From: Hyphomicrobiales bacterium | Lineage (GTDB): Bacteria > Pseudomonadota > Alphaproteobacteria > Rhizobiales > Methyloligellaceae | Assembly (NCBI GenBank): GCA_021775595.1 | Contig: JAJFHN010000039.1 | Span: 1-62,951 of the forward strand | Reading direction: 5' to 3' | Length of the DNA stretch: 62,951 bases | In this document: piece after piece, positions 1 to 62,951 of the stretch | Position numbering within the stretch: position 1 is the first letter of the stretch | Layout: the number at the start of each line of letters is the position of its first letter | Translations under genes and position numbers: made by a program | Notes under the pieces: model-generated | What the model saw: the letters and a program-made list of their open reading frames with translations, nothing else | What the model was told of the DNA's origin: nothing | Database searches by the model: none

Positions 1-27
1 TACGTATTTGAACCTTAGGAGCTAGTC

Positions 28-114
28 ATGACTTTAGGTAAAATGATAGTAATACTAATTGTTTTAACAGTTCTATGGATTATTGCTTATAACGCAATTA
101 TATATATCCTGTAG
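28..114 (+). CDS. small membrane peptide (28 aa)
   Basis: Reads MTLGKMIVILIV and onward as one hydrophobic helix, so a single-pass inner-membrane peptide is likely. AGGAG lies 7 bases before the ATG. It is short and unrecognised; the good ribosome site and the early-gene setting are the only support. Confidence 0.5.
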   Translation: MTLGKMIVILIVLTVLWIIAYNAIIYIL

Positions 115-175
115 AACAGTATGCAACATCGGCAATAATGCCATTTATGTAACAACTAACACGGAGATTAATATC

Positions 176-571
176 ATGAATATGCTCGCAACCACAGCAC
201 AGACACCAGCTAAAGTTACACCTATTAATAAGAATAAGTTACCAAGAGATAAGTTTGTTCTTGGTGATTCAGAGTGTAACTTTGAGGTTACTCCAGCAGG
301 TACTGGTAAGCTTACTGCTGAACAAGTACAGAGTGTATTAGTTAATCCTAATACTAAGATCAATCCATCTAATGGAGCTGGTCTATCGGTATCGTTTATT
401 AAATACCATGATTGGAAAGGTGAGCAAAAGCCCGAGTTTAGGCATATTGGATTCATTAACCGTGCTGACGGGGACAATATGGAAATGAAAGATCTTCCTG
501 ATGTTCTTAAAGCAGCTGAAGATTATGTTATCAAAGCTAGCTCCTTTGATGAACTTATCGAGTTATTCTGA
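176..571 (+). CDS. hypothetical early protein (131 aa)
   Basis: A soluble protein of no recognised family. The frame is open further upstream, but I chose the ATG at 176 because ACGGAG sits just before it and the upstream 31 residues read like a leader. The C-terminal half is acidic (KDLPDVLKAAEDYV). It is followed at once by a hairpin terminator, so it ends an early transcript. Confidence 0.7.
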   Translation: MNMLATTAQTPAKVTPINKNKLPRDKFVLGDSECNFEVTPAGTGKLTAEQVQSVLVNPNTKINPSNGAGLSVSFIKYHDWKGEQKPEFRHIGFINRADGDNMEMKDLPDVLKAAEDYVIKASSFDELIELF

Positions 572-613
572 GCGTAGCGAAGTTCAATGCTTTAGCGCTG
601 TTCTAACCTTATG

Positions 614-648
614 GCTAGGAGTCCTTAATTGGACTCCTGGCTATTTAT
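614..648 (+). terminator. hairpin terminator
   Basis: AGGAGTCC-TTAATT-GGACTCCT with outer GC pairs gives about an 11 bp stem, followed by TATTTATTAATT. It sits between the 176-571 gene and the next gene, on the plus strand. The tract is not pure T, so a processing hairpin is possible. Confidence 0.55.
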
Positions 649-673
649 TAATTAAGATAAAGAAAGTTTAATC

Positions 674-940
674 ATGTTTGATTTATTTGTAGTTATAATT
701 TTCGTCATATGTATCAATATCTTTTTAAAAGGTAATACTACCCCACAATCGTTAAAGTATCTTAAAAAGCATTGGTATACACCAGCTTATGATCATACTG
801 ACGATCCAGATAATAAACTAAGATCTGGATTATCTATTTATGTAGATTATGAAACAGGAATACAATATGTATCCACAAGAATAGGAGGAATACACCCTCG
901 ACTAGATAATGACGGTAGACTTATGCGATTTAAGAAATAA
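674..940 (+). CDS. membrane-anchored hypothetical protein (88 aa)
   Basis: Residues 2-18 form a hydrophobic helix (LFVVIIFVICINIFL), followed by a polar cytoplasmic or periplasmic domain with WYTPAYDHTDDPDNK. No family was recognised. AAGAAAG precedes the ATG. Confidence 0.65.
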   Translation: MFDLFVVIIFVICINIFLKGNTTPQSLKYLKKHWYTPAYDHTDDPDNKLRSGLSIYVDYETGIQYVSTRIGGIHPRLDNDGRLMRFKK

Positions 941-996
941 TACATATGCCTCCGGCTAATTTACTCTTTAACTAAAATAGTGTTAGGAGAATAACT

Positions 997-1254
997 ATGC
1001 CTATAAATTGGAAACCAATAGAACCAAAGAAACAATTAACATACGGTGATCTAAAGAAAGGAGATACTTTCAGATTTGTATCTAATTCTCGTTTTAATAG
1101 TAGAGGGAATGCAGATGCAGTAAGAATGAAAAATGATAGTGAAGGGCATCAGATTATAAAAAGTAATACTTGGTTAGGAAATGCATACACTGATGACGAT
1201 CCAGATGAACCGGTTAAAATTGTAAATATTAATGCTCAGATCATTGAGGAATAA
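997..1254 (+). CDS. hypothetical early protein (85 aa)
   Basis: A small basic-acidic soluble protein beginning MPINWKPIEPKKQLTYGDLKKGDTF. The phrase LKKGDTFRFV resembles small beta-barrel phage proteins, but I cannot name a family. TTAGGAGAA lies upstream of the ATG. The next gene begins 13 bases after its stop, so the two are probably co-transcribed. Confidence 0.7.
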   Translation: MPINWKPIEPKKQLTYGDLKKGDTFRFVSNSRFNSRGNADAVRMKNDSEGHQIIKSNTWLGNAYTDDDPDEPVKIVNINAQIIEE

Positions 1255-1267
1255 CTACGGGGATCCT

Positions 1268-1618
1268 GTGATTAAATTAATCATAGCAGGCGGAAGAAAA
1301 TTTAATAATCTTAAGTTAATGGTCAATTCTCTTACTGAATTCTTACCAACACCTGATGAAACTACCGTTATCTCAGGTATGGCAAGAGGAGCAGATATAT
1401 TAGGAGTTGTAGTAGCAAAAGCTAACTCATTACCGATTATTCAAATGCCTGCTGATTGGGATAAATATGGTAAGTCAGCTGGACATATCCGTAATGAAGA
1501 AATGGCTAAAATAGCTACCCATGCGTTGATATTCTGGGATGGTAAGAGCAGGGGAACTAGAAGTATGATTCGTCTAAGTGAACAGTATAAATTAATTACT
1601 AAAGTAATCAGATATTAG
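1268..1618 (+). CDS. SLOG-superfamily DUF2493 (YspA-like) protein
   Basis: The N-terminus VIKLIIAGGRKFNN, then VISGMARGADILG, MPADWDKYGKSAGHIRNEEM and ALIFWDGKSRGTRSMI, are the conserved blocks of the DUF2493 Rossmann-like fold related to DprA and nucleotide-binding SLOG proteins. I start it at GTG 1268 with GGGGAT in front, which removes a 12-residue overlap with the previous gene. The family is thought to bind nucleotides or nucleic acid; the phage role is unknown. Confidence 0.8.
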   Translation: MIKLIIAGGRKFNNLKLMVNSLTEFLPTPDETTVISGMARGADILGVVVAKANSLPIIQMPADWDKYGKSAGHIRNEEMAKIATHALIFWDGKSRGTRSMIRLSEQYKLITKVIRY

Positions 1619-1627
1619 GAGATCTAA

Positions 1628-2092
1628 ATGAAATACTTGTACTCATTAATTTTAATTATATTAGTTACTATTATTTTATCTAAAGTAGTTGAGTCAGCTA
1701 CTCCTATGACTACGGCAGAAAAAAATGAGAGATATTGCTTAGCTATGAATATCTATTTTGAAGGTAGAAGTGAAGATAACCGCGGTCAACAGGCTATAGG
1801 GTATGTGACGTTAAATAGAGTATTGAGTCATAAATACCCTAATTCTATTTGTAAAGTAGTATGGCAACGGTCTCAGTTCTCTTGGACTCATGACGGTAAG
1901 CCAGATACTATTCACAATACCAAAGCATGGAAGAGAGCAACTATGATTGCTGATTATGTCCTTAGTTCTTATCTAAAAGATACTACAGGAGGAGCTCTGT
2001 TCTATCATGCTCATTATGTAAAACCTTACTGGATTAAGGGTATGAAACACCGTAAGGTTATTGGCAATCACGTATTCTATACTGGAAGATAG
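1628..2092 (+). CDS. SleB-like cell wall hydrolase
   Basis: Residues 1-24 are a hydrophobic signal or signal-anchor (YSLILIILVTIILSK). The rest matches the SleB/CwlJ hydrolase domain: AMNIYFEGRSE carries the expected catalytic Glu, followed by GYVTLNRV, SQFSW and GGALFYHAHYV. Members cleave peptidoglycan, so this acts in the periplasm. It lies in the early block, far from the late M15 endolysin, so it may remodel the wall early or be made for the virion or for lysis. AGGAG precedes the ATG. Confidence 0.85.
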   Translation: MKYLYSLILIILVTIILSKVVESATPMTTAEKNERYCLAMNIYFEGRSEDNRGQQAIGYVTLNRVLSHKYPNSICKVVWQRSQFSWTHDGKPDTIHNTKAWKRATMIADYVLSSYLKDTTGGALFYHAHYVKPYWIKGMKHRKVIGNHVFYTGR

Positions 2093-2096
2093 ACCA

Positions 2097-2273
2097 ATGA
2101 AACTATATAAAATAGAGCATAAAGATGCGTATATTCCTGAAGCAACTACTCAGGTATCTTTAGTTAAAGCTGTAAATCGTTGGAATGCTATTTTTAAATT
2201 AGTAGGGCAACATTCGCCTGTATTCCAGGTAATTAAGAAAGTACGTAGAGTAGGTCCATTCGTTAGTATGTAA
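2097..2273 (+). CDS. hypothetical protein (58 aa)
   Basis: A small basic protein (MKLYKIEHKDAYIPEATTQVS). I chose ATG 2097 because GGAAGA lies before it, and it begins 4 bases after the hydrolase stop, suggesting translational coupling. No family recognised. Confidence 0.6.
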   Translation: MKLYKIEHKDAYIPEATTQVSLVKAVNRWNAIFKLVGQHSPVFQVIKKVRRVGPFVSM

Positions 2274-2297
2274 TGATGCTATCTTTATTTTATATCT

Positions 2298-2430
2298 TTA
2301 GACTTCTAATCTAAGGAGGTGCGTTATGTAATAACTAAGAGCTAGACTCTATAAACTTATTGTAAACATATATTTATGTTACTGCCGTATACAGGCTACA
2401 CCTGAGTATTGTGTATAAACTGCTCACCTC
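2298..2430 (+). other. possible structured RNA in the 2274-2507 gap
   Basis: The gap holds the hairpin TTAGA-CTTCTAA-TCTAA, a GAGGTG/CACCTC pairing 103 bases apart, and GTAAACATA/TATGTTAC with one bulge inside it. I see no convincing coding sequence until 2508. The pairings are short, so this is weaker than the elements near 19.0 and 26.6 kb. Confidence 0.3.
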
Positions 2431-2507
2431 ATTTAATCAGGAGAATCCCTAATAGATGCTAGAGACTATAATAAACTTTTCTTATTTCTTTTCTTAGAGA
2501 TTACTTT

Positions 2508-2612
2508 ATGAAACTTAGAGATGAACTTAATAGAACAAAAGAATCTTTAGTTATAGAGCAAGTTAAAACAGAAACACTTATGTTAGTTATTACGAAAGTA
2601 TGCAATGTCTAA
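2508..2612 (+). CDS. small peptide (34 aa), coupled to next gene
   Basis: Reads MKLRDELNRTKESLVIEQ and onward. Its stop overlaps the ATG of the next gene by 8 bases, the arrangement expected for translational coupling. The charged, helical composition is protein-like. No family recognised, and it may be only a leader peptide. Confidence 0.45.
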   Translation: MKLRDELNRTKESLVIEQVKTETLMLVITKVCNV

Positions 2613-2892
2613 TAATACATTTTCTACTAAATTATTTGTATTCAATATTAATAAAAGGATTATATTAAAAGAATTTATAGATCTGGAAAGTGTAATTAAA
2701 CATAATTTCATGTTAACAACACCTTATGTACCCGGAGATGTAGTACTCAACGCTGGTGATACATTCTCTATTGATACAATTTCTTTTTCTACACTTCTTT
2801 TGAAAGAACTAAATAGTTATATAGAAAATAAAGATATGGTTCTTATTGGAATGCGAGAAGGAAATTCTACAATTAGATTATATAAAGAATAA
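2605..2892 (+). CDS. hypothetical protein (95 aa)
   Basis: A soluble protein with no recognised family (SNNTFSTKLFVFNINKR). It has no strong ribosome site of its own but overlaps the end of the preceding small ORF, so it is probably translated by coupling. Confidence 0.6.
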   Translation: MSNNTFSTKLFVFNINKRIILKEFIDLESVIKHNFMLTTPYVPGDVVLNAGDTFSIDTISFSTLLLKELNSYIENKDMVLIGMREGNSTIRLYKE

Positions 2893-2958
2893 TTTTAGAT
2901 CTAACTGAGGAATAACTATGCTTTATTAAATTACTTACAAATAAATAGTAGGTACACC

Positions 2959-3186
2959 ATGTTTAAACTACTATTAACTATTATAATAATAATAAATATA
3001 TTAGTAGTTATATGGTCTATATGTATTTATTTATATAAAGATGGTGTGGCAGCTGGTATGAAAATAGGTAAACAAACAGAGAATAGAGATAATTCCTATG
3101 CAGCTAAGAAACGTTTAAAAGAAAGAGCAAAGTATCTAATAGTCCGACTAGATATTAATGGTATTGAAATAGTAGATGAGGAGTAA
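2959..3186 (+). CDS. single-pass membrane protein (75 aa)
   Basis: Residues 3-25 are strongly hydrophobic (LLLTIIIIINILVVIWSICIY), followed by a basic-acidic tail (KKRLKERAKYLIVRL). The topology is signal-anchor. The next gene starts 4 bases after its stop codon. Confidence 0.65.
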   Translation: MFKLLLTIIIIINILVVIWSICIYLYKDGVAAGMKIGKQTENRDNSYAAKKRLKERAKYLIVRLDINGIEIVDEE

Positions 3187-3189
3187 TAG

Positions 3190-3618
3190 ATGTACGGGGT
3201 TAAAATATTACATCCAGATGGTACTATTAAGCAGGAAATCTCCTCAGAAGCCGTCACACGCCAGTATTGGGAAAAATATAATGACATAAGGCTTCCTATC
3301 ACTTCTAAAAATAAAGAGGTTAAAACAGCCTTCTGCTCAATCTGCGAGGAATCCTTCCTTCAAGTAGATAAAAGATCTAAAACCTGTAGTGAAGATTGTA
3401 GAAGAGATAGAAATACTAAATTAGCTAGAAAAAGAAAACCTATGGTTGATTTAACTAGAAAATGTGTAGAATGTCCTACTGTATTTACTCCTAAATACCA
3501 TCAAATTATTGCTTGTTCAGAAAAATGTAATAATATACGTAAAAAGAAAATACAGGTAGCTAGAACTAGAAGAACTACTCTTAGACTAGCCGAAAAAAGA
3601 AAGAGAAATAAACAATGA
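3190..3618 (+). CDS. zinc-finger protein, paralogue of 7967-8665
   Basis: The N-terminal module (VKILHPDGTIKQEISSEAV, then YWEKYN) matches the start of the 232-aa protein at 7967. It is followed by two Cys4 clusters: CSICEESF with CSEDC, and CVECPTVF with CSEKC. These look like treble-clef zinc ribbons. The C-terminus is very basic (RTRRTTLRLAEKRKRNK), suggesting nucleic-acid binding. The role is unknown; the paired modules suggest a small phage-specific family. Confidence 0.65.
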   Translation: MYGVKILHPDGTIKQEISSEAVTRQYWEKYNDIRLPITSKNKEVKTAFCSICEESFLQVDKRSKTCSEDCRRDRNTKLARKRKPMVDLTRKCVECPTVFTPKYHQIIACSEKCNNIRKKKIQVARTRRTTLRLAEKRKRNKQ

Positions 3619-3761
3619 GATTATTTATAATTTTTGCATTAATGGCTTTACTTGTATCTTTTCTAATATTTACAGAACTAGAGAATAATTGTCCTGAAGA
3701 CAATACAGAGTATGAATGCCCTATGCCTGAAGATATGGATTCAGGAGTATTACCTCAGTAA
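3615..3761 (+). CDS. small membrane protein (48 aa)
   Basis: The ATG overlaps the previous stop as ATGA. Residues 2-20 form a membrane helix or signal peptide (LFIIFALMALLVSFLIF), followed by an acidic tail with two Cys (NCPEDNTEYECPMPED). It could be a small periplasmic protein. No family recognised. Confidence 0.5.
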   Translation: MRLFIIFALMALLVSFLIFTELENNCPEDNTEYECPMPEDMDSGVLPQ

Positions 3762-3794
3762 CCGTATCCGGTAGATCGGAGAGGGGCAAGAAAC

Positions 3795-3899
3795 ATGAGT
3801 GACCCTATTTATATATTTTACGGATTTTTGGTGGAATACAGGTTTGCATGGTGGCAAGCCAACAAGCAATCAAGAAAGGGAACAAAGGGATTAAAATGA
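3795..3899 (+). CDS. small protein (34 aa), first gene of a distinct cassette
   Basis: Reads MSDPIYIFYGFLVEYRFAWW and ends basic. GAGAGGGG stands before the ATG, and the stop overlaps the next ATG as ATGA. It opens a run of genes to 5667 joined by such overlaps and visibly richer in G+C than the flanks. Confidence 0.45.
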   Translation: MSDPIYIFYGFLVEYRFAWWQANKQSRKGTKGLK

Positions 3900-4273
3900 C
3901 TAAAACTCCGGAAGAAAAAGCAGTGGCGATCGCAGAGTTTTTGGGCATTGATTTGGATATGTGTTGTCCTGCACAGTGTTGGTTCCACGAAGACGCATGG
4001 CGATCATTAGACCAATTTATTGTTTGGCTCTCCTCCCCAGAAGGTGAAGTTGCGATGATGGATAAGTTGGCTTTATGGTGCGACAAAAAGCCAAAAGAGC
4101 GGGAGTTTGAAATTGGGTATCTATCCTTCTCAATGCTTTTTGATTGCCCCTGCTGGATGGTATGGATTGGGGAAGAACTTGGTGTATCTGAGCCGATAGC
4201 GCATCAAGCAAATAAAGATCGCAATGCCGCACTACAAGCGGCCATCCTGCAAATGCTGGGAAAGGGGGAGTGA
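3896..4273 (+). CDS. hypothetical protein of the 3.8-5.7 kb cassette (125 aa)
   Basis: Starts MTKTPEEKAVAIAEFLGID at the ATG overlapping the previous stop. It is Trp- and Cys-rich (CCPAQCWFHEDAW, CPCWMVWIGEE). The pattern of AEFLG, then W.DAW..L, then the WIG block resembles small phage proteins that take a substrate number as argument, but no named family is assured. The octamer GCGATCGC occurs near its start (3926-3933). Confidence 0.6.
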   Translation: MTKTPEEKAVAIAEFLGIDLDMCCPAQCWFHEDAWRSLDQFIVWLSSPEGEVAMMDKLALWCDKKPKEREFEIGYLSFSMLFDCPCWMVWIGEELGVSEPIAHQANKDRNAALQAAILQMLGKGE

Positions 4274-4378
4274 GTGGGAGAGCTAGCTAGTGCAATTAGG
4301 GTATTAGCATGGTGTCTATTCTGGGGATTAATTGTCCATGCTTGCTCAATTAGGCAAGTTATTGAGGTAACAAAATGA
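4274..4378 (+). CDS. small membrane peptide (34 aa)
   Basis: Starts at GTG 4274 directly after the previous stop, with a very strong GGGGGAG ribosome site inside the preceding gene end. The centre is hydrophobic (VLAWCLFWGLIVHA). The stop overlaps the next start as ATGA. This tight packing supports a real gene. Confidence 0.5.
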   Translation: MGELASAIRVLAWCLFWGLIVHACSIRQVIEVTK

Positions 4379-4683
4379 CCACAAAACAAATAACAAACGA
4401 AATGATCTTTGATCGGTTGGGGTGGATAAAAGAATTTCCATTTGGAGCTACCGGAGTTTGGTGTTGGACATTCCAGGGGGAAGATATGGTTGATTCTGCT
4501 AGAGATGAAACACTCCCAGACCCACTCCACGACCTGAATGCTGCTTTTAAGTATGTAGCTGTTGAAATTCCTCCTGCTGATTTGGGGGAAATAGTAAGAA
4601 TGGCTATGACGATGCCACGAGAGAATCTACCTCTCGCCATCTGCCAAGCGTTCATGGATTTACCTGTGGAGGAGAAGAAGTGA
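4375..4683 (+). CDS. hypothetical protein (102 aa)
   Basis: Soluble, with W-rich N-terminus (RLGWIKEFPFGATGVWCW) and the phrase DLNAAFKYV, which recalls small phage proteins related to the gene at 3896. Overlaps both neighbours by a few bases. Function unknown. Confidence 0.6.
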   Translation: MTTKQITNEMIFDRLGWIKEFPFGATGVWCWTFQGEDMVDSARDETLPDPLHDLNAAFKYVAVEIPPADLGEIVRMAMTMPRENLPLAICQAFMDLPVEEKK

Positions 4684-4955
4684 TGAATATACCAGTCATA
4701 ATAAACAGCAAGCACACAAGGACAGGTCTTGCAGTTAAATACCCCCTGGGGAGAATTGAAGAAGTAATTTTGGAAGAAGGGAAAAAGATCATTGGCACTT
4801 GTAATGGAGAGTCACCTTGTGAAAAGTGGCACCCTGCAAAAAATAAACACGAAAGACCTTTTTGTTTAATGGCAGTTGGAATGCACGGTGATCTATTCTT
4901 AATGGACCCAGAAACTTTTGGATGCCGTCCTTACTGGAAAAAAAAGGAGAAGTGA
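4683..4955 (+). CDS. hypothetical protein (90 aa)
   Basis: I use ATG 4683 after GGAGGAG. It contains CNGESPCEKWHPAKNKHERPFC, four potential metal ligands of Cys and His, so a small metal-binding fold is possible. No family recognised. Confidence 0.55.
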   Translation: MNIPVIINSKHTRTGLAVKYPLGRIEEVILEEGKKIIGTCNGESPCEKWHPAKNKHERPFCLMAVGMHGDLFLMDPETFGCRPYWKKKEK

Positions 4956-5287
4956 TGAAAAAAACACTATTGATATTATTACTGTTAACCACTCCCGTTG
5001 AAGCGGTAGACCTATCCGACCCACTGCTTGAGGGCGGCCTGTTCCTTATAAACACATCACCGGTTTACGATAAAGACGGGAACCCTTTTATCGTGGATAT
5101 CTTCCTGAAATGCGAAACTCCCCAATCAACCAACATTGAATCAGTGGCATCTGGTTATATGAGGAAAACCTTTACTGACGATACTCACAAGCTGGAAGTA
5201 TCTGTACCCACCAGTATTGTGTTTAATTTTGATCAAGATGTTCCAGTGCAGAAATGCTCTTTGAAGATTCAAGGGCATACACAATGA
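4955..5287 (+). CDS. secreted hypothetical protein (110 aa)
   Basis: Starts at ATG 4955, overlapping the previous stop, with AAAAGGAGAAG in front. Residues 1-17 are a classic signal peptide (MKKTLLILLLLTTPVEA) with an AxA-like cleavage region. The mature part has two Cys (KCETPQ, QKCSLK) that may form a disulphide, so a periplasmic protein is likely. Confidence 0.65.
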   Translation: MKKTLLILLLLTTPVEAVDLSDPLLEGGLFLINTSPVYDKDGNPFIVDIFLKCETPQSTNIESVASGYMRKTFTDDTHKLEVSVPTSIVFNFDQDVPVQKCSLKIQGHTQ

Positions 5288-5667
5288 GCGATCGAATGAG
5301 TGATGAAAAAATAAAAGAAAAACTTGCAAAAGCACACCAAATGGTTAGCGATCTTTGTCATGGGCGAGAGGAATGGTTGATGCAAATTCCAGCGCGTCCA
5401 GATAAAGACCCTGACCTTGTTATAGCTTCTGGATTGTATGCAGGTGATCAAGCGTTTGAATTACTTATAGAAGCTAGGGAAGCTGAGAAGCGGCTAGATA
5501 TACGAAATAAACAACAAGAGGGGACCATTATTCGTATGAGAAAAGAAAACGCTGAGTTGAAGTTTAAGCTAGGCCCGACAAACTGTGTTCATTGCGGTAG
5601 CCATTTGATTTTTGGGGAGTTGCATGGATGTAGTCAACTAGCAGAATGGAAAAGAAAGAATGACTAA
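5284..5667 (+). CDS. coiled-coil zinc-binding-like protein (127 aa)
   Basis: Begins MSDRMSDEKIKEKLAKAHQ at the ATGA overlap. The middle is helical and charged (EAREAEKRLDIRNKQQE), and the C-terminus has CVHCGSHLIFGELHGC, a compact Cys3/His zinc-ribbon-like motif. Last gene of the 3795-5667 cassette. Role unknown. Confidence 0.6.
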   Translation: MSDRMSDEKIKEKLAKAHQMVSDLCHGREEWLMQIPARPDKDPDLVIASGLYAGDQAFELLIEAREAEKRLDIRNKQQEGTIIRMRKENAELKFKLGPTNCVHCGSHLIFGELHGCSQLAEWKRKND

Positions 5668-5736
5668 GCGGAAAATAATAATCTTAAAGAACAAATGAAG
5701 TAAAATAATCTATATAACTTAAAGGAAATATTAGAA

Positions 5737-6015
5737 ATGACTAGAAAAGATCTTATAAAACAATATGCTAAAAAAGCAGCAATTACCTATGATAAAGCAG
5801 ATGCACAATTTAAAGCAGTTATAGAAGTAATTGTCGATAATATTACTACTAAACCTAAAGTAGACATTAGGGGATTGGGAGTATTTAAACAAAAGACTAG
5901 TAATGCTAGAGTAGGAAGAAATCCTAAGACAGGAGCAGAAGTACAAATTCCTGAAAAACAGAAGATTGCTTTTAAAGTATCAAATACCCTAAGAAAGGCT
6001 ATCAATACAAAGTAG
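5737..6015 (+). CDS. HU/IHF-family DNA-binding protein
   Basis: 92 residues, the normal size for HU. The sequence follows the family: TRKDLIKQYAKKA at the N-terminus, IRGLGVFKQKTSNARVGRNPKTGAEVQIPE for the beta arm, with RVGRNPKTGA the signature, and KIAFKVSNTLRKAI at the end. It probably bends and compacts phage DNA as a homodimer or with host HU. AAAGGAAA precedes the ATG. It is followed by a 12 bp inverted repeat. Confidence 0.92.
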   Translation: MTRKDLIKQYAKKAAITYDKADAQFKAVIEVIVDNITTKPKVDIRGLGVFKQKTSNARVGRNPKTGAEVQIPEKQKIAFKVSNTLRKAINTK

Positions 6016-6021
6016 TAAATT

Positions 6022-6167
6022 AGACCTGCCTATTTACTTAGAGTTTATCATAATATACAGAAAGGCTAGGTGTCTGCATGAGGAATTATGAGAAGGAAAA
6101 CATTTGATTTTAAACAAAGGCCGATAATAGGAAGAAGCAATCATAGTGATTGAACATAGGCAGGTCT
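6022..6167 (+). other. structured element closed by a 12 bp perfect stem
   Basis: AGACCTGCCTAT (6022-6033) pairs perfectly with ATAGGCAGGTCT (6156-6167), enclosing 122 bases. Inside is CAATCA-TAG-TGATTG (6138-6152), a 6 bp stem with a 3-base loop. It lies between the HU gene and a bidirectional terminator. It could be a small RNA or a 3' UTR structure. A 21-codon ATG frame inside it (near 6089) is not convincing. Confidence 0.45.
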
Positions 6168-6222
6168 TTAAATATAAACAAATTTATCTAGAATTAACTA
6201 GGTAATGTATTACTAATTAACG

Positions 6223-6256
6223 AAAGGCCACATACCTATTAAAGTATGTGGCCTTT
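6223..6256. terminator. bidirectional terminator
   Basis: AAAGGCCACATAC (6223-6235) pairs with GTATGTGGCCTTT (6244-6256), a 13 bp stem with an 8-base loop and short T/A flanks on both sides. It separates the plus-strand early genes from the converging minus-strand virion-type gene. Confidence 0.8.
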
Positions 6257-6291
6257 CTATTGCCTAAGGGTAGCGATTGCCCAGGCAGAGA

Positions 6292-6975
6292 TTATGCTTG
6301 TGTAACTCCTACAAGATCTTCTTTGAGGTCTGTACCTTGTACATGCATCCAGATAACAACTGCGGATCCATCCAGGGTAGCAGGAGCTACAGTACCCCGT
6401 ACGTCGCCAGTCGTAGTAGTAGCTACAGTAGTATCCCCAACTACTCCGCCGTGAGTAGCATCAATTACGCCATTAAATACACTCTGTACGATATCTGATA
6501 GATCCGTAAGAAAATATGGAAGTCCTAGTACTTGTCCATCTCCTACCGTAAGACCTGTAATATCAGCAGATGTTTCGATATTAGTAATAGTCTTAAAAGC
6601 TTTCTTACCAGTCATGCTAGTGCCACTGGCACTGGCTTCAGACATTGTTTCACCATACATATCTGTACCAGTAATTGTTAAAATAGCTGTACCTGTCCAG
6701 GCAGCTACTACATTACGGGGTACAAGTTGTACGCCGCCAAGAGCCCCGGCTGCAATAGCTACAGCTGCCGTACCACTAACAGAAAATACTCCAAGAGCAG
6801 TTAAATCCTGTGAAACACAATGCCCATCAGCATCTGCAGTAGCAGGGCTACCTAAAGCACATTTAGTAAGTGAAGTCACTGGAGCACCTGTTCTACCATT
6901 AATTCCCATTAAAGGAGCATAACGAGCCTTACCGTGGTACATTTCTTCTGCAAGTGTAATAGTTTGTTTAGCCAT
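6292..6975 (-). CDS. putative virion structural/decoration protein
   Basis: About 227 residues from ATG 6975, which has GGAGAT in front; an ATG 15 bases upstream lies inside that ribosome site. The chain is small-residue rich (GTAAVAIAAGALGGVQL, GTAILTITGTDMYGE), like beta-rich phage head proteins and their decoration proteins. It is the only minus-strand gene in the early half, so it probably has its own late promoter in the 6976-7050 gap. N4 likewise carries its decoration gene (17) apart from the other virion genes. The role as a decoration protein is inferred. Confidence 0.6.
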   Translation of the reverse strand: MAKQTITLAEEMYHGKARYAPLMGINGRTGAPVTSLTKCALGSPATADADGHCVSQDLTALGVFSVSGTAAVAIAAGALGGVQLVPRNVVAAWTGTAILTITGTDMYGETMSEASASGTSMTGKKAFKTITNIETSADITGLTVGDGQVLGLPYFLTDLSDIVQSVFNGVIDATHGGVVGDTTVATTTTGDVRGTVAPATLDGSAVVIWMHVQGTDLKEDLVGVTQA

Positions 6976-7050
6976 GATATCCATCTCCAATTAAATTAAA
7001 GAAAGCAAAGTGTTTTGCCAGATTATTTAATATAACCTATTAGAAGATAT

Positions 7051-7281
7051 ATGAAAATTACTAATTTCACTTTTGTATGTATAAAAGGAACTTACATTAC
7101 TTTTAATGAAGAAGAAGGGCCTGTATACATAGAAAAAACAAATACAGTAGCCTATGAATACGTTAGTAATCCCCGAGCTATTAGAAATATTAATCTTATG
7201 TTACAGGATACTGAATACATACAATTAACCCGAATAGACTATGGAGGAGTTATTCCTCCCTACTTTATAAATTTCAATTAA
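7051..7281 (+). CDS. hypothetical protein (76 aa)
   Basis: A beta-rich small protein (MKITNFTFVCIKGTYITFNEEEG). Divergent from the virion-type gene at 6975. It heads a compact operon that runs to 8665. No family recognised. Confidence 0.6.
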   Translation: MKITNFTFVCIKGTYITFNEEEGPVYIEKTNTVAYEYVSNPRAIRNINLMLQDTEYIQLTRIDYGGVIPPYFINFN

Positions 7282-7286
7282 TAATT

Positions 7287-7466
7287 ATGAAAAATTTATT
7301 AGATAGAATTTCTATATTAGAAAAGCAATTAAATACAGCTCATGCAGATATACGTAAAGCTAAAAAACGTATTAGAGAACTGGAAGAATGGAAAATCAAT
7401 ACAAAGGCAGATATGCAAGCACGTATAGAATATGACGAAGAGGCAAATAATAAAGGATTTTTCTAA
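7287..7466 (+). CDS. small coiled-coil protein (59 aa)
   Basis: Reads MKNLLDRISILEKQLNTAHA then DIRKAKKRIRELEEW, a clear heptad pattern of about 40 residues, so it probably oligomerises. It fits between neighbours with gaps of 5 and 2 bases. It has no strong ribosome site and is probably coupled to the gene before it. Confidence 0.6.
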   Translation: MKNLLDRISILEKQLNTAHADIRKAKKRIRELEEWKINTKADMQARIEYDEEANNKGFF

Positions 7467-7468
7467 AC

Positions 7469-7750
7469 ATGAAACTGCCTATAAATTACAATAAAATAAA
7501 TCAACGAACTAGAGCTCAAGTAAGGGAACAGTATATAAAGCTACAAGAAAATAAATGTTATTGGTGCAAAGAAAATATTCATGGCTTACCCGCAACAGAA
7601 ATAATGGCTACTCCTATTAATTTAGATCTATTCCCTCCTAACTTTCTATATCATCCTATACATCTACAACATAATCATGATACAGGTATGACTGAAGGAG
7701 CTGTACATGCACGATGTAATGCAGTGCTATGGCAATACTATAAGAGGTAG
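7469..7750 (+). CDS. HNH / endonuclease VII-like nuclease
   Basis: Contains CYWCKENI, then HLQHNHDTGMTEGAVHARCN, the HNH/endo VII arrangement in which HNHDTG supplies the catalytic His and the Cys pair binds zinc. At 93 residues it is short and free-standing. It could be a homing-type endonuclease or a junction resolvase; the operon position favours a stable phage gene. Confidence 0.75.
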   Translation: MKLPINYNKINQRTRAQVREQYIKLQENKCYWCKENIHGLPATEIMATPINLDLFPPNFLYHPIHLQHNHDTGMTEGAVHARCNAVLWQYYKR

Positions 7751-7752
7751 AT

Positions 7753-7965
7753 ATGAAATATGTTATTCCGGAAGCTATGGGTAAAGCACAAAGAGTAATT
7801 CAAAGCTGTATAACAGAAGATCAATTACTAGTTGCTATAAAATTTAAACAATTACTAAGAAAAGAATTAACAGATCAAGAAAATTGTGCTCTGCATGGGT
7901 ATTTCCTGTGCAAGATACATTCTATGGGATACCCAGCTCATGTTTCTATTTTAAGAGAATTATAA
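7753..7965 (+). CDS. hypothetical protein (70 aa)
   Basis: A small helical protein (MKYVIPEAMGKAQRVIQSC). Starts 2 bases after the HNH gene, and the next gene starts one base after its stop. No family recognised. Confidence 0.6.
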   Translation: MKYVIPEAMGKAQRVIQSCITEDQLLVAIKFKQLLRKELTDQENCALHGYFLCKIHSMGYPAHVSILREL

Positions 7966-7966
7966 A

Positions 7967-8665
7967 ATGAAACGATTTTCAGAAGTAAGAGTCTTTAATC
8001 CAGAAGGAAAACTTAAAGAAACAATATCTGTAGATTCTCTTTGTAAAACTCTATGGGAAAAAGCTGCTATAGAGGACGGACATACAAGCATACCTACTAA
8101 TCATAAAGTAGGAACTAGAGCTACAGTATATAAGAAGAAAGTATTTCCTATGATTATCTGTGCGTATAAACCTTGCTCTAAAAGTATTCAAAAAATAAAT
8201 TCTAAACATTTCTTTTGTATAGATAGGGCTGATCCTCGTAATTCTTGTAAATTTAAAAATCGGAAAGCAGAAATTAAAGCAAATGCAGAGAGAAGAGATA
8301 AGCTCAGAAAAGCAGGAAAGATTATTAGAAATTGTCCTAAGTGTAAGAAAGACTTTCCAGAAACAATGTCTAAACAAAGATATTGTCGTAATCCCTGCAG
8401 ATCAATGACTACTCCTACCCCCAAAGTAATAGAAGATATAACCTGTAAAAGATGTAAGAAAGTATCTAGAGGAGTTCCTAGCAGAGCTACTATGTACTGC
8501 GGAAACCCTTGTACTTATGAGCTACATAGAAGAGATCTAGTAGCAGTTAAAGTAGATAAGATATGCGTACTATGTAAGAAAGTATATAAAGGACGTAAAA
8601 CTATTAACAGTATGTACTGTCACAACCCCTGTAATTGGAAATTAGCTAAAGGAGATTCCAGCTAA
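7967..8665 (+). CDS. multi-zinc-ribbon protein, paralogue of 3190-3618
   Basis: The N-terminal module (VRVFNPEGKLKETISVDSL, LWEKA) matches the 142-aa protein at 3190. Four Cys clusters follow; three share the pattern CxxCKK, then YCxNPC (NCPKCKK/YCRNPC, CKRCKK/YCGNPC, CVLCKK/YCHNPC) at near-regular spacing, so this looks like a zinc-ribbon repeat array. The protein is strongly basic and probably binds nucleic acid. Function unknown. Confidence 0.65.
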   Translation: MKRFSEVRVFNPEGKLKETISVDSLCKTLWEKAAIEDGHTSIPTNHKVGTRATVYKKKVFPMIICAYKPCSKSIQKINSKHFFCIDRADPRNSCKFKNRKAEIKANAERRDKLRKAGKIIRNCPKCKKDFPETMSKQRYCRNPCRSMTTPTPKVIEDITCKRCKKVSRGVPSRATMYCGNPCTYELHRRDLVAVKVDKICVLCKKVYKGRKTINSMYCHNPCNWKLAKGDSS

Positions 8666-8789
8666 GAATAGAGGTAACTGCACGGGCTGCTATTGCTACC
8701 GCCCAGGGCGTAGTGAACTTTTCTATTCTAGGGCAACCGCGGAAGAGTATATAAAAGTAATAAAAACACAACAATTATTAGAATCCTGA
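8646..8789 (+). pseudogene. gene remnant resembling the tail of 8797-9033
   Basis: An open frame without a start codon reads ...GNCTGCYCYRPGRSELFY and ends EEYIKVIKTQQLLES. The next gene ends LQYIKEMKVEHLLES, so the two tails look paralogous. It begins right after an in-frame TAG. The likely history is a truncated duplicate. AGAATAGA/TCTATTCT flanks part of it and may be chance. Confidence 0.35.
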
Positions 8790-8796
8790 GGTATAT

Positions 8797-9033
8797 ATGT
8801 CCGTAACAAAAGAAGAATATGATCTTTTGATTACTTTATTCGGAACAGACGTAAATACGAATACATGCGGAATAATTGGAAATACCGCCTATCAAATACG
8901 ATTTTCTAATATTCTACTTATAAAAGGATTACATACAGGAGGAATAACAAGAGTAGTAGTACCTATAAGTACAAGAAAAAAAGCACTACAATACATTAAA
9001 GAAATGAAAGTAGAGCACTTATTAGAATCTTAA
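8797..9033 (+). CDS. hypothetical protein (78 aa)
   Basis: Begins MSVTKEEYDLLITLFGTD; the C-terminus (ISTRKKALQYIKEMKVEHLLES) is echoed in the remnant just upstream and loosely in the protein at 13625 (YRLEHMLEK). TGAGG precedes the ATG. No known family. Confidence 0.55.
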   Translation: MSVTKEEYDLLITLFGTDVNTNTCGIIGNTAYQIRFSNILLIKGLHTGGITRVVVPISTRKKALQYIKEMKVEHLLES

Positions 9034-9053
9034 CTTAACCGATGGAGATCATA

Positions 9054-9599
9054 ATGACTAAGACACAGATTAAAAAGTTACTCGCACCCAATCTACTATT
9101 AATTAATACTGCCAATGGCGATATTGCAACCAATAAATGGCTAAGAGCTAAAGCTATTTATGAAACCTATAACATGATTAACTGGCCTAATACCCCATAT
9201 AAGTCTTTTAGAAGATTTGTTGAACTTGAATTAAAGCAAATACATTGGGCTAGTGCTTGGATTTGGAAAGCAGATTACGCACGGTTACTTAAATATAAAT
9301 ATTCATGGAAAGAGATTGAAACAATATCAAAACAAGTAAGTTATAGGCGAGCTGTTATGCAGTTAAAACTACTGAAAATACGTGTTTCAGTTAAAACCTT
9401 TATAGCTAGGGCAGTTAAATTAACTAACCTAAGCACTCCGCATACTACATTATCTGACCCAAACAGAATTTCATTAATATTGTCAGATGCCCATTTAGCA
9501 AAACTAGAATCACTATTAATCCCCCATGGATTTATTAGAACAGCCCGTTTACGAATGAATTTTAGTTCAGCAATGGGAAAGTATTTAGATACAGTTTAA
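9054..9599 (+). CDS. hypothetical protein upstream of RNA polymerase (181 aa)
   Basis: I use ATG 9054; an earlier ATG lies inside the GATGGAGATC ribosome site. The protein is basic and helical (ELEIKQIHW-like stretches, KYKYSWKEIETIS), with an N-terminal KTQIKKLLAPNL. It sits 56 bases before the RNA polymerase gene. In N4 the middle RNA polymerase works with small partners (gp1, gp2), so an accessory role is possible but unproven. Confidence 0.6.
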   Translation: MTKTQIKKLLAPNLLLINTANGDIATNKWLRAKAIYETYNMINWPNTPYKSFRRFVELELKQIHWASAWIWKADYARLLKYKYSWKEIETISKQVSYRRAVMQLKLLKIRVSVKTFIARAVKLTNLSTPHTTLSDPNRISLILSDAHLAKLESLLIPHGFIRTARLRMNFSSAMGKYLDTV

Positions 9600-9655
9600 A
9601 CACCTTTCCGGTAGTAAATAATACTTTATAAATTCTTACATAGAATGGAGATCCT

Positions 9656-10669
9656 ATGACTGAATCTGCTGCTATAGATCAATTTAACATTGAAACTTCT
9701 TGGTCTACCCGCATTACAGATAGTATTATTCTTGAATCTATTAAAGGAGATATACCATTGCCTATGGAGATGAATATTCTCCAAGGTATCAATGATCTAA
9801 ATAGGGGGAAAGTATCTAATAAAGATATCTTTGTTAAGTTCTTCTCTATCATTCTTAGAGATAAAGTAAGTAAACCTATCCAGGCTGTGTCTACCCAATT
9901 GGGGCATATTGCAGGTATTTCAGATCCTGCAAGAGCCTTTGAGTGGGGTATTCTTTTAATTAAAACTTGTAAAGAAGCCGGCTTATATACTTTAGAGCAT
10001 ATTGAAAATGAATGGTATGTATGCCCTAATTTTACTCTAGATAAAGAAACTAAACAAAAATTGGCTAAGTTACAGTATTTACCTCCCATGAAGACAGTAC
10101 CTATCAAATGGACTAATAATCATGATGGAGGATGGATGTGGGAGAATAAGCATCTAGTCTTAGGTAAACGATTCAATCAACATGATAAACCTTTATCTTA
10201 TGATGTTATTAATAAGCTACAAACAATACCTTGGGAGATCGATACAGATACTTTTCTACTGGAAAAAGATACAAACAGTAAACTAAGTAAGAAGAAATTC
10301 TTAAGAGTTATGAATGAGCATCTAGGTCAACCATTTCATTTTGTATGGAGATATGATTCTAGAGGAAGAAGTTATTCTTCCGGATATCATTTAAATCTAC
10401 AAAGCAATGAATACGGTAAAGCTTTACTTTCATTACATAAGAAAGAAATGATTACCAATGAAGGTAATATGTTGATTGCTATAGCTAACCATGCCGGAAA
10501 AGATAAACTTACCTGGTTAGAACGTATTGAATGGGCAGGTTTACAAAATCCAGATAACATTGAATGGGAACAGCCTATCTTAGGTAGAAAGGCCATGAGA
10601 GCATTTGAAGATATGGAAAAGGGTAAACCTTCTGGTTATGTAATGAGCCTAGATGCTACCAGTTCGGGT
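9656..10669 (+). CDS. middle RNA polymerase (T7 family), exon 1
   Basis: Residues 1-338 of a single-subunit, T7-like RNA polymerase that by N4 analogy transcribes middle genes. It contains the N-terminal region, WRYDSRGRSY (the DxxGR motif), and the end of motif A, SLDATSSG, with catalytic Asp333. The frame runs on into TATATGTTAG and then a stop, which is intron. Splicing from T... GGT at 10669 to TTA at 11697 restores SGLQIMAAVSGC. AGAATGGAGATC precedes the ATG. The three exons sum to exactly 582 codons. In N4 the enzyme is two chains (gp15, gp16); here one chain carries all motifs. Confidence 0.9.
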
Positions 10670-11696
10670 TATATGTTAGCCCCTTTAGCAGCGTAAGTTG
10701 CTTTAGCAAATTCCGTGAATTCATGGGAAGCCTAAACAAATAATGTTGTAGGTAATCATGAGCCAAGCTTATACCGGAAGGTATTTGAAGGTGCAACGAC
10801 TAGGATATACAGTCTAGAACAGACTATGAAATCCATAGGGATCAAGTGATCTCGAAGTGCGGAATACCCTACATGGGTAATGATATAGTCTAGTCTGCAT
10901 AGAAATATGCAGTTGTAAGTGTAGGTCACTTGCAGTATAATGTGTACTCCAGTAGCAGTTAACTTTATCGGAGTATGTTATGAACCATTATCTGTATTTA
11001 TTAGAATTTGGTGGAGGTATGAAATATGTGGGAGCTCGCTCTACACATCTTATACCTTCATTAGATGCCAGCTATCTAGGATCAGGCAAAGCTTTGCCAC
11101 CTAGAACTAGATCTAGTTGCATTAAAATTATCCTAGGTGTTTACCCATCTAGACAACTATTAATGCAAGCAGAAATAGAGTTTATAGTATTGAATGATTG
11201 TGTGAAGTCTAAGTTCTATTATAATTTAAGAAAACAGACCTTTGATAAACACGGTATGGCAGATACCTCAGGTCCTGCCCTACAAGGAAGAACCAAAGAA
11301 ACCCATAAGTATATAAGGGAAGCAAATAAAAAACGTATACAGTATACAGGTCAGGACCGTACTCCTGCGCAAAAAGTAAGTGATGCTAAATTGCGTGGGG
11401 TGTCAACAGGACCTAATCTAGCTAAAGGAAGACCCGGTGTTACAAACAGTGGGTTTACCCCATGGTATTACGTTGACCCTACAGGGAATTACTTTGAAAT
11501 GCTGCATATAACTCGTCAAGAGTTTGCACCTACTATTGGGGCAACCCCTAGGCAAGTGGGGCATAGATTCCATCATACAAATATACATAAACAGGCAGGC
11601 AGGGCAGCTACAAAAGTGTTGAGAGGATACACTTTCGGTTGCTTACCTAGACCTATTCAAACAGACGCAGTTTAACGAGCTACGTTGAATATAACG
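10670..11696 (+). ncRNA. group I intron 1 in RNA polymerase gene
   Basis: A self-splicing intron of 1027 nt. The core matches group IA2 introns such as T4 td: GAATTCATGGGAAGCCTAAA, then AATCATGAGCCAAGC (P4/P5), GGTGCAACGACTA (P3/P7 strand) and TGATATAGTCTA (P7 strand). The 5' exon ends in T and the intron ends in G, the usual rule, and these borders keep the protein frame. A GIY-YIG gene fills the 3' part. Confidence 0.88.
10980..11675 (+). CDS. GIY-YIG homing endonuclease in intron 1
   Basis: 231 residues. The N-terminus LYLLEFGGGMKYVGARST is the GIY-YIG signature in the form YLL...YVG with the following Arg. Later blocks (GRTKETHKYIREANKK) look like a NUMOD-type DNA-binding region. It would cut an intronless RNA polymerase allele and spread the intron. 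CGGAG precedes the ATG; the ORF ends 21 bases before the 3' splice site. Confidence 0.85.
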   Translation: MNHYLYLLEFGGGMKYVGARSTHLIPSLDASYLGSGKALPPRTRSSCIKIILGVYPSRQLLMQAEIEFIVLNDCVKSKFYYNLRKQTFDKHGMADTSGPALQGRTKETHKYIREANKKRIQYTGQDRTPAQKVSDAKLRGVSTGPNLAKGRPGVTNSGFTPWYYVDPTGNYFEMLHITRQEFAPTIGATPRQVGHRFHHTNIHKQAGRAATKVLRGYTFGCLPRPIQTDAV

Positions 11697-12159
11697 TTAC
11701 AAATCATGGCTGCAGTATCTGGATGCAAGAAGACAGCTGAATTGGTTAATTGTATCAATCCAAATGTTAGACATGATGTCTATACAGAAGTAGCTGATAT
11801 GATGAACGATAAGCTAGTTACTCCAGTTCCTCGTAAGATATCCAAGCAATGTTTAATGACCCATATGTATAATTCTAAAGCTACTCCTAAGAATTTATTG
11901 TCTGAAGGAGAACTAGTTACATTTTATGATGTAATAAAAGGTTTAATGCCTGGTGCAGAAAATGTTATGGATACCATTAATAAATGCTGGAATCCCGCAG
12001 CAGATCATCATAGTTGGACAATGGCAGATGGACACCATGTCTATGTACCTGTAGTAGAACCTGTCAATGCAGAGTATAGGGATCTTGAGCTAGGAGAAAT
12101 ACCTCTTCGATATTATCAACAAATGGCATCAGATAACTTTAGATCTTTATGTCCTAATT
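11697..12159 (+). CDS. middle RNA polymerase, exon 2
   Basis: Encodes residues 339-492 plus the first base of codon 493. Begins LQIMAAVSGC, completing motif A. Motif B is RKISKQCLMTHMYNS: Arg384, Lys388 and Tyr396 keep the exact R-x3-K-x7-Y spacing of T7 RNA polymerase, though the usual Gly after Tyr is Asn. The exon ends ...FRSLCPN then T; splicing gives CPNFIHSIDG, the PNF(V/I)HS block known from mitochondrial and T7-type enzymes. Confidence 0.9.
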
Positions 12160-13147
12160 AATATTGGGACGGTATTTGGTAACAAATACTATAAATACGG
12201 TGAACTGACTGGGAGGCTAAGGGAGCAATCCTATGCTAATCAGCAGCCAAGCTTGGCTGGTAACAGCCTTGAAGGTTCAGAGACTAGGACGAGAAACCCG
12301 CCTGGGTTAATAATGTCCATAGGATACTCAAGTGAGATCCGAAGCGCCGTACTCCTGTAATATACAGGATGAAGATATAGTCCGATACTCTTATGAAAAT
12401 AGGAGACTAGACATGACCACTCTATAGATGTATAATACATCTATGGAATGTATAAAACCTTGTTATATTTATTGGTATCATTTAGATACACACAGCCATG
12501 TTCTTAAAGATGGTTATATAGGAATAACGTCCAACCTAGAACAAAGACATTATATACATTCAAATGGTAAATCAAATAGACATCTGAAAAATGCTTTTGT
12601 TAAATACGATGATCAGATTCAAAAAACTATACTTGTTATAGGGTCTATTAATTATTGTTTGTATATAGAAAAACTATTACGCCCATTAGATCGTATTGGG
12701 TGGAATATCGTGGCTGGAGGAGGTAAACCTCCAATAAATACAGGCCATTCTAATGAAACTAAACAAAAGATTGGTATGAGTAATAAAGGTAAAAATACAG
12801 GTCGACCGTCTAAGTTAAAAGGCAAATCTAGACATTCTGAAGCAACACGAAAATTGATAGGATCTTACCATAAAGGTAAAACTATATCTGTTAATCATCG
12901 TAAAGCTATTTCAGATAAAATGTCTGGAGGTAATAGCCCAAAAGCTAAGACGATACAAATGCAGCATGTAGATGCTATGGAAACTATCCTAACATTCACT
13001 TCTTTAAAAGAAGCAAGTGAAAGAACGGATACAGGGTATTCTGCATTAAGGTCTTTATGGAGATCTAAATCCAAAGGGTTTAACCGTAAAGGCTGGCGTA
13101 TTGTATATGTGTAGGTCAAAGGTAACGCTTTGATTAACTAATGAATG
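12160..13147 (+). ncRNA. group I intron 2 in RNA polymerase gene
   Basis: 988 nt. The core reads AATCAGCAGCCAAGCTTGGC, GAAGGTTCAGAGACTAGG and GAAGATATAGTCCGATAC, the classic P4-P7 strands of group IA introns. The 5' exon ends in T (12159) and the intron ends in G (13147). The joined codon TTC (Phe493) restores the conserved PNFIHS motif. It carries its own GIY-YIG gene in the 3' half. Confidence 0.88.
12428..13114 (+). CDS. GIY-YIG homing endonuclease with NUMOD3 motifs, intron 2
   Basis: 228 residues. The GIY-YIG domain is near the N-terminus (YIYWYHLDTHSH, DGYIGITSNLEQR with the catalytic Arg). Two NUMOD3-like segments follow (GHSNETKQKIG..NKG, RHSEATRKLIG..HKGK), then a NUMOD1/HTH-like C-terminus (TFTSLKEASERTDTGYSALR). 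This is the I-TevI-type modular layout. It is not a close copy of the intron 1 enzyme, so the two introns arrived separately. Confidence 0.88.
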   Translation: MYNTSMECIKPCYIYWYHLDTHSHVLKDGYIGITSNLEQRHYIHSNGKSNRHLKNAFVKYDDQIQKTILVIGSINYCLYIEKLLRPLDRIGWNIVAGGGKPPINTGHSNETKQKIGMSNKGKNTGRPSKLKGKSRHSEATRKLIGSYHKGKTISVNHRKAISDKMSGGNSPKAKTIQMQHVDAMETILTFTSLKEASERTDTGYSALRSLWRSKSKGFNRKGWRIVYV

Positions 13148-13416
13148 TCATTCATTCTATTGATGGTTGGATAGCTAGAGAAATGATCAGACGATGTGAT
13201 TTTCAGTTAAGTCATATTCATGATTGCTTTGTATTCAGCCCAGATCATCTACAAGAAGTAGTTGCTACTTATAAAGAGATCATGGCAGAGCTTGCTGCAG
13301 GTAATATCTTTAGGGATATCCTAAGGCAGATTACTGGGAATACTTCTTTAGAAGTAACTAAGTATAGTAATGATCTAGATAAAGATATCTTGAATAGTAG
13401 TTATATGCTTTCCTAG
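13148..13416 (+). CDS. middle RNA polymerase, exon 3
   Basis: Residues 493-581 of the polymerase. Contains IHSIDGWIAREMIRRC and motif C, SHIHDCFVFSP, with catalytic Asp518. The first two bases complete the Phe codon begun in exon 2. With Asp333 and Lys388 the catalytic set is complete, so the spliced enzyme should be active. A rho-independent terminator follows at 13523. Confidence 0.9.
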
Positions 13417-13420
13417 TATA

Positions 13421-13514
13421 GAGAGGGTGCTATGTATAATTGGCCTACGTAGACAGAATCATAGTTTACTTCCATCAGCTTCAATCTGCAGCGTTGCTAG
13501 TGGTCGGCCCTCTC
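13421..13514 (+). other. inverted repeat downstream of RNA polymerase
   Basis: GAGAGGG (13421-13427) pairs with CCCTCTC (13508-13514), enclosing 80 bases without a credible gene. It sits between the RNA polymerase stop and the terminator, so it may be a 3' end structure or a small RNA released from the transcript. Confidence 0.35.
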
Positions 13515-13522
13515 TTAACTTT

Positions 13523-13553
13523 AGACTCCCTTCGGGGAGTCTATTTTTTTTTA
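13523..13553 (+). terminator. rho-independent terminator
   Basis: AGACTCCC-TTCG-GGGAGTCT followed by ATTTTTTTTT. An 8 bp GC-rich stem with a UUCG-type tetraloop and a long T tract. Ends the RNA polymerase transcript. Confidence 0.93.
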
Positions 13554-13624
13554 CCTAAAGACCCCATACTTAAGATTACGGTGTTGAGAATACTGAACGT
13601 AGCTACTTATTAGAGGATAGTTTA

Positions 13625-13816
13625 ATGTCAGTTTTTGTAGTAAATTTTTGTGAACTGAAGGCTTGCTTGCATTGGCGAATTAATAACAGATGTGTATTAA
13701 ATAGTATGCTTATTGCTCCCGCTATTAAATATACACTTAATTTGCATAACAGTACCGTCTGTGAAGTACGTAAACAAGTTAATCAATATAGACTAGAACA
13801 TATGCTGGAGAAATAA
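13625..13816 (+). CDS. hypothetical protein (63 aa)
   Basis: First gene after the terminator (MSVFVVNFCELKACLHWRIN). AGAGGATAG precedes the ATG. The C-terminus QYRLEHMLEK recalls the end of the 8797 protein. No family recognised. A promoter is expected in 13554-13620, but I see no clear consensus. Confidence 0.55.
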   Translation: MSVFVVNFCELKACLHWRINNRCVLNSMLIAPAIKYTLNLHNSTVCEVRKQVNQYRLEHMLEK

Positions 13817-13818
13817 AT

Positions 13819-14433
13819 ATGAGATTAGGATCCTGGGATCTTATAAAAATAAAAAAAAAAATACTAGAAGATATGTACGGTGCAGCAGAAGCAGATTTTG
13901 AGGAACGTAAAACGGAAATTGCTAAACAAAACAGAGAGTACTATTTAGCTCCTCTAATGCCTATATTAGATCAATTACCTGAAGATATGATTACCCGAGA
14001 TTATTTATACAAATTAATTATTAAATATTCTCCTGATCCTAAAAATACTTTTATAACAAAAATAGAACAAACATGGGTATATAAATCAGATACTTTACAA
14101 ATAAATCCACATAGCCCTACGCAGCAATACGAACAAGCAGAAAGTAAATTAGATTCCCGGTTGTATGGAATTACTAAAACACTTTGCAATGAAATGCTGG
14201 AATTATTAGAAGAAAAGAAAAAATTAACAGAATATCTTAACGAAACTATAAATAAATATTCTGGAACTTTACAGCTTAGGAAAGTATGGCCTGAATATTT
14301 ACATAAATATTTACCGGCTGAACCTCCTAAAGTTTCTCGTAAAAAGAAAGTACCTAAATCAATTAAAGCTGATCCAGCTATTCCTGATTTCATTCCTACC
14401 CGATTAACAACTAATTTACTTGAAGGAAAATAA
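13819..14433 (+). CDS. hypothetical protein (204 aa)
   Basis: Helical, charged protein with a basic C-terminus (SRKKKVPKSIKADP). The segment LQLRKVWPEYLHKYLP is reminiscent of phage proteins of the Nmad5 type, a nucleotide-modification-associated family, but the match is weak. It lies directly before the AAA ATPase, in the place of an uncharacterised N4 gene. Confidence 0.6.
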   Translation: MRLGSWDLIKIKKKILEDMYGAAEADFEERKTEIAKQNREYYLAPLMPILDQLPEDMITRDYLYKLIIKYSPDPKNTFITKIEQTWVYKSDTLQINPHSPTQQYEQAESKLDSRLYGITKTLCNEMLELLEEKKKLTEYLNETINKYSGTLQLRKVWPEYLHKYLPAEPPKVSRKKKVPKSIKADPAIPDFIPTRLTTNLLEGK

Positions 14434-14435
14434 AC

Positions 14436-15485
14436 ATGTTTGAAGTAAATACAGTAGAGCTAAAAGAATGTCTAAAACGAGATCTAATGACAGGGCTTAC
14501 TCCTATGGTAGCTTCTAGTCCAGGTATCGGTAAATCAGATATTATTCGTAGTGTAGCAGAGGCAGGAAAACTTAAAGTTATTGATATACGGGTATCTCAG
14601 TGTGAACCTGTAGATATGCAAGGATTCCCTGGAGTAACATCCGATGAAAGAATGACTTTTCATATTCCTGAATATTTTCCAATTGTAGGAGATGCACTGC
14701 CATCTACTAATAATCCGAATAATCCTGAAGAAAAATATAAAGGATGGGTAATCTTTCTAGATGAATTTAATTCAGGAAGTAAACAGACAGAAGCAGCCTG
14801 CTATAAATTAATTTTAGATAGGGCAGTATATAAATATAAATTACATCCTATGTGTTTTATTATTGCTGCAGGAAATCTGTCTACCGATAGGGCTATTGTA
14901 AATACTCAGAGTACAGCTACTACTTCCAGGATGACCCATTATCGGGTACGAATTGATCATGAGGTATGGATTGAATGGGCAAATTCTCATGATATTGATC
15001 ATCGCATTGTTTCGTTTATTAAATTCAAACCAAGTATTTTACATAAATTTGACCCAGCAACCAATGAGTTAACCTTTCCTTGTCCACGTACATGGGAATT
15101 TGCCTCTAAATCAATTAGAGGTAGCGATACTATAGATAAAATTAATAAAGTACGTCTAGCAGGTACTGTAGGGCATGGAGCTGCAATGGAATTTGCTACC
15201 TACTGCCAGATTTACCAGAATCTACCTACAATTGATCAAATAGTAGCAAACCCTACATCAGGGTGGACAGTACCTAAAGAACCTAGTGAGCTATACGCAA
15301 TTACTACTATGATATCTCATAATACAACAGTAGATAATATAGCTGGTATGTTAAGAGCTATTGAGAGATTGCCTATGGATTTTCAGGTAATTACATTTAA
15401 AGAAATATACAAAAGAATCCCTGAACCTAAAAGCAATACAACTATTAAAGAATGGATTGTAAAAAATAGTTCAGTAATGTTTTAA
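14436..15485 (+). CDS. AAA+ ATPase (N4 gp24-like)
   Basis: 349 residues. Walker A ASSPGIGKSD lies near residues 27-36, Walker B GWVIFLDEFNSG near 105-115, and a sensor-like AAGNLSTDRA follows. This is a MoxR-type AAA+ ATPase; in N4-like phages it is paired with the VWA protein, which here is at 17394. Such MoxR-VWA pairs usually act as chaperone-like remodelling machines. The substrate in this phage is unknown. Confidence 0.85.
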   Translation: MFEVNTVELKECLKRDLMTGLTPMVASSPGIGKSDIIRSVAEAGKLKVIDIRVSQCEPVDMQGFPGVTSDERMTFHIPEYFPIVGDALPSTNNPNNPEEKYKGWVIFLDEFNSGSKQTEAACYKLILDRAVYKYKLHPMCFIIAAGNLSTDRAIVNTQSTATTSRMTHYRVRIDHEVWIEWANSHDIDHRIVSFIKFKPSILHKFDPATNELTFPCPRTWEFASKSIRGSDTIDKINKVRLAGTVGHGAAMEFATYCQIYQNLPTIDQIVANPTSGWTVPKEPSELYAITTMISHNTTVDNIAGMLRAIERLPMDFQVITFKEIYKRIPEPKSNTTIKEWIVKNSSVMF

Positions 15486-15566
15486 GAAATAGGCAACTAC
15501 TCGTACCGACCTTGGCAAAGGGAGCGCACCAACCACAGCCTAATTATTTATTAAATGGAGATCAAT

Positions 15567-16460
15567 ATGCCAGTAAAACCTATGCGAGCTTGTTCAGCTA
15601 CTGATGAGCAAATAGAAGCATTGATTAAAAAGTTTGGATATATGATTGCCTCCCCTAAATTAGATGGGATCAGATGCTCTATACAAAATGAAATTGCTCT
15701 AACTAAATCATTGAAGAAAATACCTAATAATTATATTAGATCTAAGTTACAAGATGCATGGCTTCATGGTTGCGATGGGGAGTTGATCGTGGGTCCTCCC
15801 AATGTATATAACACCTATTCCACTACATACAGCGGAGTCATGAGCATCAAAAAAGAACCTGATTTTAAATTCTATATCTTTGATCATTGTATAAGTGATA
15901 GCCCCTATCGTATGCGTAGACCTGTACTGAAATGGTCTAATCCTTACGTGATTATTCATGAACACCTGGTTATCACAAATCTGGCAGATATGCTTTCCTA
16001 CGAAGAATCCTGCTTGAATCAAGGGTATGAAGGTCTAGTGCTACGTGATCCCTTAGGTAAATACAAGCATGGTAAATGCACAGTAAAAGAAGGCGGAAGT
16101 GTTAAAGTAAAACGATTTACAGATGCAGAAGTTAAGATTACTGGAATGATAGAGCAGATGCATAATGCCAATGAGGCTACTACAAATGAATTAGGACATA
16201 CCCAAAGATCTAATCATAAAAAAAATCTAGTACCTATGGGTACTATGGGTACTCTCATTGGAGTGGACGTAGTTACAGGAGTCGAAGTAAAAATGGGTAC
16301 TGGATTCTCTAAAGCATTACGCCAAGAAATGTGGGATAACCGCAATAATTCAAATACTGTATACGGTACTTTAGCTAAGTATAAATCATTTAAAATCGGT
16401 GTTAAAGATAAGCCTAGACATTCAGTTTATTTAGGTCCTAGAAGCCTTTTGGATATATAA
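15567..16460 (+). CDS. ATP-dependent DNA ligase
   Basis: 297 residues from ATG 15567; an ATG 12 bases earlier lies in the ATGGAGATC ribosome site. Motif I is SPKLDGIRCS with Lys as the AMP acceptor, followed by DGELIVG (motif III), EGLVLRDP (motif IV) and VKVKRF (motif V). The C-terminus has the OB-like region. It seals nicks during replication and after recombination. The last residues (YLGPRSLLDI) are repeated in the non-coding DNA near 16960. Confidence 0.9.
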   Translation: MPVKPMRACSATDEQIEALIKKFGYMIASPKLDGIRCSIQNEIALTKSLKKIPNNYIRSKLQDAWLHGCDGELIVGPPNVYNTYSTTYSGVMSIKKEPDFKFYIFDHCISDSPYRMRRPVLKWSNPYVIIHEHLVITNLADMLSYEESCLNQGYEGLVLRDPLGKYKHGKCTVKEGGSVKVKRFTDAEVKITGMIEQMHNANEATTNELGHTQRSNHKKNLVPMGTMGTLIGVDVVTGVEVKMGTGFSKALRQEMWDNRNNSNTVYGTLAKYKSFKIGVKDKPRHSVYLGPRSLLDI

Positions 16461-16859
16461 ATGCTGATAGATATTCACATATACGCGGAAAAAGAAGTAG
16501 AAAAAGGAGTATGGGCGTTACACGATGAAACCATAATGTTAAGTACAGTAAGTACTAGATGGGTACTATTTGGTAGTATTAATCACGGAACCCTTAGAGG
16601 TATACCTACTAATTCAGCCTTACCTGTGCAGCATTCACAACGAAAAATATTATTAACTCCATTTCATAAACCATGTAGGAAATATTGTAGTTATGCCTAT
16701 ATATCTGAATTAAAAATAGCTGCTGCTACATTATTGTTGTCAGCGAATTCTGTAAAAGATACCCAATGCCAGGAAAGCTTGAATCGAATTTTAAAATTAT
16801 TTCCTGAAACCATCAAAAATAACTATCGTATAGTTTATTATTACGAACTAGAACAATAA
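16461..16859 (+). CDS. hypothetical protein, tandem paralogue A (132 aa)
   Basis: Starts right after the ligase stop. It shares a plan with the protein at 16999: an N-terminal IYxEExVxKGxW strand, a central basic region, a SYAYISELKIAAATLLL helix, and an end reading ILKLFPE...YRIVYYYE. No known family. The two genes and the ligase tail between them point to a tandem duplication. Confidence 0.6.
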   Translation: MLIDIHIYAEKEVEKGVWALHDETIMLSTVSTRWVLFGSINHGTLRGIPTNSALPVQHSQRKILLTPFHKPCRKYCSYAYISELKIAAATLLLSANSVKDTQCQESLNRILKLFPETIKNNYRIVYYYELEQ

Positions 16860-16860
16860 G

Positions 16861-16998
16861 CATAACGATATACAAGAAGGCATAATTACTATACAAGCCG
16901 AACAGTATGTAGATAAATGGTGGGTATGTATAGATTATTTAGAATTGTCTTAAGATTCAATTTATCTTAGGCCCAGAAGTCCCTTGGATATACAAACT
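16861..16998 (+). pseudogene. duplication remnant: gene fragment plus ligase-tail copy
   Basis: First part (to 16953) has an open stretch ...EQYVDKWWVCIDYLELS that looks like a gene tail. The next 40 bases closely match the end of the ligase gene (YLGPRSLLDI region) with several changes. This is the seam of the tandem duplication that made the gene at 16999. Confidence 0.45.
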
Positions 16999-17391
16999 AT
17001 GAATGTATATTTATTCATTTACCTAGAAGAACAAGTTAAAGGTACCTGGACATTGGTAACCCAAGAAGAAGTATTATTACATAATAGTCTGGATTTAAAT
17101 TATGTATTATTTGATTTATGTAAAAATGAGCCAGATATACCGGCAGATGCAAATGCAGCTGTCAAGAAATCATTTAGAGAAATGTTTATAGATATACACA
17201 GAATAAAGCATAACAAAATATACAGACATGCATATATTCATGATCTACAAATACTTGCTACAGAATTACTGTTAGAGCAAAGTACTAGTTCAAAAAAGTA
17301 TATAAAACACATTAATACTATTCTAGCTATATTTCCTGAATTACAAAAAGGAAAGCGCAGAATAATTTACTATTCATCTCATGTAGGCTGA
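16999..17391 (+). CDS. hypothetical protein, tandem paralogue B (130 aa)
   Basis: I use ATG 16999. Aligns by eye with the 16461 protein: MNVYLFIYLEEQVKGTWTLV against MLIDIHIYAEKEVEKGVWAL, HAYIHDLQILATELLL against YAYISELKIAAATLLL, and AIFPELQKGKRRIIYY against KLFPETIKNNYRIVYY. Function unknown. Confidence 0.6.
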   Translation: MNVYLFIYLEEQVKGTWTLVTQEEVLLHNSLDLNYVLFDLCKNEPDIPADANAAVKKSFREMFIDIHRIKHNKIYRHAYIHDLQILATELLLEQSTSSKKYIKHINTILAIFPELQKGKRRIIYYSSHVG

Positions 17392-17393
17392 CT

Positions 17394-18479
17394 ATGTATA
17401 CAGAATTAGAAGGTAGATTACTTAAAGCTAAAATAGAACTAATGTCTAGGTCAGCATTTATTTCTACTATTGCTTTAAGTCTACGACATGTTATTACTTC
17501 GGATGTTAAAACAGCAGATGTAAATGGAATTACTGTCCGGTATAACCCAGACTTTGTAAGTACTTTAACCGTCCTCCAGTTTGCTACTTTGATAGCTCAT
17601 GAGTGCTGGCATGTAGCATTTCAGCATATTTCTCGTAGAGGTACTCGTAATCATTTTAGATGGAATGTAGCAGGAGATTATGTAATCAATCATACGTTGA
17701 ATAAAGCAGGATTTGATGTACTTCCTGATTGGCTACTTGATTCTAAGTATGACGATACCTGGTCTACTGATGCAGTATATGATGACTTGCCTGAACAGCC
17801 TCAAGCTTCAGGTAATTTCATGTTAGATCTAAACGAAGAACAAGCTGCAGAAATGCAGGAAGAAATTACAGATATTATTATGAGAGCACATGTTCAAGCA
17901 CAAATATCTGGAGAAGCAATTGCAGGATCTATTCCTGGAGAAATCTTACGATCTATAGATAAATTACTTAACCCTAAATTACCTTGGCCTGTTATTTTAA
18001 ATAAATTTCTGGATCAGAGAGTACAAGAAGAATACTCTTGGGCACGTAGAAATCGTAGATTTAGATCTACCTACATGCCTAGCTTGCATAACTACGGGCT
18101 AGGACACTTAACCTTTGCAATTGATACTAGCGGTAGTGTAGATGATGAAGAGCTTAGAGCAATGCTCAGTGAGATTCAGGGCATTCAACAAGTATTTAAT
18201 CCTCAACATATGACTATTATTGATTGTGATACACGTATTCATACTGTACATGAGATAGATCAAAATACAGATATTCTATCTCTGAAATTCAACGGGGGTG
18301 GAGGAACTAGATTCCAACCTGTGCTGGATTACATATCAGAACATCCTACTCAAGCTCTTGTATATTTTACTGATCTATACGGAGAAACTAAATTAGAAAA
18401 AGTAGATTATCCGGTTTTATGGATATGTAATTCAAATCATAAACCTGCTCCTATTGGAGAAACTGTATATGTCGATTAA
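17394..18479 (+). CDS. VWA-domain / HExxH protein (N4 gp25-like, DUF2201)
   Basis: 361 residues. The N-terminal half has TLIAHECWHVAFQH, an HExxH zinc-peptidase motif; the C-terminal half is a VWA domain with FAIDTSGSVDDEE (MIDAS DxSGS) and FTDLYGE. This is the DUF2201 layout. In N4-like phages it accompanies the AAA+ ATPase (14436), and MoxR ATPases commonly pair with VWA partners, so the two probably work together. The end overlaps the next gene. Confidence 0.85.
   Translation: MYTELEGRLLKAKIELMSRSAFISTIALSLRHVITSDVKTADVNGITVRYNPDFVSTLTVLQFATLIAHECWHVAFQHISRRGTRNHFRWNVAGDYVINHTLNKAGFDVLPDWLLDSKYDDTWSTDAVYDDLPEQPQASGNFMLDLNEEQAAEMQEEITDIIMRAHVQAQISGEAIAGSIPGEILRSIDKLLNPKLPWPVILNKFLDQRVQEEYSWARRNRRFRSTYMPSLHNYGLGHLTFAIDTSGSVDDEELRAMLSEIQGIQQVFNPQHMTIIDCDTRIHTVHEIDQNTDILSLKFNGGGGTRFQPVLDYISEHPTQALVYFTDLYGETKLEKVDYPVLWICNSNHKPAPIGETVYVD
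18452..18479 (+). repeat. 28 bp direct repeat, copy 1 (gene leader)
   Basis: Identical 28 bp at 18452-18479 and 18798-18825. Each copy carries TTGGAGAAAC, an ATG and the codons for MSI. It supplies the ribosome site and start of the genes at 18469 and 18815, so the leader itself was duplicated. Confidence 0.85.
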
Positions 18480-18792
18480 GAGAAAATTAGCAGAAAATAT
18501 GGCGGATTTCTTAGGCTACGATGAAAATGTCTATGAAACTTTTCAAGAATTTTTTGAATCTCAATTACAGGGAACATCGTGGAATGGAATTAAGTCAACA
18601 GAAGAAATTATATTTTCTCCAGAAGGATTTTTTGCAATACGTACTAGATTAATTGAAGAAATTAAAATACTTAAATTATCAACAGTAGAAACAATAAATT
18701 TTTGGGAAAGATTTAATTACATGTTTGGATTAAATGATAAACAGCTATATATACAATTTTATTCAGCTGTGTATAAAATAATGAATAAGTAG
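18469..18792 (+). CDS. hypothetical protein (107 aa)
   Basis: Starts at ATG 18469 inside the 28 bp repeat, overlapping the end of the VWA gene. Soluble, aromatic-rich and acidic (ADFLGYDENVYETFQEFFE). No family recognised. Confidence 0.6.
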   Translation: MSIKRKLAENMADFLGYDENVYETFQEFFESQLQGTSWNGIKSTEEIIFSPEGFFAIRTRLIEEIKILKLSTVETINFWERFNYMFGLNDKQLYIQFYSAVYKIMNK

Positions 18793-18797
18793 TCAGT

Positions 18798-18825
18798 TAT
18801 TGGAGAAACTGTATATGTCGATTAA
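18798..18825 (+). repeat. 28 bp direct repeat, copy 2 (gene leader)
   Basis: Second exact copy of the leader found at 18452. It starts the small ORF at 18815 immediately after the previous gene. Confidence 0.85.
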
Positions 18826-18913
18826 ACAATTATTAAAATATTTTTTAATATATGGAGTTGGTTGGGTAACCGGTTATGGTGCGCATACCACTTTTCACAC
18901 ATTTATTCCTTAG
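18815..18913 (+). CDS. small membrane peptide (32 aa)
   Basis: Reads MSIKQLLKYFLIYGVGWVTG, with one hydrophobic helix. It uses the duplicated ribosome site and first codons of the 18469 gene. Only length limits confidence. Confidence 0.5.
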   Translation: MSIKQLLKYFLIYGVGWVTGYGAHTTFHTFIP

Positions 18914-18938
18914 TCAAACTATAGAATAAATACTGACA

Positions 18939-19180
18939 ACTGCTAAGGGCAAAGAACACCTAGTAATAGGTCGTAGCGATACGCAGTGTAACTACCCAAT
19001 TTATATTCTGGGAGTATACCTAGTTACAGCCAGTAGATATACGTAGTCAGCTATTGGTCTGAAGCTGAGGGGATTCTATATAGTGGAATTCATGACCACG
19101 GGCATAGAGTCTGCAACCGAAATCCAAGACCAGCTGGATGTCCCTGATAACACCGATCCTGAATAGGTGAAAGTGCAGGG
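18939..19180 (+). ncRNA. candidate structured non-coding RNA with GNRA hairpins
   Basis: In the 18914-19211 gap I see an ordered fold. ACTG (18939) pairs with CAGT (18984), enclosing ACCTA-GTAA-TAGGT and CGTA-GCGA-TACG, two adjacent hairpins with GNRA tetraloops. Next, GTAACTACCCA (18988-18998) pairs with TGGG (19009-19012) and, across an asymmetric bulge, TAGTTAC (19021-19027). At the 3' end GTCCCTG pairs with CAGGGAC, with CACC/GGTG inside. It is not a group I intron: no P7 strands are visible. A 27-codon GTG frame at 19083-19166 overlaps it and is an alternative reading of part of it. Confidence 0.6.
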
Positions 19181-19211
19181 ACTACCCAGCTTTATTTATT
19201 TAAGGAATAAT

Positions 19212-19418
19212 ATGAAATATTTTAATATAACTTTCCGTGGGCGTAAACGTGGAGCTATTGGGATATATTACCCAATTTGTGCAGAAGCTCAAGGAATAGA
19301 CGCAGATGCTGCTGTATTGTCTCTATATGGTAAATATGACTTGTATATGGCTCCCCGTAGGTACGACATAATTGAAGTACTTAAACCTTTAAATAAAATT
19401 CCTTATGTCAAATACTGA
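19212..19418 (+). CDS. hypothetical protein (68 aa)
   Basis: I use ATG 19212 with TTAAGGAAT in front. A small basic protein (MKYFNITFRGRKRGAIGIYY). No family recognised. Overlaps the next gene by 14 bases. Confidence 0.55.
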   Translation: MKYFNITFRGRKRGAIGIYYPICAEAQGIDADAAVLSLYGKYDLYMAPRRYDIIEVLKPLNKIPYVKY

Positions 19419-19746
19419 AGAATCGATATTACCAAATATTGAATATGAAAAATGGTTCTATACAGCTAGAGATCCTAAATGTAATTCTCCATATGGAACA
19501 TTATTGATTTACCAGGTCTGCGAGAAGAATGACAAAAAATTTGAAATAGCTGAAAATATTATGCAAGTTGCATTTGTAGCGGGAATGCAGGCACAGAAGA
19601 ATAAATTAGAAAATCTAATTGTGCATTATGAAAATGACTTATGGGATCTAAAAAATCCTAATCAGCTAATGGCAGATATGATTGAGCCTTGGGATATCAC
19701 TGACTTACAAAAAATAATTGATGATTTAGAAGGGTTATTAAAATAA
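19405..19746 (+). CDS. hypothetical protein (113 aa)
   Basis: Acidic, helical protein (MSNTEESILPNIEYEKWFYT; EPWDITDLQKIIDDLEGLL). The segment FVAGMQAQKNKLENLI is common in small phage proteins of unknown role. Directly abuts the DNA polymerase gene. Confidence 0.6.
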   Translation: MSNTEESILPNIEYEKWFYTARDPKCNSPYGTLLIYQVCEKNDKKFEIAENIMQVAFVAGMQAQKNKLENLIVHYENDLWDLKNPNQLMADMIEPWDITDLQKIIDDLEGLLK

Positions 19747-21588
19747 ATGGGTATTACTACAGTAATTTTGATTAAAGAAAATGCTAGAGGAGCTGCAGCA
19801 ATCGATGAGTATTATCTCAAGCCACTAGCTAAAGAAGGAATTACTGAAGAATCTGTTATATTGCTGCCCCTCATGTATAACACAGCAAGCAAAGTGTATG
19901 CTAAAACTGCTAAAGCCTACCTAAACAAACTAGTTACAAACTTTCCTGCTACTACTAAAAATATTATTATTGCAGACAGTAGTTATTTTAAATTTATTAC
20001 TGGAGCAGCAAAAGTATCTACCCATTATGGAAGTACTCTGCCTGGTAAGCATCCTGGGTATACACAGTTTACCTGTACATATGTACCTAATTACAAAAGT
20101 CTATTTAAACAACCTGAGAATGCTAAATTAATTGAATTAGGTATTAAAGCCATTGCCGGTACTTCGGCTTCTGTACGTATAGATTCAGCTGAGTTTGGAT
20201 TTAAATATGGATCCGATAGAGAATTACTAGATTCATTATATAAATACCCTGTACTTGCTGCAGATATTGAAACTACTGGATTACATATTACCAGTACTCC
20301 TGTATCTATTTCTTTTGCATGGTCTGAGCATGAAGGAATAGCTATCGATATATCAGTCAATGGCTGGTATTACACCAAGAAATTTCTAGAAACCTATAAG
20401 GGTAAACTAGTATTTCATGGTGGACTATATGATGCCAAATTACTTATCCGTAATTGGTGGATGGAGCATGAGTCTGATTGGGGAGGAATGCTAGAGGGTC
20501 TACAATATTTCAAAGATTTTGATGATACTTTGCTGATGGCTTATCTAGCTAAAAATTCTACTACTCATGTAGGGTTAGGACTAAAAGAACTAGCTTTAGA
20601 ATATGTGGGTAATTACGCAATTGAAATTCAAGATATAACTAAGTATACCAAAAAAGAGATTCTAAATTATAACTTGATAGATACCCTGGGTACTTTCTAT
20701 TTATATAAAAAGTATCAAGAACAATTGACTTCTAGAACTTATCTAGAAATACTTCAGCCTAGTATTTATACATTACTTAAAATCATGATAGTAGGATTGC
20801 CTCTGAATCATGAACGAGTAAAAGAAGTAAATAAAATTTTCAATGCTAAAGAAAAAGTACTACGAGAACAAATACAGACTAATAATTGTGTAATTTCTTT
20901 TACTGATATCCTTCAAAAAGATGCTTGTGAAAAAGCTAACGCTAAATTAAAAAAATTAGTTAAGCCTCTCAGCGATTTCAAAGATGTAGAGTTTAATCCT
21001 GGTAGTCATATACAAATAGCTAAATTATTATTTGATACTGAAAAACTTCCTGTCTTAGAAACAACTAAAGCTGGAGCTGCTTCTACTGGAGGAGATGTAT
21101 TAGAAGATTTAAAGAATCATACTAAAAATCAGGATGTGCTAGATTTACTTGTTTTCTTACAAGAACTAGCTGATATAACTAAAATAAATGGTACTTTTAT
21201 CAGTGCCTTCATGAAAGAGAAAGATTTCTTACATGGAAGTTTAAAGTTAGGAGCTACTCAATCTTCTAGGTTGGCCGGCAGTGATCCTAATTTGACAAAT
21301 CTTCCTGCCCATGGACCTATGGGTAAAATTACTAAAAGCTGTGTAGAAGCCCCTAAAAATTGGCTATTCGCTGCTGCTGACTTCGATGCATTAGAAGAAA
21401 AAGTAGGAGCTATTCTGAGTAAAGATCCTAATAGAATTAAAGTTTATACAGATGGGTTTGACGGACATTCTATGAGGGCTCAAAAATATTATGCTGATCA
21501 AATGCCAGATATTACTGAAGCTATAATTAAAGCAGATACAGCTACTGAATTCTGGATTAACGATAAAGGAGAATATTGCTGTGCATAG
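19747..21588 (+). CDS. DNA polymerase I family, N-terminal part (exonuclease plus motif A)
   Basis: 613 residues. After an N-terminal region of about 165 residues comes the 3'-5' exonuclease: AADIETTGL (Exo I, about 173), FHGGLYDAKLL (Exo II) and YNLIDTLGTFYLY (Exo III). The polymerase palm starts with SSRLAGSDPNLTNLPAHG and motif A AADFDALEEKVGAILSKD (about 543-560), the pol gamma-like phage type. The chain stops at a TAG after FWINDKGEYCCA, before motifs B and C. Those lie in the separate ORF at 22098. Together they give 849 residues, close to the N4 enzyme. Confidence 0.9.
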   Translation: MGITTVILIKENARGAAAIDEYYLKPLAKEGITEESVILLPLMYNTASKVYAKTAKAYLNKLVTNFPATTKNIIIADSSYFKFITGAAKVSTHYGSTLPGKHPGYTQFTCTYVPNYKSLFKQPENAKLIELGIKAIAGTSASVRIDSAEFGFKYGSDRELLDSLYKYPVLAADIETTGLHITSTPVSISFAWSEHEGIAIDISVNGWYYTKKFLETYKGKLVFHGGLYDAKLLIRNWWMEHESDWGGMLEGLQYFKDFDDTLLMAYLAKNSTTHVGLGLKELALEYVGNYAIEIQDITKYTKKEILNYNLIDTLGTFYLYKKYQEQLTSRTYLEILQPSIYTLLKIMIVGLPLNHERVKEVNKIFNAKEKVLREQIQTNNCVISFTDILQKDACEKANAKLKKLVKPLSDFKDVEFNPGSHIQIAKLLFDTEKLPVLETTKAGAASTGGDVLEDLKNHTKNQDVLDLLVFLQELADITKINGTFISAFMKEKDFLHGSLKLGATQSSRLAGSDPNLTNLPAHGPMGKITKSCVEAPKNWLFAAADFDALEEKVGAILSKDPNRIKVYTDGFDGHSMRAQKYYADQMPDITEAIIKADTATEFWINDKGEYCCA

Positions 21589-22126
21589 TCAGATTACTTC
21601 TTTAGATGATCTTATGATGTATTCAGTTAGTACAATTAGAAATAATTTAAAAGTGGATAAGATAAATAATAAAACAAAATTAATATTATTGAAATGGAAA
21701 ATACACTATACCCCGTTTCTAAGTAATAGTCATTGTTCTCCTATATCTGGAACAATAAATTCACAAGGGCAGGATCCTTATAAACCTAGGTCATACCCAG
21801 GATGGAAAGGTAGAGTTTGGGTATTTTATTCCCATTCTCCGAATGATTTTTGTAGCGAGTATTTTGAAAATAGTTTAATTCACACAGAATCTGGCGGGTA
21901 CGGATTATATGAAATTGAGGGAGATACTAATAATCATATTTCCCATCCTAAAGATTTACCAACTAATAGATGTGATAGATGGGCATATAAAGATATTTCT
22001 ATTTATCCCGCAAGCTATAACTGTAAAATATTTTTAGATGATTTACCTGGAATTAAAGCTTTAAATTTATTAGGTAATACAAATCCTGAACCATTTCATG
22101 AGTGTGTATATGAAAATGATCACTAA
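21581..22126 (+). CDS. ORF inserted between the two halves of DNA polymerase (181 aa)
   Basis: Starts at GTG 21581, 8 bases after AAAGGAG, overlapping the end of the N-terminal polymerase part, and ends inside the start of the C-terminal part. Protein-like (GQDPYKPRSYPGWKGRVWVF, HTESGGYGLYEIEGD) but I recognise no GIY-YIG, HNH or LAGLIDADG motif and no intein blocks. The DNA shows no group I core. It may be an unrecognised mobile gene or a polymerase accessory protein. Confidence 0.6.
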   Translation: MHSQITSLDDLMMYSVSTIRNNLKVDKINNKTKLILLKWKIHYTPFLSNSHCSPISGTINSQGQDPYKPRSYPGWKGRVWVFYSHSPNDFCSEYFENSLIHTESGGYGLYEIEGDTNNHISHPKDLPTNRCDRWAYKDISIYPASYNCKIFLDDLPGIKALNLLGNTNPEPFHECVYENDH

Positions 22127-22808
22127 AGAACAATATCTAGCTGGAATAGTTAATTCCATTGCAGATAAATATCCTCTACTAAGACAGAGTTCTAAACCAA
22201 ATACATTTGCTCTACAGTATGGGGGTACTTGGTATACTTTGCATGTTAGGGGAGGGTTGAGTAAAGAATTAGCTAAACAAGTAGAAAAGGCATTTCTAGA
22301 ACTCTATGCAGTATCGGTAGAGTGGGCACAAAGCAATGTAGAGTTCATGGAAAAGCATGGGTATATAGAATGTGCTTTCGGACTTAAACTAAGGACTCCT
22401 ATAATTTCACAATGTATCCTAGGTAATTCTAAGACCCCGTATGAAGCCACTAAAGAGGCTCGTAGTGCCAATAATGCAGTAACCCAATCTTGGGGTATGC
22501 TACTTAATAGAGCTATGAATGCCACCAATATACGCATAGAAGAAGCAGGGTATGGTCTACGTATTCTTCCCTGTAATATGATCCATGATGCTGGATATTT
22601 TCTCGTAGAAGATAACCCTAAAAGTATTCAATTTTTAAATGATGTGCTTATTCAGGAAATGTCTTGGAACGATGATGATCTAATTAGATCAACTGATGTA
22701 CCCATGTCTGCTTCACTTGAAATAGGAAAGTCATGGGATAAATTAACTAAATTACCTAATAACGCAACATTAGAGGAAATAAATGAACTTCTCCCCAGAT
22801 CAGGTTAA
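22098..22808 (+). CDS. DNA polymerase I family, C-terminal part (motifs B and C)
   Basis: 236 residues. KYPLLRQSSKPNTFALQYGG is motif B (fingers, RxxxKxxxF...YG) and MIHDAGYFLVED is motif C with the palm Asp. It follows exactly where the N-terminal part stops. No good ribosome site precedes ATG 22098 or the in-frame ATGs at 22110 and 22116, so translation probably depends on ribosomes ending the 21581 ORF. The enzyme is presumably reassembled from two chains, unless RNA or protein joining occurs. Confidence 0.85.
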   Translation: MSVYMKMITKEQYLAGIVNSIADKYPLLRQSSKPNTFALQYGGTWYTLHVRGGLSKELAKQVEKAFLELYAVSVEWAQSNVEFMEKHGYIECAFGLKLRTPIISQCILGNSKTPYEATKEARSANNAVTQSWGMLLNRAMNATNIRIEEAGYGLRILPCNMIHDAGYFLVEDNPKSIQFLNDVLIQEMSWNDDDLIRSTDVPMSASLEIGKSWDKLTKLPNNATLEEINELLPRSG

Positions 22809-24072
22809 AGCTATAGATGGTATTTGTAATGAGTTATTGAATTCAAATCCTAGATCTCATGCATTAGCTGTTTTAACTGGATCCGCCGGTACAGGAAAAT
22901 CTACTGTAGTTTTGGAACTTCTTAATAGATTAGAAAAAGAATCTCCGTTAAGTAATATCAAGCTGGCAGCTACTACGCATAGAGCTGCAAAGGTATTGCA
23001 GGATATAATTTCTATTCCAGTGTCCACTATACATGGACTATTTAAATTACGTCCAAGCAATGATAGATATGGTAAAGAAACATTTACTTCTACCGGACCT
23101 TGTACAATTCCGCATGGAGCAGTAATTATTATAGATGAAGCTTCCATGTTAGGTAATAGATTTATAACTACTATCGTAGATACTATTAAGGAAAAAGCAT
23201 TAAAAATACTATTTGTAGGGGATCCATTTCAATTACCTCCTCCTACAGATACATGTTTTCTATTTGATGGATCTCTCCCCACTTTTACACTTACACAAGT
23301 ACATAGACAAGCGGGGGGTAATCCAATTCTCGAAAAAGCTAATGAATTTAGAGAGTATATTGAAGGAATCCGCCCTGAAGAACCTATAATTAAAACTTCT
23401 ATTAATGGCAAAGGGGAAGGTATTCATGTACTTCCTCACTCTGATTTTGTTACTCAGTTTGTACGTAAATATTCGGATTATGATACTGGCGCCGAAGTAG
23501 ACATTCCGCTATGCACCTACACAAATGAGTCAGCCATTAATTATAATAATATGATTCGTAAAGCTGCATATTTCCTAACCGGAACTGTTGAACCTTTTTA
23601 TCCTGGAGAACAGTTAATTGCTAATAGTATTGTTATGCAAGGAGGTAGAGCGTTATTAACTAATAATGAAATTGTTTATATTAAAGATTTTCATGCAGAT
23701 ATTAGATATGGCATCCCCGGCTATACAGTAACGGTAACAGGGGATTATAGTGCTGTTACCAAATCTAGAATTAAAACTACATTTGTACCTAAAACTAAAA
23801 TAGCTGCAGATAAAGTTTTAAAAACTTATAGCGATACAGCTAAGAAAAATAAAACTAGAGCACATTGGGCAATGTTCTATGAAGTAAAAAACTCTTTGGC
23901 TGATTTACGTCCACCTTTTGCAGGTACAACCCATAAATCTCAAGGAGGTACATTTCCTGCTGTATTTATAGATATTGTCAATATACGTAAGTGTCGTGAT
24001 CTGGCAACTAGAGCTAGACTAATGTATGTTGCTTTAACTAGAGCCAGTAAGAATGTATATATAAATGCATAA
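22783..24072 (+). CDS. Dda/RecD-like DNA helicase (N4 gp37-like)
   Basis: 429 residues. Q-motif SPDQVKAIDGI, Walker A LTGSAGTGKST (33-41), Walker B VIIIDEASML, GDPFQLPP (motif III), and the C-terminal FAGTTHKSQGGTF and LMYVALTRASKNVYI (motifs V-VI). This is an SF1B 5'-3' helicase as in T4 Dda and RecD2, and likely drives replication or restart. AGAGGAAAT precedes the ATG, inside the end of the polymerase gene. Confidence 0.92.
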   Translation: MNFSPDQVKAIDGICNELLNSNPRSHALAVLTGSAGTGKSTVVLELLNRLEKESPLSNIKLAATTHRAAKVLQDIISIPVSTIHGLFKLRPSNDRYGKETFTSTGPCTIPHGAVIIIDEASMLGNRFITTIVDTIKEKALKILFVGDPFQLPPPTDTCFLFDGSLPTFTLTQVHRQAGGNPILEKANEFREYIEGIRPEEPIIKTSINGKGEGIHVLPHSDFVTQFVRKYSDYDTGAEVDIPLCTYTNESAINYNNMIRKAAYFLTGTVEPFYPGEQLIANSIVMQGGRALLTNNEIVYIKDFHADIRYGIPGYTVTVTGDYSAVTKSRIKTTFVPKTKIAADKVLKTYSDTAKKNKTRAHWAMFYEVKNSLADLRPPFAGTTHKSQGGTFPAVFIDIVNIRKCRDLATRARLMYVALTRASKNVYINA

Positions 24073-24229
24073 CCACCCAACTAACCCCCGTATTAAAAAA
24101 ATATTAAATATATTTGAAGAAGCATTACAAAAGATTGCTGCATGTCAAAAACATGCTGACGGTGACATAGTAGACATTGCACGTAAAGCACTAGTTGCTG
24201 CCCATAAATTAAATAGATTAGGAGATTAG
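24065..24229 (+). CDS. small helical protein (54 aa)
   Basis: Reads MHNHPTNPRIKKILNIFEEA and continues as one long helix with a KQKHADGDIVDIARK-type middle. Overlaps the helicase end by 8 bases, and the next gene follows after 4 bases. Unrecognised. Confidence 0.55.
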   Translation: MHNHPTNPRIKKILNIFEEALQKIAACQKHADGDIVDIARKALVAAHKLNRLGD

Positions 24230-24233
24230 TTAA

Positions 24234-25217
24234 ATGCCTTACGAGTACACAAATAAACATAAGGTATCTTTTGCATTGGCAGTATTCCTTATGTACGATA
24301 AATACGATTTTGATGATCGTCCTAATGCTATCAGTGCTACTGGATTGATGCGTCCTCTTCGTCAGATAGTACTAGTTCAGCAGAATAAACAGCTACTTAA
24401 AAAAGTAGATATATCTGATCTAGTAGCTTCCCGTATGGGTACAGCTATTCATGATGCCTGTGAAGAATCCTGGACTGATAAAAATAATGTCAAAAAAGCT
24501 CTACGAGCTATGGGAGCATCTGAAAATGCTATAGATACTATTGTAATCAATCCTGTAGAAGTAAAAGCAGGACAAACTCCTGTCTATGTAGAGCAACGTA
24601 CTGAAAAACAGATTGTAGATATGATCGTATCTGGTAAGTTCGATCTAATACTAGACGGTACACTTAATGATTATAAATCTACAAGTGTATGGACATATAT
24701 CTATGATAGCAATTCCAGTAAATATACTGAACAAGGCAGTATCTATAAATGGTTGAATCCAGGTAAAATTAAAAGTAATTATATTAATATTAATTATATA
24801 TTTACAGACTGGTCAGCTTCTAAAGCTCGTCAAGATAGTAATTACCCGCAACAACGAGTCCTTACTAAATCCTATCCTCTATGGTCTAACGAAGAAACAG
24901 AGCAGTGGATTACACATAGACTAAATTCCTATAAAGCACTTGCCGATGCTTCACAAGAAACATTACCGGAATGTACAGATGAAGAGCTATGGGCTTCAGA
25001 AACAGTATATAAATACTATAAGAATCCTAAGTCATTAGGAAGATCTACTAAAAATTTTACTAGTTTAGATGAAGCGTTAATTCGTAAATCTACTGATGGA
25101 GATGTAGGTACAATTATTACTGTACCTGGAGAAGTAAAGGCATGTCGTTATTGTCCAGTAGTAGAAATTTGTGATCAAGCAAAACGTATGATAGCTTCTG
25201 GGAGATTAAATTTATAA
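24234..25217 (+). CDS. Cas4/RecB-like PD-(D/E)XK nuclease
   Basis: 327 residues. GTAIHDACEESW, then SGKFDLILDGTLNDYKSTSVW, gives the H...D...D-x-K order of the RecB nuclease fold (catalytic D of GKFDLI, D and K of NDYKS). The C-terminus CRYCPVVEICDQA has the closely spaced cysteines of the Cas4/AddB-type iron-sulphur cluster, though a fourth Cys is not obvious. It probably processes DNA ends for recombination next to the helicase and polymerase. Confidence 0.8.
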   Translation: MPYEYTNKHKVSFALAVFLMYDKYDFDDRPNAISATGLMRPLRQIVLVQQNKQLLKKVDISDLVASRMGTAIHDACEESWTDKNNVKKALRAMGASENAIDTIVINPVEVKAGQTPVYVEQRTEKQIVDMIVSGKFDLILDGTLNDYKSTSVWTYIYDSNSSKYTEQGSIYKWLNPGKIKSNYININYIFTDWSASKARQDSNYPQQRVLTKSYPLWSNEETEQWITHRLNSYKALADASQETLPECTDEELWASETVYKYYKNPKSLGRSTKNFTSLDEALIRKSTDGDVGTIITVPGEVKACRYCPVVEICDQAKRMIASGRLNL

Positions 25218-25222
25218 ATTAT

Positions 25223-25296
25223 TGGCCCCTAGCTCAGATTGGTAGAGCACTGGTATTTGGCACCAGCGGTCGCAGGTTCGAATCCTGCGGGGCCTG
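25223..25296 (+). tRNA. tRNA-Gln (anticodon TTG)
   Basis: 74 nt cloverleaf: acceptor TGGCCCC/GGGGCCT, D-arm GCTC/GAGC, anticodon stem CTGGT/ACCAG with loop ATTTGGC (TTG), T-arm GCAGG-TTCGAAT-CCTGC, discriminator G. U1 faces U72, acceptable for a Gln tRNA, which usually has a weak first pair. The CCA end is not encoded. It serves CAA codons, which fits the AT-rich genome. Confidence 0.93.
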
Positions 25297-25365
25297 CTTA
25301 CATAAAAGAGAGAAGGCTAATTTCCTTCCTCCCCTTATTATAGATAACTTTACATGGAAATCATA

Positions 25366-25935
25366 ATGGAATTTTTTGCAGCAGTAAGTATATGGTTTTG
25401 GGTAATTACGTTAGTAAGTTTAAGCTCTCTCTGCTTCTTTGTAGAAGTACACGAATCAGGAATGTGGGCAGCAGTTTCATTTATATCCTACTTCTTATTG
25501 GGATATTGGCTTTGGGATATGCATCCACTTAAGGCAGCATACGACAATCCTAATACAACATTCTTCGTGCTTCTCAGCTATTTGATAGTAGGTATTATTT
25601 GGAGTGGAGTTAAATGGTTCAATCTACTTAAACGAGAACGCAAAAAATTCGATATAAAGAAAACTATTATGATAAAGGATCAAGGTCGACCTTGGGATGA
25701 GCTTAGAGAAGATCATGATTTACTATATAAATATTTTAATTGTCGATGTGTAAAAGATATTATACCTTCCGCAGATAATAATAAGGGCAATATTGTTAGA
25801 TGGATGGCATATTGGCCTGTATCTTTGTTTTGGGCTGTAGTACACGATTTACTTCATGATATCTTTGAATTTATTTATAATCTGGTTGCAAATACTTATC
25901 AAAAGATGGCTAATAAAATTTTCGCAGATTTATAA
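25366..25935 (+). CDS. membrane protein (189 aa)
   Basis: I use ATG 25366; an ATG 12 bases earlier lies inside the leader. Three hydrophobic helices occur at about 5-27, 33-50 and 64-82, then a polar domain with DQGRPWDELREDHDL and CRCVKD, then an amphipathic or membrane segment (YWPVSLFWAVVHDLLHDIF). No family recognised. It sits between two tRNA genes. Confidence 0.65.
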   Translation: MEFFAAVSIWFWVITLVSLSSLCFFVEVHESGMWAAVSFISYFLLGYWLWDMHPLKAAYDNPNTTFFVLLSYLIVGIIWSGVKWFNLLKRERKKFDIKKTIMIKDQGRPWDELREDHDLLYKYFNCRCVKDIIPSADNNKGNIVRWMAYWPVSLFWAVVHDLLHDIFEFIYNLVANTYQKMANKIFADL

Positions 25936-25941
25936 AATTAT

Positions 25942-25981
25942 GCCCTTGTAGCTCAGTTGATAGAGCACTTTCGCTTGTAAA
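25942..25981 (+). pseudogene. tRNA-Thr 5' half, truncated at the anticodon loop
   Basis: GCCCTTG TA GCTC AGTTGATA GAGC is a normal tRNA 5' half, ending in CTTGTAA, the Thr (TGT) anticodon loop. There is one extra base before the anticodon stem. No matching 3' half follows; instead an HNH cassette starts here. An intact tRNA-Thr with the same anticodon lies at its far end. Confidence 0.7.
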
Positions 25982-26031
25982 AATTACAAACATACGTATA
26001 CTGTAATTACTCATAAATACAGGAGAAACGT

Positions 26032-26421
26032 ATGGCTAATAAACAGTATCACTATGAATATAATAAAGCTCGTTTTAAACGAGTAAAAAAGTGGATGTTT
26101 GAGACTATAGGGGGTAATTGTATTATTTGCGGGATAATTGCTACAGAAATTGACCATATAGACCCCAACACAAAGTCTTTTAATTTAACTAAAGGTTGGT
26201 CTAAAGCTAAACATATAGTAGAAGCAGAATTACAAAAATGCCAACCATTATGCAAACCTTGCCACATAAATAAAACAAGAAATGATCTAAAACAAAACGA
26301 TGCCAGAAAAGTACATGGCACTCTATCTTCATATAGATATTGTAAATGTGATTTATGTAAAAAAGCAAAGTCTGATTGGATGAAAGAATATAAAATACGC
26401 CGGTGTAGCTCAGAGGCTTAG
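26032..26421 (+). CDS. HNH homing endonuclease
   Basis: 129 residues. NCIICGIIATEIDHIDPNTKSF, then LCKPCHINKTRND, is the HNH motif with zinc-binding Cys pairs. A basic KxxRFKRVKKW N-terminus and a C-terminal RYCKCDLCKKA cluster may bind DNA. ACAGGAG precedes the ATG. The last codons run 23 bases into the intact tRNA-Thr, so its stop codon lies in the D-loop of that tRNA. It appears to have invaded at a tRNA-Thr anticodon loop. Confidence 0.85.
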   Translation: MANKQYHYEYNKARFKRVKKWMFETIGGNCIICGIIATEIDHIDPNTKSFNLTKGWSKAKHIVEAELQKCQPLCKPCHINKTRNDLKQNDARKVHGTLSSYRYCKCDLCKKAKSDWMKEYKIRRCSSEA

Positions 26422-26469
26422 CAGGAACCTTGTAAGTTCCAGACGGGAGTTCGATTCTCTCCTCCGGCT
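26399..26469 (+). tRNA. tRNA-Thr (anticodon TGT)
   Basis: 71 nt: acceptor GCCGGTG/CTCCGGC (one T-T mismatch), D-arm GCTC with TAGC, anticodon stem GGAAC/GTTCC with loop CTTGTAA (TGT), T-arm GGGAG-TTCGATT-CTCTC. CCA is not encoded. Reads ACA codons. The end of the HNH gene overlaps its first 23 bases. Confidence 0.85.
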
Positions 26470-26477
26470 TTGTAAGC

Positions 26478-26542
26478 CTGACTAGTTCTACAACGCCTAC
26501 TGAAAGCTCCATTAGAAATTATGGTAGGGAGTAACTAGTCAG
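26478..26542 (+). other. hairpin element between tRNA-Thr and thyX leader
   Basis: CTGACTAGTT (26478-26487) pairs perfectly with AACTAGTCAG (26533-26542). Inside, CCAT/ATGG and CTCC/GGAG can pair. It may be a 3' trailer structure that ends or matures the tRNA transcript, or part of the next structured element. Confidence 0.5.
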
Positions 26543-26555
26543 ATATTTATTTTTG

Positions 26556-26670
26556 AATAGAAAATACCTCAGCAGATTAAAAGGGTATTAGACAACTAGA
26601 CGTAGGGGCTGCCCTAAAACGGACGATATTCCATCTGTAAAGTCTAATAAGTAATGAGGTATTTTCTATT
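26556..26670 (+). ncRNA. structured leader of thyX, closed by a 16 bp stem
   Basis: A perfect 16 bp stem AATAGAAAATACCTCA/TGAGGTATTTTCTATT encloses an 8 bp stem TATTAGAC/GTCTAATA, which encloses TAGGG-GCTG-CCCTA. CAGAT (26573-26577) can also pair with ATCTG (26633-26637) across the inner stem, a possible pseudoknot. The thyX ribosome site follows within 30 bases. It could be a regulatory leader, processing site or stable RNA. No known riboswitch consensus was recognised. Confidence 0.6.
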
Positions 26671-26703
26671 TAACTTATAAGGAAATATATATAAGGAGAT
26701 TAT

Positions 26704-27381
26704 ATGAGTAAAATTAATGTATTAGATCATGGATTCGTACGTCTTGTAGATTCCATGGGTAGTGATTTATCTGTAGTTAGAGCTGCCAGGGTGTCATATG
26801 ATGCCGAATGGAGAGCAGGAGATGATACTGAAGGGGATAATAAACTTATTAATTACCTATGGAAGAATAAACATTCTACCCCGTTCGAATCAGTAACTTT
26901 TACTTTTGAAGTAAAAGCACCTATCTTTGTCTTTAGACAATGGCACAGGCATCGTACCTGGAGCTACAATGAGCTCTCAGCTCGTTATAAAGAACTTCCT
27001 GAAGAATTCTATGTACCTAAGTTAGATCAAATTACAGAGCAATCTAAAGACAATAAGCAGATGCGTACTTCTGATCAAAATCTGAAAGCTCAAGTAATTC
27101 AAATGCAAATACAGACGCAAAATGTAGATGCATTTAAAGCTTATCGAGCAATGCTTAGTAATGGGTGCCCTAGAGAATTAGCACGATCAGTACTTCCAGT
27201 AGCTACATATAGTCATATGTTTGCTACAGTTAATCTACTTAATCTTATGAAATTTTGCACATTAAGATCTCATAATCATGCTCAATATGAAATCCAAGTT
27301 TACTCAGATGCTATATTGAAATTAGCTAGAACAGTAGCTCCAGTATGTATCGCAGCCTGGGAAAAAACTCATGAACGATAA
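26704..27381 (+). CDS. thyX: flavin-dependent thymidylate synthase ThyX
   Basis: 225 residues. The ThyX signature RHRTWSYNELSARY is at 82-95, and HSTPFESVTFTFEV before it is typical. The enzyme makes dTMP from dUMP using methylene-THF and FAD. With the dCMP deaminase at 32345 it forms a phage route from dCMP to dTMP. AAGGAG lies before the ATG, after a long structured leader. Overlaps the next gene by 11 bases. Confidence 0.96.
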   Translation: MSKINVLDHGFVRLVDSMGSDLSVVRAARVSYDAEWRAGDDTEGDNKLINYLWKNKHSTPFESVTFTFEVKAPIFVFRQWHRHRTWSYNELSARYKELPEEFYVPKLDQITEQSKDNKQMRTSDQNLKAQVIQMQIQTQNVDAFKAYRAMLSNGCPRELARSVLPVATYSHMFATVNLLNLMKFCTLRSHNHAQYEIQVYSDAILKLARTVAPVCIAAWEKTHER

Positions 27382-27793
27382 ACAAAGAATAGCTGATCTA
27401 AAAAAATCTATTAAGTCTGCTCCACGAGCAGAACCTCATATGTCGTTAGGTAGTTTAATAAAAGCTCTACAGAGAGAGAGACTTGATCTACCCGTAATGA
27501 CTAGCCTAGGAGAATTCCCCGGCCCATTGTATACATACTGGGGAAACTCCTCCCATCTGGCATTTGAGCCTGGCCCTCCAATTAGCGTACAAGATCTCAT
27601 ACAGGTATGTACTGAAGCTATGAATCAATTATTTGTAGGAGATAATGATGATTTTATGATGAGACAGAATACACCGGTATGGGTATCCCCAGTAGGTGCA
27701 GCTAATGGCAATGCTATTGCTGATGTAGTTCCTACCGCTAATAATGTCATATTAGTACTTACAAATATGAATAAGATTAAGGAATTAAAATGA
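27371..27793 (+). CDS. hypothetical protein (140 aa), open frame continues past its TGA
   Basis: Soluble (MNDKQRIADLKKSIKSAPRA, SLGEFPGPLYTYWGN). No family assured; the GPLYTYWGNSSHLAF stretch recalls small phage proteins found next to nucleotide genes. The stop is TGA, and the same frame stays open for 38 more codons with protein-like sequence. Confidence 0.6.
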   Translation: MNDKQRIADLKKSIKSAPRAEPHMSLGSLIKALQRERLDLPVMTSLGEFPGPLYTYWGNSSHLAFEPGPPISVQDLIQVCTEAMNQLFVGDNDDFMMRQNTPVWVSPVGAANGNAIADVVPTANNVILVLTNMNKIKELK

Positions 27794-27910
27794 AAGTACG
27801 GAGGCGGGAAAAGTAGACCCGCAGGCTTTAACGACAAGCATACCAACGGAATGACGTATGTGGCCCGGTTGATTGAAAAAGGTTATATGTGGATGTGCCA
27901 TGATCCGTAA
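27794..27910 (+). pseudogene. in-frame continuation after the TGA of 27371-27793
   Basis: Reads KYGGGKSRPAGFNDKHTNGM then TYVARLIEKGYMWMCHDP and a TAA. It looks like real coding sequence but has no start or ribosome site of its own. Options are readthrough of the TGA, a nonsense-split gene, or the remnant of another gene. Confidence 0.4.
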
Positions 27911-27988
27911 TGGCTGGAAACCACACAAAGTCCCTGCACTTCTAAACAGGCAAAACAACCTAGCTAAGGTAACGCTTAGCCCGTACTT
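27794..27988 (+). other. inverted repeats upstream of primase
   Basis: AAGTACGG (27794-27801) pairs with CCGTACTT (27981-27988). Within are GCGGG/CCCGC, CATAC/GTATG, GCCAT/ATGGC, CCTG/CAGG and the clear hairpin GCTAAG-GTAACG-CTTAGC (27963-27980). The first half overlaps the coding-like frame above, so only the part after 27911 is clearly non-coding. Possible leader structure of the primase gene. Confidence 0.4.
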
Positions 27989-28012
27989 AATATATTTATA
28001 TAAGGAATTAAG

Positions 28013-30169
28013 ATGAAAAAGTACCACCCATTCTCTGAAAGTATAGTAGACGTTTTAGTACATAAAGTTAATAACGGTAATAGGCACTTCTTTCGTATAT
28101 TGTCTGCATACTACCTATCTAAAGTAGCATCTATGATGCGCTGTAATATTCAAACAAATGATCGGGGAGTTGTACCAGTTAATACTTATGTATTGAATTT
28201 AATGGTATCTGGCACAGGTAAAGGGCATTCCACAAATATCTTAGAAAGAGATTTTCTAGACCATTTTAAAACTAAATTCTTAAATACAGTTTTTCCTTTA
28301 AAAGCTGAAGAACATATTCAAATTCTAGCCGGGGAAAGAGCACAGACTAAGATTAATAATAAACAAAGTATTCTTCCCCTATCAGAAGAAACATCCCTTC
28401 AACAAGATAAATTTCAAAAGCATTTTGACAGGCTAGGAGAGCTTGCTTTTAGTTTTGATAGTGGTACGGCGCCAGCAGTAAAACAGATGAGAGAGAAGCT
28501 ACTATTAGCTTCTGCAGGCTCTATGAATCTTGAACTAGATGAAGTTGGTTCAAACATGTCAGCTAATGTAGAAGTACTTAATACCTTCCTAGAACTATAC
28601 GATATGGGAAGAATAAAGCAAAAACTTATTAAAAATACATTAGAAAATATTAGATCAGAAGAATTACCTGGTAATACTCCAACTAATCTAATGATGTTTG
28701 GTACACCTACTAAACTCCTGGATGGCGGAAAAACAGAAGAAGAATTTAAACAGTTATTAGAAACTGGGTATGCTCGTAGATTATTGATTGGGTATACAGT
28801 GGATAATCATCGTATTAAATACCCGTCAGCTAAAGCACGATATCTTCAAATGGTAGATACTAAATTAACTACAAGTATGCAAACTATACAAAGTAAATTT
28901 GCTAGTTTTGCTACACGTCCGTTTAATCCTGTATTACAGATATCAGAAGAAAATTCTATTTATCTAATAGAATATCAGATGAAATGTGAAGATTTGGCTG
29001 AACATTTTAAAGAACATATGGCAGTACACAAAGCTGAAATGATTCATCGATATTACAAAGTACTTAAATTGGCAGGAGCTTATGCATTTACCGATAATTC
29101 AACTGAGATAACTAGAGATCATCTAGATTACGCTATCAGTGTAGTAGAAGATTCGGGAGAAGCTTTTCATACTATGATGCGTAAACAAGGCCCATATGAA
29201 CGTCTGGCTCATTATTTAGCTGACTGCAGCAATGAGGTTACACAGCATGAATTGATCGAAGAATTGCCATTCTATAAAGGCTCAGAGTCCCAACGTAAAG
29301 ATCTCATGACTTTAGCTATGTCATTCGGGTATAAGAATAATATTATTATTCGTAAAAGAACTATGGATGATATTGATTTCTTCTCAGGAGAAACTCTCAC
29401 TGAAATAGATATGAATAAGCTTACTGCTTCCGTAAGTACTGATATAGCTTACCATTATAAAACTACCAATCCTCCGTTTACTAAACTACATAAAATAACC
29501 ACAGCTAAGGGATGGAATTATACTGCTCATTCATTTATAAATGATCATCGTGTAGGGGATAATGCTATTCCTGGGTTTGATCTAATAATTTTAGATTGTG
29601 ACGGGGATGTAACAATTCCAATAGTAAAAACTCTATTAGAAGATTATACATTTATGATCTCTACCACTAAAAGACACACAGATCAAATTAATCGATTTAG
29701 ACTTATATTACCTATGTCTCATCACCTTAAATTATCTTCTGATGATTATTCTAGGTTTATGGCTAATGTATTTGAATGGTTACCCTTTCCTGTAGACGAA
29801 GGAGCTAAAGATATAGCTAGGAAATGGGCATCTCATCCTGGACATTATGAGTATAATTCCGGAGGTATTTTAGATGCTACTTTATTTATTCCAGAAACTA
29901 AAAGATCTGATGAAACTAAAGCATATATCGGAGCTGCTGGAGTAACTAACATAGAGAGATGGTTTAAATCTCATACAACTAAAGGTAATAGAGCTACTCA
30001 CCTATATAGATACGGAATGGTTATGGTGGATGCAGGTTTGCCACTAGAAGAAATTATTAGAAAGCTAGAAACATTTAATAAATCATTGGAATCTCCACTA
30101 CCTGAAGATCAATTCAGACATAGCACAATTAAATCTATCAGTAAAGAAGTACATAAACGTGGAACCTAG
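28013..30169 (+). CDS. primase-like replication protein (N4 gp43-like)
   Basis: 718 residues. The N-terminal part has LMVSGTGKGHSTN, a Walker-A-like loop, in a DUF3987-like helicase region. The C-terminal part has GFDLIILDCDGDVTIP and ISTTKRHTDQINRFRLILPM with later ARKWASHPGHYEY, the acidic-pair and His/Arg pattern of archaeo-eukaryotic-type primases. It therefore looks like a primase fused to an NTPase-like domain. It is in the position of N4 gp43. Ribosome site AAGGAAT. Confidence 0.75.
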   Translation: MKKYHPFSESIVDVLVHKVNNGNRHFFRILSAYYLSKVASMMRCNIQTNDRGVVPVNTYVLNLMVSGTGKGHSTNILERDFLDHFKTKFLNTVFPLKAEEHIQILAGERAQTKINNKQSILPLSEETSLQQDKFQKHFDRLGELAFSFDSGTAPAVKQMREKLLLASAGSMNLELDEVGSNMSANVEVLNTFLELYDMGRIKQKLIKNTLENIRSEELPGNTPTNLMMFGTPTKLLDGGKTEEEFKQLLETGYARRLLIGYTVDNHRIKYPSAKARYLQMVDTKLTTSMQTIQSKFASFATRPFNPVLQISEENSIYLIEYQMKCEDLAEHFKEHMAVHKAEMIHRYYKVLKLAGAYAFTDNSTEITRDHLDYAISVVEDSGEAFHTMMRKQGPYERLAHYLADCSNEVTQHELIEELPFYKGSESQRKDLMTLAMSFGYKNNIIIRKRTMDDIDFFSGETLTEIDMNKLTASVSTDIAYHYKTTNPPFTKLHKITTAKGWNYTAHSFINDHRVGDNAIPGFDLIILDCDGDVTIPIVKTLLEDYTFMISTTKRHTDQINRFRLILPMSHHLKLSSDDYSRFMANVFEWLPFPVDEGAKDIARKWASHPGHYEYNSGGILDATLFIPETKRSDETKAYIGAAGVTNIERWFKSHTTKGNRATHLYRYGMVMVDAGLPLEEIIRKLETFNKSLESPLPEDQFRHSTIKSISKEVHKRGT

Positions 30170-30248
30170 TATAGGAGAACAACTGTTTATTGCTTTTGTT
30201 TCCTGGGCTATTTTTGTAGGAATAATATGGGTCTATATTTATATGTAA
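30159..30248 (+). CDS. small membrane peptide (29 aa)
   Basis: Starts at GTG 30159, overlapping the primase end; reads MEPSIGEQLFIAFVSWAIFV and on, one hydrophobic helix. No strong ribosome site. Its stop overlaps the tRNA-like element. Confidence 0.35.
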   Translation: MEPSIGEQLFIAFVSWAIFVGIIWVYIYM

Positions 30249-30295
30249 GTCCACTGGCTTGTGGCTGATCGAAGGTTCGAATCCTATCACTTACG
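30245..30295 (+). pseudogene. tRNA-like remnant lacking a D-arm
   Basis: GTAAGT/ACTTAC forms an acceptor-like stem, CCAC-TGGCTT-GTGG an anticodon-like arm, and AAGG-TTCGAAT-CCT a T-arm with the canonical loop. The D-arm is missing and the anticodon loop has 6 bases. A decayed tRNA or a tRNA mimic. Confidence 0.4.
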
Positions 30296-30306
30296 CTATT
30301 AAATAG

Positions 30307-30330
30307 AATGCGGTTCGATTCCGCTGGGTT
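30307..30330 (+). pseudogene. second T-arm-like tRNA fragment
   Basis: GCGG-TTCGATT-CCGC followed by TGGGTTG looks like the 3' third of a tRNA. I find no matching 5' part nearby, so it is likely a fragment. Confidence 0.35.
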
Positions 30331-30331
30331 G

Positions 30332-30490
30332 CTGACATTTGGTAAGAGAAAGGGAGATCGAAACTCTCCAGTATACTGAGTCTAATAACCTCCGTTATAC
30401 GGACAGACAAGTATCAGAGCCGTTGGTACGGTGAGCATGACCGGAGGGAAAGACTTCCACCTAATTTGTTAATGTGACAACAAGGAGAAT
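30332..30490 (+). other. multi-hairpin leader of the Sak4-like gene
   Basis: Non-coding. GGAGA-TCGAAAC-TCTCC, CCGT-TAT-ACGG (30392-30402), and CCTCCG (30389) with CGGAGG (30442) can form; ACATT/AATGT may close the whole. The ribosome site AAGGAG follows. No known regulatory class was recognised. Confidence 0.4.
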
Positions 30491-30491
30491 T

Positions 30492-30958
30492 ATGCCAACA
30501 AATGATCATCTAATTTTAGTATCAGGAAAATCAGCAACAGGTAAAACAGCTAGTCTAATGGGTATGCAGGATCCAGATGGAGTTATGTATTTAAATTGTG
30601 AGAATGGTAAGAAATTACCCTTTAAAAATACATTTAAATCATACACCATCACTGATGTAGCTCAAGTGTACGAAGGTATTAGAGCTGCTGAAACTATGCC
30701 TAACGTGCATACAGTAGTAATTGATACTCTTACATACCTTATGGACTTATATGAGTCTACAAGGGTATTGACGGCTGCAGATACTATGAAAGCCTGGGGA
30801 GAGTATGCTCAGTATATGAAAGTACTCATGTCCCAGGTAATAGCACCTTCAACTAAAAATATTGTTTTCTTAGCTCATACATCAGATGTGTTAAATAAGT
30901 CTGAAATGGTTAATGAAACTATAGTTAAAGTTAAAGGATCCTTAATGAATCAAGGCAT
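30492..30958 (+). CDS. Sak4-like RecA-fold ATPase, exon 1
   Basis: Starts at ATG 30492 after AAGGAG; an upstream GTG is inside the leader. Walker A SGKSATGKTA near residues 8-17, VMYLNCENGKKLPF, and Walker B VHTVVIDTLTYL mark the AAA_24/Sak4 group of phage recombination ATPases, which assist SSB-linked strand annealing. The exon ends KGSLMNQG + AT. Joining 30958 to 31780 gives MNQGIESFFTSVISSKK in one frame, 242 residues in all (729 coding bases, an exact multiple of 3). Confidence 0.85.
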
Positions 30959-31779
30959 CAACATCGGTGCTGCTGCTTAGAAATAAGCAGGCAATAATCT
31001 CTTGAATTGCTGGAAAATCTAAAGTATACTATGTAGGTATACCATGATAATCAGCAGCTAAGACAGAGGTTAATTATGCAGATTAATAAAAAAGATATGA
31101 CCGCAACATTAGCTAATAAGTACTTACGATATAGTAAATATACAGGATATTTATACCGTAAATACAAGTATCATAATAATGTTGTAAAAGATAAGCGAGC
31201 ATGTAGACCTTGCAATAACCAAACACAACAGCATTTAGATGTTACACTGTGCGGTAGGAATTACCCTGCCCATAGAATTATTTGGTTAATGGTTTACGGC
31301 AAGTTTCCTGAAAGGCATATAGACCATATTAATCATATAGAAACTGACAATACGCTAATAAATTTAAGGGAAGTTTCTCAATATGAAAATAACCGAAATA
31401 ATTCCAAACGCAAAGACAATACCACAGGTGTTGTAGGAGTTTGGGTTAGTAAGGTTAATGGTAATAAAAAATATATAGCAGAAATTAGAGACTTAAATAA
31501 AAAGAAAATAACAAAATCTTTTTATACTCTAAAAGAAGCAAAATCCCAGAGAAAACAATGGGAAAAATTATATAATTATCACCGTAATCATGGCATAGTA
31601 AAACCTCTGTAAAGTTCAACGACTATCCCTACGGGGAGTACACTGCAAGTATATGGTAGTGGAAGCGGGAGATCTCTAATCAGGTAATGCTGTAGAGAAT
31701 GATATAGTCTACTCTTGCATGAAAATGTAAGCAGAGTTAAAACTCGATTTGTATTTTACGCATACAAATGAATATTACG
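30959..31779 (+). ncRNA. group I intron 3 in Sak4-like gene
   Basis: 821 nt. Core strands: TTGAATTGCTGGAAAATCT, GATAATCAGCAGCTAAG (P4/P5), then, after the HNH gene, GTTCAACGACTATCCC (P3/P7) and GAATGATATAGTCTAC (P7). The 5' exon ends in T and the intron ends in G, and the joined codon ATC restores a conserved protein segment. The endonuclease sits in a peripheral loop upstream of the P7 strands, unlike introns 1 and 2. Confidence 0.88.
31076..31612 (+). CDS. HNH homing endonuclease in intron 3
   Basis: 178 residues. AHRIIWLMVYGKFPERHIDH, then NHIETDNTLINLREVSQYEN and NRNNSKRKDNTTGVVGVW, are the HNH_3 and AP2-like/NUMOD parts common in phage intron endonucleases. It should spread the intron into intronless alleles of the ATPase gene. 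AGAGG precedes the ATG. Confidence 0.9.
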   Translation: MQINKKDMTATLANKYLRYSKYTGYLYRKYKYHNNVVKDKRACRPCNNQTQQHLDVTLCGRNYPAHRIIWLMVYGKFPERHIDHINHIETDNTLINLREVSQYENNRNNSKRKDNTTGVVGVWVSKVNGNKKYIAEIRDLNKKKITKSFYTLKEAKSQRKQWEKLYNYHRNHGIVKPL

Positions 31780-32041
31780 CGAAAGTTTCTTTACGTCAGT
31801 TATTTCAAGTAAAAAGATGGCTCTTGCCAATTTGACAGATACAGTAGCTAAATCTGATTTATTTACAATTACTCCTGAAGATGAAATAGTCGGGTTCAAA
31901 TACGTATTTCAGACTAGGTTAACTAAAGAAACTGTAAATGAACGTATTAGATCTCCTGTAGGTATGTGGGACCTAAATGAGACATTCATAGATAATAACC
32001 TACAGAATGTTTTAGATAGGCTTCATAAATTCTATGGTTAA
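31780..32041 (+). CDS. Sak4-like RecA-fold ATPase, exon 2
   Basis: C-terminal 87 residues, starting with the last base of the Ile codon: ESFFTSVISSKKMALANL, then VGFKYVFQTRLTKETVNERI and RSPVGMWDLNETFIDNNLQN. This conserved tail is found in phage homologues as one piece with exon 1. On its own it lacks a ribosome site before the internal ATG, which supports splicing. Confidence 0.85.
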
Positions 32042-32194
32042 CTTGGTAATATAGTGTAATATGCCCTGTGCGTATTGCATTATTAGAGCCACGTTAAACT
32101 TATCTAATGCGGGATGGGACTGTGGCGCCTTCCCTTATGAGGTATCCTCCTCGTTACGGGGCCTATCCTAACTGAAGAGTTATAAAATACTAGC

Positions 32195-32317
32195 CCTCTC
32201 TTTGCTAAGGAGAGGCAACTACTTTTGGAGCTAAGACAGTAATGTTCCTGGTACACCAGGCGCAGTGTATGACATTGATCTCCCTCTGTCTTATACTCCA
32301 TTACTTGTCTTAGCTCC
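32195..32317 (+). ncRNA. structured leader of dCMP deaminase gene
   Basis: The 32042-32344 gap holds no convincing gene (a 35-codon ATG frame near 32060 is weak). It contains CCTCTC/GAGAGG (32195-32215) and an 18 bp stem, GGAGCTAAGACA-GTAATG (32227-32244) with CATTAC-T-TGTCTTAGCTCC (32299-32317), broken by one bulged T. Inside that is CCTGG-TACA-CCAGG. The deaminase ribosome site follows. Same architecture as the thyX leader; function unknown. Confidence 0.55.
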
Positions 32318-32344
32318 TTCTTTATTAAATAAAGGAAAATATAA

Positions 32345-32794
32345 ATGCGTACAGCACTTAAATGGGAAGCTCGTATGATTGGGGAAGCAAAGAGATGGGC
32401 ATCTTATTCTAAAGACCCATCTACTAAAGTAGGAGCTGTAATTTTCGATCCTATTCGTAGAACTATTATTACTACAGGATACAATGGGTTTCCTAGGGGT
32501 ACGTTAGATGATGATGATCTATACGCAGATAGGAATATCAAATACCCCCGTATTGTACATGCTGAAGCTAATGCCATAGTAGATGCTGCCTATCAGGGTA
32601 GAAGTACTAGAGGAGCTCATATGGCTGTTACACACCATCCCTGTGGGGATGTATGCTCAGGGCTGATTATTCAGTCGGGTATTACTAATATTATCTATGA
32701 AGCAACTGAAGATGAAATGGAACGACATAAATCAGACATAGCGATGGTATTATTTAAAGAAGCTAATATAAAAATAACAGGAATAACTCTATGA
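32345..32794 (+). CDS. dCMP deaminase
   Basis: 149 residues. Zinc site HAEANAI (His72, catalytic Glu74) and PCGDVC (Cys100, Cys104). It converts dCMP to dUMP for ThyX. The cysteines are separated by three residues, where the family usually has two (PCxxC), with a one-residue insertion; metal binding might still be possible. GYNGFPRG is also typical. AAAGGAAA precedes the ATG. Confidence 0.93.
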   Translation: MRTALKWEARMIGEAKRWASYSKDPSTKVGAVIFDPIRRTIITTGYNGFPRGTLDDDDLYADRNIKYPRIVHAEANAIVDAAYQGRSTRGAHMAVTHHPCGDVCSGLIIQSGITNIIYEATEDEMERHKSDIAMVLFKEANIKITGITL

Positions 32795-32979
32795 CAGATA
32801 AGAAAGCAGAACTTACTCAGAATATGATATGTGCTACTACAGAATTTGGAATATTTTTAGTACAGGAAATGGCTACACAAGCTTTAGCTCAGAAACCTGA
32901 TATGTCTCTCAAAGAATTTACACAAGTAGTTGATCATCAAATGCTATCACTTAAAGATAGAATAATCGCAGGCAAATAA
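32791..32979 (+). CDS. small helical protein (62 aa)
   Basis: ATGA overlap with the deaminase. MTDKKAELTQNMICATTEFG and later helical sequence. No family recognised; the coupling implies a shared role or regulation. Confidence 0.6.
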   Translation: MTDKKAELTQNMICATTEFGIFLVQEMATQALAQKPDMSLKEFTQVVDHQMLSLKDRIIAGK

Positions 32980-33014
32980 GTAGGTTAATTTTAATTAAAA
33001 TAAGGAAATAAACT

Positions 33015-33755
33015 ATGAGTGAATGGGATCTTCCAGATGATGTGGAAACAACTAAAATTGAACGAGTTGGTGGAGGAGGTTATACCTGGGAATCCGGAGT
33101 ATACCTAACTACAATCGATTTGGTATATCTAGATCAAAGAGACTCTGAAGCAATTTTTCTTAATGCTGTTTTGAAAAATGATGCAGGAAAAGAACTTAAG
33201 GAGGCTTTTTGTATTAAATCAGGCAAAGATAAAGGAAAAAGAACCTGGTATATTAGTAAAAAAGATGGCAAAAAATATCCATTGCCAGGATATTCAATAG
33301 CTAATTCTTTATGCATATCTGCTCTTGGTAAATCATTAGCAGATTGTCTTAAAGAAACTACAAAGAAAATGGTAGAAGTTTACGATTATAAGGAAGGCAA
33401 GACAGTTCCTACAGAAAAATATGCATTGATGAACCTGGTAGGCAAAGCAGTTAAAGTAGCTGTACATCAAGTCAAACAAGATAAAACTAAGAAGAACGAT
33501 GCTACCGGAAAATATGATTCTACCGGAGAAACCAAAGTCATTAATGAATGTAAATTCTTTGGTAATACTGCGGGTGTAACTGCTGAAGAAATTGAAGCAG
33601 GAGAAGAAGCAACTATGTTTGATAAGTGGGCTGAAAAGAACACAGGTACTGTAATTGATAAGTCTACTAAGAAGACAGGAGCTTCTGCTGCAGATATCAT
33701 GGGAGGAGGGACAGCGGCTGAACCTGCTGCGAGTACCAAGTCCCTATTTACCTAA
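33015..33755 (+). CDS. single-stranded DNA-binding protein (N4 gp45-like)
   Basis: 246 residues, close to the N4 SSB (265). N-terminus DLPDDVETTKIERVGGGGYT, TYLTTIDLVYLDQR and GKDKGKRTWYISKKDGKKY fit the N4-type SSB/OB region. It binds ssDNA in replication and recombination, and in N4 also helps host RNA polymerase at late promoters, so it may switch on the minus-strand late genes. AAGGAAAT precedes the ATG. Overlaps the resolvase by one base. Confidence 0.8.
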   Translation: MSEWDLPDDVETTKIERVGGGGYTWESGVYLTTIDLVYLDQRDSEAIFLNAVLKNDAGKELKEAFCIKSGKDKGKRTWYISKKDGKKYPLPGYSIANSLCISALGKSLADCLKETTKKMVEVYDYKEGKTVPTEKYALMNLVGKAVKVAVHQVKQDKTKKNDATGKYDSTGETKVINECKFFGNTAGVTAEEIEAGEEATMFDKWAEKNTGTVIDKSTKKTGASAADIMGGGTAAEPAASTKSLFT

Positions 33756-34213
33756 TGGTAATCTGCGGTATAGATCCCGGAACTAAAGGAGCATTATGCG
33801 TACTGGATTCAAAAGATCCAGTACGTGTTTCTTTTATAGATATTAATAAAAATGATAAATATACTATTGCTATATGGCTGCATTCTCAAAATGTAGATGT
33901 ATTTTGGATAGAAGACGTAAAGTCTCTATTTGGAATGTCAGCTAAATCTAATTTTGGATTAGGTAGAAGCTTAGGCATTGTACATACAATTGTAGAACTA
34001 GTATCTAAAGGAAACTTCGCTAGGATTATAGCTCCTAAAGTGTGGCAGAAATATATAGGAGTTAGCGTAAAGGGTAAAGATATCAAAGTACAGGTAGGAC
34101 AGATAGCTCAGTCTATGTACCCTCAGGCTATTATTCATGGACCTAAGGGAGGATTATTAGACGGTAGATCTGATGCATTAATGATTGCCCATTATGGTTT
34201 AAAACACTCATAA
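33755..34213 (+). CDS. RuvC-like Holliday junction resolvase
   Basis: 152 residues. MVICGIDPGTKGAL gives the first catalytic Asp in the RuvC-type GIDPG motif; VFWIEDV supplies the Glu, and GGLLDGRSDALMIAHYG the final acidic pair. It likely resolves replication or recombination junctions before packaging. Confidence 0.85.
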   Translation: MVICGIDPGTKGALCVLDSKDPVRVSFIDINKNDKYTIAIWLHSQNVDVFWIEDVKSLFGMSAKSNFGLGRSLGIVHTIVELVSKGNFARIIAPKVWQKYIGVSVKGKDIKVQVGQIAQSMYPQAIIHGPKGGLLDGRSDALMIAHYGLKHS

Positions 34214-34228
34214 GGAATAAGATAAATT

Positions 34229-34780
34229 ATGAAAATAGAAATTAATATCGATGTTGAAGCACTTGTTAAAGAAGCTATTAAAGAATATATTAAAGAAAAT
34301 TTAGTTATTAATAATACCGGCGAAAAAATCCATATTCAGCATACTGTAACTGCGGAAGACAAAGTACAAGTTACTCTGAATTCAGAACAGAATGCTCCTA
34401 AATACGCTGTGGATTGGGAATATGCTCCTCAAGCAGGTAAAAGACGTAATAAGGTACAAAAAGCTCTACATGAAAAAGAACTCTCTCTGGGGCGTTTACT
34501 GACTCCTCAGGAGAAAGGAGAAATTGAAGGTAAAGCTGAAGTAGATGATATTGCGGAGCAGAAAGCTAAAGAAGACGTAATTGAGAAAGCTCGTATTGAG
34601 AAATTAGCTAAAGAAGGTACTGATGCTGCAGTTAAAGAGATTGAAAAAGAAAATAAACCATTAACTAATTCTAGTTTGTTTACTGATGAATCTTCTGAAC
34701 TAGATAAAGCAGAGAAAGAAGCAGAAGCTACTACTCCAGAAGCAGAAGAGCTAGATGATCTACAAAAATTATTTAGTTAA
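34229..34780 (+). CDS. Glu/Lys-rich hypothetical protein (183 aa)
   Basis: Low-complexity and helical, with long E/K/A stretches. The N-terminal part (EINIDVEALVKEAIKEYIKE) is amphipathic. The middle VDWEYAPQAGKRRNKVQKAL could be a DNA-contact region. No catalytic motif seen. It is in the slot of uncharacterised N4 genes after SSB. Confidence 0.6.
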   Translation: MKIEINIDVEALVKEAIKEYIKENLVINNTGEKIHIQHTVTAEDKVQVTLNSEQNAPKYAVDWEYAPQAGKRRNKVQKALHEKELSLGRLLTPQEKGEIEGKAEVDDIAEQKAKEDVIEKARIEKLAKEGTDAAVKEIEKENKPLTNSSLFTDESSELDKAEKEAEATTPEAEELDDLQKLFS

Positions 34781-34786
34781 TTGATT

Positions 34787-34960
34787 ATGAAAAAGTTTAT
34801 AAAAAATAATTGGGTAAATATAAAGACTGCTTTTTATACTGCATTACTGGTAATTATAAGTATTACTATATTTACCGGGGTATACCTAGCTGGATTATTT
34901 GTAGCCGGCATAGCTTTAGTAGTTATTTTATTTATTTTAATAAAAGAAAAACTTAGTTAA
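34787..34960 (+). CDS. small membrane protein (57 aa)
   Basis: MKKFIKNNWVNIKTAFYTAL followed by two hydrophobic segments (LVIISITIFTGVYLAG and LFVAGIALVVILFILI). Last plus-strand gene; its stop overlaps the stop end of the vRNAP gene by 8 bases, so the two operons converge with no spacer. Confidence 0.6.
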   Translation: MKKFIKNNWVNIKTAFYTALLVIISITIFTGVYLAGLFVAGIALVVILFILIKEKLS

Positions 34961-37900
34961 ACGAGTTATTTAGAAAATCTAATATTAAATTTCCTCCAGT
35001 TACGCTAGTAGCTTCATCTGCCAAATCATCGAACTGAAGATAGTTCGGAGAGATATCTCCAGTAACCCAGGCACTATTTAGATTTCCTAGTGTCTCTACT
35101 CCAGTTAAGTATTGGGTAGCTGCAGACAGTCCTACTCCTGTAGGGCTGCTCTGCACTAGCTGCCTAGAAGATCTCTGATTACGCAGAAAGTAAGATAGAA
35201 ATGAAGTACCTCCTATGGCTTCTATAGCTTCCGCAATAGGGGTTAAATTCTCATCAAATAGTACAAATGAATCTAGTGCTATATGCATTGCAGGTTTAAA
35301 TTGCATGCCCTTTACAAGCGTTAAATGCTCGATCATTACATACCTAGCTAAGAAATCTGTTAGCTGTACAACTTGGTGTGCAAATTGATACCCTTCACTT
35401 GACTTAGTAAAGAACAAAGTAGTAGCTACTTTAGTCGCAGCAGTACTTACTTTTGTAGGAATTTTATCTACGAATTCAGTACGTTTACTGAATTTGAGCA
35501 TTCTCTGCACACGTCTAAAATACCCACTAGAAGAAGCTTCGTTTAGCCCCTCTAAAATAATTGAGTTTACACCGGCAGCACTCATTGCATGGATTCTGTT
35601 ATTGCTAATACTTATTCTCAGACGCTCAAGATTTTCTGCTCTTGTAACGGATGTCGGATGAGTATTAGGTAAAGGCTTAGTTGCTATTAAATGCTTTAAT
35701 TTATTAAGTTCATTATTATCATCACGATAGCGAACATACTCTTTGTATCCTTCATAGGCTTTATGCACTATGAAAGGTAAAGGTATTTTTTTCATCAATA
35801 GCTGATACACGTTAGATCTTATGTTATTTATGACAACTTGGGGCATAGCAATAACAATACGATCTTTACCATACCCCACAACTTGCCGGAGTATATGATG
35901 GATATTACGTACATAGTACTTGGCCCTATTCATAGAAGGTTTTTGAAGCCAGGATAGCTCACTTAAATCCCACGCTTTAAAGCCGAATACTTTATTGATA
36001 ATATCTCTTCTGATCATAAATACGCCATTTACTGCAAATTGGTCTATATAGTCTCGTACTTCTCTAGGAAGATTTCTATATTGATCCGCATATTTAGAAT
36101 TTGGATCTAAAAAATTAATAAATTGTTTTGGATGAGATAAGAATAAATCTTGTTGTTCGTGCACAAGACTTTCTATAATTTTCTTATCACTACTGATTGT
36201 GTATTTACGATCTACATATCTAGACTCCATATGCGCAAATACATTTTGTATTTCTAGATCCGGTTTAAGTAATTCTCTTTTAGTTTCATGATCCATCATT
36301 ACTCGATAGTCAGTAATTTTGTCTCGGTCATTTCTAACAGGAATTAATTTTACTGGATCAGCAGAAGGAGTGGATCCAAAAGATGTTTCTCTTTTAATTA
36401 TTGCTTGGATATCTTTATTTATCTTTCTAATATCCGGTTTACCGGTAGCAGGATTTAAATAGCCTGGATCCTTCATAAATATTTCAGTTAATGTAGTACC
36501 TTTATTGCGCTGGTTTGATGTGGACATCATTCCGGATACAAAGGGTACATCAGGCATCGTACGAGATACGTAGATAGTATCGTGTGTTTGTGCAATACCT
36601 GGTATTTTACCAATAGGATAGGATTCAGTGTAACCACCTATTCTCATCTGTTCAGCATCAGTAGCTTTACCGGTTACAGTATTGGTGAGATCATCTACAC
36701 GTTCTACAATATACCCTTTAATAATCTGACTAGGATTATGTTTAAATAAATGTTGAATAGATTTATCTTTAAAAGCTAGATGACTATCCAGCATATCGAT
36801 GAATCCATTTTCTGTGGAATTTTGTGCAAATTCTGCATTAGCTAAATCTTTAACTAACCCTCCTTGATTACTATTTATTTTAGTTAATGCCTCTAAAGTA
36901 GCATAAGCATCTAATAACATAATCGTGTTTTCGCTAGTATCCCCTAGAAACTGTCGAGCAATTGTGTATACATTGGTGTGTTGGTTATGTAATTTACTGC
37001 GTTTACCTGTAATAATCCATTTGCCCAGGGCATCAGTATACTCTCTAGCATCATAGGTAAATGCTTTACCCAATTTCCTATGGATATCTCTCTTTGCTAT
37101 TTTAATTCCATTAGGGTTATTAATTAATTGACTGATTGCATGACTGGTTAACCCAACTCTACGCAGACTAGATAGATCTGTACGTAAGAGTATATTAGTC
37201 AATGCTTCTCTGATCTTGACTGGCATAGCTCCAGGTTTACTAGCATCAACTGATTTCCAAATACTATTAAACCAGTCTGTGGTAAATCGTTCAGCTTCAT
37301 GTCTTCCTTTAGATATATTAACTTTAGCATGCAGTAACTGTTCGATTAAAACTTTAGAAAGAGCCCCTCCTCCAATTTCATTAGCTAGATCTTTTAAAGT
37401 ATCATTCAAAGTTTCATGAGCTTGCTGTCTAATGGCTAATGCAGCAGCACTGTCACTCATAATAATTGTAGGTGCGCCAGCAATACCACTAATTACTTTT
37501 CGTAATCTAGTGGTAGGAACTGTTTCAATGACTCTACTACTGTGCTTAATGAAAGTTTCTTTAATTTTTTGATCTGTTTCGTCTAAAAATTTATAACCTT
37601 TATTAGCTAACTTCTGAAATTGACTCTGATGCTTACTTTGTATCGCTACAAGATGTTCAAGTACTGCAAGCATTTCATGAAATTGATTAGCACTTATAGG
37701 AGTGCGTAATCCTCTTTGTAATATTCTTTCAAAAGTAGCAACTACAAGATCCAACACTTCCAATAGTCTACCTAATATAGTTTTGTCTCTTACTTTCTTA
37801 GTAGGTATACGATTAGAAAGAAAGTGAATCATCTCTTTGTTGGTTAGTGCATGAGCTAAGAATTCATCTAATCTATTGGCTTCATTCTTTGTATTTTTAA

Positions 37901-40900
37901 ATACATATACATAAGTCTTTTTAGCTAGGGCAATATCCTCAGCTGAATGTGGACCCGTTAGACCACTTAAAAATACTTTATAGCCATCTGTCCCCATTTC
38001 ATTTTTAATCTCATGAAACAGCTTGTTAACCTTCGCTGCAATCAATGGAGTATTTTTCAGTACAGTACGGGTAATAGCATGTAATGTCTCATGTACGTAT
38101 ACTTCTTGAGGGGATTTAGTATTAGCTGAATCAGGTACTTGTCGGCTAAGAGAAATACGCATAGCATTTCTGGCGCCTTCCCATTGACCTTGAGTAATAC
38201 CGTCTATATCTTCCCAGGTAAGGTTAATTTTCGTAGTAGAATTCAATCCTTTAGCTAGTACACCAAGTACTTTATCTAAGATAGTAGAATGTGTATTCTG
38301 CTCTTCTTGATTAGCATAGTAATTACTAGATAATTTTTTAAATTGACTATTCAAAGTATGAATACTTTTGGAATCAATATCTCCTACTAGTCTTTTAGTT
38401 TCATTTGATCTAGGAAGATTACTCAAAGATTCTAGTATATCTGCATCTGGTTTATTTTCATTTTTGGTTTCCCATACGCTTGTATGGCCTAGATCATTAA
38501 TAGTTTTTATAACATCATTTACTGCCGGCTTCTGTGAAGTAATTTTTGGATCGTATATTCCCATATACATTTGATTAGATAATATCTTGCCTCCACCTTC
38601 TTCAGAGATAAGTTCCTCCAAATTTTGTCTAGCTTGAAATACATTAATATTGGCATTTTCAACATCAGTAATTAAATTATAAATACTAGTTTTTGATTCA
38701 CCGGGTTTTGTAAATCTATTTACATATGCTTCTTTTTTGATCCATCTATCTGCAGCAGACATTATAGCAGGACTAGATAATTCTTTAACTGCGGCTATTT
38801 GATCTACCATAGCCTGCATAATGCTATGTGTTCTTCCTATTTTCGTGTAGACCCTACCATAGCCTTTGGATACTTCTACTAGATCTACAGGACTACCCAT
38901 ATACGCGTCATGTAGCATTAAAGTATTGGGATGCTGATTTAGTATTAATGTCAATAATGTAGCATCGATATTAATAATCATACGGATTAGGGCAGCAACA
39001 CCAGGAGAATCGAATTTGGTCTGATTAGCAGATCCAGTAAGTCTTTTTGGTTTACCTTTTGTCTCCCCTTTAGTCCATACTTCTACTTTTTCTGCATTCG
39101 TATCAGAACGATCTACTATCTGTGAACTTAGATCTACAAAAGAAGTATCCTCAGAATCCAACGAAGACATATATCCTTTATATTGAGGCAGTACTTTTAT
39201 TAATACATCACTCTTAACTAGCTCAGCTACTTCTCTCTTTGTTAACGCTGTTCTTCCTGGCATGGTAGCTAGTAATGCTTTTTCTGCTTTATTGTAATGA
39301 GCCATGAATATAGCATGGAGAACTTCCCCTCCAGATATAATAGCTTGTCTAGCTGGCCCAGTACCTCCAAGCATTTCATTTAATCCAAGATCAAATCTCG
39401 GTGCAAGAACTTTACCAATAGTTTCTATTAATTTTTTATCTTCAAAACGTATTTCTTTATATTTACCAGATTCAATAATTTTTTTATTAGCTCTAGATCT
39501 ACGTCTAATATCTATTACTAAACTTGTAGTATCGTAACCTTTTTTAAACGCATTTAGTTCTGTTAATTGGCTAGCAAAAGGCACAACAATATCTTGTAGA
39601 TACTGCTCTTTGCCTGATTTAGGAGGAATAGTGATATCTTCTAAAAATTCTGGTCTGGTTGTACCAGGCATAGCATTATACGTTTTCTGTATAGTGTTTA
39701 AATGATCATAAATATCATCTACTATATTCTTAGCTACACCTTGACTAATACTTTCTGTTCCGCCTCCATACATGAAAATAAGAAAAGGATATTTTACTAG
39801 ATCTCGCAAATCTCCGTTTTTCAGATCAGGAAATAGAATCTCTAATGCTGTATTCTTTCTAGTGTAAGTAGTATTTGTATATCCTAGTTCAGTTTCATTA
39901 GCATACTCTACTCCGGAATACTTCTTAATTAATTCAGCTAGTCTTTGGTAGGTATCTTTGGCTTCTGTTTTATGACGGGTATCATTACCTATATATGTAC
40001 CGGTACGATTTAATTGAGTTTCTATATCATCATTGCCTTCTTCATCTGTAAACATAGGAAACTGCATAACATTAATGGCAAAACCGTTAGTAATACCATC
40101 AATCTCAAATACTATGTCCGAAGTAAATGTATCGTTTTCTTTGTATTTAGATAGCCCAGTTAATGCATTTAATATAGACATATTGCCCCCAAATTTACTT
40201 TGGATAACTGGCAATACTCTAGCTAACTCGTTTAACTGAACTACTTCGTTAAATCCATTTTGGATATCTTGGATAGCTTTTATAGCTGTCTGCACATCTT
40301 CGTTATTATATCGTTCTTCAAATGCTTCTATAGCAGCCTCAGGAGCGTTCTTATCTACTGCAAATCCTAAGTTGGCAGCTGCAGCCATCTTAAAGAGATG
40401 AACGTTACTGGCGTTGTATATGACAGCCTTAAAAGGTTTTACAAGCCAACGATCAACTTTACTTTGTTGAGGATTTATATCTCCCTGCATCATAATACGA
40501 TGATGATTCTGCAAAGCATATGTAAAGTAAAAACCCTCTAAATCGCCATTAGTATTAGCTTCCAATATTCTATCAAGTGCATCTGTCTTATCTCTATTAG
40601 AAGCTTCTCTGGATCCCCTGATGTCTTCATGATCAGTATAGTCATAAGACTGGGTTCCTATAAGAGATTCTAATGCACTTCTGTGTGACTGGTTTAGGGC
40701 AGCTACAATATCTACAGTTTCTGCTTTATCCCATTTAACATTTTGGAGTTTTGTAATAACTTCAGTAACTTTTTTAGGAACTCCCCCAAAAGAATTACGA
40801 ACAGAAGTAATTTTTCTTTTGCTAGGACGTTTTAATAAACTTCCTCCTTCGGTATTTATATCTACATCAATTGCTTCTGCAATTTCTTCAATTGCAGTAA

Positions 40901-43900
40901 GTTGATTTACATTAAATTTAATTGGGGCATTGTTATGTAAAATATGTTTATAAGTATTTTGATGTCCTTTCTCATTCCTGTTATTGAATATACGGTCTTT
41001 TGAGTACATTCTTGCAAAATTCCATGAATGCTCTTCTACACGGAAAGTTGCTTCAGCATCTGTACCTTGTTCAATATGAACTGCTAACAATCCTAAAGCA
41101 GGAATTAATTTATCAAAATACAGCCCTACAGATTTATCTTTAGGAGACAGATTTAATATGTTAGTAACGGTAATACCTATTTCATTACTAGCTTGCTGAT
41201 AACTATGCCCTAAATCTTTAATTTCAGTTTCTTCGTTAGTGGATAGCTTTTGTTTTCCCCCATATAGAAACATTTCCCTAGCAAACTCACTTTTAAGTGG
41301 ATTACTTGTAGGATTCCTCTGAGTCCAATTTAGAGTACCTAGCATCATGCTAAATAGCACTTGAGGAGGTAACTCGTTATCCTGGTAGAGAATAGATAAA
41401 GGTTGATGTAAGGCGTAGTTACCAGTGTCTGTGTCATTATTAAAATTAATCTTGTCATACCTGGCTTTATATCTAAAATACGCACTAGATAAAATAGCTG
41501 CAGATTTTTCAGATGTACCTATATCTATAAGACTAGTTATTAAATATTTCTCTGTCGTAAAGGCTATATTTGGAAGAGTATGTATACCTTCTTTTGCTTC
41601 AGTATTTAGACCTACTAGATCTAAGAATGCCTTACCTAGGATTTTCATAGTAGCCTCTGCATTAGAGGCTATTTTGTGAGCAAGTTTAGCCGCTCTTACT
41701 ACTTTACCATATGGTTTTTTATTCTTCTTTTCTTCAGCTTTAACAGAAACTTCTTTAGCTTCCGCTAGTTGTTTATTAGTTATAGCTACTGTAGGAGTAT
41801 CAGTAGATCCTTCTATAAAATTCTTTGTGTTAGGCAGCTTGTCGAGAGCCCCATTAATTTCATCGATAGTGGCCTCTACACCAAGTAGCTTAGATAAAGT
41901 AGCTAATACAGTAGAATCTGTATTTGCTTTTACTTTATTATCTTTTGTAATTTCTTCGGAAAATACAATCCGAAAAGCCTGTTTACTATGCTCTGTTTTA
42001 GGTATAAAGCGTTCTTTCTTAGAAAACTCTTCTTCTGTAACTAGTTCACTATATTGTTTATCAATAGCGCCTTCAAAAGATTCTTCTGTATTGTTCTCTT
42101 CACTATAATCCTCTGCGTTTAGTTCATCAAAATTAACAGGTTGATTAGATCTTTTCTTGGCACCTTTAAGTAACAGTACTGATCCGGATTCCAGTACTTG
42201 ATCAAATAAAGTAGTAGAAATACCTGAAGGTATTCCTAGTAACTTCCTAATAGCAACACTAAAATCAGACCATAACGAAGAAGTGGACGCAGATTCAATT
42301 GCGTCTATAGCTTGAAGTATCTCTTGAGCATTTACGCTAGTAAGTCCATGAACTAATAATTCCTCTACTTTAGCAGGATCAATCTTATTATCTGTGTGGA
42401 ATCTTTTTCCACTGATACGCGCAATATACTCTTTAGTGCGTGTAAGGGTATATTCCCTGGCTCCTTCTTTTCCAGATGATTGTAGTTTCTTTACTAATGC
42501 CCTTAGTTTTTTTGGATCATTTAAAATATCTCTCAACTTTGCTGCAATAGCATGTAAATCAGAAACTGCAGCTTTCTCTTCAGCAGTCTTTGGAGCATTG
42601 AATGTACCAGTTACAGCATGGTGTAATATCTCATGGAGCAAGGTAGCTTCAGTTAACCCTTTGCGACTTATAACTATTCTAGTTGGTACACCCTCGGCAT
42701 TCTCAGCTCTTCCAGCTATTGCAGAATTTTCTTTAAACTTTTCAGTAAAAGTTATAGGAATATTTTTACCAATTTTCCCTTGTATAACTTGTGCTATTTT
42801 TCTAAATGATTTATTAGAAGTGTTATCGATAAGCCACTGCAAAGCTACTTCTGTTGTTCCAAACGAAAGAACTATTTCTTTGGTGAGTTGGGGAGCTCTC
42901 TTGCTTTTACCTTTTTCAGTTGTAGAGGATTTCCTATCTCTAGTGGAGCTTCGTTTAGAATCTCTGTCTTGTTGAGCATCCGGAGTAGGAGATTCAGAAC
43001 TTTCAGCTTTCCCCTCAGATCCTGGAGTTTTCCTTTTAGTTCTGGAAGTCTCGGATACTTTACGTTCAAATCCAGCTTTCTTGTCTGTATTAGTTTCATT
43101 AATAGCTCCAAAAGTTCCCGCATCAACATCTGCTTGATGAGGATCTTTATCTATAGGTTTAGCTGCTTTATCAATAGCTTCCTGATCAATAGGTACTTTT
43201 TCTTTTTCTGGGTTTACTGCACCTAATTGCGCACTAAGTTCTTGAGCTGCTTTAGTACTTATTGCAAGTTTATCTGCACTCTTTTTAAAAGAAGTATTTT
43301 TATACCCTTTTACGACTGCTAATATTTTCTTACTGTAAGCTACTTCTTTCGTAAGAGTACTCAGTAACTTCCCAGAATTTTTATGGATACTAGTTAAAAA
43401 CTCCCCCTCATTTCTACGTCTATTAAATTCTGTAGTAGACATAGCGGGTAATACTGTATATTTCATACTTCTATCTGAAGGAATATTAGGGCTAACTCGT
43501 ACCCCTTTAACTACTATTTCTTCTCCAGATTTTCTAGGTACTTTTTGGGCTGCAATAAATGCATTAAGCTTCTTATTTAGATTTGCTGCATGCGTATTCA
43601 TTTTAGCTTCAATAGCTGCAATCTTTGAATTCGCTAATGCTTGATCTTTTTCATCTTTTAATATTTTGTAGATCTCTTGGCTATATGTTTTTAATCCAGT
43701 CCACCTACTGGATATACTTCCGGTAGTAGCTTCTTCATGGACTGTATCCATGCTTTTAATATTAGCTGATTCTTGCTGCCTAGTTAGTTCTTGTGCAAGC
43801 TGTTTAGCTTCTTGACCATCTTTAATTGCTTTTCGATCTAAAGGAGTAAGCTCATGCTTTGCTTGTATTCTATCTACTTCTTCCGGATCTAAACCTTCAG

Positions 43901-45644
43901 CAACCTCCTGAAAACTAAAAAGAGTATCAGATTCCTTCTGTTTATCTAGATCTGCTTTTAGAGCCTCCTGAGCTTGCCTCTTAGCGCCTTCAAATGCGAT
44001 ACCCTGCTCTACGTTATGGACTCGTTCTCCTAGCGCCATAAGTGTGTTTACGGCGGCTACAGGGTCTTTAATAAAATCTAACGTGGCTATTGTTTCATCA
44101 AATTCTTCTTTAGAGATAGTTGTACCTTTTTTAGGGTCAACAACCGGAGGTTTATTTTCTTCTTCAAATTTCTTTGTATAGGCTTCTTTAAGTTTAGTAA
44201 GTTCTGCTTTAAATACTACAGATTCTTCTCCGGTTAATTTAACATTTGCTCTATCAATAAGTGTTTGCTTTTCTGTTCCTAAGTTACTGATAGTTGTTTC
44301 ATCTGTAGCACTAGCAAGTGCTTGTTCAATCTTCTGTATTTTCTGGGCTATATCATCGCCCTCTTTGGTATCTCCAATAGTACCGGGATCTTCTGAATCT
44401 ATTTTAGTTTGTATTCCTGTCAATATTTCTTGTTGTTGAGCTACCTTTTCTTCTTCTGGGGTAAGGGCTTTAGTTGTAAGTTTCTTCAGAGTAACAGCTG
44501 CAATATCATATGCACCTTTTCCTGCTGCTGCCCCTGCTATACCTCCAGGAACAGCTACCATTTCAGCTAAAGAAGCAAAACCGATCTCAGCAGTATCTGT
44601 AATCTTTCCAGAAGCAGCTAATTGCTCTGCAGTGGCAGTAAGTCCACCAGATAGTGCTTCCCCCAATAAACCTTCAAGAGGTCTGAATACAGTAAGATTT
44701 AGTACGCTAGGAGGAGTAGATTGTCTAACTTGATTTGCTACTCCTTTCATCCATGAAAATCTACCAGGAATGGCACGTACGGCAGCAACATCTCCATACT
44801 TTTCAAAAACCTGAGCTACAGCAGAATATGCTTTAATTCTAAAAGTTTCGTCAGCATCTGGTCTTCGCTTGTTTACTTTTGTAAATTCTTCTACTGCTTG
44901 ATTTCCTTTACCAATAGCTAAAGTACTAAGTATAGCCATTTGGGTAGTAGGTCCGCCTAGAGTAAGTGCAACCATGTAGGGAATACTAGGTACACCTTGC
45001 TCTAATAAAGTAGGTAGATCATTTTGAACAGCATTCCATACAGCTGATACAACGCCTTTATTATCCGCGATAGTTTTAAATGCAGTAACAGCTCCGTATA
45101 AATCTCTTCTATTTACTGGAATAGTATCTTTTATATTTTGGCTAAAATCGGCAATAGCTTTAAGATTTTCAGGATCTGTAGTAAATGCAGAGGCTGCTGT
45201 TTCTCCAATGTTAACTATATTTTGTCCAAATTCATTAACTTGATTACCCACAAAAGATGTAGGAGCACCTGCTGCTGTTGCTCTAGCATTTTCCTGGTTA
45301 TATGCAGCAAATGATTTTGCGTCTAGTTCACTTAACCCACTAACTACTTTTCCCTCTGCTGTTCGGACAGTATAAGTACCATCGATATGTCTAGATATAT
45401 TACCCTGCTGTTCTGCAATGGGAACATCAGGAGGACCTATTTTATTAGTATCTTCAGTAGATTGAGCAATACTATTGAGTAAGTCTGCATTAGGTTCTCC
45501 TACAGAAGTATCTATTTCGGCGGGAGCTTCTGCAAATGCGTTAAGCAGCTGATCTTTAGTACTTTGAATTACAGCAGCTTTAGCTTCGGTTGCTGCAGCT
45601 ATTTCTGCTTTTTTATTTTCTATACGAGAAGTAAGTAAATCCAT
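34953..45644 (-). CDS. virion RNA polymerase (N4 gp50-like)
   Basis: 3563 residues, like N4 gp50 (3500). The central domain carries the T7-type motifs: motif A VFEIDGITNGF (Asp1849), motif B RDLVKYPFLIFMYGGG (Arg1947, Lys1951, Tyr1959) and motif C LMLHDAYMGS (Asp2246). In N4 it is packaged, injected with the DNA, and transcribes early genes from hairpin promoters. N-terminal TM-like and coiled regions occur near residues 200-400. Two HExxH motifs, LLHEILHHA (1004-1008) and VYVHETLHAI (2518-2522), lie outside the polymerase core, like inserted zincin modules. Last gene of the late operon. Confidence 0.95.
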   Translation of the reverse strand: MDLLTSRIENKKAEIAAATEAKAAVIQSTKDQLLNAFAEAPAEIDTSVGEPNADLLNSIAQSTEDTNKIGPPDVPIAEQQGNISRHIDGTYTVRTAEGKVVSGLSELDAKSFAAYNQENARATAAGAPTSFVGNQVNEFGQNIVNIGETAASAFTTDPENLKAIADFSQNIKDTIPVNRRDLYGAVTAFKTIADNKGVVSAVWNAVQNDLPTLLEQGVPSIPYMVALTLGGPTTQMAILSTLAIGKGNQAVEEFTKVNKRRPDADETFRIKAYSAVAQVFEKYGDVAAVRAIPGRFSWMKGVANQVRQSTPPSVLNLTVFRPLEGLLGEALSGGLTATAEQLAASGKITDTAEIGFASLAEMVAVPGGIAGAAAGKGAYDIAAVTLKKLTTKALTPEEEKVAQQQEILTGIQTKIDSEDPGTIGDTKEGDDIAQKIQKIEQALASATDETTISNLGTEKQTLIDRANVKLTGEESVVFKAELTKLKEAYTKKFEEENKPPVVDPKKGTTISKEEFDETIATLDFIKDPVAAVNTLMALGERVHNVEQGIAFEGAKRQAQEALKADLDKQKESDTLFSFQEVAEGLDPEEVDRIQAKHELTPLDRKAIKDGQEAKQLAQELTRQQESANIKSMDTVHEEATTGSISSRWTGLKTYSQEIYKILKDEKDQALANSKIAAIEAKMNTHAANLNKKLNAFIAAQKVPRKSGEEIVVKGVRVSPNIPSDRSMKYTVLPAMSTTEFNRRRNEGEFLTSIHKNSGKLLSTLTKEVAYSKKILAVVKGYKNTSFKKSADKLAISTKAAQELSAQLGAVNPEKEKVPIDQEAIDKAAKPIDKDPHQADVDAGTFGAINETNTDKKAGFERKVSETSRTKRKTPGSEGKAESSESPTPDAQQDRDSKRSSTRDRKSSTTEKGKSKRAPQLTKEIVLSFGTTEVALQWLIDNTSNKSFRKIAQVIQGKIGKNIPITFTEKFKENSAIAGRAENAEGVPTRIVISRKGLTEATLLHEILHHAVTGTFNAPKTAEEKAAVSDLHAIAAKLRDILNDPKKLRALVKKLQSSGKEGAREYTLTRTKEYIARISGKRFHTDNKIDPAKVEELLVHGLTSVNAQEILQAIDAIESASTSSLWSDFSVAIRKLLGIPSGISTTLFDQVLESGSVLLLKGAKKRSNQPVNFDELNAEDYSEENNTEESFEGAIDKQYSELVTEEEFSKKERFIPKTEHSKQAFRIVFSEEITKDNKVKANTDSTVLATLSKLLGVEATIDEINGALDKLPNTKNFIEGSTDTPTVAITNKQLAEAKEVSVKAEEKKNKKPYGKVVRAAKLAHKIASNAEATMKILGKAFLDLVGLNTEAKEGIHTLPNIAFTTEKYLITSLIDIGTSEKSAAILSSAYFRYKARYDKINFNNDTDTGNYALHQPLSILYQDNELPPQVLFSMMLGTLNWTQRNPTSNPLKSEFAREMFLYGGKQKLSTNEETEIKDLGHSYQQASNEIGITVTNILNLSPKDKSVGLYFDKLIPALGLLAVHIEQGTDAEATFRVEEHSWNFARMYSKDRIFNNRNEKGHQNTYKHILHNNAPIKFNVNQLTAIEEIAEAIDVDINTEGGSLLKRPSKRKITSVRNSFGGVPKKVTEVITKLQNVKWDKAETVDIVAALNQSHRSALESLIGTQSYDYTDHEDIRGSREASNRDKTDALDRILEANTNGDLEGFYFTYALQNHHRIMMQGDINPQQSKVDRWLVKPFKAVIYNASNVHLFKMAAAANLGFAVDKNAPEAAIEAFEERYNNEDVQTAIKAIQDIQNGFNEVVQLNELARVLPVIQSKFGGNMSILNALTGLSKYKENDTFTSDIVFEIDGITNGFAINVMQFPMFTDEEGNDDIETQLNRTGTYIGNDTRHKTEAKDTYQRLAELIKKYSGVEYANETELGYTNTTYTRKNTALEILFPDLKNGDLRDLVKYPFLIFMYGGGTESISQGVAKNIVDDIYDHLNTIQKTYNAMPGTTRPEFLEDITIPPKSGKEQYLQDIVVPFASQLTELNAFKKGYDTTSLVIDIRRRSRANKKIIESGKYKEIRFEDKKLIETIGKVLAPRFDLGLNEMLGGTGPARQAIISGGEVLHAIFMAHYNKAEKALLATMPGRTALTKREVAELVKSDVLIKVLPQYKGYMSSLDSEDTSFVDLSSQIVDRSDTNAEKVEVWTKGETKGKPKRLTGSANQTKFDSPGVAALIRMIINIDATLLTLILNQHPNTLMLHDAYMGSPVDLVEVSKGYGRVYTKIGRTHSIMQAMVDQIAAVKELSSPAIMSAADRWIKKEAYVNRFTKPGESKTSIYNLITDVENANINVFQARQNLEELISEEGGGKILSNQMYMGIYDPKITSQKPAVNDVIKTINDLGHTSVWETKNENKPDADILESLSNLPRSNETKRLVGDIDSKSIHTLNSQFKKLSSNYYANQEEQNTHSTILDKVLGVLAKGLNSTTKINLTWEDIDGITQGQWEGARNAMRISLSRQVPDSANTKSPQEVYVHETLHAITRTVLKNTPLIAAKVNKLFHEIKNEMGTDGYKVFLSGLTGPHSAEDIALAKKTYVYVFKNTKNEANRLDEFLAHALTNKEMIHFLSNRIPTKKVRDKTILGRLLEVLDLVVATFERILQRGLRTPISANQFHEMLAVLEHLVAIQSKHQSQFQKLANKGYKFLDETDQKIKETFIKHSSRVIETVPTTRLRKVISGIAGAPTIIMSDSAAALAIRQQAHETLNDTLKDLANEIGGGALSKVLIEQLLHAKVNISKGRHEAERFTTDWFNSIWKSVDASKPGAMPVKIREALTNILLRTDLSSLRRVGLTSHAISQLINNPNGIKIAKRDIHRKLGKAFTYDAREYTDALGKWIITGKRSKLHNQHTNVYTIARQFLGDTSENTIMLLDAYATLEALTKINSNQGGLVKDLANAEFAQNSTENGFIDMLDSHLAFKDKSIQHLFKHNPSQIIKGYIVERVDDLTNTVTGKATDAEQMRIGGYTESYPIGKIPGIAQTHDTIYVSRTMPDVPFVSGMMSTSNQRNKGTTLTEIFMKDPGYLNPATGKPDIRKINKDIQAIIKRETSFGSTPSADPVKLIPVRNDRDKITDYRVMMDHETKRELLKPDLEIQNVFAHMESRYVDRKYTISSDKKIIESLVHEQQDLFLSHPKQFINFLDPNSKYADQYRNLPREVRDYIDQFAVNGVFMIRRDIINKVFGFKAWDLSELSWLQKPSMNRAKYYVRNIHHILRQVVGYGKDRIVIAMPQVVINNIRSNVYQLLMKKIPLPFIVHKAYEGYKEYVRYRDDNNELNKLKHLIATKPLPNTHPTSVTRAENLERLRISISNNRIHAMSAAGVNSIILEGLNEASSSGYFRRVQRMLKFSKRTEFVDKIPTKVSTAATKVATTLFFTKSSEGYQFAHQVVQLTDFLARYVMIEHLTLVKGMQFKPAMHIALDSFVLFDENLTPIAEAIEAIGGTSFLSYFLRNQRSSRQLVQSSPTGVGLSAATQYLTGVETLGNLNSAWVTGDISPNYLQFDDLADEATSVTGGNLILDFLNNSFN

Positions 45645-45648
45645 AATT

Positions 45649-47595
45649 TTATGGGGAGTTTCTTTTAATAAAATCTTGAATATGAGAAATAAATTCTTTT
45701 TCTGTCATATCTTTACGTAAACTGCTTGTTTCATCTTCCCCAAAAGTAGCTATAGAAAGATCTATAGCCCTGTTTAAATTAGGTTTTGTATTAGCAGTAT
45801 TAGGAATGCTTAACTCTTTTTTAATAGGATCTGTTATTGTCGTTTTAAATGCAGCACCTATATCATCCAGTAAATTTCCTTCCTCAGGAAATATAGATTT
45901 CTCTGTTTTGGAAGTTTTCTTTACTCGTTCAGGGGCTGCTTCTAATTTAGCTTTTGATTTTTCCATAGCTTTAGTTACAGAAGCCGGCAAATCTCCACTA
46001 TACACATCCTGCATAGCTTGCAATAGCTGAATTTTATTCAGATTAGTAAATGATGTACCCCGCTCAATAACAGGTAAAGTAAAATCATCATTGAGTCCAG
46101 TACCAAAATCAAATCCGTCATCCCACGAAGTATTAGCAAGTAAATCGTGAATACCTAGATTAAAAATTTCTTTCTCTATTTTACCTAAGTTTTTATAGCC
46201 TACTGCTGTTCTTAAAGTAGTTGCGATGTTTTGAATACCCCCTACTAATTCAGCAGTTTTTTCAATATCTTCTTCAGAAGTACCTAATCCTAAGTTGGCT
46301 TTAATTGTAGCAGCGGTATCTGAAACTAAATGTCTATCTAATCTTGCCCTTGCTTTTGCATTCATACCATATTGTTCCAACTGGGCATTTCGATACGCTT
46401 CAACCAATGAACTATTATGAGCTACTATAGCTCCAGTATTTTTAAAATTTGTTCTGAGTACATTGTTTCTGTCAATGCTTTTACTGGCCAATTCCCTAGC
46501 AGCATTTCGAGTTATTCCTGTAAATGTTTCTTGGTAATCATTAGTTACATTTTCAAGTAATTCTCGGTACATAGTAGCGGTATACCCATCTGCAGGAATT
46601 TTACCAGTAGGTTCTAGGGTAATACCTAATGTTTTGACTATAGATGATACTCTATCTCCTAGCGTAGAATCTATTTGCTTATCTACTTCAACAATTGCCC
46701 TATTTAATGCAGGCTGCAAATGAGCATTTGATCTGCCAGCTCTAGTATTAAGTATTAGAGCTTCATTAATATCTTTAATAGTATTACCTAAATTCTTTGA
46801 ATCAACGGGAGTATGGCTAAGTTTACTTAATTGATCTTTTTTAACAATTCGATTTTCTTTTGCTTTTAGATTTTTAACATGTGTTTCTGATGCAATTAAG
46901 TTTTTATTTGGAGCATCTCTTTCTCTATCTTCTCGTTTATTATTTGCCTCCTCTATTACATTATCTAATACTTCTTCCTTAAAGTTGTTATCTAATACTT
47001 TACGTTCTAGATCAATACCCTGATTAGCTGCATCAAAACGTATCGATTGTTCAGTTTGATCTATTCCTAATTGTCTTTTTACTTGATCTAATTTAAATTG
47101 GGCTGCTGTTCTACTCTCTTCAATTGCTCCATATTTAATTTCATTAGTTAATCGATCTACTTCAAGTCTTCCTTTATTTACATTATTTGCTTGCAGTTCG
47201 TTTAGACGATTAGTTTGATCTTCTAAAGATCTTCTATTAACAAATTCATTTTTTAATTTACTAATACTTTCTTCTGCAGCTCTACTTTCTGCGTTTACTT
47301 TAAAATCCTGATTCTGGGCATCTGTGCGTGCATCATTAACTTTCCCCATATCAAGAAATGCTTGACTAGAAGTCTGAATTAAATCATTACGTTCTTCATC
47401 AGTATTAAGAGAATTTAAAGTAGTAATAAATTCATCAGTTTCCTGAGTACGTACATCTTCAGCGCCTTGTTTGATATTGCCACCAAACTGACTAATAGCA
47501 TTGCCTAAATCTTGTCCAGCCCTGCCAGCAGCATTTAATCCTGCTCCGAAATTAGGAGCATTTAAACTCCTCCAAGTAATGGGTGCAGCAGCCAT
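45649..47595 (-). CDS. internal virion protein (N4 gp51-like)
   Basis: 648 residues, charged and coiled-coil-rich (LEDQTNRLNELQANN, KRQLGIDQTEQ). It is 4 bases upstream of the vRNAP gene, the position of N4 gp51. A packaged or ejected partner of vRNAP is likely. No enzyme motif seen. Confidence 0.7.
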   Translation of the reverse strand: MAAAPITWRSLNAPNFGAGLNAAGRAGQDLGNAISQFGGNIKQGAEDVRTQETDEFITTLNSLNTDEERNDLIQTSSQAFLDMGKVNDARTDAQNQDFKVNAESRAAEESISKLKNEFVNRRSLEDQTNRLNELQANNVNKGRLEVDRLTNEIKYGAIEESRTAAQFKLDQVKRQLGIDQTEQSIRFDAANQGIDLERKVLDNNFKEEVLDNVIEEANNKREDRERDAPNKNLIASETHVKNLKAKENRIVKKDQLSKLSHTPVDSKNLGNTIKDINEALILNTRAGRSNAHLQPALNRAIVEVDKQIDSTLGDRVSSIVKTLGITLEPTGKIPADGYTATMYRELLENVTNDYQETFTGITRNAARELASKSIDRNNVLRTNFKNTGAIVAHNSSLVEAYRNAQLEQYGMNAKARARLDRHLVSDTAATIKANLGLGTSEEDIEKTAELVGGIQNIATTLRTAVGYKNLGKIEKEIFNLGIHDLLANTSWDDGFDFGTGLNDDFTLPVIERGTSFTNLNKIQLLQAMQDVYSGDLPASVTKAMEKSKAKLEAAPERVKKTSKTEKSIFPEEGNLLDDIGAAFKTTITDPIKKELSIPNTANTKPNLNRAIDLSIATFGEDETSSLRKDMTEKEFISHIQDFIKRNSP

Positions 47596-47608
47596 GATAT
47601 TCTCCTAA

Positions 47609-47995
47609 TTAAACTACAAGATTAGCTAAGTCAGTACGACCTTGAGCTGTTTTAAATGCATTCTGATCTCTGAGACGATTATTTATTGTAGTACGTGAAG
47701 CATTATAGTTTTGATTATATGCGTCTTTCTGGAAGTTCAAAGTATCTTTAGCTAGACCTAGTTGCTTGATAGCTGCATAGCCTTTAGCTAGACTACCAAT
47801 ACCTTGAAATCCGTTAGCTAATAGATTATATGTTTGAAAGTTGTTTCCTAAACCGGGGGGCCCAGTCTCTACGGAAGCAGGATTAGCAAGGCTAAATCCC
47901 TGTAAATTACCGAAGTTAGAACCACTTTTACTTAAATCAAATTGAGAATTTAAGTATCCATTACCGTAATTAAAATTTTGTTGATTGGGAGGCAT
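47609..47995 (-). CDS. small virion protein (N4 gp52-like)
   Basis: 128 residues, N/Q/G-rich start (MPPNQQNFNYGNGYLNSQFD) and a YNASRTTINNRLRDQNAF tail of the type seen in phage injection proteins. Position fits N4 gp52. Confidence 0.65.
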   Translation of the reverse strand: MPPNQQNFNYGNGYLNSQFDLSKSGSNFGNLQGFSLANPASVETGPPGLGNNFQTYNLLANGFQGIGSLAKGYAAIKQLGLAKDTLNFQKDAYNQNYNASRTTINNRLRDQNAFKTAQGRTDLANLVV

Positions 47996-48054
47996 ATCGT
48001 ACTCCTTAAGTATATTATATTTAGTTTACCGGGATTCGTATTAATTGTCTATTT

Positions 48055-50643
48055 CTATATATACAAGGCTTCTCCAGATACCTGTGTATCAATTATACTA
48101 GCTGTTTCATACATTAGATATTGTCCAGTAACTTGACCTTCATATATAACAAACATATCTTCAGGATACATACCATTTAAGCTAGCTCGTTTATTTGAAT
48201 TTAATCCGGAAAATTCTTGAGAATCTGAATTATCAAAAATATCTTCATATAATTTTTCTAGATCACTTAAACGAGTATCTCTAGATAATTCATCTCTGTA
48301 TAAGTTTAATTCTTCTTCTAATCTCTCTGCCCTTATGGATAGAACTAAATTAAAACTCTCTAATATATTAACTGCGGCTTTAGCAAAATCTAATCCAGTT
48401 AATGTAGTTCCAGAACTGTAATAGGCAAAGCCAATAGCAGCTACTATTCCTAGTATTAATGCCAATTCTTCGTTATGTTTAGCTACTTCTGTAACAATAA
48501 GTTTAAGAGCAATCTGCAATAAAATAGAAGGTAATATCGTACTAAGTATAATTAATACTGCTAATCCATATGACCCGGCAGCAAATGCAGTAGCTGCAAG
48601 TGCCCAAGCTTCCGTAGCAGCGGGAGGGAAATAGTAAGTTATTACAACAACAATAACTATCAATACTACTAATAGTAATTTAGCCCATCCAGCTAACTCA
48701 ATTACTTCGTAATGAGCTATATAAATAGATACATGAGATGCAGCTAACATAATTTGAGTAACATTCTTATTAGATAAATCTTTTATAAAAGTATGGACAA
48801 GAGGAGTCATCAAATCCTCTTCATTACCTAAATTAAATTTAACTAGATTAAACCTACCACTATCTCCATCAATTACTTTTAATATACTAATAGGAGCAAC
48901 AACTGTATACGCTTCTAAACCTACTTCAGTGCAGTAATAATAGGTAATAGATTGTCCTTTAGTTGTTTCTTCACTAGCTGATGCAACTAATTGTAATGTG
49001 CCTCCATTATTTTCAAATACTAAATCTGGAGTCAAATAATCTAGTGTACTGGGAGATCCTGTTGCATCGTTTAGAGCTAATGTATATTTTAATCTGGTAG
49101 TTGTTTGTAGCCAGTTGGCTGCTTCTGTTGAAGTAGTTCCAGGGTTTACTACTCCATTACCTGCCAGAAAATCAGCTACTTCTGCAAGAGTATCAGCTTT
49201 ATATCCGACATTGTATGTACCCTTTCCAGAAGAACTGTAATAAGGGTATACCAGTTCATTGGCAGCATTGAATTTAGATAAATCAGAATAATAAATACCA
49301 TTTTCATCGCTACCACTATCTGCATCAATTGTAGCTAAAGAAAAGAATTCAAATGTAATATATGAAAATTGGAATACTGATTCATAGTCATCAGTTCTGA
49401 CAATAATATTATTAGCAGGTTTTGCATCAGCAGGATCGGCTGCATCATATATCCCTTGGGTAACTCCTTGAGCCGGAAATATATTTTCAAACATATTAAA
49501 TAGATACGCCAAACTAGGTTGGCAAGTATCCCACATACGTACCCCAAACGTTATGTATATATTATCTAAATCTCCTGCTGTAACGCCCGAATCTGTAAGT
49601 ACGCCATCTAAAATAGCGGCAGCATCTAAATCTATGATATCGCATATATCTTCAATTTGAGTTGCTTTGGTTGCCCCAAATGTAGTGTAATTAGCGTTAG
49701 TAATCCTGAGGGGGATAGCAGGTATCACTTGCAGAGATGTGCCATCTAGAGTGATGGGAGTTTCTATAGTATCTAAATCAGGATATGTACCTGCACCTAC
49801 TTGGTAGATAAATATATACTGACGATCTGGAGCACTATCAATATAGTAGTAGGAAATATAATGTAATTGTAAGGGTTTACTGGGCACAGTGTATCCTAAA
49901 GTAGCAGTATCTCCGGCATCATTGAATACATCTACACTATAATTATCTGGTCCAGAATTGTATACAATACCGCTAAAATCTACCTGCCATCTAGAATCTA
50001 CTTCTAACGCATCTGAAGTAACTACTTCATCCGTTATAGCAACATCATAATGATTAGCGGAAGGAGTTACAGTTACACCAGTAGTTGCAGGAGTAGCTGG
50101 AGAAGTACTGTCACTACTAAATTCATCAGTTAAACGATTTATACCTACATCATATACTTTATTTTCCTGTAACCAATACTGCACCCAGGCAGTATCACTT
50201 AAAGAAGCAATGCTAGATTGCTCAGGAGTACTAGCAACCCCATTAAGAGTCAGTAAAGCGGCAGCTAATTCATCATAATCTATATAGAGAATAAAAGATT
50301 CAATTGAAGGAAATCCTTCAAAGTAATCCCCATCTTCAATAAATGCCATAAACCTTCGTACATTGACTTTCATGCTACGAAAAGTAATAGCGTATAGCAG
50401 ATTACTATTTATATCTGAATTGGTAAGAATACTGTGCTGGATACTAGATAATAGCGGGTTACTATTATCTGGATTAGGAAATAGAGCTATATTTTGAACT
50501 TGGTAATATTCTAGGGTCTGAGGACCAAACCCTAGAATATCTAAAATCACATCTACTACTTGTTCAACTAATTCTTCAAATTCTGCAATAAGAAGTAAAT
50601 TAGCCCCTAAAACAGTATTAACGATACTAGGAATAAAACTCAT
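48055..50643 (-). CDS. large virion protein with membrane segments
   Basis: 862 residues. The first about 600 residues are beta-rich; about 640-740 contain three to four hydrophobic helices (LLLVVLIVIVVVITYYF, LAVLIILSTILPSILLQIAL, LALILGIVAAIGFAYY). This may be a DNA-injection protein that inserts in the host membrane. In the N4 order it lies with genes 53-54; exact equivalence is uncertain. Confidence 0.65.
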   Translation of the reverse strand: MSFIPSIVNTVLGANLLLIAEFEELVEQVVDVILDILGFGPQTLEYYQVQNIALFPNPDNSNPLLSSIQHSILTNSDINSNLLYAITFRSMKVNVRRFMAFIEDGDYFEGFPSIESFILYIDYDELAAALLTLNGVASTPEQSSIASLSDTAWVQYWLQENKVYDVGINRLTDEFSSDSTSPATPATTGVTVTPSANHYDVAITDEVVTSDALEVDSRWQVDFSGIVYNSGPDNYSVDVFNDAGDTATLGYTVPSKPLQLHYISYYYIDSAPDRQYIFIYQVGAGTYPDLDTIETPITLDGTSLQVIPAIPLRITNANYTTFGATKATQIEDICDIIDLDAAAILDGVLTDSGVTAGDLDNIYITFGVRMWDTCQPSLAYLFNMFENIFPAQGVTQGIYDAADPADAKPANNIIVRTDDYESVFQFSYITFEFFSLATIDADSGSDENGIYYSDLSKFNAANELVYPYYSSSGKGTYNVGYKADTLAEVADFLAGNGVVNPGTTSTEAANWLQTTTRLKYTLALNDATGSPSTLDYLTPDLVFENNGGTLQLVASASEETTKGQSITYYYCTEVGLEAYTVVAPISILKVIDGDSGRFNLVKFNLGNEEDLMTPLVHTFIKDLSNKNVTQIMLAASHVSIYIAHYEVIELAGWAKLLLVVLIVIVVVITYYFPPAATEAWALAATAFAAGSYGLAVLIILSTILPSILLQIALKLIVTEVAKHNEELALILGIVAAIGFAYYSSGTTLTGLDFAKAAVNILESFNLVLSIRAERLEEELNLYRDELSRDTRLSDLEKLYEDIFDNSDSQEFSGLNSNKRASLNGMYPEDMFVIYEGQVTGQYLMYETASIIDTQVSGEALYI

Positions 50644-50649
50644 TAGCTA

Positions 50650-51174
50650 TTACCCAGTAGGTTCTGCAGCGTCAATCCTATCATTAATGTTATTGGTGCC
50701 TATTTCATTAATAGCATCTACTCCTGTTGCAGCCACTCCTGCAGTAGAAATATTGATACTCCAAGCATCTAAAACAGTTTTCAGATATTTCTGATCTGCA
50801 TTCCATTTAAATCCTTTAGCTTGTTCAATAGACAAAGCAGCCTGAGCACCCATAACACTAGTAGCTGATGGAGCTACTTTCGTTGTTTGATCTGTTTGAG
50901 CAAATTCAGTAATTTCTTTTTGGAATAGTAGAGAAGTTTCCGCATTAGATTTTGCTTGTCCTAGAGTATAAGCTACTCCTTGCGATAAGGCAGCCTGCAT
51001 AGCCCCTAGATACACTTTTGCGTATTCTGTACTGGTAATACGTCCTAGAGTATATTGAGCAGCTAGGTGAGTATTAACAGTCTCCATGAGATCATCAAGT
51101 ACACCATCTCCAGTTACAATATTACAACTATCGGTAACTACATTTGATGTTAAATCCGCAATAGTAATAGTCAT
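50650..51174 (-). CDS. virion protein (174 aa)
   Basis: Helical, A/T/Q-rich (LGAMQAALSQGVAYTLGQAK, VAPSATSVMGAQAALSIEQA), like small phage tail-fibre or injection-linked proteins. Overlaps the next gene by one base. N4 gp54 or gp55 region. Confidence 0.6.
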   Translation of the reverse strand: MTITIADLTSNVVTDSCNIVTGDGVLDDLMETVNTHLAAQYTLGRITSTEYAKVYLGAMQAALSQGVAYTLGQAKSNAETSLLFQKEITEFAQTDQTTKVAPSATSVMGAQAALSIEQAKGFKWNADQKYLKTVLDAWSINISTAGVAATGVDAINEIGTNNINDRIDAAEPTG

Positions 51175-51731
51175 TATCTATTAGTTCCTCTAGATCGTTG
51201 AGCTGCAGCAAGAGCTTCCATTTCCGGTACAGTAAGTGGGGGTAGAATTTTTACATTAAACTTTTTGGTAAGATAAGCTTCTTTACCTTTTTTACCATTC
51301 GGTAATGTAATTGTTCGGAACTTTTGCATTTCAGCAGCTTCAATTTGGTCAATAAGAATCTGGGGAACATGCCATCCTTCATCGTTATTGAAGGGTACAT
51401 ATTTTTTAATCATACGTCCGTTATTTACCTTAGAACTACCTGCAGTAAAGATAAGTCCTGAGTATGAACTCATATTGGGATCATTAGGAGTAACCACAAT
51501 ACGTTGCATACGTGTAGCCAGTTGGGTTTTAGTCAATGGAGGTGCAGCTACATAAGTAGCTTTTTTATCCTGATTATAAACACCATTGCGCACATCTACT
51601 AGAGTAGCCATTAGTTTATCTCTGCCTGTTTTATGGTGCGGATTAACTCCACTGGCTTTTAGCTCTTCTACAATGTCTTCATTAGATAAATCAGTTAGTT
51701 CGTCTACTGTAGTAATTTGTGCTGTAGTCAT
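51174..51731 (-). CDS. virion-associated protein (N4 gp55-like)
   Basis: 185 residues, with an N-terminal SAP/HeH-like helix pair (LTDLSNEDIVEELKASGVNP) then TGRDKLMATLVDV. PPLTVPEMEAL ends it. It sits directly downstream of the major capsid, as in N4 gp55. May bind DNA or protein in the head. Confidence 0.65.
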   Translation of the reverse strand: MTTAQITTVDELTDLSNEDIVEELKASGVNPHHKTGRDKLMATLVDVRNGVYNQDKKATYVAAPPLTKTQLATRMQRIVVTPNDPNMSSYSGLIFTAGSSKVNNGRMIKKYVPFNNDEGWHVPQILIDQIEAAEMQKFRTITLPNGKKGKEAYLTKKFNVKILPPLTVPEMEALAAAQRSRGTNR

Positions 51732-51761
51732 GATTCATTTCCTTATAAGTTGTAAGTAAGA

Positions 51762-51791
51762 TTCCCCAGGAGCCGTAAAGCCCCTGGGGAA
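51762..51791 (-). terminator. hairpin after the major capsid gene
   Basis: TTCCCCAGG/CCTGGGGAA, a perfect 9 bp stem with a 12-base loop. On the minus strand it follows the capsid stop and precedes TCTTACTTAC. It may be a partial terminator or RNase barrier that raises capsid expression over downstream genes. Confidence 0.65.
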
Positions 51792-51797
51792 GTTAGA

Positions 51798-53123
51798 TTA
51801 TACTGCAGTAAGAGCAGTCCAGATAATTCCAAGACGTTCAGGACGCAATGCCATGAAGCCGTAGTACCATTTGATAGAGTAGAACCCTACCTCACCGTAT
51901 GGATCATCCAGATTGGCAATATCTTTGCCAGGTCCTTTATGATTGATACTAAACTTAACGGTTTTACCGTCAGTTTGGAAACCAATCGTAGTAAAAGAAC
52001 CATCTCCAACTACCAGCATCGGGTAAATATCTGCTCCATTGATACCACTACCAGCAGTATCAGCAGCAACTGCTCCACCAGCTTCGTCATACTGCATTTC
52101 AGGAACTACTACGATACGGAACTGATCAACTGTACCAATCTCTCCGTTCATAATAGTACCACCCGCACTAGCATATTTCTCTACAGAAACAAATGCCGGC
52201 AGACTATGCAGATCGACCATAGCTTTGATAACCGGGATGAGCTCAGAACCAATATACATGATACGTCCGCCATTGATGGTTTTAGTATCAATCATACGGG
52301 AACCGGTGATCATCTTCGTTTGCTTAGGAGTTTTGTTGTTATCCAAAGCGATAGAAAGATTCATCAGATCGGTATATGTAACTACCTCATCTACCGTCAA
52401 CTTAGTGGTTCCGCCCATGAAATAGGCAGTACCATTAGCGGTAGCATTGGTAATCAAATCAGCCTGAAGCTCTGCTTCAGTCAATTCGTTTGCACCGACC
52501 AGAGCTTCCTCTGTGATATGCATCAACAATTCAGAATCTGAATCGAAGTCCAGGGATTCCTGGGTATATTCCGTGAAGAAACCACGTTTATACAGATCAC
52601 CTTCAATTTGAGTACGCGTAAAACCAACTCGGTTAACTCGTCCACCGTTCTCCGACAAGACGGGAATTTTAGACTGAATATTCCCGGTATCTTTAGAAGA
52701 ACCGTACAAGTTACCATACCCTTGCGCTACACCCTGGGTAGTATAACTAGTAACTTCAGCAAGAGCCAAAGCTTCAGTAGCAAATCCAGCAGCATTACCA
52801 GCAATTGTACCATCAGGTACAATCACACCAGAAGCAAATACATGCCATTTAGCAGTAGTTGCTACTACCGTACCATCTGCATCAATCCCCTGGTCATTCG
52901 TATTAAGAACGTCCAGCATGGGAACATACACATCCTGCTTGATTTTCTTACCCATGTGCTTAGGCATTGCACGTACATCAGCCAAGGGCATAAAATACTG
53001 CTTATCTCGAATAGCGATAAGTGCTTTTTTATGGTAATAGTCAGTACGCGCCTGAGGTCCGATATCCGCAGCAGTACCACTAGCAGTACTGGAGGGGGAA
53101 TTATAAGTATTAGGATTAGCCAT
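51798..53123 (-). CDS. major capsid protein (N4 gp56-like)
   Basis: 441 residues, HK97-fold type as in N4 gp56. Typical phrases are TDYYHKKALIAIRDKQYF, RVGFTRTQIEGDLYKRGFFT, MITGSRMIDTKTINGGRIMY and DPYGEVGFYSIKWYYGFMAL. The gene follows the scaffold-like gene and ends in a hairpin. Codon use is visibly more GC-rich than in neighbours, as for a highly expressed gene. Confidence 0.9.
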   Translation of the reverse strand: MANPNTYNSPSSTASGTAADIGPQARTDYYHKKALIAIRDKQYFMPLADVRAMPKHMGKKIKQDVYVPMLDVLNTNDQGIDADGTVVATTAKWHVFASGVIVPDGTIAGNAAGFATEALALAEVTSYTTQGVAQGYGNLYGSSKDTGNIQSKIPVLSENGGRVNRVGFTRTQIEGDLYKRGFFTEYTQESLDFDSDSELLMHITEEALVGANELTEAELQADLITNATANGTAYFMGGTTKLTVDEVVTYTDLMNLSIALDNNKTPKQTKMITGSRMIDTKTINGGRIMYIGSELIPVIKAMVDLHSLPAFVSVEKYASAGGTIMNGEIGTVDQFRIVVVPEMQYDEAGGAVAADTAGSGINGADIYPMLVVGDGSFTTIGFQTDGKTVKFSINHKGPGKDIANLDDPYGEVGFYSIKWYYGFMALRPERLGIIWTALTAV

Positions 53124-53154
53124 GATAATTTCCTATATTAGTGGTAATAATAAA

Positions 53155-54336
53155 TTACCGGACAGCAAATTTCTTCATAAATTCTTCATCTGATAACGCT
53201 AAATAATTGTCATCAGATACTGATTTTTTTGCAGTTGTCTGCTTGACCGGCGCCACTGCTTTTCTCTTTTTATTAAGAGCTTCAGCAGCAGCTTGCGATT
53301 TTTCAGTAGTTTCACTTGATACAGCAGACTCCTCTTTCTTACCTTTACTATTACCGTTGTTACGAAGAACACCACTTTTAGATAAATTCTGAGCAATTTG
53401 CTGATATGCATCCACATCAGAAATTCCAACTAGTTTACCTAATGCTTTTTCTTGTTGAAGTACTTTATTGACTGCATCGAATACACCATTACCCATATGA
53501 CCATTAATAATTTCAATGATCTCAGGATTATCGGAAATAGCAGTTTTGCTATTATCATCCCATTGTTTTGTTAAAACATTAATTGTTTTATCAAAAGTAG
53601 GAGTATCTTTAATGTCATTCAGTACTGTATCTAAGTTATATTCTTTGTCCGTAACAGAGTAATTTGTAGGTTTGTAATCCGAAGGAGCATCCTTGTCAAT
53701 ATCTAAAGGATCCAGATCACTTTCTTTAATAAGCTTGGTAATTGCTTTAAGATCTTTTTTAGATAGGTCGATTAGATTATTTAACTTAGCTTCATCAAGA
53801 AGTCCGTTCTTTTCTAACATACTAACTATCTTTAGATTAGGCTTTAATTGTGCCATCTTCTTTTGATAATTAGCTCCCATCTGCATTAACCGGATCATAT
53901 CTTCCGGATCTTTAACTTGCATATCAATACCATTGGCTTTGAAAGGCTCTGTAACCTTTTTATACGCACTTTCGTAATCAAACTCTTTAGTATCTGGGGT
54001 ATCCCCTTTTGTGTCAGGCGAGTCTTTCTTACTAGTATCAAGAGATTCTGTCGCATCATCGTCAGTGGAAGTTTCATGCTCCGTCTGGGTATCCCCTTCA
54101 GGTTGGCTTACTTTATCCCCATCTGCTTCAGTTTCAGTTTGCTCTTGTGCTTCACTATCATTCTTATCTTCTGCATCATCAGCAGTTTGATCCGCTGAAT
54201 CAGTTTCTTTATTAGTTACTTCTTCATTATTCGGAATAACTTCATCCGTTAGATAAGCACTATTATCTTGTTCCAAAAAGGCTTCATCTGATAATGCTAA
54301 AGTACTATCAGGAATTGCAGGGGTATCCTCAGGCAT
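53155..54336 (-). CDS. scaffold-like protein (N4 gp57-like)
   Basis: 393 residues. The first about 130 are very acidic and low-complexity (EQTETEADGDKVSQ, TEHETSTDDD), the middle is coiled (KPNLKIVSMLEKNGLLDEAK), and the C-terminus is basic. This matches phage scaffolding proteins, which lie just upstream of the capsid gene and leave before packaging. Confidence 0.75.
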   Translation of the reverse strand: MPEDTPAIPDSTLALSDEAFLEQDNSAYLTDEVIPNNEEVTNKETDSADQTADDAEDKNDSEAQEQTETEADGDKVSQPEGDTQTEHETSTDDDATESLDTSKKDSPDTKGDTPDTKEFDYESAYKKVTEPFKANGIDMQVKDPEDMIRLMQMGANYQKKMAQLKPNLKIVSMLEKNGLLDEAKLNNLIDLSKKDLKAITKLIKESDLDPLDIDKDAPSDYKPTNYSVTDKEYNLDTVLNDIKDTPTFDKTINVLTKQWDDNSKTAISDNPEIIEIINGHMGNGVFDAVNKVLQQEKALGKLVGISDVDAYQQIAQNLSKSGVLRNNGNSKGKKEESAVSSETTEKSQAAAEALNKKRKAVAPVKQTTAKKSVSDDNYLALSDEEFMKKFAVR

Positions 54337-54668
54337 TATTGATTCTCCTCATTTGCAATTTCTTCTCGGGTTTCCTCAATTGATTCCATATCCTGATCTA
54401 CTTGGCGTCCTCTTTGCAATAGAGTCATCAAATAAGTATGTACTCCCCCAATGCCTGCAATCATATTATCAATATTTTTCTTTTGAGCATCATTGAGATC
54501 TGGATTGCTTTTAGCCATACATAGTCGAGCTGCTTCGTCTTTGAAATAGCCTTCTCCAATAACATCTTTATATAATTTACTATCTAATAGTTTAACGCAT
54601 TTATCCCGCATTACTTGATGTTTTTTACCTTCTGCAATTTCAATTTCTAACAGTTCGCTTTGAGTCAT
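54336..54668 (-). CDS. hypothetical head-region protein (110 aa)
   Basis: Helical and charged (LLEIEIAEGKKHQVMRDKCV, AQKKNIDNMIAGIGG). Overlaps the scaffold-like gene by one base. Corresponds by position to N4 gp58. No motif seen. Confidence 0.6.
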   Translation of the reverse strand: MTQSELLEIEIAEGKKHQVMRDKCVKLLDSKLYKDVIGEGYFKDEAARLCMAKSNPDLNDAQKKNIDNMIAGIGGVHTYLMTLLQRGRQVDQDMESIEETREEIANEENQ

Positions 54669-54708
54669 GGATGTTACCTTATGATTAGAATTAGTAATAT
54701 AAATACTG

Positions 54709-56793
54709 TTATTGTTTATTTAAACCAGTTAATGCAATTTTGTCAAGTTCCTTTAATCGATCATGCTCTTTACTTTCCATAGTACGGGCATGTTTTAGAT
54801 CTTCTGCAGCTTGATCTCTAGCATTATCTACTCCAGATTCTTTTTCAAGAAAATCTAGATCAGTAATGTCAGCTCCACTATGCATAGACCTTGCTTTAGC
54901 TTTTTCAACTGCAGTCTTAGCAGTTTTCAATCCTACATCTACTTCATTCTCTCGTCCTTTAGCAGTCTCATTAGCTACTTGGGCTTGTAACAGAGCTATC
55001 TCTAGTTCGGCTCTTTTCTGTTCTAATGGATCTGGCTGAGGTTCAAATTCTATAATACGTTGAGCTAAATCAGGCATTTTACGTAATTTAGCCATATCGG
55101 ATAAAAGCATTTGAGTCATAGGAAAAGGTAGAGTATTACCAGTAGTTTGTAACATAAAAGATAATTCACTAGCTTTTTGCTCATCAGCTTCTGCTGTAGA
55201 AATAGTAAGCTTAATATCGTATTCCCCGCCTAGATCATTACGATTAATAGTTACTAGATCTTCATTAGTAATGCGAATAATTTCTTCATCATCTAGAAAC
55301 TCAGAATTCATAGAAATAATCTTACGGCCTATTTGCGTAAAACCATTTGAAAATCTACGAAGAATACCTAATTCTCGTTTAGAAGTAGCATCGAGAGCAG
55401 ATCTAATACCTGTAGCTGTAGAACCTAATGCTTGTCCTGAGATACCCTGGCTAAAGGATTTAACTCCAGTTAAGGCTTCTGCATCATTGTGCTGCATAGT
55501 TAATACTTCTAGAGCAGAACGAGGAATTTCAGGGTATACTCCATCGTGGAATGCTTGTTTAGGATCTACATTAGCATTGAATTTGTAATCATCTCCTCGC
55601 TCAAATTTACGAGCATTAGTTACATCCAATGCATCTTTACGAGTACCTTGCTGTCCATTAGCACTACGTCCAAGAAGATCAATAACACCTCTAGTAACCG
55701 CACCAATAATCTTTTGATTATCTTCAATTAATTCTGCATCAGGTTCCCCATAAAGATTCTTACGTCTAGGTAAATACTGAACTAATACAAAAGGAATTTT
55801 CTTATCCGGATAAGGATTTTCTTCTAATCGAATGAGAGTATCGCCAATCCAGGTAGCTACAAAAGCAGTTACTTCACCTTCTCCATCAATATCCCAGTAT
55901 CCCCAGTATTCATGAGCAATAACTTTTTTACGGGCTTTATCTTTAAAAGCAAATGACGGATCACTTGCATTAACTTTATAATCCGGTTCGGATAATATTG
56001 AAGCACTTTCAAAATTAACATTATCAAGATTTTTATATCGTCCATCTTTTTTAAGTTCTGATAACGAAGTCTCAAAACTATAAATACCAAATTCAGCTTT
56101 GTTTATATTCCCTTTGGCAGTGGGATCAAACATTACGTTATTGTAGTCACATATTGTTAAAACTGGTTGATTCTTAATAGTAACCTTTTTCTTTACTTGT
56201 TTTTGTCCAGTTTTAACTTCTTGAGTTACAGGTTGCCCTTGTTCATCTAAAACCGGTTGACCAGTAGCTGGATCTACCGCTACTTGAGTTTCAGTAATAT
56301 CTACCCAAACAGTTCGTACTGCTTCTTCGAATTCCCAATCAACTCTTACTACTACAGTACCTTCATCTACCGCAGTACGAATATATTCATCAATAAAGGA
56401 TACTTTATCTATACGATTATTGAGCTGGTAATTTAATACTTGCCCGTTTTGTTCTGCAGTTTTTTTATCTTCAAACGTGTTGGGAGCAGTATTAAATAAA
56501 TCATCAGTGGATAAGAAAGGTTCTGATAAAGCAGCATATCTCCATTCAGCTTGTTTACGGGCTACTTTAGGTACTAGTTTAGATCGTCCAGTTTTAGCTT
56601 TAATAACTTGTTTGGCACCAAGAATATCTAACCAGGCATCCACTTCCATAGTATGTACTTGGTGGGCTACTTGAGCTGCTTTGTAATCTCTTTTAAGATC
56701 CTCAAGACTAGGAGGATTTGCCCAGTCAGGTTGTAAATCAATAGGGTCTGTTGCTGTTTGATCTACGTCTTTATCTAAATCAATATCATTCAT
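54709..56793 (-). CDS. portal protein (N4 gp59-like)
   Basis: 694 residues. Typical portal features: an acidic start, the wing region ARKQAEWRYAALSEPFLS, VVRVDWEFEEAVRTVWVD, EYWGYWDIDGEGEVTAF and the helical VGIKSFSQGISGQALGSTATGI-like stem (VKSFSQGISGQALGSTA), and a long C-terminal coiled coil. It forms the dodecameric DNA channel. Overlaps the next gene upstream by 4 bases. Confidence 0.9.
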   Translation of the reverse strand: MNDIDLDKDVDQTATDPIDLQPDWANPPSLEDLKRDYKAAQVAHQVHTMEVDAWLDILGAKQVIKAKTGRSKLVPKVARKQAEWRYAALSEPFLSTDDLFNTAPNTFEDKKTAEQNGQVLNYQLNNRIDKVSFIDEYIRTAVDEGTVVVRVDWEFEEAVRTVWVDITETQVAVDPATGQPVLDEQGQPVTQEVKTGQKQVKKKVTIKNQPVLTICDYNNVMFDPTAKGNINKAEFGIYSFETSLSELKKDGRYKNLDNVNFESASILSEPDYKVNASDPSFAFKDKARKKVIAHEYWGYWDIDGEGEVTAFVATWIGDTLIRLEENPYPDKKIPFVLVQYLPRRKNLYGEPDAELIEDNQKIIGAVTRGVIDLLGRSANGQQGTRKDALDVTNARKFERGDDYKFNANVDPKQAFHDGVYPEIPRSALEVLTMQHNDAEALTGVKSFSQGISGQALGSTATGIRSALDATSKRELGILRRFSNGFTQIGRKIISMNSEFLDDEEIIRITNEDLVTINRNDLGGEYDIKLTISTAEADEQKASELSFMLQTTGNTLPFPMTQMLLSDMAKLRKMPDLAQRIIEFEPQPDPLEQKRAELEIALLQAQVANETAKGRENEVDVGLKTAKTAVEKAKARSMHSGADITDLDFLEKESGVDNARDQAAEDLKHARTMESKEHDRLKELDKIALTGLNKQ

Positions 56794-57140
56794 AGATTTA
56801 TTCTCTTATTAATTCTTTGAGGACGCTTATTATAATCATTGTATTTTTCTTTAAGAAAATTATCAACTTTATAAATTGTAAGTCCGTCTATTGTATCATA
56901 GTAATCTAAGTAATTACTAAACATAGAATTACCTATCCCTAAAGGAACAGAACAGTATATATCATCTGCTTGTACTACTGATGATACAAAGTATTTCCAT
57001 ACTTTAGCAAAATTCATCTTAGCTAGCATAGTAGGAGCTATAAATACTCCAGCTATCATATATCCTTTTAACTGCTTATTAAACCGGTAGAATAAAGCAG
57101 CTTCCCCTTCTTGAATTAAACTAGTATGTGCAAATATCAT
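56790..57140 (-). CDS. hypothetical protein between ketoacyl synthase and portal (116 aa)
   Basis: FRFN-QLKGYMIAGVFIAPTM and ADDIYCSVPLGIGNSMFSNY then IYKVDNFLKEKYN. Loosely like GNAT-type phage proteins in the final third but without a clear acetyl-CoA loop. It overlaps both portal and ketoacyl synthase starts, so it is co-expressed with them and may belong to the same acyl cassette. Not recognised with confidence. Confidence 0.55.
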   Translation of the reverse strand: MIFAHTSLIQEGEAALFYRFNKQLKGYMIAGVFIAPTMLAKMNFAKVWKYFVSSVVQADDIYCSVPLGIGNSMFSNYLDYYDTIDGLTIYKVDNFLKEKYNDYNKRPQRINKRINL

Positions 57141-58138
57141 TATAAAATCTCCACAACTGCAGATGAAAATACATTACCCATACCAGCCCCTAAGCTAAGA
57201 AATGTACCAGATTCTTCTTGTATTGCTAATGCTGTTTCTATAGCGGTAGAGGGACCTAGAGTATGCCCTATACGTAATTTATAATTAATAGTTTTAATAT
57301 TACCAATGTATTTTTTAATAATTTCTTCTTCTATTTTGTTGTCTTTAGAGAAAGTACTATGAGTTTTTATAAAATCAATATTAACAGTATCAACATTATT
57401 TATTACTTTTTTATATCCTTCTCCAGTACAAGAAATACCCATAGGACTATTATGGTGTTCTGAAGCAATGTGTATATCTTCAATCTTAGCTAAAGAATAA
57501 TTAGTATTATCTTTTTCAAATACAGATATATTGCATCCTTGACCTAATCTAAATTTTACAATAGATGTATCGTCTTCTTCTTCAATTAATTTAGATAATC
57601 CATTTTGCCCAAATACAGATAAGTATTCTTCAGAAAGTCCGTTATCAACTGCTATGACTACTACTGCATCCAGTAGATTTAGAGCTAACATATTGCGAGC
57701 TGTATACCAGGCTGCGTGGCCACTTATACAGCTACTACTATCAGTAGATATATAATCAAAGGATCCTATTTTATTAGCAATATAACCGGCATACACTTGA
57801 GTAAGGTTCATTACAGGTATCTTATACACAGGATGCTTATCACTAGTACAAACATTTGTACTATGCCCTGTCCAGCTACTTCCTCCAGAAGCCAGTATTA
57901 ACCCTACCCTGTATTTAGGAGATTTAGTTAATGTCTGGATATACTGGTATGTGCCCTCAGAAGCTCCGTGCTTGCCCTTTAATACGTAATCCACAAGTTC
58001 TTCAGACATTGTTTTAATGCCCTGTTTGACTACTAGACCTCCCCCATTGGCTACTTGGTGTCCATATTGCGGATAAGTTATATGATCTAATAAAGTTATT
58101 TTCTCAGAATAGACAGAATTAGTATGCGTTAGAAACAT
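57140..58138 (-). CDS. 3-ketoacyl-ACP synthase-like (thiolase-fold) protein
   Basis: 332 residues. All three catalytic residues are visible: Cys137 in TDSSSCISGHAAW, His260 in FIKTHSTFSKDNKIEE, and His292 in KLRIGHTLGPSTAIETALAI, the Cys-His-His set of KAS I/II enzymes that join acyl units on ACP. It is shorter than bacterial FabF/FabB (about 410), missing some of the N-terminal part. It overlaps an ACP-like gene, so the two probably work together. AT-rich like its neighbours, so it is not a recent import. Confidence 0.8.
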   Translation of the reverse strand: MFLTHTNSVYSEKITLLDHITYPQYGHQVANGGGLVVKQGIKTMSEELVDYVLKGKHGASEGTYQYIQTLTKSPKYRVGLILASGGSSWTGHSTNVCTSDKHPVYKIPVMNLTQVYAGYIANKIGSFDYISTDSSSCISGHAAWYTARNMLALNLLDAVVVIAVDNGLSEEYLSVFGQNGLSKLIEEEDDTSIVKFRLGQGCNISVFEKDNTNYSLAKIEDIHIASEHHNSPMGISCTGEGYKKVINNVDTVNIDFIKTHSTFSKDNKIEEEIIKKYIGNIKTINYKLRIGHTLGPSTAIETALAIQEESGTFLSLGAGMGNVFSSAVVEIL

Positions 58139-58455
58139 CTTTTGCTATACTCCTTTGCTTCAGCAAATGTATAACCTCGGGTTGCTTCTGTCATAACAAA
58201 ATCTTTTATTGCCTGGATTGTAAAATCTTTTTGGGTTACAAATTCTTCAATTTTAGTTTCAGCAATGCCAAATAACTGAGATATCCATATAAAGAAAACA
58301 ATAATACTTAGACTATCTAATCCTTCCATGTGCAGACTTTCAGTCATGGAAATAATAGGATTACGGGTTTCTCCTAGTGGAGTATCTAATTCTCGAATTA
58401 TATTAATAACATTAATAAATTCTTGATCCGTAAAAGTAAATTTAGCAGAGCCCAT
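58129..58455 (-). CDS. acyl carrier protein-like
   Basis: 108 residues from ATG 58455. ESLHMEGLDSLSIIVFFIW contains GxDSL with Ser48 as the likely 4'-phosphopantetheine site; the next helix (LFGIAETKIEEFV) and FTIQAIKDFV fit the ACP helix III/IV region. The chain extends about 30 residues longer than normal ACP at both ends. Ten bases overlap with the ketoacyl synthase. No phosphopantetheinyl transferase is seen, so the host enzyme would be needed. Confidence 0.75.
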   Translation of the reverse strand: MGSAKFTFTDQEFINVINIIRELDTPLGETRNPIISMTESLHMEGLDSLSIIVFFIWISQLFGIAETKIEEFVTQKDFTIQAIKDFVMTEATRGYTFAEAKEYSKRCF

Positions 58456-58478
58456 GTAATTTAACCATAAGGAGCAGT

Positions 58479-58916
58479 ATGAGTAATAAACCAACTAATC
58501 CTAAAGACGCAGTAGGTATTAAAAAATCTAGATTCTATTGTAACTTACCTGCAAATGTATCTCGTGAAGCCAGTGTAGCAATGATGGAAGGTTCTATGAA
58601 ATATGGTCGTCATAATTATCGAGTAGCCGGTGTTCGAGCTAGTGTATATTATGATGCTGCTATAGGGCATATAAACGATTACTGGGAAGGACAAGACATA
58701 GATCCAGATAGCGGCTTACATCATATTACTAAAGCTATTGCATGTCTGTATGTACTACGTGATGCTCAAATGCGTAATATGTGTAATGATGATCGTCCTC
58801 CTAAATCAGATGTTATCGCAGATAAAGATCACCTCCAAACTATCGTAGATGCTCTGTTTGTAAAATACCCTAACCCTGAGCCTGCTTATACAGAGGGGGA
58901 TACAAAACTGCGTTAA
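58479..58916 (+). CDS. dATP/dGTP diphosphohydrolase-like protein (DUF5664)
   Basis: 145 residues. NPKDAVGIKKSRFYCNLPA, EGSMKYGRHNYRVAGVRASV, DAAIGHINDYWEGQDIDPDS and GLHHITKAIACLYVLRDAQM match the phage dATP/dGTP diphosphohydrolase family (MazG/HD-like all-alpha). It may shape dNTP pools. It is the only plus-strand gene in the late half, divergent from the ACP by 23 bases, with stop codons overlapping the next minus gene. AAGGAG precedes the ATG. Confidence 0.8.
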   Translation: MSNKPTNPKDAVGIKKSRFYCNLPANVSREASVAMMEGSMKYGRHNYRVAGVRASVYYDAAIGHINDYWEGQDIDPDSGLHHITKAIACLYVLRDAQMRNMCNDDRPPKSDVIADKDHLQTIVDALFVKYPNPEPAYTEGDTKLR

Positions 58917-59350
58917 GGAGCATAGTACACTTTACGCGGTTTAGATCCTCTAGGGTCTCCTAGTCTTTGTACAGCTGTATACACCCATTGTCTACGAGGC
59001 CACCACATACCATCTTTTTTACAAATTTCAATTAGAAAATTATCAGTCCAGGGCTTCCATTCTTCATATGGTAGTAACTTTCTACCTATCATTTCAAGTA
59101 AAGCATCATGACATGCAGACCCTTTACGAAAGTTCTTTGTATCTAATGCCCAGGTAGCCCCATCCCAGCTATAATACTTCTTTAAAACTAAGTATACTCC
59201 TAAAGAGCGGCGTTCTAAATATGCAAATGTCATGGATATACGTTCGTTTATCCATGCACCTTCTGGAATATACGGGCAATCTTTAAGTAAAATTTCTCTT
59301 TGTTCATCTACTCTGTATTTATAACTTTTAGTGTAGGGTAAATTATCCAT
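58913..59350 (-). CDS. DUF1353-like phage protein
   Basis: 145 residues. KKYYSWDGATWALDTKNFRK and GSACHDALLEMIGRKLL match the DUF1353 family of small phage proteins, near lysis genes in many phages; function unknown. Its stop shares bases with the plus-strand gene at 58479. Confidence 0.75.
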   Translation of the reverse strand: MDNLPYTKSYKYRVDEQREILLKDCPYIPEGAWINERISMTFAYLERRSLGVYLVLKKYYSWDGATWALDTKNFRKGSACHDALLEMIGRKLLPYEEWKPWTDNFLIEICKKDGMWWPRRQWVYTAVQRLGDPRGSKPRKVYYAP

Positions 59351-59374
59351 GTATACTTTTCCTAAAAAGGAGGG

Positions 59375-59406
59375 AAGCCTGGGAGGGGGGTCAGACTCCC
59401 GGGCTT
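59375..59406 (-). terminator. hairpin between endolysin and DUF1353 gene
   Basis: AAGCCTGGGAG/CTCCCGGGCTT, an 11 bp stem with one T-G pair. On the minus strand it is followed by TCCCTCCTTTTTAGG. Could attenuate transcription after the lysis genes. Confidence 0.6.
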
Positions 59407-59422
59407 TGGAGGAGAAGTCATA

Positions 59423-59788
59423 TTAATATCCCCAGCTAATTCTTTGAGGTTTACTTAAATCACAATCTACATGGAATGTTTTAACTCCATTTCTATCGCC
59501 AGTACCATAACGAGTAAAAGCTTTACTAAGCACTATAGCTTCTATAAGTCTATATCTATAAAAGTTATCTGGAATATAAATATCTGCTGCTAATCCGGCT
59601 AAATGAGAAGATGTACTAGATCCTCCTACGTTTGCATTATGTTCTTCGCACCGATAACCACTTACTATTATTATAGGCTCATTTAAGTAATTACGAACAC
59701 TTTGTAATTTTTGCGTAAGAATTAATTTTGTTTTATTATCGCAAGTACCGCAGCCACAAGCAAATTCGTAAAGAGGAAAATTACTCAT
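59423..59788 (-). CDS. M15-family endolysin (D,D/L,D-peptidase)
   Basis: 121 residues. YEFACGCGTCDNKT start, SGYRCEEHNANVGGSSTSSH then LAGLAADI (zinc His and Asp of the SxHxxGxAxD motif, here SSHLAGLAAD) and TFHVDCD (third zinc His). This is the Peptidase_M15_3 fold that cleaves peptidoglycan cross-links. Probably the lysis endolysin. Confidence 0.88.
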   Translation of the reverse strand: MSNFPLYEFACGCGTCDNKTKLILTQKLQSVRNYLNEPIIIVSGYRCEEHNANVGGSSTSSHLAGLAADIYIPDNFYRYRLIEAIVLSKAFTRYGTGDRNGVKTFHVDCDLSKPQRISWGY

Positions 59789-60072
59789 TAGTCTTTATCC
59801 TTCTTTGTATTCATTAGATCGAATAATTTTTCATTTGCTCTAGTATTAATATCTGTAAATCTAGCTGTAGCTACATTAGCTTGTTGGATGCTATCCATAT
59901 GAGCTTCGAAGGTTTCTTTAGTAACAAATACTTCATCTGCATGATCTTTATTTTTATCAATTTTTGTTTCTAAGTTAGCTATACGAGTATACGTATGACC
60001 TGTAATACCGCTGTATATAACCATTATTGCACCCCATATCCCATTCAATATTGAACCATCAGAAGTTGGCAT
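59788..60072 (-). CDS. putative holin or spanin-like membrane protein (94 aa)
   Basis: I use ATG 60072 after AAAGGAT. One hydrophobic segment (ILNGIWGAIMVIYSGITG, about 8-26), then a polar helical tail (RIANLETKIDKNKDHADEVF). One base overlap with the endolysin start makes a lysis role likely, either holin or i-spanin-like. Confidence 0.6.
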   Translation of the reverse strand: MPTSDGSILNGIWGAIMVIYSGITGHTYTRIANLETKIDKNKDHADEVFVTKETFEAHMDSIQQANVATARFTDINTRANEKLFDLMNTKKDKD

Positions 60073-60116
60073 ATACAGTAATCCTTTCAAATTATTTAAT
60101 TAGTTTGATTCAATAT

Positions 60117-60413
60117 TTAAAAATTTCCACGTCTAACACTAAAACTATGTTCCTCTGCTGCTTGTCCTGTTCCAGTAGATTCATATCTGTATAAATAATC
60201 TCCTCTTACAGTAGGAGATAGGTCTACATGATAATTACCTACAGAGTCTCTAACAAGCTCTGCATCTGTTCCATACAAGTAAGTTGTAGTAGTCCCAGCA
60301 GGATCTTTGAATTTAAAAGTTACTGTACTAGGATCTATAGCTGCTCCAACACTATCTGTAAATACAGCAGATACAATTATTAAATCCCCATTATCATATA
60401 TATTTACACTCAT
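60117..60413 (-). CDS. small Ig-like virion protein (98 aa)
   Basis: SVNIYDNGDLIIVSAVFTDS followed by DPAGTTTTYLYGTDAELVRDS and GDYLYRYESTG. A single beta-sandwich of bacterial Ig-like type, common in phage tails. Abuts the LamG/repeat protein; may be its partner. Confidence 0.65.
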   Translation of the reverse strand: MSVNIYDNGDLIIVSAVFTDSVGAAIDPSTVTFKFKDPAGTTTTYLYGTDAELVRDSVGNYHVDLSPTVRGDYLYRYESTGTGQAAEEHSFSVRRGNF

Positions 60414-61958
60414 TTAGGGCATCCCTTCTGTAATCTGTATTGTATTAGCTGCAGTATCTAATATATCACATGAATTTCTAACTGAGTCAGATAACGTTAA
60501 AATAGTATCTCTATATATACTAGCTACTATAGATGTAGCAGCGTTACCTGTATACACATATGCTCCGGTACTGGCATCTATAATATATGTTTGCGATATT
60601 GTGATAGCATTTCCGGATAAACTATATGTACCTAACGCAGCTGGTGTAATTACTCCACGTACCAGTGTTGTAACATTACCTGTTACTGCATAGGTACCTA
60701 AATCAGAAATAAGTATAGTAGTTCTACTAGCTACTGCTGCATTACCTGTAAGAGAATAGGTCCCTAAATTTGCAGAAATGGTAAATCCTGTATCCACTAC
60801 TAAAGTAGCAGTTTGTCCTGTAACATTATATGTTCCTAAAGTAGTTACTAATAACTTGGCTACAGAAAAAATAGCAGTATTACCTGTTACAGCATAAGTT
60901 CCTAAACTGTTAACTAATAAGTACTGCTTTGCTAGGGTGGCCGTATTTCCTGTTAAGAAATAAGTTCCTAAAGTAGCGGTATTTACATAAGTACGAATAC
61001 CTACTAATGTATTGCCTGTAAGGGCATATGTACCTAAAGCTACGATTAACTTTATAGTAGCTGTTACAGTAGCCGCGTTACCTGTTAAAGTATAGGTACC
61101 TGTAACAGGGGACAATACCCGGTGTACAGTCGTAGTTGCAGCATTTCCAGTTAAAGCATACGAACCAACTACAGGGGATATAGGAGTATCTGTTCCGCTA
61201 CCTAAAACAATATATATTTTTCTTTGTTTATAGGTTACTTGTCCCCAGGGATCTTGGAAATTTTGTTTAATTTCCCAATCTGTATACGTACGATTATAGA
61301 TTAATGCTTGAGAAATTCTGCCATTACCTGATTCACCTACTGCTGTAGTATTTCGAGTAAATAAAACAGCTTCAGGACAATTAGTAAAATCCGGAGTATT
61401 TGAACTACTCATTGTCCCAGATCCGAATAATTCTCCGTCCTTAAAATATCTAACTGCAGTACCATTCCGAGTTATTGCGTATTGATGTAATTCTCCGGTA
61501 AAATTAAGAAATCCCGATGCTGTATTTATTGTAGATCGACCTACCCCGCCTGTAGCAATAGTAAATTGAGCAGCAGAAGTGGTTGAATTACGTATAAAAG
61601 AATAGGAATGGTAGGGGCTAGTCCAAGTAGTTTTTGCGGGTAATGAGAGTAATGGTGCATAACTTTGACAAGTATCTAAAGATGCCCATACAATGATAGT
61701 AGATCTATTCCCCATTGTTTTAATCTGAGGGGTAATAGCCCATGATAAATACCCTGTTCCATAAGCATTAGATTCCCAGGCTGGACCTATGGGAGTAATA
61801 CCTCTATAACAACCATTCGCACCGGTGTTGCGAGGCTGGGAACCGGAAACTAATTCAAATGGGATAATCCCAGGTGCAACAAAGAAAATTAAATCTTTAT
61901 TCCTAGAGTCATCCCATTGAATTGCAGGAGCAAATGGAGAATTCCAAAAATTTCTCAT
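60414..61958 (-). CDS. LamG-like adhesin with ten tandem TY-L-TGN repeats
   Basis: 514 residues. Residues about 60-240 look like a concanavalin-like LamG domain (TGELHQYAITRNGTAVRYFK, QALIYNRTYTDWEIKQN). Residues about 260-495 hold ten repeats of about 24 residues with the core LGTYxLTGNxA (SYALTGN, TYTLTGN, TYALTGN, TYFLTGN and so on). The C-terminus is a short unique tail. A tail or appendage protein binding host surface sugars is likely. Confidence 0.7.
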   Translation of the reverse strand: MRNFWNSPFAPAIQWDDSRNKDLIFFVAPGIIPFELVSGSQPRNTGANGCYRGITPIGPAWESNAYGTGYLSWAITPQIKTMGNRSTIIVWASLDTCQSYAPLLSLPAKTTWTSPYHSYSFIRNSTTSAAQFTIATGGVGRSTINTASGFLNFTGELHQYAITRNGTAVRYFKDGELFGSGTMSSSNTPDFTNCPEAVLFTRNTTAVGESGNGRISQALIYNRTYTDWEIKQNFQDPWGQVTYKQRKIYIVLGSGTDTPISPVVGSYALTGNAATTTVHRVLSPVTGTYTLTGNAATVTATIKLIVALGTYALTGNTLVGIRTYVNTATLGTYFLTGNTATLAKQYLLVNSLGTYAVTGNTAIFSVAKLLVTTLGTYNVTGQTATLVVDTGFTISANLGTYSLTGNAAVASRTTILISDLGTYAVTGNVTTLVRGVITPAALGTYSLSGNAITISQTYIIDASTGAYVYTGNAATSIVASIYRDTILTLSDSVRNSCDILDTAANTIQITEGMP

Positions 61959-62464
61959 ACAGTATTTTGAATTTGGTCTGCAACAGGTGTAAGAATAAAT
62001 CCGCTAACATTAGCAGTAGCATGTAGACCGTCAGCTGTTCCATTCCAAAAAACAGGAGCTACCCATCTATCAAGTATCTCCACAACTCCTTTTGCTACGT
62101 AAACAACCGTAGTAGCAGGAGTAGTAACTTCGTCTACCTTAATTACCCCAATAGGGGTTAAATTATTGAGTTTTGTAATTTCAGATACTGCAATATCGTC
62201 AGTTCCATCATCGTTATCAGGGTATGTACCATCAGAAGTTTTTAAATAAATTGAAATTAATTCATCTTCAATAGGTTCAGTTGCAAATCGAACAAATGCT
62301 CTCCATTTAAATAAAGTTGCTCTAGCACTTATACCTAAATCGTAAAGTTCTCCTTGCCTTCCTGCTGCTGCTCCAAGACTTGCAATCGTAAAGGTTTTAT
62401 CAGCATTGGTTGAATCATCCCATAACAGAGCAGTTTCATCAATTGTATAAACTAAATTTGTCAT
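61955..62464 (-). CDS. tail/appendage protein (169 aa)
   Basis: Beta-rich (ALLWDDSTNADKTFTIASLG, GRQGELYDLGISARATLFKW). It resembles N-terminal or capping modules of phage tail appendages. ATGA overlaps with the next gene. No catalytic motif seen. Confidence 0.6.
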   Translation of the reverse strand: MTNLVYTIDETALLWDDSTNADKTFTIASLGAAAGRQGELYDLGISARATLFKWRAFVRFATEPIEDELISIYLKTSDGTYPDNDDGTDDIAVSEITKLNNLTPIGVIKVDEVTTPATTVVYVAKGVVEILDRWVAPVFWNGTADGLHATANVSGFILTPVADQIQNTV

Positions 62465-62727
62465 GGAGTATTCACCTCATTTTCAAAATCAGTAAAATCT
62501 GCATTAGTAAGTGTCAATGATTTAATACTGAGTATAGCTTGTTTTTCTGCTTTAACTTTTAAAAATTCTTGTTTAATTTGTTCTTTAATCTGTTCTTTAG
62601 TTTCATTATTTCTAAATACTATTTTACGTTTCCAAGCTGTTTTTTCATTATTATCTTCTACCCGTTTAATATAAACACGTCTTACATTATTTCTATTCTC
62701 TTCCTCTACTGTCCATACTATTGCCAT
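62461..62727 (-). CDS. hypothetical late protein (88 aa)
   Basis: Charged and helical (EENRNNVRRVYIKRVEDNNE, KEQIKEQIKQEFLKVKAEK). Overlaps the next gene by 4 bases. Often seen as a small gene before tail appendage genes. No family recognised. Confidence 0.6.
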   Translation of the reverse strand: MAIVWTVEEENRNNVRRVYIKRVEDNNEKTAWKRKIVFRNNETKEQIKEQIKQEFLKVKAEKQAILSIKSLTLTNADFTDFENEVNTP

Positions 62728-62751
62728 AACTATTCCTCTATTAATAAAGTA

Positions 62752-62951
62752 TTATGCAAGTGTGTAAATACCACCAGCATCAAAAGTAATAGTATATGTT
62801 TCCCCGTCTGCAAGTGTTACTGAAGATCCATGATCAAACCAACAAATTAATGGGTCAGCTTTAGGGGTAGTAGGAGTATCATTATAGATACCTACATATT
62901 GAAAAGCTGCTACTGCACCTGAAGCAGTTAAAACGTGATCAGCTGCATCTA
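62752..62951 (-). CDS. partial late structural gene (3' end only)
   Basis: The open frame continues beyond the right edge. The visible end reads ...AADHVLTASGAVAAFQYVGI then TLADGETYTITFDAGGIYTLA and stops at 62752. Small-residue, beta-rich, like a tail or decoration protein. Its start is not in the window. Confidence 0.65.
   Translation of the reverse strand, partial: DAADHVLTASGAVAAFQYVGIYNDTPTTPKADPLICWFDHGSSVTLADGETYTITFDAGGIYTLA

Follow-up and report, generated by a model that had tools for sequence, protein, structure and literature searches.

A phage DNA polymerase gene split between motifs A and B, with conserved added ends and a changing cargo gene

A polymerase gene in two pieces and the ORF between them

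The window, by which we mean the whole 62,951-nucleotide stretch of DNA analysed here, is a phage contig (C36) in a 2.9 Mb bacterial assembly that is rated 97.8% complete; it may come from a lytic phage binned along with the bacterium or from a resident phage. Judged from its sequence, the DNA polymerase of the window is of family A and of the N4-like phage type, and it is encoded in two pieces with a small open reading frame between them (Table 1). The first piece (p1) contains a 3'-5' exonuclease domain and matches positions 9-203 of the Pfam model DNA_pol_A. The second piece (p3) matches positions 204-380, which puts the two matches end to end in the model. Searched against phage records, p1 matched 1777 of them, with 80% or more of the query covered in 752, and p3 matched 491, including phage N4 at 39.7%.

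An earlier note on this DNA had placed three ORFs at 19747-21588, 21581-22126, and 22098-22808, with the exonuclease and motif A in one ORF and motifs B and C in another, and had described a polymerase split by an unrelated ORF. The ORFs are at these positions, Pfam agrees with the division of the motifs, and the Pfam halves and the non-matching ORF between them (p2) support the split. The third ORF and its end were borne out; its start was not, as the relatives described below suggest that p3 is best started at 22110 rather than at 22098.

Table 1. Features of the split polymerase locus
Feature	Coordinates	Strand	Remarks
p1, N-terminal polymerase chain (3'-5' exonuclease, thumb, motif A), 613 aa	19747..21588	+	ends in added tail
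Tail, 24 extra residues at the end of p1	21514..21585	+	common to L001, L005, and L100; intact polymerases lack it
Ribosome site AAAGGAG (21565-21571) and GTG start of p2 (21581-21583)	21565..21583	+	within tail codons
p2, 181-aa orphan ORF (cargo)	21581..22126	+	coding score; no relatives in the databases scanned
Head, extra N-terminus of p3, MKMITKEQYLAGI	22110..22148	+	similar in kind in L001, L005, L100, and L012
p3, C-terminal polymerase chain (motifs B and C), 232 aa from the ATG at 22110	22110..22808	+	Pfam, relatives
Whole module (tail, cargo, and head), 637 nt	21513..22149	+	replaces 23 nt found in the intact polymerase of L106

As the note had proposed, p2 has a ribosome site of its own, with the GTG lying 9 nt past it. 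p2 overlaps both of its neighbours, and its coding score is 0.07 in its own frame versus -0.36 and -0.74 in the other two. (As a yardstick, 13 genes of the window score 0.06-0.34 in frame.) The note had also called for a search for the 181-aa family, and none was found in the databases that we scanned: p2 has no relatives in PHROGs, Pfam, NCBIfam, PADLOC, PDB sequences, phage records, or plasmids, nor in exact-peptide scans of IMG/VR and GTDB contigs. The single Pfam line for p2 (E = 0.13) is under its cut-off, and a structure model of p2 has a pLDDT of 30. Against 30 related phage records, p2 gave two short matches, in L011 (E = 8e-4) and L010 (E = 0.004). We set both aside; the match in L011 is on the minus strand and inside a 533-aa ORF that we read as a terminase.

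A search of the assembly for family A polymerases gave one further match, on contig C16 (532.7 bits), which is presumably the bacterial PolA. When p3 was compared to 299 related genomes, 188 matched: the window itself and 187 others, none of them better than E = 6e-10. These 187 weaker matches, at about 20-31% identity among the matches listed, are probably bacterial PolA as well.

Two other genes of the window deserve comment. The gene at 17394-18479 carries the PHROG label "HNH endonuclease", which looks wrong, as Pfam identifies a putative metallopeptidase/VWA pair (DUF2201). On the minus strand, 34953-45644 is a 3563-aa ORF, which we take to be, perhaps, the virion RNA polymerase, given its size and the N4-like context.

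Split and intact polymerases in related phages

We searched IMG/VR twice and obtained 57 and 58 loci, many of them from the same contigs. We entered 113 loci into a test of the split site, of which 94 were assessable and 53 were distinct. The intact polymerases that the earlier note wanted sought in relatives turned out to be the rule: in 49 of the 53 distinct assessable polymerases, the two halves are joined by 15-48 nt. In the other four (L001, L005, L100, and L150), the halves are 632-2040 nt apart. L149 is split at the same site and falls outside the test of 53 polymerases, and L003 and L012 contain the right side of the split only. The note had worried about an assembly error, which is unlikely because L001, L005, and L100 (and L003 and L012 for the right side) share the split with a similar tail and head, and these are separate contigs under separate IMG identifiers.

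In the window, L001, L005, and L100, the host gene is divided at this site into ORFs that have start and stop codons of their own. In all four, p1 continues after "..PDI" with [TV]xAxxKAxTATxFWIxxxGEYCCx, which is 24 residues followed by a stop codon. In these four and in L012, p3 opens with M[KN]x(x)I[TS]K[EK][EQ]Y[LI][AV]Gx. Intact polymerases have neither the tail nor the head, and the close ones show "DPxxVxS" or similar at this place. L149 and L150 have added ends of other kinds.

Pairwise comparisons suggest that the added ends are constrained, with the limit that the pairs are not independent. Across 17 codons of the tail, amino-acid changes were below the expectation from random mutation in all six pairs (P from 0 to 0.044). 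Across 8 codons of the head, there were fewer amino-acid changes than from random mutation in 2 of 10 pairs (P < 0.05), so the head is less sure than the tail. The last codons of the tail double as the ribosome site and start of the cargo, and they may be conserved for the p2 start rather than for the protein. A GTG in the frame of p2 lies 2 nt ahead of the stop codon of p1 in all four phages (L001 and L005 have extra in-frame starts further upstream). At the other end of the cargo, the start of p3 overlaps the end of p2 in the window, L005, and L100, and is 8 nt past it in L001.

Beyond these loci, a scan of GTDB contigs with the tail pattern gave two matches, neither of them inside polymerase sequence, and the tail alone as a query had no match in phage records. 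Among the 60 p3 matches listed (of 491), 57 start at residue 14 of the query or later. The other three, from Vibrio phages D505, D501, and D511, start at residue 7; we inspected the sequence of D505 and it has no head. In the phage records that we inspected, we found no uninterrupted polymerase with a tail-like loop. In IMG/VR, L126 (3860-4100) has a polymerase in a single ORF with a 16-aa loop that resembles the first half of the tail, which is perhaps a healed split.

The gene between the halves differs from phage to phage. In L005 it encodes a GIY-YIG protein (31.1 versus a Pfam cut-off of 22.6) and in L149 it encodes HNH_3 and NUMOD4 domains, both over their cut-offs. In L150, NUMOD models matched, but under their cut-offs. 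The window (181 aa), L001 (192 aa), and L100 (287 aa) have orphan ORFs. The cargo ORFs of the window, L001, and L005 are mutually dissimilar, as judged by BLAST and by shuffles; by eye, we had noticed a likeness between those of the window and L001, which we rejected because 66 of 300 shuffles scored as high. We also searched p2 and the ORF of L100 against each other's records and against the other split records, and found nothing beyond the weak matches in L011 and L010. The earlier note had suggested that p2 might be a polymerase subunit. This is hard to accept, because the cargo changes among phages and the same place in other phages holds ORFs that are not detectably related. Its other suggestion, a mobile gene, fared better. 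Known homing endonucleases occupy the same place in relatives, so the orphan ORFs may be unrecognised homing endonucleases. p2 is best read as mobile cargo, either an unrecognised nuclease or a passenger, and the argument for its mobility comes from the relatives because p2 itself has no family.

L001 (2880-5454) and L007 (88-2653) are also split at another site, immediately before motif A. This second site holds an ORF of the HNH/AP2 type (66% alike between L001 and L007), along with added ends of its own. As both sites are occupied in L001, its polymerase is in three pieces. Vibrio phage BUCT194 (L155) has about 65 extra residues in frame just before motif A, within one continuous polymerase ORF. 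In L149 (3890-4120), the right-hand polymerase chain shifts frame soon after its start, which could be a real break or a sequence error. Escherichia phages Uz-1 (L095) and Bp4 (L159) each have two annotated polymerase coding sequences, which in Uz-1 do not look like a true split. In Uz-1, intact sequence continues through three frames, so we read the two coding sequences as due to a frameshift or a sequence error, and the polymerase of Bp4 has the same layout.

The split and intact forms are intermingled in the trees. In a tree of p3 (36 rows), L100 is sister to the intact L006 and L009 (97/94), and L012 is sister to the intact L016 and L023 (98/92). A single clade for the five rows with the tail or head is rejected (p-AU = 4e-104). 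In the tree of p1, a single clade for the four rows with the tail is barely rejected (p-AU = 0.043) and the position of L100 is not resolved. The split forms thus do not make up one clade. Furthermore, the intact L006 is the best match to L100 on both sides of the site, with 95-96% amino acid identity. (At the DNA level, these two are 77-85% identical over 500 nt on the left and 73-88% identical over 600 nt on the right.) The trees and the likeness of these flanks imply an exchange of the two states, split and intact, between lineages, either through gain by homing or through repeated loss.

A putative mobile module and its alternatives

Across these phages, the sequences show a split at one site, a conserved tail and head, a cargo that changes, no recognisable intron or intein, and a patchy distribution. 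The explanation that we favor, and in which we have fair confidence, is that a mobile module of tail, cargo, and head sits in an essential gene and that the enzyme functions as a docked pair of chains. Within this explanation, we infer that the two chains are active together, that the tail and head dock them, and that the module spreads by homing driven by an endonuclease. The family A polymerase of the phage would be produced as two separate chains that come together with no covalent bond between them, which was one of the possibilities raised in the earlier note and is the best reading of the sequences. A compact module, lying in the loop that connects motif A to motif B, would have caused the split; in order, it is made up of a tail that is fused to p1, an exchangeable cargo gene, and a head that is fused to p3. 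The cargo would be translated by re-initiation at the overlapping stop and start codons, with the tail and head as the likeliest means of docking the two chains. The cargo itself would be a free-standing mobile gene (GIY-YIG or HNH/NUMOD in some relatives, and an unrecognised nuclease or a passenger in the window), and endonuclease-driven homing would have spread the module.

More tentatively, this might be a class of module that brings its own pair of docking tags, which would make the insertion tolerable and would provide a slot for exchangeable cargo. If so, an essential polymerase could carry one gene or another within it with no need for splicing of RNA or protein.

Alternatively, there might have been a single old split, with intact alleles returning repeatedly by recombination with intact relatives. 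The enzyme would still work as two chains, but the cargo alone would be mobile, and the tail and head would not be parts of a mobile module. The similarity of the tails and heads across phages would then be expected, as would the single ORF of L126, which apparently retains the first half of a tail as if it had healed, and the p1 tree is only just at odds with a single clade. The strong rejection of one clade by the p3 tree, where L012 and L100 are each sister to intact polymerases, argues against an old split, although repeated loss could still yield this pattern. We consider an old split unlikely.

We give less credence to the idea that the polymerase, once split, has lost or is losing its function and that another enzyme replicates the phage. 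Of the residues that are invariant in 19 intact relatives, the window retains 82 of 86 in p1 and 51 of 52 in p3. The departures in p1 are F228Y (also in L001), G503A, S511G, and G543A, three of which sit in or near polymerase motifs. Given these four departures, function may be reduced in this one phage. Also, the contig of 62.9 kb may be incomplete and our search for another polymerase covered family A. However, among the other split polymerases, L100 retains all of the invariant residues (86 of 86 and 52 of 52) and L005 retains 85 of 86 and 52 of 52; furthermore, p1 and p3 are both open reading frames and the tail shows constraint. We also modeled p1 alone with AF2 (24-row alignment; mean pLDDT 79.8). 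The pLDDT is below 50 at residues 502-514, 538-557, 559-582, and 591-613. These stretches take in much of the palm as well as the tail, so the model gives no support for docking; these regions may have low confidence because the other half of the protein is missing.

A self-splicing intron, perhaps of an undescribed kind, that carries p2 and leaves the message is very unlikely. This gene family does include group I introns that carry HNH genes: Rfam identifies a group I intron elsewhere in the polymerase gene of L150 (1588-1818, 73.1 bits) and a weak match in L142 (2914-3706, 23.3 bits, below the gathering score). The intron of L150 lies between "..FSSL" and "EDR..", and L053 has an insert with an HNH ORF at a like place; the stretch in L142 follows "..SSSDP" and includes an ORF with the look of an HNH gene. 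At the split, Rfam found no intron in the window (21000-22700, E ≤ 5), where the only matches were to two snoRNAs and were sub-threshold. It also found none in L001, L005, L007, or L012, nor at the split sites of L100, L149, and L150. These negatives are not absolute, because the stretch of about 0.75 kb in L053 that includes the HNH ORF is a probable intron and Rfam found nothing there at E ≤ 0.5. But every base of the insert is coding in three of the four modules (the window, L005, and L100), and in L001 the exception is the 8 nt between p2 and p3. Nor is the insert a clean interruption, as it takes the place of about 21-23 nt and extends the coding sequence on both sides, and p3 has its own ATG. 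The RNA fold at the module is not unusual (z = -1.25) and repeats there are unremarkable. We agree with the earlier note that no group I core is visible and that this is not an ordinary intron or intein.

Inteins require far more residues than the 24 of the tail and the roughly 13 of the head, and Pfam found no intein family on p1 or p3. The unusual joining event that the note had also entertained is not supported: as computed from the coordinates, the offset in frame between p1 and p3 is 2, 0, 2, and 0 in the window, L001, L005, and L100, and every p3 (in these phages and in L012) has its own ATG. That a split intein or recoding (frameshifting or bypass) joins the chains is thus scarcely credible, even though the polymerase PolB of Pseudomonas phage MIJ3, as far as the available text describes it, has a split intein with an endonuclease gene between the halves (PMC6892783).

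These phages provide a natural series of one polymerase, from intact to two pieces to three (in L001), in which the same split is reused by unrelated cargo. This makes the survival of mobile genes in essential genes without splicing testable. For a family A polymerase, they also offer split points chosen by natural selection, along with peptides that are candidates for docking.

Comparison with known split genes

Phage enzymes encoded in two pieces with another ORF at the split are already known, from NrdA of Aeromonas phage Aeh1, gp43A/gp43B of Aeromonas phage 25, and PolA of the OM43 phage MEP401. (We compare these systems as they are described in the available portions of the cited papers.) In Aeh1, mobE splits the gene into NrdA-a and NrdA-b, and the two chains form an active enzyme (PMC2988022, PMC3267527). 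There, as is proposed for the window, the gene for an essential enzyme is split by a free-standing mobile gene, with the two-chain activity being demonstrated for NrdA and predicted for the window. Besides involving another enzyme, the split of the window's type differs in recurring in several phages with unrelated cargo and with similar tails and heads. In phage 25, according to a review, the products of gp43A and gp43B, which are associated with seg43, co-purify and are active (PMC2988022). This is a replicative polymerase in two genes with an ORF at the split, which in phage 25 is an endonuclease gene. The review calls that polymerase B-type, in contrast to family A in the window, and it leaves open whether the endonuclease made the split (PMC2988022).

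Two other systems are similar in layout. The polB gene of MIJ3 is broken around an HNH endonuclease gene, with coding ends on both halves, but intein blocks are reported there, and the added ends in the window are far too short for this (PMC6892783). In the insertional fission of cox2 in Campsomeris, the two resulting genes complement each other and flank an ORF for a putative nuclease; in contrast to the phage polymerases, this is a single case in a wasp mitochondrial gene, and the portion of the account available describes no recurrent cargo (PMC5374615).

Within the available text of the literature that we searched, there was no account of a split between motifs A and B with a conserved tail and head, and in the open-licence literature, a split PolA with an orphan ORF was found only in the OM43 phages, at another site (PMC10580990). 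In these phages, MEP401 and MEP402, two ORFs encode a family A polymerase and flank a small orphan ORF, much as in the window, and the authors suspect an intron (PMC10580990). By our reading of the sequence, the break in MEP401 appears to lie just before motif A, which corresponds to the second split site of L001 and L007 and not to the site between motifs A and B that is occupied in the window.
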